In this document: piece by piece, positions 1 through 64,000 of the stretch
How positions within the stretch are numbered: the stretch's first letter is position 1
How the letters are laid out: every line of letters begins with the position of its first letter
Assembly (NCBI GenBank): GCA_032622095.1
Contig: CP136061.1
Span: 254,647,582 to 254,711,581, forward strand
Source: Siphonodentalium dalli
Lineage: Eukaryota > Mollusca > Scaphopoda > Gadilida > Siphonodentaliidae
DNA length: 64,000 nucleotides
Reading direction: 5' to 3'
Notes under the pieces: model-generated
Databases searched by the model: none
Told to the model about the DNA's origin: nothing
Seen by the model: only the letters and a program-made list of their open reading frames with translations
Made by a program: the position numbers and the translations under genes

Positions 1-1712
1 CATTCTTTAACGACCACAGCGCCGTATCCCACAATAACACTCAGTCACTACAATCATTAACGACCACAGCGCCGTATTCCCTAATAACACTCAGTCACTA
101 CATTCTTTAACGACCACAGCGCCGTATCCCCCAGTAACACGCAGTCACTACATTCTTTAACGACCACAGCGCCGTATCCCACAATAACACTCAGTCACTA
201 CAATCATTAACGACAACAGCGCCGTATTCCCCAGTAACACTCAGTCACTACATTCTTTAACGACCACAGCGCCGTATCCCACAATAACACTCAGTCACTA
301 CAATCATTAACGACCACAGCGCCGTATTCCCTAATAACACTCAGTCACTACATTCATTAACGACCACAGCGCCGTATCCCACAATAACAAACACACCCAC
401 TACATTCATTAACGACCACAGCGCCGTATCACCCAATAACAAACACACCCACTACATTCATTAACGACCACAGCGCCGTATCCCCCAATAACACACACAC
501 TATGTACATTCATTAACGACCACAGCGCCGTGTCCCCCAATAACACACCACTATACATCCATTAACGACCACAGTGCCGTATTCCCTAATAACATGCACT
601 CATTGACTACATTCATTAACGACCACAGCGCCGTATCCCACAATAACAAACACACCCACTACATTCATTAACGACCACAGCGCCGTATCCCCTAATAACA
701 CACACACTACAATCATTAACGACCACAGCGCCGTATTCCCTAATAACACTCAGTCACTACATACTTTAACGACCACAGCGCCGTATCCCCCAGTAACACG
801 CAGTCACTACATTCTTTAACGACCACAGCGCCGTATCCCACAATAACACTCAGTCACTACAATCATTAACGACAACAGCGCCGTATTCCCCAGTAACACT
901 CAGTCACTACATTATTTAACGACCACAGCGCCGTATCCCCCAGTAACACTGAGTCACTACATTCTTTAACGACCACAGCGCCGTATCCCACAATAACACT
1001 CAGTCACTACAATCATTAACGACCACAGCGCCGTATTCCCTAATAACACTCAGTCACTACATTCATTAACGACCACAGCGCCGTATCCCACAATAACAAA
1101 CACACCCACTACATTCATTAACGACCACAGCGCCGTATCACCCAATAACAAACACACCCACTACATTCATTAACGACCACAGCGCCGTATCCCCCAATAA
1201 CACACACACTATGTACATTCATTAACGACCACAGCGCCGTGTCCCCCAATAACACACCACTATACATCCATTAACGACCACAGCGCTGTATTCCCTAATA
1301 ACATGCACTCATTGACTACATTCATTAACGACCACAGCGCCGTATCCCACAATAACAAACACACCCACTACATTCATTAACGACCACAGCGCCGTATCCC
1401 CCAATAACACACACACTACATTCATTAACGACCACAGCACCTTATCCCCCAATAACACACCACTACATTCATTAACGACCACAGCGCCGTATTCCCTAAT
1501 AACACTCAGTTACTACATTCATTAACGACCACAGCGCCGTATCCCCCAATAACAAACACGCCCACTACATTCGTTAACGATCACAGCGCTGTATCACCCA
1601 ATAACAAACACACCCACTACATTCATTAACGACAACAGCGCCGTATCCCCCAATAACACACACTACATTCATTAAGGACCACAGCTCCGTATCCCCCAAT
1701 AACACACACAAA
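1..1712. repeat. 50-bp satellite with higher-order structure
   Basis: Direct tandem array that continues off the left edge. The basic unit is about 50 bp, built on a core TTAACGACCACAGCGCCGTA followed by a variable CCC-AATAACAC tail; variants of about 47-60 bp occur. A higher-order period is visible: the block from about 251 recurs from about 960 (offset 709 bp), including rare variants such as the CATCCATTAACGACCACAG unit near 560 and 1267. From about 1640 the units degrade and run into A/C-rich simple sequence (AACAAACAAACAATC). No coding potential. Confidence 0.95.
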
Positions 1713-2161
1713 CAAACAAACAATCAATCACGCACGCACACACAAACAATATATTCATTTCTTAAATAAACAGTGTGTATACTCAATTAGTTTATTCTCT
1801 TAAACTCATATTACATTTTCATAAGTATTGAGACATAATATATACAATATTTACAATAGAAGAACATTGTTATATGCAATAGCTATTATGTACACAGATC
1901 TGAATCAGCTGATCAATCGAAGCCGGTGTCACGTTACGGTATTTAGTATTGCCTGTTCGGTGGAAAAAGTCGAACAGAAGCACGGCATCGGAAGAGTTTC
2001 TAAATTTCGTCGTGTATGTTTTATGGAAAACATGGTAGCAAAATTATGTTTGACATTAATCTTACATATCTCCGCTACGATCTTTGTTATACTGTAAGTT
2101 TGATCAATACGAGCCATGCAATTTGGGTTATACTCATACTCAAACAGTACTCAATACTCAC
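1713..2161. other. Satellite edge and AT-rich flank
   Basis: A/C-rich simple repeat up to about 1760, then unique-looking AT-rich DNA. On the minus strand this is the intron that follows PLAC8-like exon 2. The short open frames here have no recognisable domain, and I found no further PLAC8 exon, so the rest of that gene should lie left of the window, beyond the satellite. Confidence 0.5.
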
Positions 2162-2401
2162 AATCTCCGAGGTCATCTGTGCAGCCACAGAGCTGTGATG
2201 TCCATTGTCGGTGGCCGGCCACGGTGCCTGTCATTAGGCCTCCTACAGTTGGTGCTGGTGGGGTGGTGATCACCGTGGTGGTAACGATTGGGGGCGCGTA
2301 CGCTTGGCCCGGTGTGTATCTGCCTTGTGCATACTGGGGTGGTTGGTCGTATCCATACCCCGGCTGGGTTGACAACACGCCGGTGTTAGGATCTACCCCA
2401 T
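2162..2401 (-). CDS. PLAC8-family protein, coding exon 2
   Basis: This 240-nt exon is bounded by a TTTCAG acceptor (AG at 2402-2403) and a strong GTGAGT donor (2161-2156), starting and ending in phase 1. It encodes a Pro/Tyr/Gln-rich N-terminal tail (GYGYDQPPQYAQGRYTPGQA; PPQY is a PPxY WW-domain ligand), a TTTVITTPPAPTVGG linker, and RQWTSQLCGCTDDLGDC, with the final Cys codon split by the next intron. PLAC8-domain proteins are small Cys-rich proteins, many membrane-associated. The motif is short because the domain continues in an exon outside the window. An N-terminal tail ahead of the Cys-rich domain is normal for invertebrate members. A different Cys-rich family is possible but less likely. 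Confidence 0.65.
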
Positions 2402-4451
2402 CTGAAATTTAAAGTGATATAAAATACTCGGGTAGGGTGATCAAATAGACATGGAGAATAATCTTGCTCAAAGCAGTTATTAATCGAAATTTACAATAAA
2501 TACCGTAATTCGTATATATTAATTAAATGCAATGTATGAGTCTCGATGGCTTTAGTTTATCGCCGATTGTTGCGACGTAAGTTCCCAAAAGTGTGAGCAT
2601 ACTTCAGTGAACCAAACTGATAAGCGAGTACCCGAGCACATTTCATATGGAAAGAATGTAGTATTCAACTGTATTTGAAAACAATCCGATAACTACAACA
2701 GTTACTTAAGTTATCCTAAACGTTAAGCAAAATAATCGGCATATTTTATTCGAAAAGGACAATAACTATGGTAATAATGGGCAGACCGCACCCATATTCG
2801 AACTGGACCTCTATTTCCATTTGAGTAATCCACATGCAATATTTAAAAACAATCAGAACTAAAGATATCATCCGAAAAACATTTGGGACCGTGATTTCAC
2901 CGGGGGGGGGGGTAAAAATGTAGCTATGCATGCTGCTTTTGTTAGTAACGGTGGTGATGACGCAGTAGTTACTGGTGTTGCCTTTGTTGTTGTTTAAAAT
3001 GTTGTAGCTGTGGATGCTACTTTTGTTGTCGATGTTGATTTTGTTGTTAAAAAATGTTGTAGCTTTTGTTAGTAAAGGTGGTGATGACACCACCAACACC
3101 AAAACATGTTGTTGGTGTTGATTGTTATTAGTGATGGTGTTGATTGTTATTAGTGATGGTGTTGATTGTTATTAGTGATGGTGTTGATTGTTATTAGTGA
3201 TGCCGCTGTTGTTGGTGCTGGTGGTTGTGTTTTTTTTTTGTTAGTGGTGGCGGTGGTGATGTCGCTGTTGTTGATGTTGGTGGTTGTGTTGTTTTTGTTG
3301 GTGTTGTTGTTAGTGGTTGTGGTAATGGTGACTATGTTGTCGGTGTTAATGGTTGTGTTGTTTTTGTTGTTAGTGATGGTGGTGGTGATGCCGCTGTTGT
3401 TGATGTTGGTGGTTGTGTTGTTTTTGTTGGTGTTGTTGTTAGTGGTTGTGGTAATGGTGACTATGTTGTCGGTGTTAATGGTTGTGTTGTTAGTGGTGGT
3501 GGTGGTGATGACCCTGTTGTTGGTGTTGATTGTGTTGTTATTAGTGATGGTGGTGGTGATGTCGCTGTTGTTGATGTTGGTGGTTGTGTTGTTTTTGTCG
3601 GTGTTGTTGTTAGTGGTTGTGGTAATGGTGACTAGGTTGTCGGTGTTAATGGTTGTGTTGTTTTTGTGTTAGTGGTGGTGGTGGTGATGTCGCTGCTGTT
3701 GGTCGTTGTGTTGTTTTTGTTGTTGTTAGTGGTCGTGGTGATGTCGCTGTTGTTGATGTTGGTGGTTGTGTTGTTTTTGTTGGTGTTAGTGATGGTGATG
3801 CCGCTGTTGTTGGTCGTTGTGTTGTTTTTGTTGTTAGTAATGGTGGTGATGTCGCAGTAGTTGTTGTTAGTGTTGCGTTTGTTTTTGTTTAAAATGTTGT
3901 AGCTTGCATGCTACTTTTGTTGTTGGTGTTGATTTTATAGTTTTAAAATGCTGTAGCTGTGCATGCTGCTTCTGTAAGTAAAGGTGGTGATGACACCAGC
4001 AACAACAACAACATGTTGTTGGTGTTGCTTTTGTTGTTGTTTAGTGGTTGTAGTAGAGATGACTCTGTTGTTGGTGTTTGTGTTGTTAGTGGTGGTGATG
4101 TCGCTGTTGTTGATGTTGGTGGTTGTATTGCTTTTGTTGTTGTTGTTGTTGTTGTTAGTGGTTGTAGTAGTGATGACTCTGTTGTTGGTGTTTGTGTTGT
4201 TTTTGTTGTTGTTAGTGGTGGTGGTGAACTGGTGATGATGTCGCTGTTGTTGTTGTTGTTGTTAGTGGTGGTGATGACGCTGTTGTTATTGTTACTTTTG
4301 TTGTCGTTGTTGTTAGTGGTGGTGGTAGTTATGACGTTGTTATTGATGTTTGTTGTTGTTTTGATAACGATGTTGGTGTTGGACCTGTTGGTGGTGTTGC
4401 TTTTGTTGTGTACGAAGTGATGTTGGAAGAAACAAAACAAAAGTAAATTAC
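2402..4451 (-). other. Intron 1 of the PLAC8-like gene
   Basis: This intron has GT-AG borders on the minus strand. It holds AT-rich sequence (2402-2890), an 11-base poly-G run near 2901-2911, and the GTT/GTG microsatellite. I see no other gene in it. Confidence 0.6.
2925..4422. repeat. GTT/GTG trinucleotide microsatellite
   Basis: About 1.5 kb made almost entirely of GTT, GTG, GAT and TTT triplets, with longer internal duplications (for example a block near 3280-3360 repeated near 3400-3480 and 3570-3650). It gives long open frames of Val/Leu or Asn/Thr on both strands that are not genes. On the sense strand of the PLAC8-like gene it is AAC-rich. A phrase like AAAATGTTGTAGC recurs near 2994, 3050, 3890 and 3946, so larger blocks were copied too. 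Confidence 0.95.
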
Positions 4452-4506
4452 CTGTTTCCCGTTCATATATTGGATTATCCATGGCGATATCTTGTTTGGA
4501 TGCCAT
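4452..4506 (-). CDS. PLAC8-family protein, first coding exon
   Basis: The ATG at 4506-4504 opens MASKQDIAMDNPIYERET and the exon ends ACAG|GTAATT (donor 4451-4450) after one base of a codon. That phase is exactly what exon 2 (from 2401) needs, giving GAT (Asp) at the junction. Nine bases of 5' UTR follow an acceptor at 4516-4517. DNPIYE may be a Tyr-based motif, but this is speculation. If the intron is retained, the frame stays open for 187 residues through Asn/Thr-rich microsatellite sequence to 3943. Confidence 0.6.
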
Positions 4507-4797
4507 GAGTTCACTCTGAAATATTAAATAACTCTTCTAAATTGCAGTGATATCCATAAACACTGAATTCTCAACCCTCCAAAATGGTCAATATTTTCAA
4601 TATTCGTCACTTTCGTGCCTGAATCAAGAATATTTCGAGATTTTAAACCGAAAATAGGCAAAACTAATTCGGTGTAAATCATGTTTTTTTTAAAACTAAT
4701 CGGTGACCTAAGTGGGACTTTAAGTCCCAACGAGTTATTAATAGGTCGTTCCAATGTATCTGTTTAGAACTGAATGGGAGAAACCATTCCGAAATCA

Positions 4798-7095
4798 AAG
4801 CGTTAACAAGGATATCCCACGGTGGGGAATCACGCGTTAACAAGGCTATCCCACGGTGGGGAATCACGCGTTAACAAGGCTATCCCACGGTGGGGAATCA
4901 CGCGTTAACAAGGCTATCCCACGGTGGGGAATCACGCGTTAACAAGGCTATCCCACGGTGGGGAATCACGCGTTAACAAGGCTATCCCACGGTGGGGAAT
5001 CAAAGCGTTAACAAGGCTATCCCACGGTGGGGAATCACGCGTTAACAAGGCTATCCCACGGTGGGGAATCACGCGTTAACAAGGCTATCCCACGGTGGGG
5101 AATCACGCGTTAACAAGGCTATCTCACGGTGGGGAATCACGCGTTAACAAGGCTATCCCACGGTGGGGAATCACGCGTTAACAAGGCTATCCCACGGTGG
5201 GGAATCACGCGTTAACAAGGCTATCCCACGGTGGGGAATCACGCGTTAACAAGGCTATCCCACGGTGGGGAATCACGCGTTAACAAGGCTATCCCACGGT
5301 GGGGAATCACGCGTTAACAAGGCTATCCCACGGTGGGGAATCACGCGTTAACAAGGCTATCCCACGGTGGGGAATCACGCGTTAACAAGGCTATCCCACG
5401 GTGGGGAATCACGCGTTAACAAGGCTATCCCACGGTGGGGAATCACGCGTTAACAAGGCTATCCCACGGTGGGGAATCACGCGTTAACAAGGCTATCCCA
5501 CGGTGGGGAATCACGCGTTAACAAGGCTATCCCACGGTGGGGAATCACGCGTTAACAAGGCTATCCCACGGTGGGGAATCACGCGTTAACAAGGCTATCC
5601 CACGGTGGGGAATCACGCGTTAACAAGGCTATCCCACGGTGGGGAATCAAAGCGTTAACAAGGCTATCCCACGGTGGGGAATCACGCGTTAACAAGGCTA
5701 TCCCACGGTGGGGAATCACGCGTTAACAAGGCTATCCCACGGTGGGGAATCACGCGTTAACAAGGCTATCTCACGGTGGGGAATCAAAGCGTTAACAAGG
5801 CTATCCCACGGTGGGGAATCACGCGTTAACAAGGCTATCTCACGGTGGGGAATCAAAGCGTTAACAAGGCTATCCCATGGTGGGGAATCAAAGCGTTAAC
5901 AAGGCTATCCCACGGTGGGGAATCACGCGTTAACAAGGCTATCCCACGGTGGGGAATCACGCGTTAACAAGGCTATCCCACGGTGTGGAATCACGCGTTA
6001 ACAAGGCTATCCTATGGTGGGGAATCACGCGTTAACAAGGCTATCCCACGGTGGGGAATCACGCGTTAACAAGGCTATCCCACGGTGGGGAATCACGCGT
6101 TAACAAGGCTACCCCACGGTGGGGAATCAAAGCGTTAACAAGGCTATCCCACGGTGGGGAATCAAAGCGTTAACAAGGCTATCCCACGGTGGGGAATCAC
6201 GCGTTAACAAGGCTATCTCACGGTGGGGAATCAAAGCGTTAACAAGGCTATCCCAGGGTGGTGAATCAAAGCGTTAACAAGGCTATCCCACGGTGGGGAA
6301 TCACGCGTTAACAAGGCTATCCCACGGTGTGGAATCACGCGTTAACAAGGCTATCCCACGGTGTGGAATCACGCGTTAACAAGGCTATCCCACGGTGGGG
6401 AATCACGCGTTAACAAGGCTATCCCACGGTGGGGAATCACGCGTTAACAAGGCTATCCCACGGTGGGGGAATCAAAGCGTTAACAAGGCTATCCCACGGT
6501 GGGGAATCAAAGCGTTAACAAGGCTATCCCACGGTGGGGAATCAAAGCGTTAACAAGGCTATCCCACGGTGGGGAATCAAAGCGTTAACAAGGCTATCCC
6601 ACGGTGGGGAATCACGCGTTAACAAGGCTATCTCACGGTGGGGAATCAAAGCGTTAACAAGGCTATCCCAGGGTGGTGAATCAAAGCGTTAACAAGGCTA
6701 TCCCACGGTGGGGAATCACGCGTTAACAAGGCTATCCCACGGTGTGGAATCACGCGTTAACAAGGCTATCCCACGGTGTGGAATCACGCGTTAACAAGGC
6801 TATCCCACGGTGGGGAATCACGCGTTAACAAGGCTATCCCACGGTGGGGAATCACGCGTTAACAAGGCTATCCCACGGTGGGGGAATCAAAGCGTTAACA
6901 AGGCTATCCCACGGTGGGGAATCAAAGCGTTAACAAGGCTATCCCACGGTGGGGAATCAAAGCGTTAACAAGGCTATCCCACGGTGGGGAATCAAAGCGT
7001 TAACAAGGCTATCCCACGGTGGGGAATCACGCGTTAACAAGGCTATCCCACGGTGGGGAATCACGCGTTAACAAGGCTATCCCACGGTGGGGAAT
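4798..7095. repeat. 34/35-bp satellite, about 67 copies
   Basis: Near-perfect tandem array of a unit containing GCGTTAACAAGGCTATCCCA and CGGTGGGGAATCAC. Two length forms alternate irregularly: a 34-bp form with ...AATCACGCG and a 35-bp form with ...AATCAAAGCG. Each unit holds three small dyads (ACGCGT in the 34-bp form, GTTAAC, and CCCAC/GTGGG). Rare variants (CTATCTCA, CAGGGTGGTG, GGTGTGG) show a block near 6211 repeated near 6626, a 415-bp (12-unit) internal duplication. It ends abruptly at GGGGAATAACGTGG. There are no unique spacers, so it is not a CRISPR array. Confidence 0.97.
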
Positions 7096-7255
7096 AACGT
7101 GGTTTCGAGTACCACGCATTCCCAGTGCATGATCGCAAACACGACCAGCGAAAGGGAAAAGGGTAATAAACTAGAATATATAACATAATACATAGTACTT
7201 TGGCAGCAACAAGCTTAATTGTGCTTTTCTATTTTTCAGTTGTCAGTTGTTCTTT

Positions 7256-7310
7256 TAACATTCTGACCAAAGTTGTCAGTCAAAGGATTCCGAAATTGGT
7301 CAGAATGTTA
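7256..7310. repeat. Perfect 15-bp inverted repeat
   Basis: TAACATTCTGACCAA at 7256-7270 and its exact complement at 7296-7310 flank a 25-base loop. It may be the core of a small palindromic element or a simple stem-loop; no function is implied. Confidence 0.6.
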
Positions 7311-7574
7311 TAGAAAACTACTGGGTATTGCGAAAGAAATAAGGTATCAACCTGTTTTCCCCCAAATAAACTAGCATATCGCAATGGTCAAAATGCTATG
7401 TTTGTGTCAATTCCTGATATATTATGTTTTGGGCATTTGCGCTCGCCTCGGCCATTTTGAATGCGTGGTACTCACAAGTTCAATGTTTTATTCACTCAAA
7501 TCACAGTATGTGACACAAGAGACAGGTTTATAGTACAGAGTACATGATATGTCATTGGTGTAATAATCAAAGTC

Positions 7575-8370
7575 TCATGACATCGTATTCTGTACGCACA
7601 TAAATGTGCGAATGGGATGGTGGGGTTGATGGGGTGTCAGCGGTGATCCAAAATAGTTTCGAAGATTTTTGATGAATCCGCATAGCTTATAGAAGCATAC
7701 ATTGCTTTTTGGGTTAATTATATTTCTGAAATTATGGAATTGTTTTAGTTCTGTCAAGTGTAAGGGTAAAAATCGTCTTCGGAGTGAGTTAAATTTGTTT
7801 CAGTTCATTATGTAGTGATATTCGTTGATTGATTGATTGTTTATTTCCAGCCATTTTGACATGATACAAGGAAAATATAACATATAATGACATGCATAAT
7901 GTAGAACATTCCCTATTTCGCTCATATCACACAGCATACATTTTATCATTTGCTAATCAATCTTGTATCATGATCCAGTTTATAATGGGAGGTGATGGTT
8001 TGGGCATCTGAATTTAGCTAAGATACCTGCTTGTTTTTTGGTGGAGATTGGATAAATAAGTTTCTTGTGCGAATTTGTATTTTATGATCCGAAAAGTTCG
8101 ACACTTATCCATGGAGTTAATCTCATTTCAAAGTCCACTTGTTTTGAAATTTATTTTCCAGAGTTTGTCGTGTGATATTTTTAACCGACTTAGGGTTAAT
8201 TTCGTGTATAAACTGGTTTTCCCAGATATCGGGCAGTTCCAATTCTCTTAGTAACGCTTGGATGTAAACAATCCAGGGATGAGTGTATGTTCCACTCTCA
8301 GATCGACTTTTGGAGTAAATAATTATACAGCAGTTTGTTAATTTTTTGTTTGTCTGACATAACCACATTA
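7575..8370 (-). pseudogene. Non-LTR retrotransposon relic, C-terminal region
   Basis: The minus strand from about 8370 encodes SRSESGTYTHPWIVYIQALL, then LPDIWENQ and NKWT. After a stop/frameshift come FRIIKYKFAQETYLS and CPNHHLP. Further on (about 7757-7630) come TELKQFHNFRNIINPKS and KLCGFIKNLRNYF. This order (W-V-I-L-x-G-L-x-x-W-x-N-Q, then FRCxNHxLP, then KLxxFxK) is familiar from the region after the reverse transcriptase in invertebrate non-LTR elements. Frame breaks and an AT-rich interruption at about 7830-7970, flanked by CATGATACAAG / CTTGTATCATG, mark it as dead. Family assignment is from memory of typical proteins, not a search. Confidence 0.5.
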
Positions 8371-9026
8371 GCCGAGTATGTTAACATTCTACATTTTATG
8401 TCAATAATTAAAGGATATATACCCCTGTATCTCTGTATACAAACCTCGAAAGCACGCGATTCCCCACCTGTATCCGTTGAGTTATAAGCCGAACACTAAA
8501 TTGTGGTATTATATATAATTGAGGTCAACTTTCAGTTCATATGCATTTCATAGCGAGTTGATATTACGCTATCATTAAATTAACAAGAATGCAAGAGAGC
8601 AAACAACATCTACTTATCTTAAAGAAGAAAGAAAATAACTGCACATAGAGTAATCACTTGGTTGAAGTGGTGTAGTGAAGAGTTCATGAGAGGCAGGGCT
8701 GTTGTAACAAACACGAGAGCGCATTGTGCCCGAGTGTTTAACTTTGATAAATTGATTATGCCTTATATAGCTGCAGATCAACACAGAACATAAGTGCATT
8801 ATATAGTTCATGAACAAAACATATTTACATGTATATAATATAAATATTTTACGAGCAGTGACCCCCGGTTAGCCTATATTCTATTATCATTTTATCTTAT
8901 CCCTTTTGGTAACTTTTGGTTTGTTTTCGCCCTGCAGACGTGAATCCTCAATTTACATCTGAAATGAGCTGCATCGAGGTTTCAAAGGGAGCTGCGCCAC
9001 ACTCAATGAAAGTGTAAATTACATTG
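8371..9026. other. No gene seen
   Basis: AT-rich DNA without convincing exons. AGCACGCGATTCCCCACC near 8451 echoes the junction of the 34-bp satellite unit in reverse orientation, so a stray copy of satellite-related sequence may sit here. Confidence 0.4.
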
Positions 9027-9830
9027 TAGCTCAACTTGGAAATGGGACCGTGCCATATATTACAGTCCATGGCACGATAGGGAACTCGGACAGCGTATAT
9101 GATATAGAGATATAGAGATATAGATGAAACCCCGAAGCTGCATAACTAGTTTGGGATTAATCGGATGAAAAAGTTTGACCGTAGGGAGTACCAAAGGATG
9201 CAGAAATACTACTAGAAAGAGTACAATCTGATACGCCTCCCATCTAGAAGTCATCGCCAAAATCAAAATGAAGTTTGGTTGTTATGGTCGGAAGAGGGAG
9301 TTGGGTGCGCAGAAGGATTTATTCATTCAAAGAGTAAAATCAAAGATGGTCGCTGGCAGCCATGTTTAAAAAAAAAAAATGGTAAGAAGCCATCTAGAGG
9401 TCACCCGAGGATCCATAAGAAGTTTGGTGATCAGATGAGGCATGTACTCTGTGTCATGAGCTAATTAAAGGATTTAATGATGCAAAGAGTAAAATCCAAG
9501 ATGGCTGCTGGCGGCCATGTTTTTCAACGAAAATCGTTCAAATTGATAGCTCCCATCTGGAGGTTATCCTGAGTAAGCCTATTAAGTTTTAAAACACTCT
9601 ATCCTGGCGGCCATGTTCTTTAACGAATTTCGGCGAAAAGGAGGCCCTAGAGTTCACACTGAAGATCCATATATGCAGTTTGGTGTCGATCGGATGAGAG
9701 ATGTGACCTGTAGGGTATGTTAACGGAAATTGTTGACGGACGCACGGATGGGCGGACGGTATGATGCTCGGACGACGGACGCCAACCCATGGCAATCGCT
9801 TAAACTTGACTTCGTCAAGTTGAGCTAATA
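9027..9830. repeat. Dispersed repeat with AGCTCAACTT ends
   Basis: Starts TAGCTCAACTTGG and ends with the opposite orientation, GTCAAGTTGAGCTA. Inside are repeated phrases such as CAAGATGGCTGCTGGCGGCC, GATCAGATGAGG and GACGGACGCACGGATGGGCG. Such phrases are widespread in genomes of marine invertebrates. No coding capacity. Boundaries are approximate. Confidence 0.5.
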
Positions 9831-9959
9831 AATAGTCGCTTCGGATGTTCCATTGTGATCATATCATTGTTCGACCGATTCCGGGACACGTGATATTATA
9901 ATCTGTCCAGTCAAACAAATCGTTTCTCATGGTTTCTGACTCGGATTAATTATTCCACG

Positions 9960-10172
9960 TCACTCAGGGGGGGGGGGTTGGAAAAAATTCCAGGCACGTA
10001 TGATCTTTTTAATTTTTTCCGGCCTCGGGGGACCCACCCACCCAATTTCTTCCGTTTCCGGCCTTTTTTTCCAAGCAATTGTGGACACCCACACTTTTTT
10101 TTTCCGTTTCAGGAATTTTTTTCCGGTCAGTTTTGGACACCCACCCCTCCTAAATTTGAGAAAATTATCAAT
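9960..10172. repeat. Low-complexity G-run, T-run and CCCACCC tract
   Basis: A 10-base G run, several poly-T/TTTCC stretches and repeated GGACACCCAC phrases produce two overlapping open frames rich in Phe/Pro. I regard these as low-complexity artefacts. Confidence 0.6.
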
Positions 10173-12421
10173 TGACCAACCAAATAGTTGATTATCCCTG
10201 ATTATCTTGCATTATCATAGTTTATTGCGCGAGAATTTATTAGAACGGTGCCTAATGAAGATAACGATACTATTTGAATTTATCATATAAGTGTCATTAA
10301 TCAAGAAATATGTCAACATAATCACATTTCTAGGGATAGGCAGAGTGCCAAAGTTTTTATTAACATTCATTTTCATAATATATGGTCACATGATCTAGTC
10401 ACATAATCACATTTGAGTATTCTACAGACTACATGGTACAACACATTTCAGATTATTTGATATTTTGATAGTTGCTATGTGATATATTGCTTGAACCAAA
10501 TTGTTTATCAAAACATGTGCAAATACAACTGTTCATCCCAGTTTGAAGAATAATGCTAATACCAAACATAACCATGATATACCCGCATGACACTTCTTGG
10601 GGCATCTCAGAAACCAGAACTGAGGAAACATGTTATAACGTGTAATGGCAGGCTGGTAGCCACTGCCTGAAGTAATAGGCTTCGTAATATTAAATTGGAA
10701 ATGACATATGGATGGATAGCCCAATCTCACTTCTTTTTTGCTCACGATATCAGTGACGATAAAATTTTGTTACTGTGATTAACATACAAGCTGTTCACAT
10801 TAACTTGGAAAACAATTTGAAATTGTTCATGCTGGCCCGTATTCCATATATTATATCTTTATTTCCATGTCACATTTGGTCAAGTGTGCTTTCATTTTAT
10901 TGCTTATTTCCAGCTGAGTTCTGCATAGTTTCTCCACCGAGACTTATTAGTGGCCCAGTAAAAAGTCAACGCACCGACGGTCTCGAACCAAATTGCGTAT
11001 GAAGATGGATAACTCTAAAATCAAGAGGCTTTGTGTTTATAAAAATAAGGCCAATTTCGTCGAACAACATGTTGATAAATAACACGTTTCGTGCAATTTT
11101 ATACTATAGTAGTTGACAGTGATCAACAATATTTTTGGGCAATTAATCGATTCTGATAACTCGTCGCCATCCATATCGCCATTTTATTTTCTACACTTGT
11201 TCAATCGGCAGTTGAGAAGACCGATGTTCTGCAACTAATAGTATGTAGGAACACATGCAATTTTTTCAGAACACCGGCTACCTTCACACGATGCTTAGAA
11301 ACAAAATGGCGACATGGATGGCGACGAGTCACTCGTCGCTAATGGTGAAAATTGGTTCAAACTCCATTAATTTGGCGTCCGAAATGATTTTATCGCTGCT
11401 GAGTTATAGCTGAGTATGTTATTTATAGGAAACAGGCGACATATGCCCGGTATTTTGTGTTTAGTGCTTTTATTTGAGATATGTTTGTCCGGCCATTTTT
11501 TTATATTTTCATAACTTGAGATACATTATTAGGATACCGATTTATAAATTCGATTAAAACCTTATATTTGGGACTTTATGTCCAGTTACTATGGTCTAAT
11601 AAAAGATTCATGCCCCCCCCCCCCCCCCCCCCCCCATGTGGATATATCGTATATCCGCATGCCTGTGACATGCATATGACTTTATGTATATAGCCTTTTC
11701 CCCATACACCGATTTACACTGGTCATGTTAGCTTTCTTCATTTGATGCATGCATTTGTTATTAGATATAACCATTGCATAATGTCATATTTCACGTTTTC
11801 CATTCCTATATATGACTTGTTTGTTAATATATAGTGTAAGCCACTCTTCGTAGTTGGAGGTTAATACAAACACACATTTATGACCACCGCTTCACTTCTG
11901 TGTCGTGGAATTGGACCGCTGCTTTTCCACACCTTCAGTCTGCGATATATGTTTGGTTCTTATTAATATTACCAGGTGTGAAATGTTTTAAATAACCATG
12001 CGGATGAAATGCCAATCACATAAGCTTAACGAAAAGCACCAGAAATCTCAGAAAATCACTCAACATTTGCCAAATGAAACTAATTTTTAAAAACAAGTTC
12101 AGTATCCATATTCACAGGTTGCCCGCATCACCAGTATAATGGAATATGCGACAAAAAACATGTTGATACATAATACCTAGGGCAGTTTTATACTACAATT
12201 GACAGTGGTTAGCAATATTTTTTTGTCAATTAATTGATTCTGATAACTGAAGCGGCATTTCAAGAAATTAAGTTGTTGTTAGAAATCTAATGATATGGGG
12301 ACCATCGAATCGGATTGTGTACCTTTAAAATACTGTCATTACAGGGATAACTGAAGGTCAACGCAACATACCTGAAGGTCAAACACAACAGTGGTAACCT
12401 GTGAGACAAGTCAAGGTGTAA
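10173..12421. other. No gene; diverged dispersed-repeat copies
   Basis: Two diverged copies of one dispersed repeat lie near 10960-11170 and 12120-12330. They share AACATGTTGATA, TTATACTA, TTGACAGTG and CAATTAATYGATTCTGATAAC, and a third copy lies in reverse near 31670-31900. A 23-base poly-C run is at 11613-11635. No exon is supported. Confidence 0.45.
11613..11635 (+). repeat. Poly-C run (23)
   Basis: Uninterrupted run of 23 C, directly readable. Length is prone to sequencing and assembly error. Confidence 0.9.
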
Positions 12422-12514
12422 GCAGAATGAGGTCCCCAGAGGCTGAATTTGGTGATGCTAGCCCGCTATGCGGGGTAGCATCACTAAATTCACCCTCTGG
12501 GGACCTCATTCTGC
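12422..12514. mobile_element. Palindromic MITE, GAATGAGGTCCCC family
   Basis: A 93-bp near-perfect palindrome: GCAGAATGAGGTCCCCAGAG runs inward and its complement closes at CTCATTCTGC, around a centre GCTAGCCCGCTATGCGGGG. Related copies lie at 36671, 36872, 37158/37638 (split by an insertion), 53128 and 63884. As RNA it would fold into one long hairpin. Confidence 0.85.
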
Positions 12515-12754
12515 GATATAAATGTGTATACAATACACTTTACAATAAACAGAGTGAAGGAATGTGAAACGTCAATGCATCCCCCATTGTTAACAAGTTA
12601 AAGCGAAAATGTTGCTTATAATGGCTGGGGCCCATCCCACTGGTATCAAATGTACGCAAGATATATAAAGGCATGTCCATACGTTAGCTGTTGAATGTCA
12701 TTTAAAACTTCCATGCATGACTGGATCGAACTTCCTGAATTTTTACAAAAACCC

Positions 12755-12985
12755 TGTGCCAATGCATTCTCTTATATATGCGAGTCGACCATATAATTGT
12801 TGAAAAATGTAAGAAAAATAATGATAAAACATTGTTAAAGAATATAAGAAATAACGATATAAAATGATAAAAATTGTTGAAGAATGTAAGAAAAAATGAT
12901 GAAAATGATAAAATGAAAAATTGATAAAAAATATTACAAACAATTGTTAGGCCAATGCATTCTCTAATATATGCGAGTCTCCCAA
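12755..12985. mobile_element. Reduced copy of the hairpin-cassette element
   Basis: Contains CCTGTGCCAATGCATTCTCT followed by one arm, an AT-rich spacer (AATGTAAGAAAAAATGATG) and a second arm, but both hairpins have lost their return arms. There are no CCCTTT ends here, so it is a deleted copy. Confidence 0.7.
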
Positions 12986-13560
12986 TTCAAACTTGACCTT
13001 TCGTGTCATGTGTTTAATCCACATTCTAAATTTGAAAGCTATCTGATAATCAAGTTATCGTTCGGACAAGAAAATAATCATCAAATTCTAAGTCATATAT
13101 AAGGCGCATAATGAAAACTTTTATTCTGGGAACAATCATTGAATCAAACTGCTTCCAGCTGTTTATGTTGTTAACATAGTTGATTAGATACCAAAATAAT
13201 AATTGGCAAAATTTAAGTCGTAAAGGGGCATATCTCCGTCAGAAATTGTTGGATCGCATCCAAATTCGAACTTCATCGAGACTTTCTAATATGAAGGCCA
13301 CATACCAAATGTCGTCAAATTCTGTCGAATATTATTCATGTTATCATCCGGACACCAAATGTTTTGGATGGACGGACTGGCGGACACGCAGACGTGCGGA
13401 CATACACCGCTCATTCTATTGTCTCCCGAAAAATATTTTCGGGCGACAACAAAAACGTCAGTCAACATCAGGAAAAATGTAGAAACATATATGAACTTTT
13501 TTCTTATTTTTATCATTGATAGTTCTTATCTCTTCTATAGGAATTGGATTCTCCCACCAA
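12986..13560. repeat. Dispersed repeat with GGACGGACTGGCGGAC tract
   Basis: Contains phrases of the type AATTCGAACTTCATCGAGAC, CATCCGGACACCAAATG and a TCTCCCGAAAAATATTTTCG dyad. Related material is seen near 38 kb and 45.3 kb. Two overlapping open frames here do not resemble proteins. Confidence 0.45.
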
Positions 13561-13692
13561 GTTAAAACCATGTACCTGTGTACATCGGAATGGTCTATTG
13601 TTGATTTGGAGGGATGTAAAGTTGAGCTACAAATGACTGTCGCTGTAACAGTATATGTTTACATAATAATGGCTTTAGCATGTGACATTTTA

Positions 13693-14080
13693 TTAACCCT
13701 TTCCCAACAATCCGGCCAAAAACGGCCAAATAAAGCTGCAACAGCCTAAATTATCTTGGGTCTGTCTCAATAAAACCATACAAATATGGATATCATTGGA
13801 ACCGGCTCATTGACCACATTGTGATGGTTACAGTTATGCCCTGTGCCAATGCATTCTCTTATATATGCGAGTCGACCATAGGTCGCCTCGCATATATAAG
13901 AGAATGCATTGGCCTAAAAAAAAATCTTTTTTTACCATTTTTCTTACATTCTTTAACAATTTTATAATTTTTAATGTGTTAAGCCAATGCATTCTCTTAT
14001 ATATGCGAGGCGACCTATGGTCGACTCGCATATATAAGAGAATGCATTGGCACAGGGTCGTTCTGTTGGTAAAGGGTTAA
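13693..14080 (-). mobile_element. TTAA element, type A (reverse orientation)
   Basis: TTAA at both ends with inverted termini CCCTTTCCCAACA / TGTTGGTAAAGGG. Two inverted hairpins built on CCAATGCATTCTCTTATATA are separated by an AT-rich spacer (TTCTTACATTCTTTAACAAT). A one-sided module (AAAGCTGCAACAGCCTAAAT ... AACCGGCTCATTGACC) lies between one terminus and the cassette. TTAA target and CCC ends are hallmarks of piggyBac-like elements. It is non-autonomous with no transposase. Confidence 0.85.
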
Positions 14081-14407
14081 TGGAGAATATTTGTGGCGCG
14101 AGTGTGATCGCCAGTGAAAGCTGGGTAATCTACACTCTTGTTGTCTGAAAAGATCGGTATATTGAATTTGTGATCGGCGCATTGCGATAATAAGTAACCC
14201 CACCCATCCGACTTTCAGCACTATATTTCCGTTGGACATGCATGCACGTGCATGTGTCATTCAATTCGGGCACGCCCATTTAAAGCATTGATGCGAAAAC
14301 GAAAATGAAAATGAAAGTAGGATGGATTTACACTGAACTCATTGAACATATTTATTTATTTTGTGACTCGAAACACAGGAGCTTGGAACATGATCAATAA
14401 CTGCCTT

Positions 14408-14834
14408 ATTACCCTTTACCCGACAGAACGGCCCTGTGCCAATGCATTCTCTTATATATGCGAGTCGACCATAGGTCGCCTCGCATATATAAGAGAATGC
14501 ATTGGCTTGACACATATTAAAAATGATAAAATTGTCAAAGAATGTAGAAAAATATTATAAAAAATGTTAAAAAATGTAAGAAAAAATTATAAAATTGTTA
14601 AAGAATGTAAGAATTTTTTTTTTTTAGGCCAATGCATTCTCTTATATATGCGAGGCGACCTATATAAGAGAATGCATTGGCACAGGGCATAACTGTAACC
14701 AGCACAATGTGGTCAATGAACCGGTTCCAATGATATCCATATTTGTATGGTGTTATTGAGACAGACCGAAGATATTTTAGGCTGTTGACGCTTTATTTGG
14801 GCGTTTTTGGCCGCTTTGTTGGGTAAAGGGTTAA
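14408..14834 (+). mobile_element. TTAA element, type A
   Basis: Left terminus CCCTTTACCCGACAGAACGG, two hairpins (the second lacks part of its loop), and the right terminus TTGGGTAAAGGGTTAA. The left target is ATTA instead of TTAA, so one flank is mutated. Confidence 0.8.
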
Positions 14835-16066
14835 TTAATTAATTATTTATTATTTACCCACCCTTCAACAGCGTGGTATCTATTTAAGGGGTTAGGTGGG
14901 GGGGGGGGGTGGGCACATAATTAATAATTAATTAGCTAGTCAAGGCAGTTATTAATCAATTTCCAAGCTCCTATTAGTCAAAAGTCTGCATTGATGTCCA
15001 ATAAAACCGTGCATGATCTTTCGAGTTCCAGTTGCAAGTATATATACCAGAAACTGATTGGTGCTTCAATAGAAGATCACAACATACCTGTTTCTACAGG
15101 GTTCTCCGAAAACAACGGAGGAAACTACTTCAACCAACCAACCAACCAATGGCCTTTGAGTTATAACAATTAAGTGCGCGTAAAGCATGTTCAGAACTTC
15201 TGTAGGCCTAAACAAAATAATACCTTCGTTTCCGGTAACCCCCACCCCCGTTCGCCAGACGGGCCCCCGTAAAATAAAATAAAAATTCCGAAGTTCCCAA
15301 TTTACAGCCTGAAAATTCCCAATATCATTCTCCCAGCTTGACTTTATTCTTCCAGTTTCTATCAGTTTAAGTTTCTGATTTTAATTCAATGAGTCATTAG
15401 CCTAATTACCTTGCACAATCGCACTCACAAAACACTCGAAACCGGGGTTAGTGGGCACACACACAAAAAAACGCGATTCCTCGAAAATAGGCAACTTTAA
15501 CCCAAAGTATTTTAGACTTATTCAATGTGTTTATTATCTCAATTTGATATGTGTTGATTAATAGAAATTAAATGGCTTTGGACATACATGACAATTGATT
15601 GTTTCATATACAAATTCGCAACAATCTGTAGTTAAATTTTCTGATAGCTAGACACTAACGCATGTAACAAGAGTATGAAAATTGGATGAAACGTTGATGA
15701 TTTGTGGGAAGGTTCAGGGAGGTGGGGATATTTTTTAGCTGGTTGAATATTGTTCACATTTAGTATACAGGGAACTCATGCTTAATATAAACGCAACATG
15801 TTATTATGGAATAACTACTTAATTATGCATGCATGTACTAAATTATACAAAGAATCAATCATATATAATAGTCCTGACTATAATTATTATATAATAATTT
15901 CTACTACTAGAACAAAGTCTATATATATAAGATTTATAGAGGTATTGACTTAGTATGAGCTGTTATGTGTATACATGTCATGTATCAGATTTATAGAGTT
16001 ACTGTCCCACAGACTTAGCTTGAGTTGGAATTTACACTGTTGTTTTATTCATTAGTTGATTATGTT
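14835..16066. other. No gene seen
   Basis: AT-rich DNA with a 10-base G run near 14898 and a short Gly/Pro-free open frame at 14991-15173 without recognisable features. Confidence 0.4.
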
Positions 16067-16438
16067 TTAACCCTTTACCCAACAGAAGGGCCCTGTGCCA
16101 ATGCATTCTCTTATATATGCGAGTCGACCATAGGTCGCCTCGCATATATAAGAGAATGCATTGGCTTAACACATTAAAAATTATAAAATTGTTAAAGAAT
16201 GTAAGAATTTTTTTAGGCCAATGCATTCTCTTATATATGCGAGGCGACCTATGGTCGACTCGCGTATATAAGAGAATGCATTGGCACAGGGCATAACTGT
16301 AACTATCACAATGTGGTCAAGGAGCCGGTTCCAATGATATCCATATTTGTATGGTTCTATTGAGACAGACCGAAGATATTTTAGGCTGTTGAAGCTTTAT
16401 TTGGCCGGTTTTGGCCGGTTTGTTGGGTAAAGGGTTAA
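16067..16438 (+). mobile_element. TTAA element, type A
   Basis: TTAA at both ends (16067-16070, 16435-16438), termini TTAACCCTTTACCCAACA and TTGGGTAAAGGGTTAA, two hairpins around a shortened AT-rich spacer, and the one-sided module ending GAAGCTTTATTTGGCCGG. Confidence 0.9.
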
Positions 16439-17557
16439 ACATCATATGTTTTAAAGTCATTTGATAGTGTCATTATTTCATTTTGAAAATTCCCAATTTA
16501 CCCGGCTACGGTATCTATTTTTCCCAATTGCATGGGACCGGACCCGGATCTTGCCAAGGTAATCTAGATTGTTTGTAATGAAATCTGTAATGCACATATA
16601 CATGTATTTATCAACGCTCTGAATCGAATTAAGTCCTCGTTGACACGTCCCTTGGCCTTTTATGAATTGATGCGAAAACTAAATTGAATGTATATATAAT
16701 GAATTTACAGTGGAACCGTTGCACATACTGTAGATGTTTTTATTAAATAAATTAAGAACATACCGATTATTCAAAGAAAACTATATACACTGGAAACATG
16801 TCTAGTGAATATAATAATTTTGAAACTATAGGAAAGCGTTTAGTAAACTAATATAGAGAATAATCATTGTCTTGAAGTTGAAAAAGCCAGACAAAGACAA
16901 CCCAAAATAGCATACGAGAGGAGTTGTGGTGATAATTCAATTGAGAAACACTTCCTTGTGCAATGTATGAAGTATATATAGTGAGTGAAACGCGAGAAAG
17001 GTTTTTCATTGACATTTTAGGCAGAAATACCCGAATTTCAATATATGAATGAGGACGATAAATTCATATTTCTTATGAAAAACGAAAACAAAGATGTTTG
17101 TATTATACAGTCTGTAACATGGTCCGGAAACTGTTCGAAGAGAGCGTACAACAATTACTTGTAATATTTATGATATGTCTACAAATTCCATATATAATTT
17201 GACACGCATGAACTTTAATATTGCTTGTGAAGTTCATGTTATTATGTGTGGCATCTGCCCCTATAAAGTGGGTGTAAATTGTTAATAAATTTTAATAAAT
17301 ATATATGTATTTATTAATTGTCTAACTTGAAATGTCCAATAAAATCATACCTGATCTTCAAAGTTGAAGTTGCAAGTACCTATATATTACTGTATACAGC
17401 CTTTGTTATAACAAATGCGTGCGTCGAATGATTGCAGAACTTGTTTAGGTGCGAATACAAAGGCGACGGGTAGAGTCTATTCACATATAGAAATATAGCT
17501 TCGTCGACTGATATTGATGGTGCGGTGAAGCGATATAACTCTTATGCTTTTACGAGC

Positions 17558-17569
17558 TGACGTCACGTG
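17558..17569. promoter_or_regulatory. CRE plus E-box composite motif
   Basis: TGACGTCA (consensus cAMP-response element) overlaps CACGTG (E-box). It is a perfect palindromic pair in AT-rich DNA, 90-280 bp from the exon-like pieces. A functional promoter is only inferred. Confidence 0.25.
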
Positions 17570-17657
17570 TTCTGGCAAATCGTATAGTAAAAACAATTCA
17601 ATTTTATGGGTGTGTCAGTTCTGGGAATATAGAACCCGACACCCAGGCTGCCGTTAC

Positions 17658-17695
17658 CTGTTGATCGCCCAAAAAACTTCACCGGATCAATAAAT
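17658..17695 (-). CDS. Exon-like piece, unknown product
   Basis: On the minus strand it has a strong pyrimidine-rich acceptor (TTTTCTTACTCGCAG) and a CAG|GTAACG donor. The only open frame reads FIDPVKFFGRST, entered in phase 2 and left in phase 1. It would join in phase to the piece at 17841-17787 across a 91-bp intron (KQ-R-FIDPVKFFGRS). No family recognised; it could be chance. Confidence 0.18.
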
Positions 17696-17786
17696 CTGCG
17701 AGTAAGAAAACATTGATGAATGGCCCAGATATAAACTTAAATTAAAGCATATATAGACGATACAATAAGAACACATAGTCACATAC

Positions 17787-17841
17787 CTCTGCTTGACGGT
17801 GTGAACTGGACTCAACTGGCGCCGAATCCGATTTATGATGC
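17787..17841 (-). CDS. Exon-like piece, unknown product
   Basis: This 55-nt minus-strand piece lies between an AAATTTAG acceptor and a GAG|GTATGT donor. Two frames are open: HHKSDSAPVESSSHRQAE, or IINRIRRQLSPVHTVKQ, which leaves in phase 2 and fits the next piece. The base composition is less AT-rich than its surroundings. No product can be named. Confidence 0.18.
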
Positions 17842-18192
17842 CTAAATTTAACTATGTAATAGAAAATTTGAAATAATATATTATGTGGCTTGCATAATAA
17901 ACCAAGCAGGAAGTACCCTGGGTGACGTCTGCTCAATATATCGCGAACCCGTGTGTTTATCGACCCGTTCTACTGTCACAACCGTCTGCTAATGTAGGGG
18001 TCAGTGCGCATGTCAGGGTACATTTTGCGTTCCAACTCATTTCTATTTAGATTTTTGTGTAAACAAAATTGTCAAATTGAATAGCGTCCGCGTATGGAAT
18101 GTCATCCATTTTTGCAAATATATTCACACTGTGCATGCTGGCTCGACATGTTCCGGTATACGTGGTTGCTGACAAACACAGAATGTATACAT

Positions 18193-18658
18193 GTATATGT
18201 GACCCGCCATATCAAATCCAGTCGTAAGTCGGGATTTGTTTACCCTGTGCCAATGCATTCTCTTATATATGTGAGTCGACCAGGTCGCCTCGCATATATA
18301 AGAGAATGCATTGGCCTAACAATTTTTTATCATTTTTTTTAAATAAATGTTTCTTACAATTTTTAGGACATAAAATAAAAAACATCCATTACCCTGCAGG
18401 GAGCCCCACACATATATAGAAGCATATAGAAGAGTGTCGTCTGCTCATGTTTGTCTGGGGCTCTGTATGGGTGAAATTATAAAATTGTTAAAGAATACAA
18501 AAAAATTTATTAAAATTGTAAAAAATTGTTAGGCCAATGCATTCTCTTATATATGCGAGGCGACCTATGGTCGACTCGCATATATAAGAGAATGCATTGG
18601 CACAGGGTAAATAAAATCCCGACTTACGACTGGATTTGATATGGCGGGTCACATATAC
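18193..18658. mobile_element. Hairpin-cassette element with a different terminus (type D)
   Basis: The shared double-hairpin cassette is enclosed by long inverted repeats unlike the TTAA types: TGACCCGCCATATCAAATCC followed by AGTCGTAAGTCGGGATTT on the left and the exact complement on the right. No TTAA target is seen at the outer ends. An insertion-like stretch at about 18363-18470 sits between the hairpins. Confidence 0.8.
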
Positions 18659-19335
18659 AGCAGGGATGGTGCTTATAAGGTCTTAGTTAGGCGTGTCCAA
18701 CTCACAATTTACAACTGACCGACATGGGACAAACTCACATTGACGTACACGGGCAATGCCGGCAGTGTTTCGAATGTTGCTATATTATCATATTATATAG
18801 CTTTCTCCTTAATTCCATTGCATGGACTGATGGCTCTCTGCTAAGGCTACAGAAGACCATAATGTATATAACCACACTTCTTAGCCATGATTAAAAGCAA
18901 TGATCTTTGTGACGTCCAACAATCATCTCATCGAAAAGCTCGAAGGCAGAGAAAACAAGAGTGGTAGCGCTATAGTTTGTGGACATGCTCATCAACGCAA
19001 CATACCTCTAGTTGGTATTCACGTTGAACATGTCACCCTTGTGTTGATGGGATTCATATTTTCTTCAACCATACTGACAATATTGCCCAGAACGAGGATG
19101 ATAACAACGCATACCCTCATTATTTGAATGACATGTCAAATGCATCGTCTTTAAGACAACACCTAGTTATGGGGGAAGGCTTACACAGTAGTACCCATGC
19201 AGGTACACGCCCAATCAAGTTGATCCAAAACAGCTACCAAAACGAGTGTGAAAATACTATTATAACACACAAGGAAACAAAATCGTGAGAACAACGCGCA
19301 TACATTCACATCTGTCGATACGAGGAAATCATTGA
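18659..19335. other. No confident gene
   Basis: Single-copy-looking sequence. On the minus strand an ATG at 19115-19113 opens a hydrophobic start (MRVCVVIILVLGNIVSMVEE) that could be a signal peptide, but the frame stops after about 33 residues and no good donor in a usable phase follows. Confidence 0.3.
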
Positions 19336-19734
19336 TTAACCCTTTACCCAACAGAAGGGCCCTATGCCAATGCATTCTCTTATATATGCGAGTCGACCAT
19401 AGGTCGCCTCGCATATATAAGAGAATGCATTGGCTTAACACATTAAAAATTATAAAATTGTTAAAGAATGTAAGAAAAAATGGTAAAAAGTGTTAAAAAC
19501 AGATTTTTTTTAGGCCAATGCATTCTCTTATATATGCGAGGCGACCTATGGTCGACTCGCATATATAAGAGAATGCATTGGCACAGGGCTAACTGTAACT
19601 ATCACAATGTGGTCAAGGAGCCGGTTCCAATGATATCCATATTTGTATGGTTTTATTGAGACAGACCGAAGATAATTTAGGCTGTTGCAGCTTTATTTGG
19701 CCGTTTTTGGCCGGTTTGTTGGGTAAAGGGTTAA
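19336..19734 (+). mobile_element. TTAA element, type A
   Basis: TTAA at 19336-19339 and 19731-19734, termini CCCTTTACCCAACA / TGTTGGGTAAAGGG, two complete hairpins and the one-sided module. It is 399 bp, the usual full length of this type. Confidence 0.92.
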
Positions 19735-19876
19735 AACGCAGTATACAATACAACAATATGACACCCAAAGACAAATATAACTCAAAAACGAAATTAAACG
19801 AAAGAGAACTGAAACACCAAACAAAAATTTCGTAATCTCAGATGGCGTTATCGTTGAATGACATCAGTCACATTCA

Positions 19877-19940
19877 AATATACACACTGCATGGCCCAAC
19901 AAATTAATATATACACACTGCATGGCCCAACAAATTAATT
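19877..19940. repeat. Direct duplication of about 32 bp
   Basis: ATATACACACTGCATGGCCC followed by AACAAATTAAT occurs twice head to tail. Confidence 0.85.
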
Positions 19941-21054
19941 GAACACATGCACATGCAATTACCACAAAACCTTGTTACAATACGGACATTGGCTACTTCA
20001 ACCAAACATCAAATCAATCCTATATGTAAAATAGAGTATTCCCAATTCGACGTTACAATAAACAACTCGAAATATTGCAAATAAGCCGATCCATAGTCGT
20101 GAGTCAGCGTTTATTAAGGATTGCATGTTTACAGAGAATATTGTGGGCACATGTGGACATACAGGTTATTGTACATATCGAGAAAACTGCGCAGTCGGCC
20201 AGGAAAAACCGCCTAGGTAAAAACCCCCTTTATTTTCTGGACAATGTTCGGAAATTCATTCTCAATGACAATATATCAAAAACACAAACAATGCTTTGAT
20301 GTACTATATATAAGCTTGCATATTCTATTAAGTGTTCACATATATAAAAATAAAAGTGACCTGCTGTCTCGACTGGTTAGACTAGAATGAACTCTCACCA
20401 AACTATAATCCTCTGACAACTACTATCTAATAACAACTTCTCATTGGTCGACATGACAATGATCTCTCCACCCCCAATTTACGTTAACTCACGTACTGTG
20501 AATACAATTTTTTCGTGCTAATCCAAGTAAACGCTCGAAAAATATCAGAAGGAATACAAGAATGCGTGCCCGATTGAAAACAGACCCTTATAAAAAATTA
20601 TGTACACCAACACTGACAGTGTAATGACCAAAAGAGACGAACTAAACGAAATATTGAAACTGTAAAACTGGCAGTTGTGTGCATAACTAAAGTATATCCG
20701 AAAAAGACAAAGTGTCACGTGCAGAAATGTGAGCTAGCGCTTGAACACTACCATTTGTTTCTTAGTAACCAACCCAACGCGCGTGGAGTGGCTATATGGT
20801 CACAAATCTGGAACTGGAACTTGAATCGAAACTGTTCATATGTTTTAGAAAATCTGAACAGTTCAAAACATTCCAATGGAAAGATAATACATTTTAGATC
20901 TTATAACTCGTCTGGATTGACTCACAACCATACCAATACTTGTTTGTGATATGCCCTAAATACTAGTTTCTAGATAGTTTCATATATGATTATATAGTCT
21001 GTACGTGTGCGTGGATGTGAAATACAAGCCATCTATTCAATTATTTATAGTGAT
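19941..21054. other. No gene seen
   Basis: AT-rich sequence. The open frame at 20677-20949 has no recognisable motif and no flanking splice or start context that I trust. Confidence 0.4.
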
Positions 21055-21195
21055 ATTGTTTTAAGGGATAGCAGGAAGACAGCCCGATAGGGCTGGGCTA
21101 ACCCCCAACAATATACAGCATTACCTTATTATGTGTTACTGCCATTGTATTATTCATGTGTGTATTGTAAATATATTATCCTATCCTATCTCTAA
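21055..21195 (+). mobile_element. 3' tail of a CR1-like non-LTR retrotransposon
   Basis: Contains GCAGGAAGACAGCCCGATAG, GGGCTGGGCTAACCCC and GTATTGTAAATATATTATCC, ending in a short TATCC repeat (ATCCTATCCTATC). A short 3' microsatellite tail is typical of CR1/L2-type elements. The body upstream is not recognisable, so it is a 5'-truncated or decayed copy. Family call from memory. Confidence 0.45.
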
Positions 21196-21689
21196 ACTTG
21201 AACGGAAACTGCACCTTGAATCGGCATAATTTCTCTGAGTCAGTATGTCCACACGGGAAACAATCAAGAGAGAAACGGTGTTGCTTGGCTGTATTTACCG
21301 GAGCCCCGATTCGAATAGTGACAATAACCAACAATTGAATACCCCCTTCGAATCTACATCGAATGTAACCTCTCCTGGTTAGCCAACGGACGGACCAGGC
21401 TGGCAACCTGTCAATCTGCCATATCATACAGTTCCATATACTAGTTTGTTAAATCCTATGCCATGCATGCGCCGACAAGTGGGTCCCTATATAAGCGGAA
21501 AAAGACTAATCAAATTGTCAAATTTAGCCATCGCCAATAATTTGGTCTACTCCACTACCCCCCCCCCCCCCCAAAGCAACAATAAGAATCGAGACTCCGC
21601 TTCTCCGCGCGTGGCTAAGGATAGGTATTGTTTATTGTCATTCAGTTTTGTTTGTTTTTTTCTTTTCTTCGTACCATGTATATCTTGGT

Positions 21690-22950
21690 TGGAAGATTAA
21701 ACATATCTATCTAATGTGAAGTACAATCATCTGATAATATGTGGCGATTTTAATTATGGATCTATTAAATGGACATCATATTATCCACAGAATGGCCAAG
21801 CAGAAGGTGAATTTGTCAACACACTGAAATCGCGTGCTTTATGTCAGCTGATAGAAAAACCAACAATACATAGAGACAACGAAACATAACAAGCTTAGTG
21901 GATCTGCTAATCACAGGGATGAAGATGTGTTTTTTAACATAACCCACGCTGCGGCTTTGGGGAACAGCGACCATGATGTTATTATTGCAAGTATAGATGC
22001 CATAGTGGGTGATAGCCTGATAGGGAAGTTTAACCCTTTGAGTCCCAGGTCCGATTTTTGTATCAACCCATATGCCCTGTGCCAATGCATTCTCTTATAT
22101 ATGCGAGTCGACCATAGGTCGCCTAGCATATATAAGAGAATGCATTGGCCTAACAATTTTTATTTATTTTATTTTATTTTAATTTTTTACAATTTTAATA
22201 ATTTATTCTTATATTCTTTAACAGACTTATTTTGTAGGTTTAGGGCCGATGAGATCGGCCCCTGGCACTCAAAGGGTTAATAAAAAAAATACAACTAAAC
22301 AGATGAGACAATTCGATGAGAGAATGTCTGCAGAAAGTTGGATGGATTCAATTATCTGAACAAAATACTGAGAATGCATGTGGGATCTATTTTATAGAGA
22401 GGTAACTCATCTTATAGATCAATATGTGCCGAAGGGCGATACTGAGAAAAGACGAAGAAGACATACGCACAATTGGGCAACACAAGAGATTCGTGAAGAA
22501 ATAGCAAAAACACGCGCGGCTTTCAAGACATTAAAAAAGTGGAGATCCGAGCAGGATTCTAAAAGAATGTGCACAAGACCTGAGCAAACCATTATGCTAT
22601 ATATCTTTTAAACACAACAGTGGCGGAACGAACGTTAACCACGTGAATGGCGATTAGCAAACGTTTCGTGCCTTTATAAGAAAGGAGATGAAAGCAACCC
22701 TGGGAGCTGTCGTCCTGTGAGTCTGACATGTGTCCTTTGTAAAGTGATGGAAACCCAGATAGTTATGAATGTGGCAAATCAGAATCAACTCAGGTTGTTC
22801 TAAATCTTGCAAGTCATAATATGACTATTACGGACATTATCGGCACTTACTGGAGAATGGATTTCGAAATGCCACATCACGATTATTCATTGTGGGTTTT
22901 CGTCCTCAAGATGCTACTAACCGCGCTATGCGACTGGTGATGTATTAAAT
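21690..22950 (+). pseudogene. CR1/L2-like non-LTR retrotransposon relic (endonuclease and RT)
   Basis: Plus-strand fragments in order: LIICGDFNYGSIKWTSYYPQ (APE endonuclease GDFN motif), LVDLLIT and GNSDHDVI (SDH motif), interrupted by the TTAA element at 22030-22280. It then continues with W-D-L-F-Y and IDQYVPKGD (the EN-RT linker), WRLANVSCLYKKGDESNPGS and CRPVSLTCVLCKVMET (first RT block), and ENGFR near 22850. Several frameshifts and stops (for example after NET near 21889) and missing later RT blocks show it is inactive. The assignment rests on the motif order, which is strong. Confidence 0.8.
22030..22280 (+). mobile_element. TTAA element, type B, single hairpin
   Basis: Inserted in the retrotransposon relic. 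TTAA ends at 22030-22033 and 22277-22280. Inverted termini are CCCTTTGAGTCCCAGGTCCG and TGGCACTCAAAGGG, with one hairpin (CCAATGCATTCTCTTATATA arms) and an AT-rich flank. The endonuclease frame resumes after it, which fixes the insertion as later than the retrotransposon. Confidence 0.9.
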
Positions 22951-22971
22951 AGGAAACGACAGATGACTTAG

Positions 22972-23064
22972 GCACCAATTCATTCATACATATTGATATT
23001 ATGCACCAATTCATTCATACATATCGATATTATGCACCAATTCATTTATACATATCGATATTAT
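22972..23064. repeat. 31-bp tandem triplication
   Basis: GCACCAATTCATTCATACAT followed by ATCGATATTAT three times head to tail with single-base differences. Confidence 0.95.
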
Positions 23065-24224
23065 GACTTAACAGTGACAATGTCGATCACGTAAATTTCT
23101 GGACACCAGTTTGGCCGCCATCTTGACTGTAAGTATCAATTGCCCAACTCAAACCAATACTTCATATCAATGTTTCATACCGCATGCACACATGGGTGGA
23201 ATTCACGTAACGTTTATAGCGTCCATTGTGAGAAAGTATATAAAGGAATTTCAAATTTATTTCGGTCGCCATTTGAGCCGCCATCTTTGGAAAACTATTT
23301 TTTGCATGAGATGTAATTACTTGGCCTCAGTATTCACAACTCAAGCATGGATGAAGTCGTCATTACAATAACGCCCAATGATTTGAATATGAGGGATTTT
23401 CAAATTATGTCCGACATTCTGGGTGCCATTTTTGATTTGGTGGGCTATTTATTGGATGCGACGAGACATAAGGACAATACTTTACCTCAGTTTTCCCAAC
23501 TCACCGCAGAAAGCATGTACATTACCCCTCTATACACCTAACAAATCGAGTGGAAAATAAAACCGCATGTGATAATATATATATTTACTATATAATAACG
23601 ATGAAAGAGACCTGGTGCATATCAAGTAAAGTGGCCGCCATGATGGACGCCATCTTGTCTAGAGTCTGTGGCCATTTTTGTTTTATGTTGACAATCTAAA
23701 ACGTTTAGAGGAGATTTTATGGAAGAAAATGAGAAGAGTTAAGTTGATTCCCGGTGTGCGAAGGTTATCAATATCTCCTGTACTACAATATGTGTTCTTG
23801 GTGGCTCGTCGGGAGACTTAGGCCTATGGGTGGCCTTGACCTTCCGAGCCCCGCCATTTTGGGCCGTGAGTTAAGTTTTTACCCCGTATTTTATAATAAA
23901 CTATTCACATATAAATCAGCTCTCCTTTACTATGTTGATTGATAAAAATTATTTTAATTCCGATATACTTATACGCAATATTGATTATTTCGGCGGCCAT
24001 TTTGAATCGCGATTTTCAAGGTCAAGGACACCGAAATCGGCCAGGCACCGTGGTTCATTTTGTCCAGCATATCCAAATTGTGTAAAATCATATTATTTTC
24101 TAGGCCCGTTTTACGAAAACGCGTATATAATGACTAGATAATGATAGTATATAAGTGAAATATTATCCACAAAACACTCTGTGTGTAAGCCGAGTGTTTG
24201 TTTATATATACATCACTTAAATAG
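23065..24224. repeat. Dispersed GCCGCCATCTT-type repeats, no gene
   Basis: Repeated phrases GCCGCCATCTTGAC, TGGCCGCCATGATGGACGCC and GGCGGCCATTTTGAA occur about every 150-350 bp in a sequence otherwise without exons. The same phrase family dominates 28.1-28.9 kb. Confidence 0.5.
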
Positions 24225-24355
24225 TGAGCGATAAGCAAAACATTTAACACCGTGGCGATCCTTTTTGGGAGAGTGATTCACGGTGGCCCACTTGGTGGCA
24301 TTTCTAACCAAAGTCCATTGTCTCCCCGGTGTTGAGTGTTTTGCTTACCGCATAC
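24225..24355. mobile_element. Small terminal-inverted-repeat element
   Basis: GCGATAAGCAAAACATTTAA / GTTGAGTGTTTTGCTTACCGC form imperfect inverted ends around about 80 bp. No coding capacity. Confidence 0.55.
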
Positions 24356-24599
24356 TCTTTACGTAGTTTGTTTACATAACATGTCATTTCTTTACATAAC
24401 AGAGTCTAATAACATGCAATTTACACGATAGTTATGATTGGTAATCAGTACAAAATTTGTCTATAATAATTATATTCATTCTGTTTATGGCGGTTTTAAC
24501 AAATGTGAATATTTTAACAGAAATACCCACTGCCAACGCTACCGTATCTCTAAACAATGCATTTTTTAAGCTGGTTTTATAAGAAACAAAAAGACAACG

Positions 24600-25330
24600 A
24601 TTTATTTGTGAATTATCATATTCTTCTGACCCTTATGAAACTAATTAGACGTCTCATGTCGCCATGACTGTCATTCCGAGATCAATTTTGTTTGTTCGTA
24701 TGTTTGTTTGTTTGTTTGTCAACGTATAGAGAGAGATACTTTATTCCTCCATATCAACGGAGATTTGAATCTTATTAGATAGGTTATGTTGACCTCAGGC
24801 GTCATAAAGGGGCACAGTGCACTACTATTTAATTTAACTAAATAATTAACTTTATGCCAAAAATGGTTACCATCTGGTCGGTGAAAATTGAAACATGGGA
24901 ATACATTAAGATATATGCCGTCACCTCAAATGACTTAAAGAGGAAACTGTGGGCAACAAAGAGCGTTTCTTATCAGCGTAGAATATATGTAGGAACATTG
25001 GTACAGATGGTAACCTGACCAGAGGATTGTCATGTGACAGACGGCTTTGAACTCAGATGACTTAAATGGGGACCAATTATAAGCTCAATACAGAGCGTTT
25101 ATTATTAGACCAGATGGTATGTTGGAAAATTGGTGAACAAAAGTAAAATGATTCGGGGTATGTCACGGGATTGGTACTGTTCATATCAAATGACTTATGC
25201 CCACTCCGGAACGCGGCTTATAAATGGGTTATGAGCGCTTAGTGCCAATAAAATATGGATTATCTCTTCAAATAACACATTTGAAATAGTTACGTAGGTA
25301 TAAAATAATACAGACATGACAATTGGAACT
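24600..25330. repeat. Diverged approximately 130-bp repeats
   Basis: Three diverged head-to-tail copies, each with TCARATGACTTA followed by a gap and AGAGCGTTT (24926, 25056, 25187). There is no gene. Confidence 0.4.
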
Positions 25331-25373
25331 TATTCCCTATTCCTTATTCCTTATTTTCAAAAATGTCGCTTTC

Positions 25374-26378
25374 GACCGATTTGACGGCATGGGTGGGTGG
25401 CCCGCCCCAAATACCACCTAGAAACACCCCGACCCCCCACCCATCACCCCCGGGGGTGCCACCCCGAGGGGGGCGAAAATGGGGTATGGACCATTTTCGA
25501 GAACGGTAAGGATTTCGATCGATTTGACGGCATGGGTGGGTGGCCCGCCCCAAATACCACCTAGAAACACCCCGACCCCCCACCCATCACCCCCGGGGGG
25601 TGCCACCCCGAGGGGGTGAAAATGGGGTATGGACCATTTTCGAGAACGGTAAGGATTTCGACCGATTTGACGGCATGGGTGGGTGGCCCGCCCCAAATAC
25701 CACCTAGAAACACCCCGACCCCCGGGGGGTGAAAATGGGGTATGGACCATTTTCGAGAACGGTAAGGATTTCGACCGATTTGACGGCATGGGTGAGTGGC
25801 CCGCCCCAAATACCACCTAGAAACACCCCGACCCCCACCCATCACCCCCGGGGGTGCCACCCCGAGGGGGTGAAAATGGGGTTTGGACCATTTTCGAGAA
25901 CGGTAAGGATTTCGACCGATTTGACGGCATGGGTGGGTGGCCCGCCCCAAATACCACCTAGAAACACCCCGACCCCCCCCCCACCCATCACCCCCGGGGG
26001 GTGCCACCCCGAGGGGGTGAAAATGGGGTATGGACCATTTTCGAGAACGGTAAGGATTTCGACCGATATGACGGCATGGGTGGTGGCCCGCCCCAAATAC
26101 CACATAGAAACACCCCGACCCCCCACCCATCACCCCCGGGGGGTGTCACCCCGAGGGGTGAAAATGGGGTATGGACCATTTTCGAGAACGGTAAGGATTT
26201 CGACCGATTTGACGGCATGGGTGGTGGCCCGCCCCAAATACCACATAGAAACACCCCGACCCCCCACCATCACCCCCGGGAGGTGCCACCCCGAGGGGGT
26301 GAAAATGGGGTTTGGTTTAGGTCGAAATCCTTACCGTTCTCGAAAATGGTCCATACCCCATTTTCACCCCCTCGGGGT
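25374..26378. repeat. GC-rich minisatellite, about 143-bp unit, 7 copies
   Basis: TTGACGGCATGGGTGGGTGG recurs at 25381, 25524, 25667, 25780, 25921, 26068 and 26209 (spacings 143, 143, 113, 141, 147, 141). Each unit contains CACCCCGACC, ACCCCCGGGGGTG and GAAAATGGGGTATGGACC. The array closes with an inverted partial unit (26322-26378). Long open frames on both strands (up to 234 codons) follow from the repeat and are not genes. G-runs could form quadruplexes. Confidence 0.95.
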
Positions 26379-26479
26379 GACACACCAACTTAGTACCATG
26401 CTTGTTGGTATAGGGCTATATACGCAGCTATAGTGACTCTTTAGCCTCAGATTTAGCAACATTCTGGATTTCACAGGAT

Positions 26480-26970
26480 CAACGCCCACTTCACAGTGGA
26501 CCACCGTAATAGCGTTCAGGAAACTTAACCCATGGTTGAGTTATAATAATGCAAAACGTGTTTACGGATGGAACAAGACCGGTAACTCTGGTATGCATTG
26601 ATATGCGAAACCTGTGATATGCAGTAATATGTGCATACATCCTTTCCCTGTCATTCTGGTCTATCACCATACCAAACCACATCAAAATTAGACAACCGAC
26701 ACTTAACTTATATTGCAAAAAACTTTGTACGGACTGAATTTCATAAAGTCGAACAGGCCCATAACTCTGGTAGGCATTCATGGTCACAACCCGTGATATT
26801 ATGCATATTCGTTCCCCATTTCTGATCCGTCACCATGCCATAGGGCATCAAAATATGACAACCGACTCTTGAGTTATAATGCAAAATGTTTGTACGGACG
26901 GACGCACGGACGGCTCGAGACGTCAACTATATACCCGCCGACTAATGTCGGGGGTATAATAACAATATAT
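26480..26970. repeat. Diverged tandem dispersed repeat ending in GTCGGGGGTATAATAA
   Basis: Two and a half diverged copies of about 180 bp: GAGTTATAATRATGCAAAAYGT, then TAACTCTGGTAKGCATTSAT, then CATCAAAATTAGACAACCGAC. It ends in GGACGGACGCACGGACGG and a small hairpin CCGCCGACTAATGTCGGGGG. Confidence 0.55.
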
Positions 26971-27220
26971 CTAGGTGTATACCTAACCAAAAACAATTTC
27001 CCTCACTACACCACCCCGGTGGATAAGTCCAAAGAGTTCTTTGGTCATGCACAAATAATTATGGAACCCCTGACCTGTTTACCACTATTTACACTGGCCA
27101 GTGTTCTCTGTCAGACACAACGCACTCTCAGGTATATTAAGGCTATAATGGGGTCTAGGGCGATTTGTGACATATAGTGTACCTACACAATGCTTTATTA
27201 TTGGTGTTATATACTGAAAT

Positions 27221-27597
27221 AATGGTAACACCACGGTAAACCAAAGTATGCCACCATGGTAACACCACGTTAAACCACAGTATACCATCATGGTAACACC
27301 ACGGTAAACAACAGTATACCACCATGGTAACACCACGGTGAACCATGGTAACACCACGGTAAACCACAGTATACCATCATGGTAACACCGCGGCAAGCCA
27401 CAGTATGCCATCATGGTAAAACCACGGTAAACCTCAGTATACCATCATGGTAACACCACGGTAAACCACAGTATACCGCCATGGTAACACCACGGTAAAC
27501 CATAGTAACACCACGGTAACCACAGTACACCATCATGGTAACACCACGGTAAACCAAAGTATACCACCATGGTAACACCACGGTAAACGATGGTAAC
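27221..27597. repeat. GGTAACACCACGGTAAACCA satellite
   Basis: Head-to-tail array of units combining ACCATGGTAACACCACGGTA and AACCACAGTATACCATCA, 26-47 bp apart. It adjoins a palindromic element built from the same words, and the satellite may have grown from it. Confidence 0.9.
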
Positions 27598-27786
27598 AAA
27601 AATCCGAGATATTTTGGCCACCTATCGTGGTGTCACCATGGTAGTTTACCATGGTGGTTTACCACCATGGTAACACCTCGGTAAACCACCACGGTATTAC
27701 CACCACGGTAAAACCATGGTAAACCACCATAGTAAACCACCATGGTGACACCACGATGGGTGGCCAAAATATCTCGGTTTTTTTTA
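27598..27786. mobile_element. Palindromic element CCGAGATATTTTGGCCACC
   Basis: Ends AAATCCGAGATATTTTGGCC and GGCCAAAATATCTCGGTTTT are inverted and continue inward as ATCGTGGTGTCACCATGG / CCATGGTGACACCACGATG. The middle is made of CCATGGT / ACCACCATGG words. It directly abuts the satellite of the same words. Confidence 0.75.
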
Positions 27787-28084
27787 CCATGGTTTACCAT
27801 AGGCCTATACTTAGCATAATGGACCAGAATAGCCAAATATTATGGTCCATCTCAATTCTGTCTCAAAGTTCTGCCCATTTCCTTTCAATAACTATGGCCA
27901 AAATCACAAAAGAGGTGCTCGGCAAAATTACATACTTTAAAATGAATTTATTTTGCCCCATACGGAAGTGGGACAACCAGAATAGAACATTTAGTTGTCA
28001 GTTAATTAACTAACACGTATAATAACCAAGTGAGTCACATTTTGCTACATTTTCGGATAATGCAGAGAATGTACGGGATATATG

Positions 28085-29060
28085 TAAAAAATTAACATTT
28101 TACAAATTTGGTTGCCATTTTGGAAGCCATCTTGAGCAATTTGGTCTATAAACACCGTAGTGAGACACATTTAAGATAGACCAAAACAATAAAAACCTTT
28201 CAATCCAAAGATAGTTACATTTTACCTGAAAAAATGGTCCAAACCTGAAAAGTGAATTTTTGCCAATATTTATGTCAAGTTTTTGAGAGAAAAGTCCAAT
28301 ATTTTTGACGATGTCAGTGGTGACAATAGTAACAATTAACCATGGTGCATCAGACATGTTAGTATTCAATGTATAGAATGCATAATTGCCAATTTTATAC
28401 ATCAACCACAACTTGCAAATGATTGCAGGAGACGCTGGTGTAATATTAACCATTTTCCATATTTTGGCGGCCATATTGGCAGCCATTTTGAGCCAAAGTA
28501 AGAATTTTGGTTCCATTGATTTGGAATATTCATAGGTAATGATATGCCTCACTTACATTACAAAGTTATGTTCATTTCTTGTTGAAATATGACTAGAATC
28601 CCAATTGTGATTTTTTGTAAAATTTTATACCGCATCCTGTAAAATCGAAGTTTTGAGGGATCGGAAGGGGCTAGGACCACAATAATTGCATATTTAATTG
28701 CTCCAATGATCGGTTAATATACAAAACACAAAATAAAGTTGCATTACTCAACCAGTTCCAAACAGCATGAATTGAACTAGAAGATATTTGTGAAAAATTG
28801 TCATATTTTCAACTTCCGGCGGCCATATTGGCGGCCATCTTATGAAAATTTAGATATGTTTTGGCCCAAATGAACCGTAGTCACCTCCCAACTATAACTG
28901 TATTGAGAAAAATGTGAGAAGATGCGATTTTCACAAGAAGAGGATGGCATAAACCACCCAACCCAAAAACTGAGATTTTCAAAAAGGTCAAGGTCAAATT
29001 GAAGGTCAAGGTGACCTCCAAAATCTGGAACCAGCCAGTTTAGTGATACTCACCAACTAC
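28085..29060. repeat. Dispersed GGCGGCCATATTGG-type repeat cluster
   Basis: Repeats of GCCATTTTGGAAGCCATCTT, GGCGGCCATATTGGCAGCC and TGGCGGCCATATTGGCGGCC, with AAGGTCAAGGTCAAATTG and AGGTCAAGGTGACCTCC near 28985-29020. A 150-codon minus-strand frame here has no protein-like features. Confidence 0.5.
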
Positions 29061-30441
29061 TTAACAAACTCTGAAAGTTTGGCGCTTCTATCACAAAGTG
29101 AACGATTTTGCAACTATCCCCCCCACTATACTAGTATATGTCAACGGAAACGACCCATAACAAATAATGGATATTCATAGGCCTAAAGAACGGTATACGG
29201 TACCATTATATGGGGCAAAATCAATTATTTGAAATGGGGTCTGGCTAAAAAAAACAGACACCCAAAATTTTACCAACATAAATTATAAATTTTCCGAAAA
29301 GGTGACCATGCGGCCGAAAACAACCATGTTTTAACTTTGATCACAGGAGCCTGTGCTTTGATCGACGGCTTCGATTTTTGATTTGTTCTTGTTAGCCTAC
29401 GCCGGTATGGCCGTCGGTGGGAAATGTTTCAGCTATCAGTTGGAAACGTCCATCCCATTACCCAGTGTTTGGGATTTTTGTCCAAAAATAAATACTCACA
29501 AAACTGTAACCACGTGCTCACAATGCACAAGCCAGCGTCAAGTACAGCTGGGGTCCGATCTAGGAAGAATAACTCTACTTTATTGCTGGAAGAACCTGAC
29601 TTACATTGCCTCCCTTTGATTAACGGATGCATTGTGGGGAATATTTTCATTAATTTGACAAAATTATTCTTCACGCAAAGTGTTTGGAAACGGGAGTATT
29701 TATATAACAAGAATTCAATCATGGAATATTTTGGGTGGATTTTAGTATAAAGGTGATCTTGATTCATCCATCTTAATTATTAACGAATGAATGTCAACAT
29801 CCGTCTTCAGTTCTTTCTGAGTTGATCTCATTTGCATACGTTCGGAATTGTAAAAAATATTCTCATCTAACCGAGATAACTGTAACAAACGAATGCCCGA
29901 TAACCTACAAGGTTATTTATTTCATATATGTTCCATATTTTTGAAAGACATAACCCTAATATATAAGTCGTCAACTTTATGTTCAGTCGCCCATGCAACA
30001 GAAAAACAGTCACGCAGTCGGCCATTTTCTCGGCCAATCGGGTTAAATTTTGGACTTTTGTCCGCTGCGTCAAACGAAAACAAACACACGTGTGGCTGTT
30101 GGCAATGTTGCTCGATCTGTCAAAAAATGACTATTTTCCCTTACTTCCATTGACAATGGGACCTTTATATTACACGATGGCCAGGCTAACATGCAGCTTC
30201 ACATGTAGGGCCTAAATGAAATGAAAAACTTTACCAAAGACAAATCTCCATCTCATTACCTTACTGTCCTTACTTAGTCCTCATAGTCATAATTATGTTT
30301 TAAACTTTGACAAGCAGCAGGGTTTGCACTAGTCAGTCAGGGTTTGGGAGGAATCATGCTACCGTAAATGTGTTTTATTTATCACAATTTGAAGGGTTAC
30401 ATTGTAAGGATGTTTTCATTTGGCACTGCATATAAACCTGT

Positions 30442-30445
<4 letters not shown>
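29061..30445. other. No supported gene; possible upstream region of the AT-hook gene
   Basis: Several 60-110 codon open frames overlap on both strands, and none shows a domain or start/splice context. The first, non-coding exon of the AT-hook gene should lie somewhere upstream of 32747 and could be here, but I cannot point to it. Confidence 0.3.

Positions 30446-30491
<46 letters not shown>
30446..30491 (+). repeat. Poly-C run (46)
   Basis: 46 consecutive C. It could form an i-motif, or a G-quadruplex on the other strand, and its true length is likely uncertain. Confidence 0.9.
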
Positions 30492-30492
<1 letters not shown>

Positions 30493-30702
30493 TCACGTAA
30501 ATTTTCAAATTCCATTGGGGAACATACCAAAATAATTCAGCCATTTTACCACCCCTGATTCGTGCACCTCCCCGACAAATTTTTGAGATTTACACATTCC
30601 CCAGCTGAAGAATCAATATACAAATGCACGTTTACTCACGAGTCGCGGCAATGTCCCTGACGACACAATTGTGTGCTTTAAAATACACTGTCATAATCAG
30701 TG

Positions 30703-31101
30703 TTAACTATTTACCCAACAGAACGGCACTGTGCCCATGCATTCTCTTATATATGCGAGTCGACCATAGGTCGCCTCGCATATATAAGAGAATGCATTGG
30801 CTTAACAGTAACACATTAAAAAATTGTTAAAGAATGTGAGAAAAAATGGTAAAAAGTGTTAAAAAAAGATTTTTTTTAGGCCAATGCATTCTCTTATATA
30901 TGCGAGGCGACCTATGGTCGACTCGCATATATAAGAGAATGCATTGGCACAGGGCATAACTGTAACCATCACAATGTGGTCAATGAGCCGGTTCCAATGA
31001 TATCCATATTTGTATGGTTTTATTGAGACAGACCCAAGATAATTTAGGCTGTTGCAGCTTTATTTGGCCGTTTTTGGCCAGTTTGTTGGGTAAAGGGTTA
31101 A
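30703..31101 (+). mobile_element. TTAA element, type A
   Basis: 399 bp. The left terminus is mutated (TTAACTATTTACCCAACA) and the right is intact. Two hairpins, the one-sided module, and TTAA ends at 30703-30706 and 31098-31101. Confidence 0.88.
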
Positions 31102-31189
31102 TACTGGTAGTTGATTGCTAGATAAAATCTCTACTCATATTCCACCAGAATAAAACCTTGGAACTTCTTTGTGATTGAAATCAAATTGT

Positions 31190-31580
31190 GGAGTTGTGAA
31201 TCATTATGGCCTTAAGTAGTGCAAACCCAAATAATAGTGCAGGGGGAACTGACTGGAACTCAGAGAAAAACATCAATGTACCGGTACATGTAACTGTTAA
31301 AAAAATTATTTTTATATTAGGTCAAGTATAGGAATCAACATAGTACATGTATGTATCATGTGGTGTTTTATTCAATATTTAAATGTTCACATGTATGCCA
31401 TATACTTGAATATGTACATGCATATCAGTTATAAGCTCACCATTTTGATATAACAAAAATTTATATAGAAATCTTGAGTTTGTGCAGACCCAAATAAGCA
31501 CTGTGCAGGGGGAAATTTCCCAAGAAAATAATAAACGTGCATGCATATGAACAAAGACCATCCTGAAAGTATTACATAAA
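31190..31580 (-). mobile_element. Copy of the AATAAACGTGCATGC element
   Basis: Shares GACCCAAATAAGCACTGTGC, TTTCCCAAGAAAATAATAAA and TTATAAGCTCA, in reverse, with the 441-bp insertion at 37197-37637. The boundaries are not sharp. Confidence 0.6.
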
Positions 31581-32746
31581 AATGTTGTTTTCTATGGCCT
31601 CGAAATTAGTACCGGTACATGTAAATGTACGGCAAAACGCAATGCCGTTAAAAAAGCTGTAGAAGTCAAAATGGAATTTAAAGGTACTCAATCCGATCAA
31701 ACGGTCCCCATATTATTAAGATACAACAGCAACAACATTTCTTCAAAATACGCTTTAGTTACCAGAATCGATTAATTGCAACAAAATAATGCTGACCACT
31801 GTCAACTATGGTATAAAATTTCCCAAAACGTGTTATTTATCAACATTTTGTTCAACAAAATATGGCCGTATTATCACTTGAATTTAGAGTTATCCATCTT
31901 CATCCGCAATTTTTCCAAGACCATCTGTTTGACGACGTTTTTCTGGCCTACAAATACATGTAATTGCACATCTCGAGAAATAACAAACTTTAATAATCAA
32001 TATCTGATTACTCTGAGCTTTGATGGGTGGGTTCCTCGACTCGAATCAGATATGTTTTACCCCCTAAGCCAAAGAAATACATGTAGTAATTAAGGAGCAT
32101 TAATTCGGATAATGCATCTTTAATGCAATTCTAAAGCAATGGCGTAGAACAAAAATGCTAATGTCAAGTGTTGATTTTCAGCAAAATAATGACACCATCG
32201 GTTGAAAACAGTTACAAATATAGGTTTACAGATAGTATGGAGGCTCAAACAAGCCATTTACATGTAGAATTATTAAGGCCCACTTAATTTTTTATCCTCA
32301 GATCACATAATATACAACATATTCCATATTATATACCATTTGAAAGAGGAAGCTCCAAAACATTGTATTATCAACTTATCCTGTCGAATAAACTGTGAAC
32401 ATGTAGTTTTGTCAAGGTACTGATGTGTGTTCTGTGCTTAATTTCGATCTGATCTATACTGTCAGTCTATTATTCTCAAAGGAATGGGAATAACTATCTC
32501 TTAGTTGTGAATTATGATATATTCTTGGTAAATAACCAGCTTTTTAGTGTGAATCTGAGAATCTGTTATCACTTGGTGGACACTCCTAGACCACAGCTAA
32601 ACTGTATTCAGGTGGAATATATATATTGTTGGTTCCTCTTTCAAATGGTATATATAATATGGTATAAACATGTATGTTGTGAATAATGTGATCTGTGCAT
32701 TCACAAATTAATTAGGCCTTTAAATATATTTCATTATGTTTTTCAG
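31581..32746. other. Region upstream of AT-hook exon 2, no gene
   Basis: It holds a reverse copy (about 31670-31900) of the dispersed repeat seen at 11 and 12.2 kb, and otherwise AT-rich sequence that forms the 3' part of the gene's first intron. The acceptor TATGTTTTTCAG ends it. Confidence 0.5.
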
Positions 32747-33182
32747 CATTAAGAGAATATGGAGGAAAAGTCCATAGAAGAGGGTACAGATAGTGGTGAG
32801 ACGGTGTCCTTGACATTGGATGATGCGACACGACTGATTCTCCAACAACATGGTATAGAGCAAGCTTTCGAGATCGCTCCTGGCACCTACCAGATTTTCA
32901 CCGATGGATCGGGAAATGTAGCAAGCATTTTAACTGGGCAGCAGGAAGACACCAATCCGTTAATAATACAATCTGGTGGGCAGCCGGAAGACACCAATCC
33001 GTTAATAATACAAGCTGGTGGGCAGCCTGAAGACACCAATCCGTTAATAATACAAGCTGGTGGGCAGCCAGAAGACGCCAATCCGTTAATAATACAAGCT
33101 GAAGACCCATCTGCGTCTGTAGCAACGGTGACATCCTCTGAATTGAATCAGACTGAGATGATTGATGTTCAAAATGCTGGAG
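32747..33182 (+). CDS. AT-hook protein, exon 2 (first coding exon)
   Basis: Acceptor TTTTTCAG at 32739-32746, 12 nt of 5' UTR, ATG at 32759-32761, and donor GGAG|GTCTGT after 33182 (phase 1). It encodes residues 1-141. After an acidic start (MEEKSIEEGTDSGE) comes a compact segment VSLTLDDATRLILQQHGIEQ and FEIAPGTYQIFTDGSGNVAS. Then four copies of a 14-residue unit (GGQPEDTNPLIIQA) occupy residues 60-115, followed by a Ser/Thr/Glu tail. The downstream open frame to 33205 ends in intron. The conserved-looking N-terminal segment is the best handle for finding the orthologue. Confidence 0.8.
32936..33103 (+). repeat. 42-nt in-frame coding repeat, 4 units
   Basis: Units begin at 32936, 32978, 33020 and 33062, exactly 42 nt apart, so each adds 14 residues (core EDTNPLIIQ). 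DNA identity is very high including silent positions, pointing to recent expansion. The number of units may differ between individuals. Confidence 0.95.
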
Positions 33183-33542
33183 GTCTGTGTTTTGTATATG
33201 TTTAGTGTATGTTAATGCTGCATGTGTCCGGGATTATCCTAGAGGTTTCACATTGGGAGAGATCACTGTGCACGTCTCCCCATTTGGTTATTAGGGAGAA
33301 TTGGACAGTTATCAGGGATAAGTAACAATGACTGGAGTTCAATCTACACCCCATATCACCCTTATATGATCCAATAAGTATTATACAGCACAAGAAACCA
33401 TTTATAAAACCATTATAGCAGGGTTTCCGCCAGGCCGGCTGCGGGTCCGTCCCACGGGCCCATTCCCCTCGCAGATGAATAGATGATCTGTTTGATTAAC
33501 CATTTATAAAACCATTATAGTGAATAAGAACATCATTATAGT
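33183..33542. other. Intron sequence, no feature of note
   Basis: Intron after exon 2. It includes CAGGGTTTCCGCCAGGCCGG at about 33420-33440, a phrase that recurs in reverse near 40590-40655, so a dispersed repeat touches it. Confidence 0.4.
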
Positions 33543-33550
33543 CAATAAAT

Positions 33551-34369
33551 TAGGCCCCTGCGAATCAGATTTTTTCTATCGAATACCGAATCGAATCAGG
33601 TAAATTGTATTCGATTTTGAATCGAATTCGAATAGAATCAGACATTGTGTTGAAATGTGAGGAGTTCATAAACAAAAGTAAATACTAATGAGAGAATTCA
33701 TCTACATACCGGCATTAATCCCTTGTGTGGGTTGTGGGATTGTCAACCAGAACTGATTCATTTTATCCACGGAAACAGCCGAATATGGACGATGTAATAC
33801 GGAAATAAGTTGGGTTTACTCAAAATCGGGAATGACACATCGGAACGAGTCATTTGCACCGCTGGTGGTGGTTGTTGTAGCTATATAAAAATATCTATGT
33901 TATAATTGATATCTCAACTTTTGTGTCCGACTAAAAGGTTCAAGGAACAGTCATGCTGTGAGCATAAGATTATAATCAAATGGCGATATCAATTCAAATC
34001 TTGATAGTGGGAAGCATATTTAATAGCTCAAAGACTAGTATGCCGATATGTGGGGCAGAAAATAAATTGATTCAACAATACCATCGTTATCTAAAGGTGC
34101 TCAGAGTCATCACCCTTGTTTCTAGCATTATAGACCCCACGTGACGGCACAATAGTGTTATTCCGTCAACGGGCGAGCCGACGAATCGTGTGTGTGCGAC
34201 AGGAAACTGGTAAAAACGCTGAATGTAAACGACATCATTTGACTCAACCTTCGACGAGAATGCCGCGAGATATTCGAAAACAACGTCAACAAGATTCGAA
34301 ATAAAATAAAATCGAATCGCACGAACGATTCGAAATTTCGAATCGAATTCGAATATTCACAGGGCCCTA
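33551..34369. mobile_element. hAT-like non-autonomous element with 8-bp target duplication
   Basis: Flanked by perfect CAATAAAT copies (33543-33550 and 34370-34377). Terminal inverted repeats TAGGCCCCTGCGAAT and ATTCACAGGGCCCTA. The ends are rich in ATCGAATTCGAA words. The 8-bp duplication and TAGGG-type ends are characteristic of hAT elements. At 819 bp with no transposase frame, it is non-autonomous. It lies in the intron between exons 2 and 3. Confidence 0.9.
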
Positions 34370-34384
34370 CAATAAATATACTTT

Positions 34385-34891
34385 AAAGGTGGATTATCTC
34401 TTTGTAAACATGTATTATAGTTACCGGGGTACCGGTATAAAATATTAGATCTGAATCAAAGACTCCTGCCTGGAAATGCTTCTATCGATTAATGTTCATT
34501 TTATTTCGAATATTTTCTGGTCTAAAAGGGTGTGGTTGTTTAGCTAACGAACAATAGTGGTTACTGTTAACAGAGACCAGAAATGTTATAGTGTAATTTT
34601 GCCACAAATAAACATTAATTATACTCATTATCGCTTATAACTATGGAATGAAACAATACAACCAATCAATCTGGGACATTTGACGTTCGGTACGTAACCA
34701 TAGGAACAGCCTAGTGCTCTCTATCGCTATATGGTATCACCCGAATGGTCTGTTCTAAAAATAGACAAATAAATGGTCCCAATAAAATATTCGAAATAAA
34801 ATCAATATTATTTGATAGAAGCCTTTCCGGACAGGGGTCTTCAGTTCATATTTATTATTTTATACCCACGCAACTATTTCAAATTTGTTAT
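34385..34891. mobile_element. Truncated copy of the TTAAAGRTGGATTATCTC element
   Basis: The left end TTTAAAGGTGGATTATCTC and inner words (CAAAGACTCCTGCC, CGGACAGGGGTCTTCAG) match the complete element at 51707-52763. Its right end is missing where the TTAA element at 34892 begins. Confidence 0.65.
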
Positions 34892-35504
34892 TTAACCCTT
34901 TCAGTGCCAAGTCCGATTTTTGTATCAACCCATATACCCTGTGCCAATGCATTCTCTCATATATGCGAGTCGACCATAGGTCGCCTCGCATATATAAGAG
35001 AATGCATTGGCCTAACAATTTTTCATCATTTGTTATTATTTTTTACAATATTTTACAATTTTAATAATTTTTTCTTATATTCTTTAACAGACTTATTTTG
35101 TAGGTTTAGTGCCAGGGAATCTTACGTTTTTCATGGGCACCAAAATTACTACTATGAATACCGGTACTTGGTGATAGTTTTGAGTTAACATGCCCCTAAG
35201 GTTTTATCTAGTTTGTTTTTAAATTCGCTATAGCATGCTTAAGCATACCCAAAAAAATTCAACCCCAAAAAAAAATCTAAAAACAAAACAAACAAAAAAT
35301 GCTATTTTGTATTATTATTTGTGACATTGTATAACAATTTTTATCATTTATTTAATTTTTCTTACATCTTTAACAATTATAAAAAATAATATAAAATTTG
35401 TCAGGCCAAGGATTGTCTATGGGCGACTCGCATATATAAGAAGAGAATGCATTGGCACAAGGTTTTCACAAAATTTCAGGAAGCTCCAGTCATGAAAGGG
35501 TTAA
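34892..35504 (+). mobile_element. Composite TTAA element: type B left end, type C right end
   Basis: Starts TTAACCCTTTCAGTGCCAAG (type B) with a hairpin and the B inner module (GCCAGGGAATCTTACG, TGATAGTTTTGAGTTAACA). It lacks the B right end and instead ends with a single arm and the type C terminus CCAGTCATGAAAGGGTTAA at 35504. It may be a fusion of two neighbouring elements by deletion, or a hybrid mobile unit. Confidence 0.75.
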
Positions 35505-35752
35505 AGCATCATTTATTATATCATCAAACTCTCGAAGAGAATCGGGTTTATACTGGATTGACCTTGTCCATCCGTCCAGACTTTATCCCTCTGTTTTTCT
35601 GTTGGTCCATCTGGGCTGATATCTCAAACACCTGTTGTCGGATCTAAATGAAATATGGTATGGATGTTCACTACTATGGGGGCATTCAACAGAGTGTTCA
35701 ATCGTTTTTTTCCGGATTTTCCTTTCTAAGGTTATTCATCTTTTTCATTCAG

Positions 35753-36604
35753 GTGAGCTCCTTGGAGCTGGAGATGGTAATATTGTTTATCAGTATACCT
35801 GCAAGCTTGATGACTCAGGTGGAATGAATTATTCTATAATCGGTACAACTGACCAATTGACTCATCAGTTGGAAGGTGATGATGTAATCGAGACAAGAAC
35901 TCAAGAATCAGTTGATGAGGAATCAAATAAATCTTCGCTACACACGGAGATCAAAACTGAAAACGATTTTGACAAACCCGTTTCTGAACTAACACATACT
36001 AGTAGTTCTAATCACGTAGACACTTGCAATGAAGTTATTGAAAATTCTGTGTCGGAAGTGCAGATAATTAGAACTATAACTCATGATTCATCTGTGCCTC
36101 TATATGAACACTCTACAGAAGACGAACAAGGTCAAATCAATGAAGAATTGACGAATAATGAACCGAACATTGTACATGTTCATGTAGTATCCTCCTCTGA
36201 CAGCATACCGATAGATGTGGTATCTACAGACAGCATACCGGTACATGTAGTGACACATATACCTGATGATAATACAGGCCACGCTCACGTTGAAGAACAG
36301 ACGATGCATTCGACTGAGAGTTTGAACAATGATGGAACATCTGCTGATCTCATTAATGGTGGAAAAAGTTTACTGGGAAATTGTTCATCTGTTGGTACAG
36401 TAGGGGATTCTGGGAAGATAACTGTGCGTGTGCTGAAGCAAGAGAGGAAGATAAAGTTTGAACCTCCGCCCCCAAAGCCTGACCTCTTGAACCCAATCAA
36501 TCTGAATGACGAGACTGAGGTCGTTATAAAAGGTGTGAAGTGTATCATGAAGCGTAATGAAGTAACGGGACAGGTGTGCGCCTATCCTATCCTACCGACT
36601 CCAG
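35753..36604 (+). CDS. AT-hook protein, exon 3
   Basis: The largest exon, 852 nt, residues 142-425. Acceptor TTTTTCATTCAG (AG 35751-35752) and donor CCAG|GTAAGC; phase 1 at both ends. It begins GELLGAGDGNIVYQYTCKLD, then a long acidic, Ser/Thr/Asn/His/Val-rich and probably disordered stretch with a repeated short phrase (SIPIDV / SIPVHVV). It ends with a basic/Pro-rich block VRVLKQERKIKFEPPPPKPD and ETEVVIKGVKCIMKRNEVTG. The last block looks conserved and folded. The lead-in from 35635 in the same frame is intron, as the previous exon's phase shows. Confidence 0.85.
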
Positions 36605-36936
36605 GTAAGCAATAATAAAAATAATGTACATGTACAGTGCATGTCTGGATATAGCGTGTGTGACAATTGTAGAATGAGCTCCCACATGGGTGAATTTAAT
36701 GACGCTATCCCACACGATGGTCTAGCATCAATGAATTCACCGGTATGAAGTAACGGTATAGGTGTGCGCCTATCCTATACTACCGACTCCAGGTAAGCAA
36801 TAATTAAATAAGGTACATGTATGGTACAGTACATTGTGGGGGGCAAGTCTGGATATGGTGTATCTAACATTTGCTGAGTGAGGTCCCCAGAGGGTGAATT
36901 TAGTGATTCTACCCTGCACAGTGGGCTAGCATCAAT
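36557..36936 (+). repeat. 188-bp tandem duplication of the exon 3 end and its donor
   Basis: ATGAAGTAACGG at 36557 recurs at 36745, and the exon end with donor CCAG|GTAAGC at 36605-36606 recurs at 36793-36794. Each copy ends in a palindromic MITE of the GAATGAGGTCCCC family. The second copy carries GTA TAG in the old frame. Using the second donor would read GTAAGCAATAA and stop at once. Confidence 0.9.
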
Positions 36937-36965
36937 GATTTCACCCTATGGGAACCTCATTCTGC
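36671..36965. mobile_element. Two palindromic MITE copies (GAATGAGGTCCCC family)
   Basis: A diverged copy at 36671-36743 and a better one at 36872-36965, duplicated together with the exon 3 end. Each folds on itself through GTGAATTTA / CATCAATGAATTCAC-type arms. Confidence 0.8.
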
Positions 36966-37157
36966 TTTGGCCTCAACCTCTATGGGAGATCAGATTGAAG
37001 TTCCCCATTTGAAGTTGGCGATATTCACCCATTGGTCACCTCGATTATGCATTTTATCTTCTGCAATTTAGGGGACATAGAAACTGAATAGAATGGAAAA
37101 AGTAACCAAACAATGTTATTTTGAGACTCCAGATACTTCCCAGAAGACAAGATCTAA

Positions 37158-37728
37158 GCAGAATGAGGTCCCCAGAGGGTGAATTTAGTGATGCTACTCT
37201 TGTGCTCCCAATAAACATGCATGCACGTTTATTATTTTCTTGGGAAATTTCACCCCTGCACAGTGCTTATTTGGGTCTGCACGTTTATTAAATTTGAGGC
37301 TATGAAAATTTAAATCAGCACACACTCAAGATTTCTATACGATTCTGATATCAAAATGATGAGCTTATAACTTTATGCATGTACATATTCATGTATATGG
37401 CATACATGTACATGTGAACATTTAAATAATGAATACAACACCACATGACACATACTATATGTATGTTGATTCCTATACGTGACCTACTATAAAAATAATT
37501 TGTATAACCAGGTATGTTGATGTTTTGCTTAAAGTTCCCCCCTGCACTATTATTTGGGTCTGCACTTTTATCAACTTTCAATGAAATTTCCCCCTGCACT
37601 ATTATCTGGGCCTGCACTTTTATTTGGAGCCTGAGAGTAGCCCACTGCGCGGGGGTAGCATCACTAAATTCACACTCTGGGGACCTCATTCTGCAAATGA
37701 CAGACACTCTATTTATTTCAAGGCTTGC
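37158..37728. mobile_element. Palindromic MITE split by a 441-bp insertion
   Basis: Left arm GCAGAATGAGGTCCCCAGAG from 37158 to TA at 37195-37196. The right arm resumes at TA 37638-37639 and runs to CTCATTCTGC (37694) and the outer arm ending CAAGGCTTG. The insert 37197-37637 has imperfect inverted ends (CTCTTGTGCTCCCAATAAA and its near complement) and a reverse copy at 31190-31580. TA on both sides fits a TA target duplication. Confidence 0.8.
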
Positions 37729-37779
37729 TGGAAAATGTTTACTCATTTCCCTGTTGGTCAACTTGGTTGTCCCCTGAAA

Positions 37780-39115
37780 ATTAATTTTGGGGGCCTATAT
37801 AAATCAGCACCATGCGTCCGTTGTCCGTGCATCTGCCCTGTCCGATCCGGTCGTATGCGCAATAACCGATTTCAATAAAAAAAAATTATGAGTTGGTTGC
37901 CACAATATCTTGGACGAATTCGATAACCAGTTTCGTCCGATTTTTCCTACCTGAGTCATGCCACATGCCCCCTTAGTTTGAAGATTTCTCGCCATTTTTT
38001 TGTTGTAAGCGCAATAACTCGAAAAATATTAACCGATTTCATTAATTTTTATACGCACATTTTGAAAAAAGGTCGTATTATGTTATCAGTCTGTCCGTCC
38101 ATCCGTCTAGTCGTCTGTCTGTCCGTCCGTCCGTTAACATTTTTGGTTTCCATTCGATAACTCCAGTTTGGAGTATTTGATCTGAACCAAAGTTGGGATG
38201 TGTATTTCCCAGCTAAAGTTACAGGCCAAGTTCGAATATGGGTTCCGTCCAATTATTTTTACATGAGTTACGGCCCTTTTTCAACTTAGAATTTGACCGT
38301 CTGTTAACATTTTTGGTTTCCGACAACTCCAGTTTGGATTATTTGATCTGAACCAAAGTTGGTATGTGTATTTCTCAGCTAAATATACAGACCAAGTTCG
38401 AATATGGGTTCCGTCCAGTTATTTTTACATGAGTTACGGCCCTTTTTCGACTTAGAATTTGATCGTCTGTTAACATTTTTGGTTTCCGACAGATAACTCC
38501 AGTTTGGATTATTTGATCTGAACCAAAGTTGGTATGTGTATTTCCCAGCTAAAGATACAGGCCAAGTTCGAATATGAGTTCCGTCCAGTTATTTTTACAT
38601 GAGTTACGGCCCTTTTTCAACTTAGAATTTTACCAATTTCATAACATTTTGGTTTCCGACCGATAACTCCAGTTTTGATTATTTGAGCTGAACCAAAGCT
38701 GGTATGTGTATTTCCCAGCTAAAACTACAGGCCAAGTTTGAATATAGGTTCTGTCTAATTATTTTTACATGAATTATGGCCATTTTTCGACTTAGAATTT
38801 GACCACATTTTGGCATTGAAATTAGGGGTACATGTATATCAGATTTTCTTCAAATGTAAGCTCAAAGTATTATCTTATTTTGCGATAGTACAATTCGAAA
38901 TGGCTAAAGGGCGTATTTTGCCACGCCCTAGCTATGCTCTTGTTTGTTTATGAGTTGGTTGCCACAATATCTTGGACGAGTTCGAAAACCAATTTCATCC
39001 TATTTTTCTTACTTGAGTTGTGCCCCTTAGTTTCACAATTTTTCACCATTTATTTTTGTTGTAAGCGCAATAAAAATATTAACCAATTTCAATCATTTTT
39101 TATGTGGATTAATTA
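37780..39115. repeat. Dispersed repeat with 170-bp tandem units
   Basis: Contains GTCCGTCCGTCCG tracts near 38090-38135. Then a unit with GATCTGAACCAAAGTTGGTA, CCAGCTAAAGATACAGGCCA and TTTTTACATGAGTTACGGCC starts near 38181, 38347, 38517 and 38687 (spacings 166, 170, 170). The flanks (GAGTTGGTTGCCACAATATC) occur at both ends, near 37890 and 38950. Intronic, no coding. Confidence 0.8.
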
Positions 39116-40769
39116 ATTTTATTCCTAACCCTGCCAATCTCCGAGTTAGCCACCTTGGAGTTATCCACCGTTTTCGGAGGACACTGTGGTCAGCAACCTT
39201 TTATTTTATATAGTGGGAGACACACAGGTATTGTAGCTATCAATCTGTGGATAGGCTAGGGCTGTGTGTCTGAGGGGAAAAGAACCCTAAAAGGTACCCA
39301 CTGCCCCTCCAGCGAAATGTCTGTACATGTAATATTCTCAAAATCCATGTAATTGATTGATATTGTTTGAATGTTAATACCATACCATGTACATGTATAA
39401 CGGTACATTTTGGATGCTCTCAATTCAACAATAAATTGAAGTAATGCATCAGTGATCATGCCATGGCTTGTTTTAGTTGGCAGTTTTCCATGTACATGTA
39501 CTGGACTGCCTTCTGGGTACTTGACCCAGAAACGGTGGTTATTATGCAGGGTTTCTTCTAGGTGTTGGGGGGGGGGGGGGGGAATGTGGCCGTATTTGGG
39601 AAGCTCATACCCGGCGCCTTGTCAGGAGAAAGTCTGGATGTTTATCACTGAAAGTAGCCATTTCCTTGCATTTGAGACAACAAGCAGGAACATCATTGAA
39701 GCTTTGTAGAAACCAAATTAAAACAGTTAATCTTTCTTTGATCTCAAGTTGATGAACTAAAAGCATACGTACAGTTGATAAAACAACTTTTCTAACAGTA
39801 GCAAATTAAGCGACATCAAACGGCACCGACATCAAAGGGAACCGCGGTTGGCAAAGACACATTGTCACAGTTTGCTCTAGCTGCAGCAGTAACCAGTGAT
39901 AATTAAGTCATGGGCAGAGGTCATGTCATGTCACGTGCTATACCCAGCTCTGCATGCTTTCTTTGTGTTTTGTTCAAGGTACCAATCAAAACAGATTGGT
40001 GTTAATTCAAAAGCCATTCCCCAGACGGTAGTTGACTTCATGCTGGATTCGTATAATGGATAGATAATTTTTGTATTATTTGGATTGGGAATAAATACAC
40101 TGCCACTGAAAATAACTATTAATATTTTAAGTGTTTTATTTTTAATTGAACATTTCTTTGATACAGACCTTGCTTTGAGGTAAAATGTTTGCACTGTTCG
40201 TGGCAGCGACTGCCAGACCTAACCTGTGTTCATGGTTGTAGCTCAGAATTAAGCCCCATACTGACTTACCAATTTATAATGCGCATTCCGAGGGGAAATA
40301 GTGGGTTTAGAAAGTTGGACTTATATGTATATACCAAAATCTACCTACGGTAATTTAAAATGCAAGAAGATGATTACTACTAAACATTTGCTGACAAAGC
40401 GTTACCCAGGATGGTGGAGACAACTTCAGACAACTGTGCACGTGGTCCACACTACTGATCATGTCTTAATCAGGCACCAGGTGCAGGATTCCTAGCAATC
40501 TGTTAATCTTCAGTGTCGGTGGTCACTCGACCTGTGTAAAATGGGGGCTGAGCTACTGGTAGGTCTGTGGCCAATATTAAATCAAGGTTGGGGAGGGGAA
40601 TGAGGCCGCTGGACGGCCAGGCCTGCCATAGTGGCGGAAACCCTGTATTATGTATTTGTTCCTGTAACTGCGGTAAAACCATAACGACTCTGCAGTTAAA
40701 TGTGGTAAAGTCTGAACAGTCATTCTCCTCTAATCATCTCTCCATCGAAGATACTTAAATATACCCCCA
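39116..40769. other. Intron sequence without a clear feature
   Basis: Contains a 14-base G run near 39568 and short dispersed-repeat pieces (TTTTCGGAGGACACTGTGGT at about 39171, GGCGGAAACCCTGTATTATG near 40632). No exon is supported. Confidence 0.4.
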
Positions 40770-41260
40770 TTCCAAAAGATGGGGGTACACTGGATTACAT
40801 GTCCATCTGCCTGTCCAGTCGTCCATGCGTCCATCCGCTCATATATCTTAACCGTGGGTGATCGGATCTCTATGAAATTTGTCATCATGAGGGCTTTCAA
40901 AAGAAGGTTCACTGACATTTTCACTTTCAAGAGTTATCCCTCTCTGTTTATCTGAAAATGTTGGATTTCTGTCCGTCAACTCATATACATGTATTTCAAC
41001 CATGGATTATCAGATCTCAATGAAATTTGGTATACTGTTTTGGCATCACGAGGGCTTTTAAAATAGGGTTCATTGATGGTGTTCACATTTTCATTCAAGA
41101 GTTATCCCTCTTTCTTTATCTGAAAATGTTGGATTTCCATCCGTCGTTTGTTAGAATTGTTAAGTAATTTGTTCATTGATCACATTTTTTTCACAATTTG
41201 GTGTCCAACCAGCCAATATTTAAATTTTTACCATGTGGGTATTCCGGCACCCATGGTGGA
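40770..41260. repeat. Dispersed repeat, ATCGGATCTCTATGAAATTT type
   Basis: Starts with a small hairpin (CCCCATTCCAAAAGATGGGG) and GTCCATCTGCCTGTCCAGTC, then two about 180-bp tandem units (GGATTATCAGATCTCAATGA, AGAGTTATCCCTCT, TGAAAATGTTGGATTTC). Confidence 0.6.
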
Positions 41261-41352
41261 ACCTCTTTGTTTTCAGTCTGGAAGAATTTTCATTTTCAAT
41301 TTGATTTTGAGATGAAAATTAAAGGCACGGTTTGCAATCGCGGTGGGTATTG

Positions 41353-42064
41353 CTGTTAAAATAGTCACATCCATACCACCATAAACAGAAAGAATATTAT
41401 ATTATAGACAAAAAATTTTCTTATACCAATCATTAATATCGCATAAATATTAAATAGTATGTTATTGTCAAGTTAGTATGCTTTGTTGTCTAAACAAAAG
41501 CCAAAAACATTACAGAACCTGGCTTTTGTTTACATAACGAAGAGTATGAACTTGACATTAACATTCTATTTACGCGATAGTTATGATTGGTATAAGAACA
41601 AAATTTATCTATATTTTAATATTATTCTCTTCAGACCAAAACAAAAATACAAATACATGTGTTTAGGGTTTCCCTACCTACCCTAGAAAAAGGTGCCTAC
41701 CCAAAACGTTTTTTGGACTGTAGATAATTTTGTGTGTGCACATTTGGTCAGTGGGAAGGGCATCGAAAGGTATCTTACCCATTTTCAAACCTCTCCTATA
41801 AAAAAGATTTAGATGTTTTATTAGTCTAGTGCTGACTAATTCAAGATTAACAATATTTAGTATTGAACCTTTCAATTAATTTGAATTGTGAAGCTTTCTA
41901 GATTGAATTATCAATGACCCAATGGAATTCAGAATAAAAAACATTTAAAAAATAAAAATTCCCTACCTACCTACCCTAATTATTTTGGACCATGACCCTA
42001 AATACAGGTATTTTTTGTTTTGGCCTTATGAAAGTTTTAACGAGTGTGACTATTTTAATAGCAC
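41353..42064. mobile_element. TIR element with a second TIR element nested inside
   Basis: Outer ends TGCTGTTAAAATAGTCACA (41353) and GTGTGACTATTTTAATAGCA (to 42064) are inverted. Inside, about 41633-42026, a second unit has ends GACCAAAACAAAAATAC / TATTTTTTGTTTTGGCC and repeated CCCTACCTACC words. Part of the outer element (GCGATAGTTATGATTGGTA) also occurs near 24430. Confidence 0.65.
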
Positions 42065-42174
42065 GAAGGCCAGCCATGCCTTTAAGTGTTGGCTCAGTAT
42101 GAACGATGGTAACTATTGACGATGGTCAACTTGAGTATTGATAAATTAACCATTTTAATAACTTTTTATTTTAG

Positions 42175-42297
42175 GCAAAAGGAAAAGGGGTAGACCAAGA
42201 AAAGAGCCAAACTCACGAGAAACCAAAGTGGTTTCAGATCCAAGAAAGATGAAGATAGTTCCAGCTGCTGAGGGTTTATTAGAACTCTCTAATATCG
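42175..42297 (+). CDS. AT-hook protein, exon 4 (first AT-hook)
   Basis: Acceptor TTTTTATTTTAG, donor ATCG|GTAAGA, 123 nt, phase 1 in and out, residues 426-466. It opens with GKRKRGRPRKEP, a textbook AT-hook (core GRP flanked by Arg/Lys, residues about 428-436), then SRETKVVSDPRKMKIVPAAE. The hook starts exactly at the exon border, as in exons 5 and 7. Confidence 0.88.
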
Positions 42298-42321
42298 GTA
42301 AGAAATCGGGGTTGGGGGTGG

Positions 42322-42351
42322 CAAGCCTTGAAATAGTGTGTCTGTCATTTG
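42322..42351. repeat. Solo end of the GAATGAGGTCCCC palindromic element
   Basis: CAAGCCTTGAAATAGTGTGT plus CTGTCATTTG equals the outer arm of the full element at 53128-53268, 25 bp after exon 4. The rest of the element is absent. Confidence 0.65.
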
Positions 42352-42498
42352 AGATCAGTATGCACGCTGGGCTGAAAAATCATTTGGCCTATTTTTTGGC
42401 CAATTCTGATATATTTTGGGAAAATTTAAAAACTTTGGCCAAATTAAATGATCATTTTCTGGTTTTCAATTTTATTTTCAATTAATGAATATTTTTGT

Positions 42499-43754
42499 GT
42501 CGGAAATATGGCTTGTTGCCATTCATCGGAAATAGTGTTCAAACGATTAGTCGACAAATAATCGTCGACGCTGGTTTTTCGGGTAATCGACTCTAACTTC
42601 CACAGTCGACTAGTCGAAATACAGTATCTAATCTCATCAGCTGGCCTTGACAATGCATGGTTTCACTAAATGTGGGTCAGAAAAGCAGCAAAGATAGCTA
42701 GTCTATGTTCAAGAAGCTTTCCAAAGTCCAAACATATGTCCTAATGTCGAGCTTGACATAGAACTACGCCGAAATTCGCCAATGCGATAATTCAAGTTAA
42801 CCATTATCATTACAAGAGCAGTAACTCTATATTTGACTTCTAAAAAGTACGTGGTCCATAAACAGTAAATATTAGGTCGCGGCGTACTTGACCGACGTCT
42901 CACGCATGTTCCAGGTTAATGCCACGTGGTCTTTGCATTGCGTCATTTAGTTTCTACGCTCGCGCACATTTCATACTCCCTATACCGCGGACGCAAAAAT
43001 TCGTAGTGCGCATTTCTAACCAACACAGGTAAAGAGGGAGGGGTTTCCACAAAAGTGTTCGTCGACACTAACTGAGTCTAACTCTCTGCTTGCTACGTAC
43101 GCCTTACGGAAGTTATGGCAACTTACAAAGTAGGCCTATGTACACATCGTATATATAATCATTAATAATTATAATGTGTGTCACACAGTATGTGTGCCAC
43201 ACAGTGTGTGTGCACGTTTTCTTTTGTTTTGTTTTTTATTTTGAGCTGACTCTGAGACTGAGTATCGTTTATTTTCTATACACTGGCAGGGAAGTATTTA
43301 TTTGATTTCATGATTAACAGAAAATCCCTCAATTATTTCCTCAATTATTTATTCTCATTATCATCGTAGATTCGTAGGGAACTTATTTGCGATCGGTGGG
43401 TTTCTAGAGCACCGGTTCATTTGCAACAAAACCACGTGACGTGTCACGTGATTCAATTCTCCGATCACAGTAGAGTGTAAATAGTGTGATGATGGCACGG
43501 AATTTGTAATTTTCTTTCACATGTGCTTCATTAGTATAAGGTTGGTGATGTATTTGGCCGACTAGTCGACGTCGACTCGACTTTTGGTGTTCGACTAGTC
43601 GACTCCAGAATCCCAGAGTCGTTTGAACACTAATCGGAAAGCTCTCACTGAGAGATTGACGATGAATGGCAACAAGCCATATTTCCGACTAAATCCTGAA
43701 AAGTTACCCACAATTCTGCTGTGGTTAAGAAGTTGATTATTTAGGGCATTACTG
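42499..43754. mobile_element. TACAGTAATGCC palindromic element interrupted by a hAT element
   Basis: TCGGAAATATGGCTTGTTGC before and its complement after the hAT insertion fold together, ending TTAGGGCATTACTGTA. Better copies are at 53994-54162 and 61763-61975. The left outer end is lost in this copy. Confidence 0.75.
42533..43632. mobile_element. hAT-like element with 8-bp target duplication ATCGGAAA
   Basis: Perfect ATCGGAAA flanks (42525-42532 and 43633-43640) and inverted ends TAGTGTTCAAACGATTAGTC / GTCGTTTGAACACTA, with inner CGACTAGTCGACT words. 1100 bp, no transposase frame. Confidence 0.9.
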
Positions 43755-43915
43755 TAGCAGATGATTATACTTTAAATTTGATTGTCGCTTCTGTTACAAA
43801 ATCAATTTGGGTTATTGAATTAGATTTTAAATAATCGCCATTATGTAATGCTACTGATTCAAACTTATACAACTTTGTACTTCTGTCAATAAAGCATTCT
43901 GATTCTGTAGCATTA

Positions 43916-44200
43916 AGGATCCTGTGCCAGTGCATTCTCTAATATATACCCTGCTGGACAAAACAAGTGTCCACTTAACTCTAATATATACATGTTGGGA
44001 GCCTCGCATGTATAAGATAATACACTGGCTTACAATGTCAAGGTATGGTTAACATATTGTCAAGCCAAGGTATTCCTTTATACATGTATTTGAGAGGCTC
44101 ACATATATAAGATAATTCAATGGCACAGGGTTTTCAAAATTTTTCAGTGAAGCATAGTCTTTAATGCTGCACCAGCGCAGCTCCATCATGAAAGGGTTAA
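43916..44200 (+). mobile_element. Type C cassette element, diverged
   Basis: Arms related to CCAATGCATTCTCTTATATA appear as CCAGTGCATTCTCTAATATA, GCCTCGCATGTATAAGATAA and CTCACATATATAAGATAATTC. The right terminus is GCTCCATCATGAAAGGGTTAA at 44200. It lies about 90 bp before the exon 5 acceptor array. Confidence 0.65.
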
Positions 44201-44291
44201 AAACCATATAAAAATCTTCTGTATTTACGTGTATTTCACAAATAATAAATCACTGGGCGAGCAATAAAAATCATATTATTGTACATGTGTC

Positions 44292-44444
44292 TTTTAGGTC
44301 CTGATGGCTTGAGGAGGAATCATATTATTGTACATGTGTCTTTTAGATATTGATGAGTTGAGGAGGAATCATATTATTGTACATGTGTCTTTTAGATCTT
44401 GATGGGTTGAGGAGGAATCATATTATTGTACATGTGTCTTTTAG
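44292..44444 (+). repeat. 49-bp tandem array of the exon 5 splice acceptor
   Basis: A 49-bp unit (TTTTAG, then about 21 nt of exon 5 sequence, then 22 nt of intron ending ACATGTGTC) starts at 44292, 44341 and 44390. The fourth start, 44439, is the real exon. Acceptor AGs are at 44296, 44345, 44394 and 44443. Entering at any of the first three in the known phase reads 18-19 codons to a TGA. Confidence 0.9.
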
Positions 44445-44498
44445 GTCCTGATGGCTTGAGGAGGAGTGGCAGGCCACGGAAGAGGACCAAAATGGAAG
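44445..44498 (+). CDS. AT-hook protein, exon 5 (second AT-hook)
   Basis: 54 nt, residues 467-484: GPDGLRRSGRPRKRTKME with core GRPRKR at about 475-480. Donor GAAG|GTAAAT, phase 1. It is chosen over the upstream copies because it is the only one with an open frame and a basic hook. The first 21 nt are shared with the decoys. Confidence 0.82.
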
Positions 44499-44591
44499 GT
44501 AAATAATGATATTGAGAACAGCTACATGTAATTGATAAAAAATAAATATCTGGTCAAACTTGTTTCAACATCATATTTTCTTCTGTTATAG

Positions 44592-44623
44592 ATTATGAGA
44601 TCCAAGACTTACATGTATGTTAT
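44592..44623 (+). pseudogene. Relic duplicate of the exon 6 start
   Basis: TTCTTCTGTTATAG followed by ATTATGAGATCCAAGA closely matches the exon 6 border (TTCTTCTGATATAG, ATTACGAGCTCCCAG) 2.9 kb away. It reads DYEIQDLHV and is cut off after 32 bp by a TTAA element at 44624. A GTATGT donor exists within it but in the wrong phase, so it is probably not a used exon. Confidence 0.5.
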
Positions 44624-45014
44624 TTAACCGTTTACCCAACAGAACGGCCCTGTGCCAATGCATTCTCTTATATATGCGAGTCGACCATAGGTCGCCTCGC
44701 ATATATAAGAGAATGCATTGGCTTAACACATTAAAAATTATAAAATTGTTAAAGAATGTAAGAAAAAAATGGTAAAAAGTGTTAAAAAAAGATTTTGTTT
44801 AGGCCAATGCATTCTCTTATATATGCGAGGCGACCTATGGTCGACTCGCTTATATAAGAGAATGCATTGGCACAGGGCATAACTGTAACTATCACAATGT
44901 GGTCAAGGAGCCGGTTCCAATGATATCCATATTTGTATGGTTCTATTGAGACAGACCGAAGATATTTTAGGCTGTTGAAGCTTTATTTGGCCGATTTGTT
45001 GGGTAAAGGGTTAA
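44624..45014 (+). mobile_element. TTAA element, type A
   Basis: TTAA at 44624-44627 and 45011-45014. Left end TTAACCGTTTACCCAACA (one substitution), two hairpins, one-sided module. Confidence 0.9.
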
Positions 45015-45269
45015 TCGATTCATATGGTAGGAAAACTATACAAAATCTAACCAGTGCTGAAAAAAAGTACAAATTAAAAAATTGAGATGACCCTGACATT
45101 TGTGTTCGAGCTGAAATGTTTTGCACAATAATGTCCAATACACATCTATGGACATGTTCATAAAACATTTGTGTTCATCAGAATCTAATTAACCCTATGT
45201 ATCTGGAAATGAGGGGGCACTCCAAGGATAAGCTTGTTCTTTGACAACTAAGCACTAGTTCATATTCAA

Positions 45270-45995
45270 TGAGCTGTTTATTGTCCCCCGAGAAAGTTTC
45301 GGAGGACTATTGTAATCAGCTCCGTCCGTCCGTCCGGAGTTATAACTCCAGTAATGATCATCCGAATTGATTGAAACTTGGTATGTAGGTGTCTCAACCA
45401 AGAACACAGGTGCTCTGCTCTGATGTTCTTTTATGGAGTTATTTCCCTTTTTACAACTTTTTTTTACTTAGAAAATTTCTCACTTTTTCAGTTTCCGGAT
45501 GATATCTCAAGTTTGGATCCTTTAATTGCAAATACCGTTTTTATGTGGATCAGTCATATCAAGATACAGGTTGAGTTCGAATTTGAGTTTGAACCGATGA
45601 TTTTTCAGAGTTATGGACTTTTTTCTATTTAGAAAATTCAATTTTTATATCTTTTTTCTTTGGTTTCCGGATGATAACTCAAGTTTGGACTGTTCAATTG
45701 AAAATACCGTGAGTCATTAATATCAAAATACAGGTCGAGTTCGAATTTTTGTTTGATCCGATGATTTTTCTCAGAGTTATGGGCTTTTCGACTTAGAAAA
45801 TTAAATTTTCTTGTTTTTTCTTTGGTTTCCGGATGATAACTGAAGTTGGAATTGTTTAATTGGAAATTCTGTTTTTTTTGTGGGTCGTTCATAACAAAAT
45901 ACAGGTCAAGTTCGAATTTGAGTTTGATCCAATGATTTTTCCCAGAGTTATGGGCCTTTCGACTTTGAAATGTTTTTTTTTATAATTTTCTGTAT
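45270..45995. repeat. Dispersed repeat with about 170-bp tandem units
   Basis: Opens with CCCCCGAGAAAGTTTCGGAG and a CCGTCCGTCCGTCC tract, then units with TTTCCGGATGATAACTCAAG, AAAATACAGGTCGAGTTCG and GTTTGATCCGATGATTTTTC. Similar in design to the 38-kb repeat but different in sequence. Confidence 0.75.
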
Positions 45996-46343
45996 GAGGG
46001 TACCATAATGGTGTAATCAACTCATCCTACAGTTTTGATCGTAGATATTTGAAACTTCAGAGTATTGTTACCCACATATTGGAGATGTGCAACATGTATA
46101 TAGATGACGGAAAAATTATATCTTTACGGAATTATTAACCCTTTCGACATTTTTTTTTATTTCTTTAACAAAGCGGCGTCGACTTGCCACATTTTCGGGG
46201 ACACTGTGGTCAGCTGACCTTTTATTAATATAAAAAACCAATATAACTAAACGTGAACAGAATAAATTAATCATGAAGATGGAGGGCAATAACTGCCACA
46301 AGGCAATGAAGTTACTATCCATATTCATATCCTATAGCAAATA

Positions 46344-46822
46344 CAAGGCTCAAAATATTTTTGTTTACTGACTGTCAAAATGACAGGCACCAAATGGATG
46401 ATGTTGGTCATTTCAGAATGGTGCCTGTCAAATTCAGATGTACTGTATGATACAGTATTTAAATTTCCAATTTACCTATTATTCGTCAATGTGATGCACA
46501 TTTTAGTGACCGTCCAATCGCCACACCCTGGAAAAATCCATGTTATTTTTGTTTTCAAAAGTTAAAAAAGTTTACGTTGATTAATAAATACACATGCAAT
46601 TCACAAACGACATAATTATATTAACTCTGAATTGATCTGAAATTAAAAAAGAACTATTTTTGACTTTCAATGTCCGATTTGGGCAGTAGTGGCTCCTTGG
46701 ACAGATACAGATTGTTTAAAAATTCGCATTGGACAAAATGTCTGACAGATACAGAAGTGCACTGGACATAAGCTATTTTTCGTCGGACAATGACCGTGAC
46801 CGGCCACTTATTTTGAGCCTTG
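46344..46822. mobile_element. hAT-like element, CAAGGCTCAAAATA ends
   Basis: Inverted ends CAAGGCTCAAAATA / TTATTTTGAGCCTTG. Flanks AGCAAATA and AGTAAATA match in 7 of 8 positions. Inside, GACTGTCAAAATGACAGGCA and GGTGCCTGTCAAATTC. The second copy is at 47651. Confidence 0.82.
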
Positions 46823-46830
46823 AGTAAATA

Positions 46831-47473
46831 TATAAAAGCCTTTATTCAGCGTCGGAGGGGCCACACCTGTGCACATGACAGACAAATCCTACTCTGTTAT
46901 ATATATTGATCATATTATTATGCAACTTCAATATATCCTCGGCAAAATAGTTTCATATTGGACCTAAATATTGACATTGGTTCATATTGGACTTATTTGG
47001 TACTGATATAGTTTGGACTTATACCTGTTACTCTGTTGGAAGGCGTGGGCCACAGTGAAAACACATCTATAAAGAGCTTACATCTGGTGCTTAAATAGGC
47101 CCATACTGAGCATATTTTTTAAATTTTTTTTATTAAATTTTTTTAAATCAATTTTTAAATATTAACGCCTTTGTCAGGGTACCCACCACACCAAATTTGT
47201 CTGAAATCGAACCAGCAGTCTGGGAGAAAATCCAGACAGACAGATCCTACTCTTTTATATATATAGATAACAAAAATTCTAATTTTGTTTCTTAAAATGG
47301 TACTGTACACTAAATCGGGCTATTTATATGACCATCTCCTTTTTTACTCAACAGAATATATGTCACAAATCAATGAATTTGAGCCATGGCTGAGTGTAAA
47401 ATACAGTCATGTGCTCCATGAACGATGTAAACAACATGGTAATTATAATGAAAATGAATTTCTTCTGATATAG
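46831..47473. other. Intron sequence, no feature of note
   Basis: AT-rich intron before exon 6 with CAGACAGACAGATCCTACTC-like words near 47230 and GACAGACAAATCCTACTC near 46880, a diverged dispersed repeat. Confidence 0.4.
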
Positions 47474-47602
47474 ATTACGAGCTCCCAGTTCTATCTAGTG
47501 AAGACGAGAAGGAGAACGATTCTGATGATGAAGTTGTTATACCTGGCTTACAGAAGAAATCTACCCCAACTCCTGTTATCGGTGGATCATTCATGCTTCA
47601 AG
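47474..47602 (+). CDS. AT-hook protein, exon 6
   Basis: Acceptor TTCTTCTGATATAG, donor CAAG|GTTAGT, 129 nt, phase 1, residues 485-527. It is strongly acidic (SSEDEKENDSDDEVVIPGLQ) then STPTPVIGGSFMLQ. The SSEDE...SDDE run resembles casein-kinase-2 type acidic patches between AT-hooks; that reading is inference. Confidence 0.85.
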
Positions 47603-47650
47603 GTTAGTATAGTTAGACGGCGCTGAGAAGAACAATTTATCACTGGAATA

Positions 47651-48052
47651 CAAGGCTCAAAATAATTTTAATTTTACTGCCTGTCAAAATGACAGGCACC
47701 AAATGGATGGTGTTGGTCATTTAAAAAAGGTGCCTGTCAAATTTTCAGATGTACTGTATGAGACAGTATTTAAATTTCCAATTGACTTATTATTTGTCAA
47801 TGATGCACACATTTTAGTAAAAGTCCGATCGCCACCTGGGAAAAAGCCATGTTATTTTTGTTTTCAAAAGTTCAAAACTTTTACGATGATTATTAAACAC
47901 AAATGACAATTATATTCACTCTGAAAAGATCTGAAATTAAAAAAGTGAAAAAATTTGCATTGGACAAAATGTCCAACAGATACAGAAGTGCACTGGACAT
48001 AGCTATTTTTCGTCGGACAATGACCTTGACCAGCCACTTATTTTGAGCCTTG
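47651..48052. mobile_element. hAT-like element, CAAGGCTCAAAATA ends, perfect target duplication
   Basis: CTGGAATA on both sides (47643-47650 and 48053-48060). Same ends and core as the copy at 46344, 77 bp shorter. It starts 48 bp after exon 6. Confidence 0.9.
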
Positions 48053-48118
48053 CTGGAATATCAGTTCCTCACAACTTGACTGATTGACTGATTTCCTTGC
48101 AATGATTCACCTGCCAAT

Positions 48119-49310
48119 TAGTGATGTAACAATACGGGGGTTATCGGTAAAAGCCGATAGCCGATATTTAAAAAAAAATTATCTGCCGATCCTATACAGA
48201 TACCGATACGTCTTGTATGTGAAAAAAGCTTGGAAGAAACAGAACAAATTTCCGTATCAATTTGAATTTGTCAATTAAATTGCAAAGTATAAACGGCAAA
48301 GAACGGATACCCTGGTCGCAAAAACGATTTAGCTTACATTCCCCAAATCCTGGCAAAACGATTTAACATTCCGTTGCATTCAATTGATAAAAAATGAAAA
48401 GATTTCCTCAATATTTGTTTGATTCCGAAGTTAAACTTGCATTTAATAACACCCGTAATGTACCGCATAGATTGTTGACATTTTCTTTGCCCATGTCTTG
48501 ACGGCAGATACAAATCCCGCCCATCAAGCACTCTGATCGGATGGTTCGGATGGTTCCATCAAACAAAAGTATGTCATCTCCTCTATCTGCAGTCATCGTA
48601 TACCAGAACGTCAATCAATTTGAATCAAAGGCACTTTAAACACACCCAGTTAAATATTGTTAACACGTGATGTTTCTGGTCTCGGGCAGACAATGATACA
48701 TTGTTGCAAGTTTCCAGGCCTCGGTGATTTAGCGTTTGATGTACCGCCAAACAGTGGCAAACTTAATATTTTGTTACTGTGACGTCAAACAATTCACACA
48801 CACCTGATCCCCGGTACATTGTGACCTCCCGTTAACCCTTGTATTTTGCACTGAACAGGACTAAACAAGATCTCAACATGACAGTTGTGCTACACTCTGC
48901 ACTCCCGCGTAATTGTAATTGTATACAATTTTTGTTTAAACTTTTAATTATTAAGCGCAGGGAACTACGGTACATAATTACGGTAATTGAAATGTGTATT
49001 TGGGTCATGAGTGTACCAGCAGTCTCAAGTGACCAAGTCGATGTTGTTATGATGTTATGATGGGTACAGCACCGTGTGTGAGGGCGGTCTGACCCGTGCG
49101 TAAAATAGTCGCTATACTAGTATTGTTCTGGAAATTCCCGTCATTCATTTAATATCAAAGTAGGAAATGTCACAACGTTCACAAAGGACGCGACATGTAT
49201 CGGTTGACGATATCGGTCGGGAGACTAACTTTTGCCGATACCGATATCTTGCCGATACCATATATATCGGCCTGATCCGATAACCGATACCGATAATCGG
49301 TACATCACTA
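48119..49310. mobile_element. hAT-like element, TAGTGATGTA ends, perfect target duplication
   Basis: CTGCCAAT on both sides (48111-48118 and 49311-49318). Ends TAGTGATGTAACAATACGGG and CGATAATCGGTACATCACTA. Repeated CCGATAnCGATA words near both ends. 1192 bp with no transposase frame. Confidence 0.9.
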
Positions 49311-49338
49311 CTGCCAATTATAATTTCTCAACCAGATC

Positions 49339-49421
49339 GCAAATATATGAGCAACCATTTTCTATGAAATTCACTCATAAAATATATGAGCAACCATTTC
49401 CTATGAAATTCACTCATAAAA
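49339..49421. repeat. Direct duplication of about 38 bp
   Basis: ATATATGAGCAACCATTTYC followed by TATGAAATTCACTCATAAAA twice head to tail. Confidence 0.9.
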
Positions 49422-49442
49422 TTAGCAATAATGAATTGGTGA

Positions 49443-49626
49443 TTAACTCTTTCAGTGCCAAGTCCGATCTTTGTATCAACCCATATACCCTGTGCCAATG
49501 CATTCTCTTATATATATCTTAATTAAGTCTGTTAAAGAATATAAGAAAAAAATATTAAAATTGTAAAAAATAATAACAAATGATGAAAAATTGTTAGGCC
49601 AATGCATTCTCTTATATATGCGAGTT
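49443..49626 (+). mobile_element. Partial TTAA element, type B
   Basis: TTAACTCTTTCAGTGCCAAG left end, one broken arm, AT-rich spacer with AATAACAAATGATGAAAAATTG, and a single second arm. No right terminus. Confidence 0.75.
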
Positions 49627-51027
49627 TCCGTTAGGTATATTCGCGTGAACTTACATGTTGGGAGAATTTAGCAAATGGAGCTAATCGTGTGACACTGATA
49701 GATTTGCAGGTTGGGAGAATTTACTCAAGAAAGCCAATTGTCGAACACAAATCCAACAATTTTGGCATTTAATAAACTCTTAGAATGTCATTTGTGTGGT
49801 GGATTCTGTCACACTAATGGTAGATAAATGTGTTATATACACAATGTTTTTGTAACGAATCATGTATCATGACTCGGCTAGTTTTCGTGGCCACATAGCA
49901 GCTCGGCGACCAAAGTCGCCTCATCGCTATATCAGGTCTGCAGGTTTCAAAATTATGTGTAACCTATTTTTCGTTAGCCTGGTTTGTGTTTAGGTAACCC
50001 ATACCATAGGTTAGCAGGAGAGTTACACAAACTATTATAATCACTACAACTGGTATTATTAACTACAGATTGGCAATTCATTGAACTACCGTAATAAATT
50101 TTACTGTCTCATTTTGGGACGTATAGTGAGCAAAAATTAAGGTGAGATTAGTTATCGCGAGACCTGGATTTATAAAACTTTGGCACGACCCGTTTTACGT
50201 TCGCGGCATTTTCATTTTATATAACCTCCAGGCAAACTGAATGGTTGTTTGCCTCAAATTTGCAAGCCTGTATATGGCCACGAAGACTAGCCTCATCACG
50301 ATACATGAATCGATACAAACACATTGTGTATATAACATATATTTATCACTCAGTATTTATATATAAGTATTTATATTATAAGATACCTTACTCGTGTTTA
50401 AATTCACGCAGTACTAATTTTCGCACACCCATCGATGCTCGAATTTAAAACTGAGGAAAAAATACAAATTCTGAGTTTGTACAAAACCATGGGGAAAATA
50501 ATTGGATTATGTTAATCAGTTACATGTACTATGGAAGACTGAATAGACAATTATATTCACAGACAGGCAAACAATATCAACACCATTGTTCACATGCAAA
50601 TATATATTTCACAAGTTGAATTATCTCCCTTGAACTGACTGTGCAAAACCCTCATTTTTAACCATCTTTGGCCAGAATTGACAGTATTCGGCCCTATAGC
50701 TAACCAATGTCAATCACCTAGATAGATGTAAGATATATTAGAATAAAAAGAAAATTTATCGTAACAATTTTGTCTTAGAAGTACAGACGGCCATTTAAAG
50801 GGAGAGAAATCAGACTCTTTTTCCAGTGGAATACCATACAGAGTCGATCCACACCAGATACAAAAAACATACTTCGTATTCAAACATCCTATTTTGTAAA
50901 CTATGGTACCTTTATAAGACAATTTAACCATCAAAACAGTACTAAATAAATAACATAGGCTACACTGAGTTATAGTCCTTAAATGCTTAACATCCTATTG
51001 TTCAGCTCTCCTACAGACACCTCAAAT
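49627..51027. other. Intron sequence, no feature of note
   Basis: AT-rich, with no exon or complete element that I could delimit. Confidence 0.4.
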
Positions 51028-51083
51028 CATTGGCACAGGACTTTTAATGCTGCACCAGCGCAGCTCCATCATGAAAGAGTTAA
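51028..51083 (+). mobile_element. Right end of a type C element
   Basis: TTGGCACAGGACTTTTAATGC then GCACCAGCGCAGCTCCATCA and TGAAAGAGTTAA. It ends 47 bp before exon 7. Confidence 0.7.
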
Positions 51084-51130
51084 TTCAGAACTGGTGCTCA
51101 ATAATTCAGCAAAACTTTATTATATTTTAG

Positions 51131-51258
51131 GTGAGAAAAGAGGGCGTGGTCGTCCAAGAAGATATCCCCCTCCAGGACAGCAGAATACAATGACACAGAT
51201 TCCAGCAGTGGTTATACCAATGGCTGATGGTCAAACTCTCATGATGGCTCCCATACAG
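51131..51258 (+). CDS. AT-hook protein, exon 7 (third AT-hook)
   Basis: Acceptor TATATTTTAG, donor ACAG|GTAAAT, 128 nt, enters phase 1 and leaves phase 0, residues 528-570. GEKRGRGRPRRYPPPGQQ holds the third AT-hook (about 531-538), followed by hydrophobic TQIPAVVIPMADGQTLMMAP. The latter looks like a conserved motif and, with the exon 2 N-terminus, could identify the family. Confidence 0.86.
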
Positions 51259-51706
51259 GTAAATCTTTAACCCTTTCCATACTAAATGGATTCTTCCAGT
51301 CAGTTGTGAAAGTATATATTGGAATGGTCTTTGATTCATTTTGAGAGGTGTTAAGGAAAAAGATACAAAAAATAAAGCAAATAATTAAATAAAGAAAAAT
51401 TCCATGTTTGCAGGCACCTATCTTGTCACTGAAATTTTCTTTTAGAAAGCCAACATTTAAAAAAATATTTTCTGTTAGAAATATTGGAATTGAACATTGA
51501 GAATAATTTTTTTTTTATTTAGGAAGTTTGTTTTTCCGATTTTGAGAAAAAAATGACAATAAATAGCCTCCCTCCCTCATCTCAAAATTGAGATCTAATT
51601 GCCTGAGAACATAGATAATTTAGTTTAATGGCCTAATAGAAGTGCAGGAGTAGTCATATGCATTGGTAGGAAATGTTCTTTATGCTGATCTCTTTATTAG
51701 TTCACC

Positions 51707-52763
51707 TTTAAAGATGGATTATCTCCTGGGTATGAAATAATAATTATGAATCAAAGACCCCTGTCCGAAAATGCATCTATCAATTAATATTAATTTTATT
51801 TTTTTTAAATTTCGTATTAAAATATCTCTGTGCCATTTAATAATGGTCACTAATATTCATGACCGTCTTTCATATTTGCATTTTTTAGTTATTTTAATTA
51901 TTGAAAATGAGCATATGCTGCAGTCTAGGTCTTATATACTTGATTCACACTTAATATTACAATAGATACAATCAATTGGAGACATTTTGCGGCTCAGATT
52001 CGTTCGGAACAACACAATGGAGGCCCCTATCTAAAAGTTCTAAATATAGTAACAAATATATTGCTCATTAATTGATACTATTTTTGTCACATTATAATAA
52101 AATAATATGGAAATATAATCAATATTTATTGATAGTATCTTTCCGGGCAGGGATTTCCAACTCATACGTATTATTTCATACCCTGGAAACTATCTAAAAA
52201 AAATTATATTTATGCCCTGAGAAGATGGCTAAATAAATATTCTGTGATTACATAATATTGAGCCCAAGGAGGGATTTGCTAATTCACAAGACAGGAGACA
52301 ATTTCTCATTCAATGGCTGTTTAATTATCTTCATTAATCAGCCGAAATAATAAAATTGTGAAGGTGGAGCACCAAAAAAACGCCCCATACAAGTCAAACA
52401 AGAGTAACAAATGTAATAAAACATCATAACACATGATAATAACAAAACTTAACGAAATGACCATACTGGGCGGGAGGGAGGGTCAAGAAACAATTACCGA
52501 TGCCGAGATGTGTATGAATTACTAATATAATATTTTAGACTACATAACTTTTGAATAACCTTCCCAAGTCCAGAGAGAGAGATCTTACTGGCTTGCTGAT
52601 GGCGACTGATAAGGAAGACCGCTCACGTGACCAAAAGTATAAATTACATTACGTACAGTCGCCACCAAAACTAACTGCAGGCAATCATGAAACCGATCGC
52701 CAGATCTTCTCAAACATAAAAATGGTTATATATAACCTGCTAAAAGAGATAATCCATCTTTAA
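51707..52763. mobile_element. TIR element, TTAAAGATGGATTATCTC ends
   Basis: Left TTTAAAGATGGATTATCTC and right GAGATAATCCATCTTTAA are exact inverted repeats of 18 bp. Subterminal segments are also inverted copies of each other (CAAAGACCCCTGTCCG / CCGGGCAGGGATTTCC). 1057 bp, no transposase frame. A truncated copy is at 34385. Confidence 0.8.
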
Positions 52764-53127
52764 TGCAGATGTTTATTAATTTAACTCTAAAATCAATTCT
52801 GTTCATGCTTACATTGTCTTTCAATTTTATATTTGCCTGGTAAATTTCTTCTTTATAAAATTATATTTTCACAATTCTAATAAAAACACTCTCAAGGACA
52901 CCTGTGTGACCACGTGGTATTTTATTCTACCAGTATATTTGTATATTTAACCCTTCCTTGACGGAGCTACCTGAAATTTTGCGAAAAAACATGTGCCACA
53001 GCATTCTCATATATTCGAGTCTCCCATAGGGAGCCTTGCATATATAAGAGATTAAACGTATCATTACTTTCGCTCTCTTTTGTAATAAGAGCGAACGTAA
53101 TGACAGGTTTGGTTATACTACTGTCAC

Positions 53128-53268
53128 CAAGCCTTGAAATAGTGTGTCAGAATGAGGTCCCCAGAGGGTGAATTTAGTGATGCTAGCCCGCTATGTGGGG
53201 TAGCATCACTAAATTCACCCTCTGGGGACCTCATTTTGCAAATGACAGACACACTATTTCAAGGCTTG
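53128..53268. mobile_element. Palindromic MITE, GAATGAGGTCCCC family, full length
   Basis: The best copy. Outer arms CAAGCCTTGAAATAGTGTGT / ACACACTATTTCAAGGCTTG and inner arms GAATGAGGTCCCCAGAGGGT and complement make an almost perfect 141-bp palindrome. Confidence 0.9.
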
Positions 53269-53424
53269 ACTGTCACTTCTTTGGATGATGGATAATGCTG
53301 GTAAATAAGAGAAAACATTTGCCTAACAATATTTACCTTGACTTTGTAATCCAGTGCAATCTCTTATATATACGTGGCTCCAGGGAGACTCACATATATA
53401 AGAGTATGCACTGGCACAGGATCT

Positions 53425-53740
53425 TTAACCCTTTCAGTGCCAGGGGCCGATCTCATGTTATAACTCAAAACTATCAACAAGTATTCATAGTAATAATTTT
53501 GATGCCCATGAAAAATGTAAGATTCCCTGGCACTAAATCTACAAAATAAGTCTGCTAAAAAATACAAGAAAAAATTATCAAAATTGTAAAAAATAATAAC
53601 AAATGATGAAAAATTGTTAGGCCAATGCATTCTCTTATATATGCGAGGCGACCTATGGTCGACTCGCATATATAAGAGCATGCATTGGCACAGTGTATAT
53701 GGGTTTATACAAAAATCGGACCTGGCACTGAAAGGGTTAA
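53425..53740 (-). mobile_element. TTAA element, type B, full length (reverse)
   Basis: TTAA at both ends, inverted termini CCCTTTCAGTGCCAG / CTGGCACTGAAAGGG, one hairpin with CCAATGCATTCTCTTATATA arms, and the inner module TTATAACTCAAAACTATCAA ... GATTCCCTGGCACT. It defines the complete B type (316 bp). Confidence 0.92.
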
Positions 53741-53797
53741 CACTGCACCAGTGCTGCTCCCGTCATGAAAGGGTTAACAAGAGAGATCTTATTTTAG

Positions 53798-53957
53798 GAT
53801 CTACAGAACATACATGCACTACAAAATAAAGGCCTACAACAGATCACACCAGCAATTCCATTAGCTAATAACCGAGTGATATCGGAGACAATGGTTGCCA
53901 CCGACAACATCACTGTCTTGGATCCCGGAAGTATGACTGGAATATCTGCTGAACAAG
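53798..53957 (+). CDS. AT-hook protein, exon 8
   Basis: Acceptor CTTATTTTAG, donor CAAG|GTGATT, 160 nt, enters phase 0 and leaves phase 1, residues 571-623. DLQNIHALQNKGLQQITPAI ... NITVLDPGSMTGISAEQ. Gln/Asn/Ile-rich, no known domain. The neighbouring C element ends 20 bp upstream of the exon. Confidence 0.82.
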
Positions 53958-53993
53958 GTGATTGATCGTAATTAATCAAATTAGTTTTAAATA

Positions 53994-54162
53994 CAGTAAT
54001 GCCCTATATAATCGACTCCTTAACCACAGCAGAATTATGGGTAATTTTTTCAGGACTGAGAGCTTTCCGATGAATGGCAACAAACCATATTTCCGACTAA
54101 ATCCTGATAAATTACCCATAATTCTGCTGTGGTTAAGGTGTCGATTATTCAGGGCATTACTG
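53994..54162. mobile_element. Palindromic element, CAGTAATGCCCTATATAATC ends
   Basis: TA-flanked. Arms run from CAGTAATGCCCTATATAATC and AACCACAGCAGAATTATGGG to their complements around a centre CAGGACTGAGAGCTTTCCGA. 169 bp. Starts 36 bp after exon 8. TA flanks fit a Tc1/mariner-like origin. Confidence 0.85.
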
Positions 54163-54214
54163 TAGCACTTATATGCTTGTGGTTTTAAGCTTCTTATATT
54201 ATATGCCACATTTT

Positions 54215-54588
54215 ATTTAAAGACATAATATGGACTTGTTGGGTGCGTGAATCTGTTTAGTTAGTATTCGGATGCTATGCTAACTGGAGGAATGTAACAT
54301 TCTACTAACATGGAGCAAATTGACCATACCACTCAATAGAAAACATCGTTTGAACAACACTCAATTGTAAACATTTACTACTCGATTTGGGACGTATCTA
54401 TCGGTGATAACCTAACGAAAATTATTTTGCCATCGAGAGTCACTACATTTTAATTAATATATTATAAGAATGGTTGTCTATTTGGATATAATATTTAAAC
54501 TAATTACTACTTTGAACAAGATTATTCCCTAGTTCTAGTTGATCACCCTACCAGGTGTTTCACATCACTTTAACATACATGTATCTGC
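54215..54588 (+). repeat. Dispersed repeat, first of a direct pair
   Basis: Shares AAAGACATAATATGGACTTG, CATTCTACTAACAT, GAAAACATCGT and TTTGATCACCC/GTTGATCACCC order with 59265-59650 over about 370 bp at high identity. Confidence 0.75.
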
Positions 54589-54613
54589 AATATTCTTTGA
54601 CACTAAAACAGTG

Positions 54614-54855
54614 TTAACCCTTTACCCAACAGAAGGGCCCTGTGCCAATGCATTCTCTTATATATGCGAGGCGACCTATGGTCGACTCGCATATATAAGA
54701 GAATGCATTGGCACAGGGCATAACTGTAACTATCACAATGTGGTCAAGGAGCCGGTTCCAATGATATCCATATTTGTATGGTTCTATTGAGACAGACCGA
54801 AGATATTTTAGGCTGTTGAAGCTTTATTTGGCCGGTTTGTTGGGTAAAGGGTTAA
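54614..54855 (-). mobile_element. TTAA element, type A, single hairpin
   Basis: 242 bp: TTAA ends, left CCCTTTACCCAACA, one hairpin, one-sided module, right TTGGGTAAAGGG. One hairpin and the spacer are missing compared with the 399-bp form, as expected from recombination between the two hairpins. Confidence 0.9.
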
Positions 54856-54939
54856 GACTAGAATCATTGAGATAGTTGTGTGTGGTAATGCAGTTTTAAA
54901 AAAAGTTACTTTAAAAAAATAATAACACTGTAGGGAATT

Positions 54940-55015
54940 GAACATAGCCGATGAAATGAAAGGAAGGGAATTGAAGATAGCCAATGAAATGAAAGGAAGT
55001 AGTTAGATTTAAGAA
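54940..55015. repeat. Direct duplication of about 36 bp
   Basis: GGGAATTGAACATAGCCGAT and GAAATGAAAGGAA occur twice with small changes. Confidence 0.8.
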
Positions 55016-55767
55016 ATTTTAGAAAGAGAGAGGATGATCAGTGGGGGGAAATTGACATATTGTGTGACCTCATTCTGGCTAGAGAGCCATTTCAACTTTT
55101 CAATATAATCATGTGACTTTGATTAGCCTAAAATGTTGCCATTGGCTCATTCCCATGAACAGGCATTGATAATATTATATAGATATTGCCATGACTTGGA
55201 GTCCCGAGGACCACTATTGTGGCATAGTCAGCGACAAGCTGTGCAATATTTATATTATTTTATCAAATGTTCTTCATGTTGTCCCGGATCCCATAATGTC
55301 AACAATTCACAATCAGATCATGTTATGTAGTGAACAGTTTATTATGTATAGTGCGAACTTAGGGAATTGACAAAAAATATCGAAGCGATGTTGTGATCGC
55401 CGAAGAAAGGAACAGGATAAATCCTCACAAATAACTTAATTATTTAGGCATTTTATTTTGTATTTGTTGGTTTATGGATTTGTTTAGGGGAAGTGGGAGG
55501 AATAAAAATAAAATAGCTATAATTTTTGTTTATATATAAAACTGTTTAGTGTAAACATATTTATTCCAATAATAATAACATATTTATATTTGACAAAAGT
55601 TATGATAATAAAATAGAGTAATATAGTTGATAGATTGATTGGGAAGGGGATTAAACAAGGGCTTTTGTTAAGTTTGCTCCCCTTTTGTTTCTCGCCCACT
55701 CTTCATTAAGTGGGGGTCGGACGGGAAGGAATGAAAATATAATAATAATATAGTATTGATGATGTTA

Positions 55768-55833
55768 TGAGAGACAGGGGAGAGAGAGGGAGATAGAGAG
55801 AAAAGACAGAGAGAGGGAGAGAGAGAGAGAAAG
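55768..55833. repeat. GA microsatellite
   Basis: Imperfect GA repeat (GAGAGACAGGGGAGAGAGAG and onward), with no coding role. Confidence 0.9.
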
Positions 55834-56048
55834 TGTCTAGGTAAAGTGAGGATGTGATTCAGTTGGAGCTGATTGGTTACAATGCTGTACATATAATATT
55901 GTTTGTGTCATTGCTACGCTTGGGGGAAATAAAATATTTACTGTATAGTATAATATCCTTGTCTAGAACAAGCCACCAGATCACCTATGGCTATGCTTTG
56001 CCCATGTCCTCTTCACAGACAATATATATTTTTTATTTGGAAGTGTCT

Positions 56049-56448
56049 TTAAACCTTTACCCAACAAAACGGCCAAAACCGGCCAAATAAAGCTTCAACA
56101 GCCTAAAATATCTTCGGTCTGTCTCAATAGAACCATACAAATATGGATATCATTGGAACCGGCTCCTTGACCACATTGTGATAGTTACAGCTATGCCCTG
56201 TGCCAATGCATTCTCTTATATATGCGAGTCGACCATAGGTCGCCTCGCATATATAAGAGAATGCATTGGCCTAAAAAAAATCTTTTTTTAACACTTTTTA
56301 CCATTTTTTCTTACATTCTTTAACAATTTTATAATTTTTAATGTGTTAAGCCAATGCATTCTCTTATATATGCGAAGCGACCTATGGTCGACTCGCATAT
56401 ATAAGAGAATGCATTGGCACAGGGCCGTTCTGTTGGGTAAAGGGTTAA
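56049..56448 (-). mobile_element. TTAA element, type A (reverse)
   Basis: 400 bp. The left end is slightly mutated (TTAAACCTTTACCCAACA) and the right intact. Two hairpins around TTTTAACACTTTTTACCATT. Confidence 0.9.
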
Positions 56449-57383
56449 AACAAGATCGATGGAAAAATATATTGCGAATATTGGCATCTGCCATGTTGGT
56501 GTTGACTTACCCATTGGAAAATCAGGTAGTTATCTTCCTTGTGTATTTACTAGTGGGACTTATGTACTAGATCTGTAGTATAGTAGTATACCATAAACAT
56601 TGCCGAGAGGCGTCGCTGTTCAATCAATTTTGTTGTGTACGATTATGCAAACTTAAACTCATAATTTACATTTTTTTTATGTCTGGAATGATATTCCATC
56701 CCAATGGGGGATAAAAAACCCGAAAAATAAAATTTATTTTTTCCAAACAGCTTTTTTCTTAGGTAGGGAAATCCTTAATACAAAATAAAATGCCTTATTG
56801 TGCTCTAGTTGTCAACTGCAAAGGCATTTCGGACAACAAATGTTGAATATTTCCAGCGAGGTGGAGATGACTTTCAAATTTCCTCCCTGGGATAGCATGC
56901 ATGCTAAAAATACGTTTCTGGATTTTTCCAGCGATAGTGAGCGTGCTAAAATTAGGAAGCAGACTAATATGTTTGGGACGGAACTATTTTTTTTTGAAAT
57001 TGCTATGAATTTGAGATCCCTTTTATCACATACAGTCAATTTCAGTTAATTGCATATCGTTTAAATGCATAATTCAGCTATTTGCATGAAATATGCATGC
57101 ACCACACCATTTTCTCATAAAAAGACTATTTTTTAGTTGTTTTTATTTGCATAAGGGTCAGACTGTATTCTGTTTTTATGCATATGAAAATCACCAAAAA
57201 TGTTGGTGGGAAGAGGTAAAAAGTCACCTCATGGTGCCGAATTTATAGCAATTTGTAAATAAAATTTAGCTTGACTCAACAGTTATCCCAAGCTGTTGTG
57301 GACTGAGAAGACTTGGGCTAACCCAGAGTAGAGATTCATGAATTGACCTAATTACACCATACATGTATCTGTTTGAATTTCAG
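56449..57383. other. Intron sequence before exon 9
   Basis: No supported exon. Several ATTTGCAT-like words (57090-57097 and its near copies at 57050 and 57148) are spaced about 40-60 bp apart. The plus-strand frame at 56798-57049 is broken and unrecognised. Confidence 0.4.
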
Positions 57384-57725
57384 GTAATTTGGCTGACTCG
57401 TCTTCAAATGTTGTTTTCCAAAGCATAAACCAGGGTCAAATCGTCGAGGTGTCGCTCAACGAGTCGTTCTCGTCATCGTCTAGTCTTCCTGTTATAGCTC
57501 AGTCGCTCAACACACTACAGCCTGTGATCTCCAACTCAGCCACCAATCTCACAAACTCAAGTGCTTCAGATATGCAGATTTCTGTCTCGACAGCTGGCAA
57601 TTCTCTCATTTTGAATGGTGGAACCATTATTTCTGAGTCTTCATCAAACATGGATGAGCCACAGAGAGTCATTCATATTCCATTAGCCAATCCACAAGGG
57701 GAGTTAAAAGTCATCGAGAATGCAG
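57384..57725 (+). CDS. AT-hook protein, exon 9
   Basis: Acceptor TTGAATTTCAG, donor GCAG|GTGAGT, 342 nt, phase 1 at both ends, residues 624-737. Ser/Asn/Gln-rich: NLADSSSNVVFQSINQGQIV, SLNESFSSSSSLPVIAQSLN, and ending RVIHIPLANPQGELKVIENA. Probably a disordered or activation-type region. The frame runs on past the donor to 57862, but the GTGAGT donor and the phase of exon 10 argue for splicing. Confidence 0.85.
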
Positions 57726-58904
57726 GTGAGTCTCCAGGGACCTGTCGAAAAATAAGGCGACGTTATCGTTCTCTATTGCGAATGAGCTTTACAAAATCTA
57801 AATTGACCAGTACAGCAGTCGCTTATATAACGAAAATCGGAGATGTGCAATATCTAAATTAAAATGATGAATCAATGGTTCAGATATGGAATCTTTATGT
57901 TCAAATCATCACTCTAATAACTATGAATTATCTACAAACATAATTGTGAGAGAATGGTAGCATTTTATATGATAATTTTGGGAGAAGGCATTGTTACAAC
58001 CGCTTATGAATACGGATTTTTTTTTTTTTTAAAGCAATGCTTATGAATATGACAAAAATTGCTGAACATTAAAAAGAAACGGTATCTTGAATATTCTCAC
58101 TCATTAAATGTGCATAAGCTGGGTACAGGTATTAATATGTTGCACAAATGAATTTGTTTCCAAAGTTGTTCAGGCCTTCACAAAACTTTTAACAATGGGG
58201 TGATGAACTGACACAATGTTATCCTCATTCATTGTAAGGTCTGATAATCTCAAAATCACAAGTCACTTTCTACACATTACAATGTTTTCACAGCTGTCTG
58301 CAATCAACGCTCAGGTATGAATATGTCCCCAAATCGGATTAATACAGATGTTAATAAGAATTATGGTGTTTTATAAGACCCTATCAATGGATAACTGGGT
58401 TCAATCAATGTTAGGATGAATATTTTGCTGATTTTCGTCGGTCAACTTGGGAAATTTCAGGGCAACTTAAACTTTGCCCGGCTGAAAAATTAGTATATTA
58501 GCCATAATGAAAGAGGGGAGTGAAGCGAAGTACCATAATATTTAATTTAGTTATGCAACTTTGGTATTTATAACCATACTATTTACGAACCAAGGACAAT
58601 TCAAAATCAAATCGAAAGAAAAATTAGGGCGAAGTGAGCAAGAATAGGGAGATTGTGAGTCTCAGTCTTTAGCCCTGTCTTTGCCACTGTGAATGGGTTT
58701 GATTTCAACGGCCTCAATGTTCGTGGTTTCTTATAAAAAGGCTATTTCGCGGGGATGTGAATTTGTGGTTCAGATATCATATTTATCCACATCAACAGGT
58801 CCTACAATCATTGAGAAATCTGACCTCCAGGTATTCCGGAGCCTAAAGGGCATCACCCAATCTGTGCACTAATAGCTACCGGCTTCATTTCACACACTAT
58901 AGGC
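57726..58904. other. Intron sequence, no confident feature
   Basis: A 21-nt piece at 58294-58314 between TTTTCACAG and GTATGA would keep phase 1 (AVCNQRS), but it is too short to support. Otherwise AT-rich. Confidence 0.4.
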
Positions 58905-60405
58905 GAGGTGGGGCCAAAAAAACAAAAAACTTCTGTGTTTCCGGTTTCCCGACCTACCTGCCGAAATTGGGCCGACCTGGAATTTTTTTCCAAAATTTTC
59001 AAAACAAAAACAAAAATAAATTTCAAATTTTTTTTATGCACGTAATTGACATGTAAAACACATCTATGTAGATAAAAGTTGCAAAATAAACCATGGCTTT
59101 ATTTTAGCACATGCTAAAATAAAGCAAGAACGGATACTTCAGCTATCATAATCGAGTCATGCGCTCAGAACTACAACCAAAAATCAAACTATATGGATAT
59201 TAACATTGTATATATTAAGCAGCAATAATTTTAGATGGAATATTCAAAAACAGTTTACTTTTATTAAAGACATATTATGGACTTGTTCGGGTGTGTGAAA
59301 TTTATAAGTTAGTACTCAGGCCCTATGCCAATATGGGGAATGTAGCATTCTACTAACATCGCCAAAATTTCAAAGAATTCAACCATACCACTCCATCGAA
59401 AACATCGTCGGAACTGCGCCCAATTGTAGATATATACATCTCGATCCGGGACGCAACTATCGGCGATAATCTAACACAAATGATTTCGCCATCGAGAGCC
59501 ATTGCATTTACTTAATATATAAGAATGACAATGTGTATCGTCAATTTGGATTGATATAAGTAACTAATAACTACTTTGAGCAAGATTATTCTCAATTTCT
59601 ATTTGATCACCCAACCGGAGTGTTTCACATCACTTTAAGATACATGCGTACATGTATTTTTGGTTGCAGGGATGAATCCCAATTTCAGGAATAAATTTGT
59701 CCTGTTCTGAGAGTCGCACGGTCAGGTGAAAATGTGATGTCAACATGATGGCATGGAAGTTGCCTAGACTTTTGCTAGCAATGCCGATAGTATCAATGTT
59801 ATCATGTACAGTATTGCGCAACATTGTGTCACGGTGCCATGAGCCACAGGAAATAGCATTTTCGTGTCCCTTCTTGGAACTCAGATCACTCCAAACTTTC
59901 TGGTGCATATTCTGGGTATATTGTCAATATATAAAACTAGTTTTCTGTCTGAAACTTTAGCAGCTGGATACAAAGGTATTGAGAATACCAACTTTTATCT
60001 CCCCCCCACGACAGTTCAGAAATAAGTGATCATAAGTATCCACGTTTCACAAATACACTGATTATCCACAAAAAAAAAAAAAATTTACTTGTTTTATATT
60101 TTGTTACTTTATATCTACAAATTACATTTAATCATATATACATGTATGTTCATATATACCTAAAAATATTTGAAAATGTTATACAATACTGAATAAGACT
60201 AATGTCACATGATGAAATTTAAAAAATGATCTGAATAAAAAAATTAAAAAAAAACAACTTTTATCTTGTTTTTAGAATATGGTGCATTATAGATGGATTT
60301 TGAAGAAAAAAAATTGCCAAAAAAACTAAAGAATTCCAATTCCTACCTGGATTTTTTTGCTCAAGAAATCGGAAACAGACAAGTTTTTTGTTTTGGCCTA
60401 GTCAT
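58905..60405. mobile_element. TIR element, GGCCAAAAmAAAAAACTT ends, about 1.5 kb
   Basis: Left GGCCAAAAAAACAAAAAACTT with CTGTGTTTCCGG and CGACCTGGAATTTTTTT. The right end is the near complement (AAAAAAATCCAGG ... ACAAGTTTTTTGTTTTGGCC). It appears to enclose the second dispersed repeat copy (59265-59650). Ends resemble the nested unit at 41633-42026. Confidence 0.5.
59265..59650 (+). repeat. Dispersed repeat, second of a direct pair
   Basis: Copy of 54215-54588 in the same orientation, 5.05 kb apart, with scattered substitutions. Confidence 0.75.
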
Positions 60406-60713
60406 TTATTGTTTTATGTAACCTTCATGTGTGAAACATACATTAGCCTTTGTTAAGAGACCAAGTGATTGAGCATTGTTTGTACAAACTATAATAGCAG
60501 GGAACAGACAATGTTGTACATAAACAATTATGAATAGGCCACTGTACAATTAAATTAATAATGTTTTATCTCGTCTTCCATGTTTTTTGTCAACCCATTT
60601 TACGACATGCCGAAAACAGACTTAATGCTCGATCTTCATTTCCATATATTGAGATTTATTTTTCCAACTCTTGAGTAAATTATTTTGTTGGATGTTTATT
60701 TCGTGGGTGGATC
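60406..60713. other. Intron sequence, no feature seen
   Basis: AT-rich, with no exon or element that I can delimit. Confidence 0.4.
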
Positions 60714-61055
60714 AAACCACAAAATCAACAAATAGAATAGACCCCCATGAATTAACCCTTTGAGTGCCAGGTCCGATTTTTGTATCAACCCATATACCCT
60801 GTGCCAATGCGTTCTCTTATATATGCGAGTATAGGTCGCATCGCATATATAAGAGAATGCATTGGCCTAACAATTTTTCATCATTTGTTATTATTTTTTA
60901 TAATTTTTTCTTATATTCTTTAACAGACTTATTTTGTAGATTTAGTGCCAGGGAATCTCACGTTTTTCATGGGCATCAAAATTATTACTATGAATACTTG
61001 GTGATAGTCAAACCACAAAATCAACAAATAGAATAGACCCCCACGAATTAAAAGG
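60714..61055 (+). mobile_element. Type B element flanked by 43-bp direct repeats
   Basis: TTAACCCTTTGAGTGCCAGG at 60752, one hairpin (part of its loop lost), and inner module to GAATACTTGGTGATAGT. It then breaks off, and the 43 bp that precede the element (CAAACCACAAAATCAACAAA, TAGAATAGACCCCCATGAAT) are repeated. A TTAA insertion alone would not duplicate 43 bp. Confidence 0.8.
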
Positions 61056-61130
61056 ATTTTACAGTAAATCAATTATCCCACCCAGTTATAATATATTATT
61101 CATTTGGAAGGGTGTTCAGGAGAGACGAAT

Positions 61131-61432
61131 ATGTTTTGTAGACTGTCAGGCTGACGAATATGTTTTGTAGACTGTCAGGCTGACGAATATGTTTTGTAGA
61201 CTGTCAGACTGTGATGAATATTTTTTGTAGACTATCAGACTCTGTTGAATATGTTTTGTAGACTGTCAGACTCTGATGAATATGTTTTGTAGACTGTCAG
61301 ACTCTGATGAATATGTTTTGTAGACTGTCAGACTCTGACATATATTCCGTTGAATATGTTTTGTAGACTGTCAGACTCTGACATATATTCCGTTGAATAT
61401 GTGACATATATTCCGTTGAATATGTTTTGTAG
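61131..61432 (+). repeat. Tandem array of the exon 10 splice acceptor
   Basis: TGAATATGTTTTGTAG followed by ACTGTCAGACTCTGA is copied so that acceptor AGs fall at 61140, 61169, 61198, 61229, 61260, 61291, 61322, 61365 and 61431 (first base), the last being used for exon 10. Spacings are 29, 29, 31, 31, 31, 31, 43 and 66. The last two are lengthened by a CATATATTCCGTTGAATATG segment. Each of the eight upstream acceptors, read in the incoming phase, reaches a stop. Confidence 0.88.
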
Positions 61433-61546
61433 ACTGTCAGACTCTGAGTCAGCAGCAGTGTGATGGAATCACCCAACCAACTTACATGCAGATACCAGAT
61501 AATTTATTGCCAATGTTTGAAAAGAAAGATACACCTATCAGAATCG
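61433..61546 (+). CDS. AT-hook protein, exon 10
   Basis: Acceptor ATATGTTTTGTAG, donor ATCG|GTAAGT, 114 nt, phase 1 in and out, residues 738-775. It joins as DCQTLSQQQCDGITQPTYMQ then IPDNLLPMFEKKDTPIRI. The strong donor, unbroken frame and matching phase support it. The frame is open only from this acceptor. The next exon was not found before 64000. Confidence 0.75.
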
Positions 61547-61762
61547 GTAAGTTCTTTTGTTATATGAGTAATAATGACTATCGGTTTTATGTCCCCAATA
61601 CCACTATAGTAAAGCAAATATTTCCCGACCATCGGATCAGCTACAGCTTGATCCGATGTCATTCCATCCTTCTCTATCTTATGTCTACAACACCACCAGC
61701 CTTTTATATTAAAATAACACACAATGATCCCGAATGACGAACAAATATGATGTCATGATGTA

Positions 61763-61975
61763 CAGTAATGCCATAAATAATCGACTCTTTAACTACAGCA
61801 GAATTATGGATAACTTTTCAGGATTTAGTCGGAAATATGGCTTGTTGCCATTCATCAGAAAGCTCTCAGGGAGAGCTTTCCGGTGAATGGCAACAAGCCA
61901 TATTTCCGACTAAATCCTGAAAAGTTACCCATAATTCTGCTGTAGTTAAAGAGTCGATTACTTAGGGCATTACTT
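61763..61975. mobile_element. Palindromic element, CAGTAATGCC family, long form
   Basis: 213 bp, TA-flanked. Arms include GGATTTAGTCGGAAATATGG and GCTTGTTGCCATTCATCAGA with their complements, centred on CTCTCAGGGAGAGCTTTCCG. The longest copy of the family here. Confidence 0.88.
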
Positions 61976-62786
61976 TAGTTCTGAGAGTAGGATAACATCT
62001 TGAGAGTGGAATAACACATTCAATCTTCTGTGAGTGGGAATACGATTTATATTTGATGTAAAAAGTTGATCAAAATTTAATACAATATGTTATCGGCTTA
62101 ATTTCAGAGACATACAACAATCAGTACTTGACATTATTATACTATAGGCCTATATTATCAAAGAGTGATGTCTTCATTATATGTGTATGAAAGTCTACTT
62201 GCACTGTTTCCATGATATTAATCGAGCATTCGTGTTATTGCCATGTGTTGGGTCTAAATATGTTCATAACTATTTACATGATCCTCCACAAGGTTCTTTT
62301 TCTTAACATATCAGGGTCGTTTTATATGCCTTATAATTATTTATGTATGAGCTACTGATTGCTTTCTTACTGTATTGACCACCTATAATGTGGTGTCACC
62401 CCAGGAATACCAAAGTAACATACCGCGATAACCACCAACACCGCGTTAAGGTAACCGCTTCAAAACCATGATGCATCTGGGTATTAAAGCAATTTAAAGC
62501 AAAATTTCAAACAGAAATGTCACAATTAAAGCAGTAAACACATTACTAAAAAAAAGTCAGGTGCACTTCTTGTGAATGCAACATGATTGGTCTTCATTGT
62601 AATCTTCGAGCTGAGTACCCCACAATGTAGCACGCCATGAACTTTACACGACTTTTAAGTTGCTGACATTGTTTCAGCAGTCAATTTATAAACTCCACCC
62701 ATCGCCTGGTGTCAGGCTGCATTGATTGACATTACACATGCAGGCATGAACATCAAGTGCAGAGATTCTCCTTATATCTGTGTAAC
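61976..62786. other. Intron or downstream sequence, no feature of note
   Basis: AT-rich. Near 62375-62460, GTGGTGTCACCCCAGGAATA and ACCGCGATAACCACC resemble a decayed piece of the 27.6-kb palindromic element. Confidence 0.35.
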
Positions 62787-63187
62787 TTAACCCTTTACCC
62801 AACAAACCGGCCAAAACCGGCCAAATAAAGCTGCAACAGCCTAAATTATCTTGGGTCTGTCTCAATAGAACCATACAAATATGGATATTATTGGAACCGG
62901 CTCCTTGACCACATTGTGATAGTTACAGTTATGCCCTGTGCCAATGCATTCTCTTATATATGCGAGTTGACCATAGGTCGCCTCGCATATATAAGAGAAT
63001 GCATTGGCCTAAAAAAAATCTTTTTTTTAACACTTTTTACCATTTTTTCTTACATTCTTTAACAATTTTATAATTTTTAATGTGTTAAGCCAATGCATTC
63101 TCTTATATATGCGAGGCGACCTATGGTCGACTCGCATATATAAGAGAATGCATTGGCACAGGGCCGTTCTGTTGGGTAAAGGGTTAA
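62787..63187 (-). mobile_element. TTAA element, type A (reverse)
   Basis: 401 bp. TTAACCCTTTACCCAACA at 62787, two hairpins, and right end GTTGGGTAAAGGGTTAA at 63187. Nearly identical to the copy at 56049, which suggests recent activity. Confidence 0.93.
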
Positions 63188-63883
63188 CGAGATCCTCATG
63201 GACATATTCTTTTTTTTCAACTTTGGTGTGACGACCGGCTAATGGACTCCAGTATCTTAACCACCATATCGTAACTCCATCGCAGTGATCGTCTCGTTAC
63301 TGCTGTGGATACCATATACCAACACTGCGATCATTACCGACCGGGTTAACACCCTGTTTTACAAGTCAATTAATTTGACAATGGCGGTAGATGTATTTCA
63401 CTTTTATGGAATATGACATTCACATCATAGTTTCGCTAATGATCGGCGTCTGTTTTTGGAACTCACTCAATTAACAATATACTATATCAAAACATCGTGA
63501 TCACTATTTACTTAGTGAATCCCCAAGGACAGCTTCGAATTCAACTCATTAATTATGTTATTGTCAAGTTGTGCCGATTTGCGTAAAGCGGGTGCTTGTG
63601 CAAGCCTCCGATACCACTAAAATGTTAATGCTGGGATTACCTCAGTTTCATTCACCAATACAATTCTAGTTGAAAGAATATGTTGGGCCATTTTACCTAA
63701 AAATCAAGTTCAGATACACCCGAAAATCGGAGGGCGACTTCACTTCTCCCTGGCGCGACACGAAGGCGACTTCGTGGCGTCGAGGGCGACTATTTCGCCC
63801 TACTCGCCTGGTAAGCTGAGGCCTGATCCAGACTGATCAAGTATCAAATCTAACCAAGCCTGATTATAGCTTGTCTGTCATTT
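63188..63883. other. No gene seen
   Basis: Contains repeated GGCGACT words near 63730-63800 (GAGGGCGACTTCACTTCTCC, GAAGGCGACTTCGTGGCG), a short cryptic repeat. No next exon of the AT-hook gene was identified. Confidence 0.4.
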
Positions 63884-63975
63884 GCAGAATGAGGTCCTGA
63901 GAGGTGAATTTAGTGAAGCTATCCCACATAGTGGGCTAGCATCACTAAATTCATCCTGTGCGGACCTCAATCTGC
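63884..63975. mobile_element. Palindromic MITE, GAATGAGGTCCCC family
   Basis: GCAGAATGAGGTCCTGAGAG to ACCTCAATCTGC with a diverged centre GCTATCCCACATAGTGGGCT. Confidence 0.8.
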
Positions 63976-64000
63976 TCAGGCCTCATCTTCTGTGAAGTAT

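Follow-up and report, generated by a model that had tools for sequence, protein, structure and literature searches.

How an exon is recognized when the end of its upstream intron has been copied several times over, and whether such an arrangement serves the gene that carries it, are the questions raised by a locus of the scaphopod mollusc Siphonodentalium dalli. The locus lies in a window of 64,000 nucleotides, the whole stretch of DNA analyzed here; window positions given below are numbered from its first letter, and the array, its acceptors and the exons described lie on its forward (+) strand. Motif positions, TRF and an alignment of the copies delimit a tandem array at 61127..61447, in which a core made of an intron end and an exon start, GAATATGTTTTGTAG|ACTGTCAG, occurs nine times, the exon part of the final copy being the start of the real exon. 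The G of the acceptor AG falls at 61141, 61170, 61199, 61230, 61261, 61292, 61323, 61366 and 61432, giving acceptor-to-acceptor spacings (5' to 3') of 29, 29, 31, 31, 31, 31, 43 and 66 bp; the 29-31 bp unit proposed in the sequence-only reading of this DNA describes the first six of these eight spacings and fails for the last two. The copies show a mean column identity of 93% over 31 columns, and TRF scores the array at 340 (period 31, 7.0 copies), 190 (period 43) and 94 (period 23). Each 31-bp unit combines 16 nt of intron end with 15 nt of exon start, that is, the intron and exon sides of a single border, and the AG is present in all nine copies, so that the splice signals have been kept throughout. 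Units 1 and 2 (29 bp) consist of ACTGTCAGGCTGAC followed by GAATATGTTTTGTAG, and the four 31-bp units after them of ACTGTCAGACTCTGAT followed by the core, units 3 and 4 showing point changes. In the seventh unit (43 bp) there is an extra CATATATTCCGT, a step for which a TGA...TGA match can account, and the eighth (66 bp) contains a 23-bp duplication, TGACATATATTCCGTTGAATATG standing twice in this longer last spacer (61379..61425; TRF and motif positions). The likeness of the copies to the real exon start rises toward the 3' end of the array, and every unit contains a second AG (TCAG) 8 nt downstream of the first, which the sequence-only reading did not mention.

When the 2.23-Gb assembly was searched for the pattern with up to two mismatches allowed, at least nine sites were returned, all in the array, against none for a reversed-pattern control; these counts are lower bounds. 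With every one of the nine genome sites inside the array, its unit does not qualify as a mobile element or a dispersed repeat. The nine cores and their confinement to this locus among the sites listed uphold the original claim that tandem copies of an acceptor and exon start exist here, and the positions, together with the reading phases described below, bear out that the repeated unit is a splice border with eight acceptors ahead of the one that opens the exon. Regarding structured RNA, Rfam gave no matches in 50000-64000, and the predicted fold was not unusually stable (z -1.43, with 9 of 100 shuffles folding equally well). About 14% of the window consists of tandem arrays with a period of at least 20; a 34-bp array of 67 copies (96% matches) occupies 4800-7099. 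Hairpins with GCATATATAAGAGAATGCATTGGC arms occur scattered, at 60803-60866, 62941-63010 and other places; they are probably small non-autonomous elements and are common in sampled intron flanks too.

The exon behind the array, exon 10 in the numbering of the sequence-only reading, spans 61433..61546 (114 nt), enters and leaves in phase 1, carries CQTLSQQQCDGITQPTYMQIPDNLLPMFEKKDTPIRI and is followed by the donor GTAAGT. Exon 9 in the same numbering (57384..57725) is likewise in phase 1 at both ends, and its last base, 57725, stands at the donor border GCAG|GTGAGT; both exons were defined by phase reading, codon score and joined frame. Further upstream are exons at 53798..53957 (phase 0 in, 1 out; codon score and joined frame), at 51131..51258 (phase 1 in, 0 out; joined frame), with an AT-hook-like motif for which Pfam AT_hook scored below its cut-off, and at 44445..44498 (phase 1 in and out, PDGLRRSGRPRKRTKME; joined frame). 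The next exon found downstream lies 29.3 kb away, beyond the window at 90844 from its start (C1:254738425); it has TTGTTTTTCAG ahead of it, is entered in phase 1 and codes for a CxxC...HxxxH zinc-finger-like sequence. These six exons, from 44445 to 90844, form one open frame of 327 residues, with phases in agreement at all joins. Exon 10 is symmetric and the frame stays open when it is omitted, so that agreeing phases are not in themselves proof of it. Codon scores were trained on 1878 codons of chaperonin exons from the same genome. Compared with 3410 open windows of 37 codons, overlapping one another and taken from flanking DNA, exon 10 ranks in the top 0.9% and exon 9 in the top 0.4%; an alternative frame of exon 10, opened by GAG at 61448, is ordinary by this measure (41%). 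These results bear on the reading that no exon exists here, the array being an ordinary minisatellite within an intron and the open frame an accident. The lack of a Pfam relative for the 37-residue peptide would agree with such an account, but the codon score, the canonical donor and the agreement of phases on both sides, including that with the zinc-finger exon 29 kb downstream, render it highly improbable. For the gene at large, no Pfam match passed the cut-off, whether four exons were searched singly or the 327-residue joined peptide as a whole, a PDB search of the joined peptide produced one chance match only, and a PDB search of the zinc-finger exon gave weak zinc-finger matches only (best E 0.014); motifs recognized by eye and these weak matches suggest the label of an AT-hook / C2H2 zinc finger gene. 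A 42-bp tandem repeat of 4.0 copies (32935..33101, GGQPEDTNPLIIQA; TRF and frame reading), the unit of which is a multiple of three, sits within an exon of this gene that is likely coding.

Read with the incoming G of exon 9, the eight upstream acceptors (AGs at 61140..61141, 61169..61170, 61198..61199, 61229..61230, 61260..61261, 61291..61292, 61322..61323 and 61365..61366) all meet an in-frame stop, just as had been stated (8/8 on re-reading), and the ninth leads into 38 open codons. The first decoy reads DCQADEYVL*; the fourth, by copy alignment, has a G to T change in its core and the exon part ACTATCAG; the seventh enters the real exon and then stops; and the eighth, which is 66 nt from the last acceptor and in phase with it, reaches a TGA after 12 residues. 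Stops are reached from 16 of 16 decoy AGs once the TCAG of each unit is included. Uniform termination of this kind might be expected of a regulatory device in which eight stop-bearing decoys compete, divert transcripts to nonsense-mediated decay and allow copy number to tune the output of the AT-hook / zinc-finger gene. The near identity of the decoy cores to the real one (PWM scores of 3.1-4.9 versus 3.9) would also suit such a device, as would a second acceptor array in the same gene. That array, at 44269..44465 (TRF, acceptor matrix and frame reading), comprises four copies of a 49-bp unit with AGs ending at 44297, 44346, 44395 and 44444; its three decoys all run into stops too, and its last copy opens the exon at 44445, which encodes the AT-hook-like SGRPRKRTK. 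For all decoys to stop is, however, nearly automatic, because units that are not multiples of three rotate the frame: among 20,000 simulations, all eight decoys stopped in 64.5% when a tandem array was given the observed spacing and a random core of intronic sequence, and in 69.9% when plain intron was used. Since chance alone gives the same outcome in 65-70% of simulations, the "poisoned" decoys are no sign of design and lend no support to a function. Two further points count against the device, which we regard as unlikely: chaperonin and kinesin genes also have duplicated borders, with a frequency close to the intron background, and one acceptor copy suffices at a related kinesin locus. That the array lowers output by way of nonsense-mediated decay, or that it has selected a branch point, is possible but has no support in these results.

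Which of the nine acceptors is used was considered in terms of strength and position. By a PWM built from 157 sampled acceptors of the same genome, the exon-opening acceptor (61431..61432; phase reading and acceptor matrix) is weak, ranking 11th lowest against the 157, and all array acceptors score near the bottom of the sampled real ones, the decoys being about as strong as the real copy. The TCAG located 8 nt past the last acceptor scores higher (6.5 versus 3.9) but leads to a stop, and the TCAG alternatives across the array score 6.5-7.8 with only 6 AG-free nt ahead of them. In terms of position, the last acceptor is preceded by an AG-free stretch of 56 nt, equal to or longer than that of 141 of the 157 sampled acceptors, and the decoys by stretches of 15-33 nt. 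Position hence favors the last copy without ruling out the others, because 37 of the 157 sampled acceptors have 21 AG-free nt or fewer. On that same count, an AG exclusion zone was rejected as the sole discriminator, and the proposal that only the long last spacer offers room for a branch point is weakened, the 56 nt of the last acceptor being favorable rather than exclusive. The motif CTGA[CT] lies 16 nt upstream of four decoy AGs (61170, 61199, 61292 and 61323), 28 nt upstream of the eighth decoy (61366) and 51 nt upstream of the last acceptor; these positions were dropped as branch-point evidence, since the motif is not enriched before the sampled acceptors (1.91 versus 1.87 per kb). For the related CTAA[CT], the 157 acceptors show a roughly threefold enrichment at 14-48 nt upstream (3.18 versus 0.96 per kb), a hint of the branch-point preference of this species. 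A weak acceptor would also fit a cassette exon, in which the array weakens exon 10 to the point that it is mostly skipped and exon 9 is joined to the zinc-finger exon, yielding a protein without 38 residues. The length of exon 10, its 1-1 phase and the frame that stays open in its absence are in line with that arrangement, but the coding-like codon use of the exon and its donor, strong by eye, argue against it and make it decidedly unlikely.

The wider occurrence of duplicated borders was assessed in 157 exon regions picked by family match alone, comprising 105 of the 123 listed kinesin matches, 37 of the 53 chaperonin matches and 15 of the 85 myosin matches; near-identical copies, two long single-frame matches and others that were not retrieved were left out, and some related copies are contained in the sample, the borders of which are not fully independent. 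Under a strict ungapped criterion, a local direct repeat was found at 13 of 314 borders and at 380 of 14710 intron points, figures that supersede earlier, smaller counts (4/194 and 79/4601). Under a gapped criterion, a nearby second copy was present at 19 of 314 borders versus 95 of 2296 intron points (p=0.14, odds ratio 1.5) and at 15 of 585 exon points, with donors contributing 14/157 and acceptors 5/157 (p=0.056). By batch, the gapped count was 10 of 194 borders in the first 97 regions, which suggested the pattern, and 9 of 120 in the next 60, which served as its repeat. The donor positions of L034 and L047 were set by hand before the final counts, L034 being a match in both and L047 in neither. 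Doubtful matches include L142 and L166, which lie at the score threshold, L136, with its second copy 248 bp off, and L159, where the donor may be inside the exon; duplicated borders visible by eye in L047, L101, L110, L126, L145 and L175 were not counted by the programs. In this sample from one genome, borders are thus duplicated about as often as the intron interior, being neither clearly enriched nor depleted, and there may be a modest bias toward borders, given their slight and non-significant excess over the intron controls. The nine-copy array is not singular, as further duplicated acceptors and donors exist elsewhere in the same genome. A chaperonin donor border (...GCAACTCATATG|GTAAGC), for instance, lies in a 39-bp array of 2.8 + 6.0 copies by TRF (L098:453-818).

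Copy number differs among three related kinesin loci on one contig (C7), at which an exon with a donor array (CACGATTACTCAAA|GTATGTATAAATCTCT, period 30-32) is found and for which acceptor and donor arrays were paired by the nearness of their exons. The loci have 4 acceptor and 14 donor copies (209.48-209.49 Mb), 1 and 14 (207.98-207.99 Mb), and 7 and 11 (209.77-209.79 Mb). The donor regions concerned are L178, which extends L085, L179 and L180 (14, 11 and 14 copies), and the acceptor regions L181, L182 and L183, the last overlapping L175 (4, 1 and 7 copies). At the single-acceptor locus, 186 bases through the acceptor match the last copy of the four-copy locus at 96.8%, that is, the exon-proximal one; therefore, extra acceptor copies come or go and the exon-proximal copy stays. 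The single copy is either ancestral or a contraction. Although they concern another gene than the one bearing the nine-copy array, these differences constitute our best evidence that such arrays are unstable and dispensable.

Taken together, we favor, at roughly three chances in four, the explanation that the array is a neutral "mirage", a product of local tandem duplication, and that the last acceptor is the one used. A single ancestral border (...TGACATATATTCCGTTGAATATGTTTTGTAG|ACTGTCAGACTCTGAG...) would have been duplicated locally in units of 31, 43 and 23 bp, a process that would have placed all extra acceptors in the intron. The acceptor joined to exon 9 is, most likely, still the last one, the sole copy that is both continuous with the exon and in frame; use of a decoy would produce transcripts with premature stops, and transcripts lacking the 114-nt exon would stay in frame. 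On this view the array would be tolerated, not favored by selection, and an unstable number of copies is expected. A broader conjecture holds that splice-border minisatellites form a genome-wide class in this lineage, with 6% of sampled borders having a nearby second copy and up to nine acceptors or 14 donors in essential genes, and that their hypervariable copy number acts as a splicing rheostat in which selection keeps the decoys stop-bearing and the spliceosome must be able to choose the exon-proximal copy reliably among many that are nearly identical; we attach a low likelihood to it. Under the neutral explanation, the consequence at this single locus is likely modest, namely an unstable array that is spliced around, and the interest resides in the genome as a whole, where border arrays reach nine acceptors or 14 donors and include loci that differ in copy number. 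As the survey suggests, this genome tolerates duplicated borders at a rate close to that of the intron background, a point relevant to the movement of intron borders and to intron gain by tandem duplication. Moreover, nine near-identical acceptor cores in one intron, along with kinesin loci of 7, 4 and 1 copies, amount to a natural competition assay for 3' splice-site choice, because core strength is nearly constant and position alone differs.

Competing acceptors placed close together are familiar from NAGNAG and other tandem acceptors, which arise from a point change within one acceptor. The TAG and TCAG that stand 8 nt apart in each unit resemble them, whereas the array as a whole came from repeated duplication of an entire border. 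A limited literature search found no such array outside lancelets except for human cases, and we make no claim of absence from print. In the human case, genes in segmental duplications are described as having internal tandem repeats at exon-intron borders, with units of about 30 bp, that change how exons and introns are laid out and, according to that source, can give rise to new introns (PMC2812944). These are, like the array, minisatellites of roughly 30-bp units, but they belong to recent primate paralogues and, in the part of that source drawn on here, are not described as an acceptor array before an unchanged exon. Splice-site duplications in lancelet PGBD5 consist of two or three imperfect copies, with Adh and troponin C cited as further cases and splicing judged undisturbed (PMC3902484), in contrast to the up to nine acceptors and 14 kinesin donors counted here. 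Closest in kind are the amphioxus mirages, described as minisatellites spanning exon-intron borders in the globin genes BflGb6 and BflGb9 and in Adh3 (PMC3087553). In BflGb6, the 3' end of an intron is repeated together with the 5' part of the exon, with 6 units in one haplotype and 3 in another, and the units measure 150-160 bp in BflGb6, 157 bp in BflGb9 and, as cited there, 10-72 bp in Adh3; many copies bear splice signals, and RT-PCR is reported to indicate regular splicing despite the mirages (PMC3087553). As far as this account goes, the two systems share a unit that spans the intron/exon border and copies that keep their splice signals, and they differ in that the S. dalli array has nine copies with units of 29-66 bp and is known from sequence alone, whereas splicing in amphioxus was followed by RT-PCR. 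With 2.23 Gb in 9 contigs, the assembly is unlike an amphioxus genome in size and chromosome number; probes of the genome with the families PF14830 and PF00379 returned nothing, and as no control genome responded to them either, they carry no information on its lineage. On its layout, the nine-copy array is a mirage by definition, and apparently a mirage-type case outside the lancelets.
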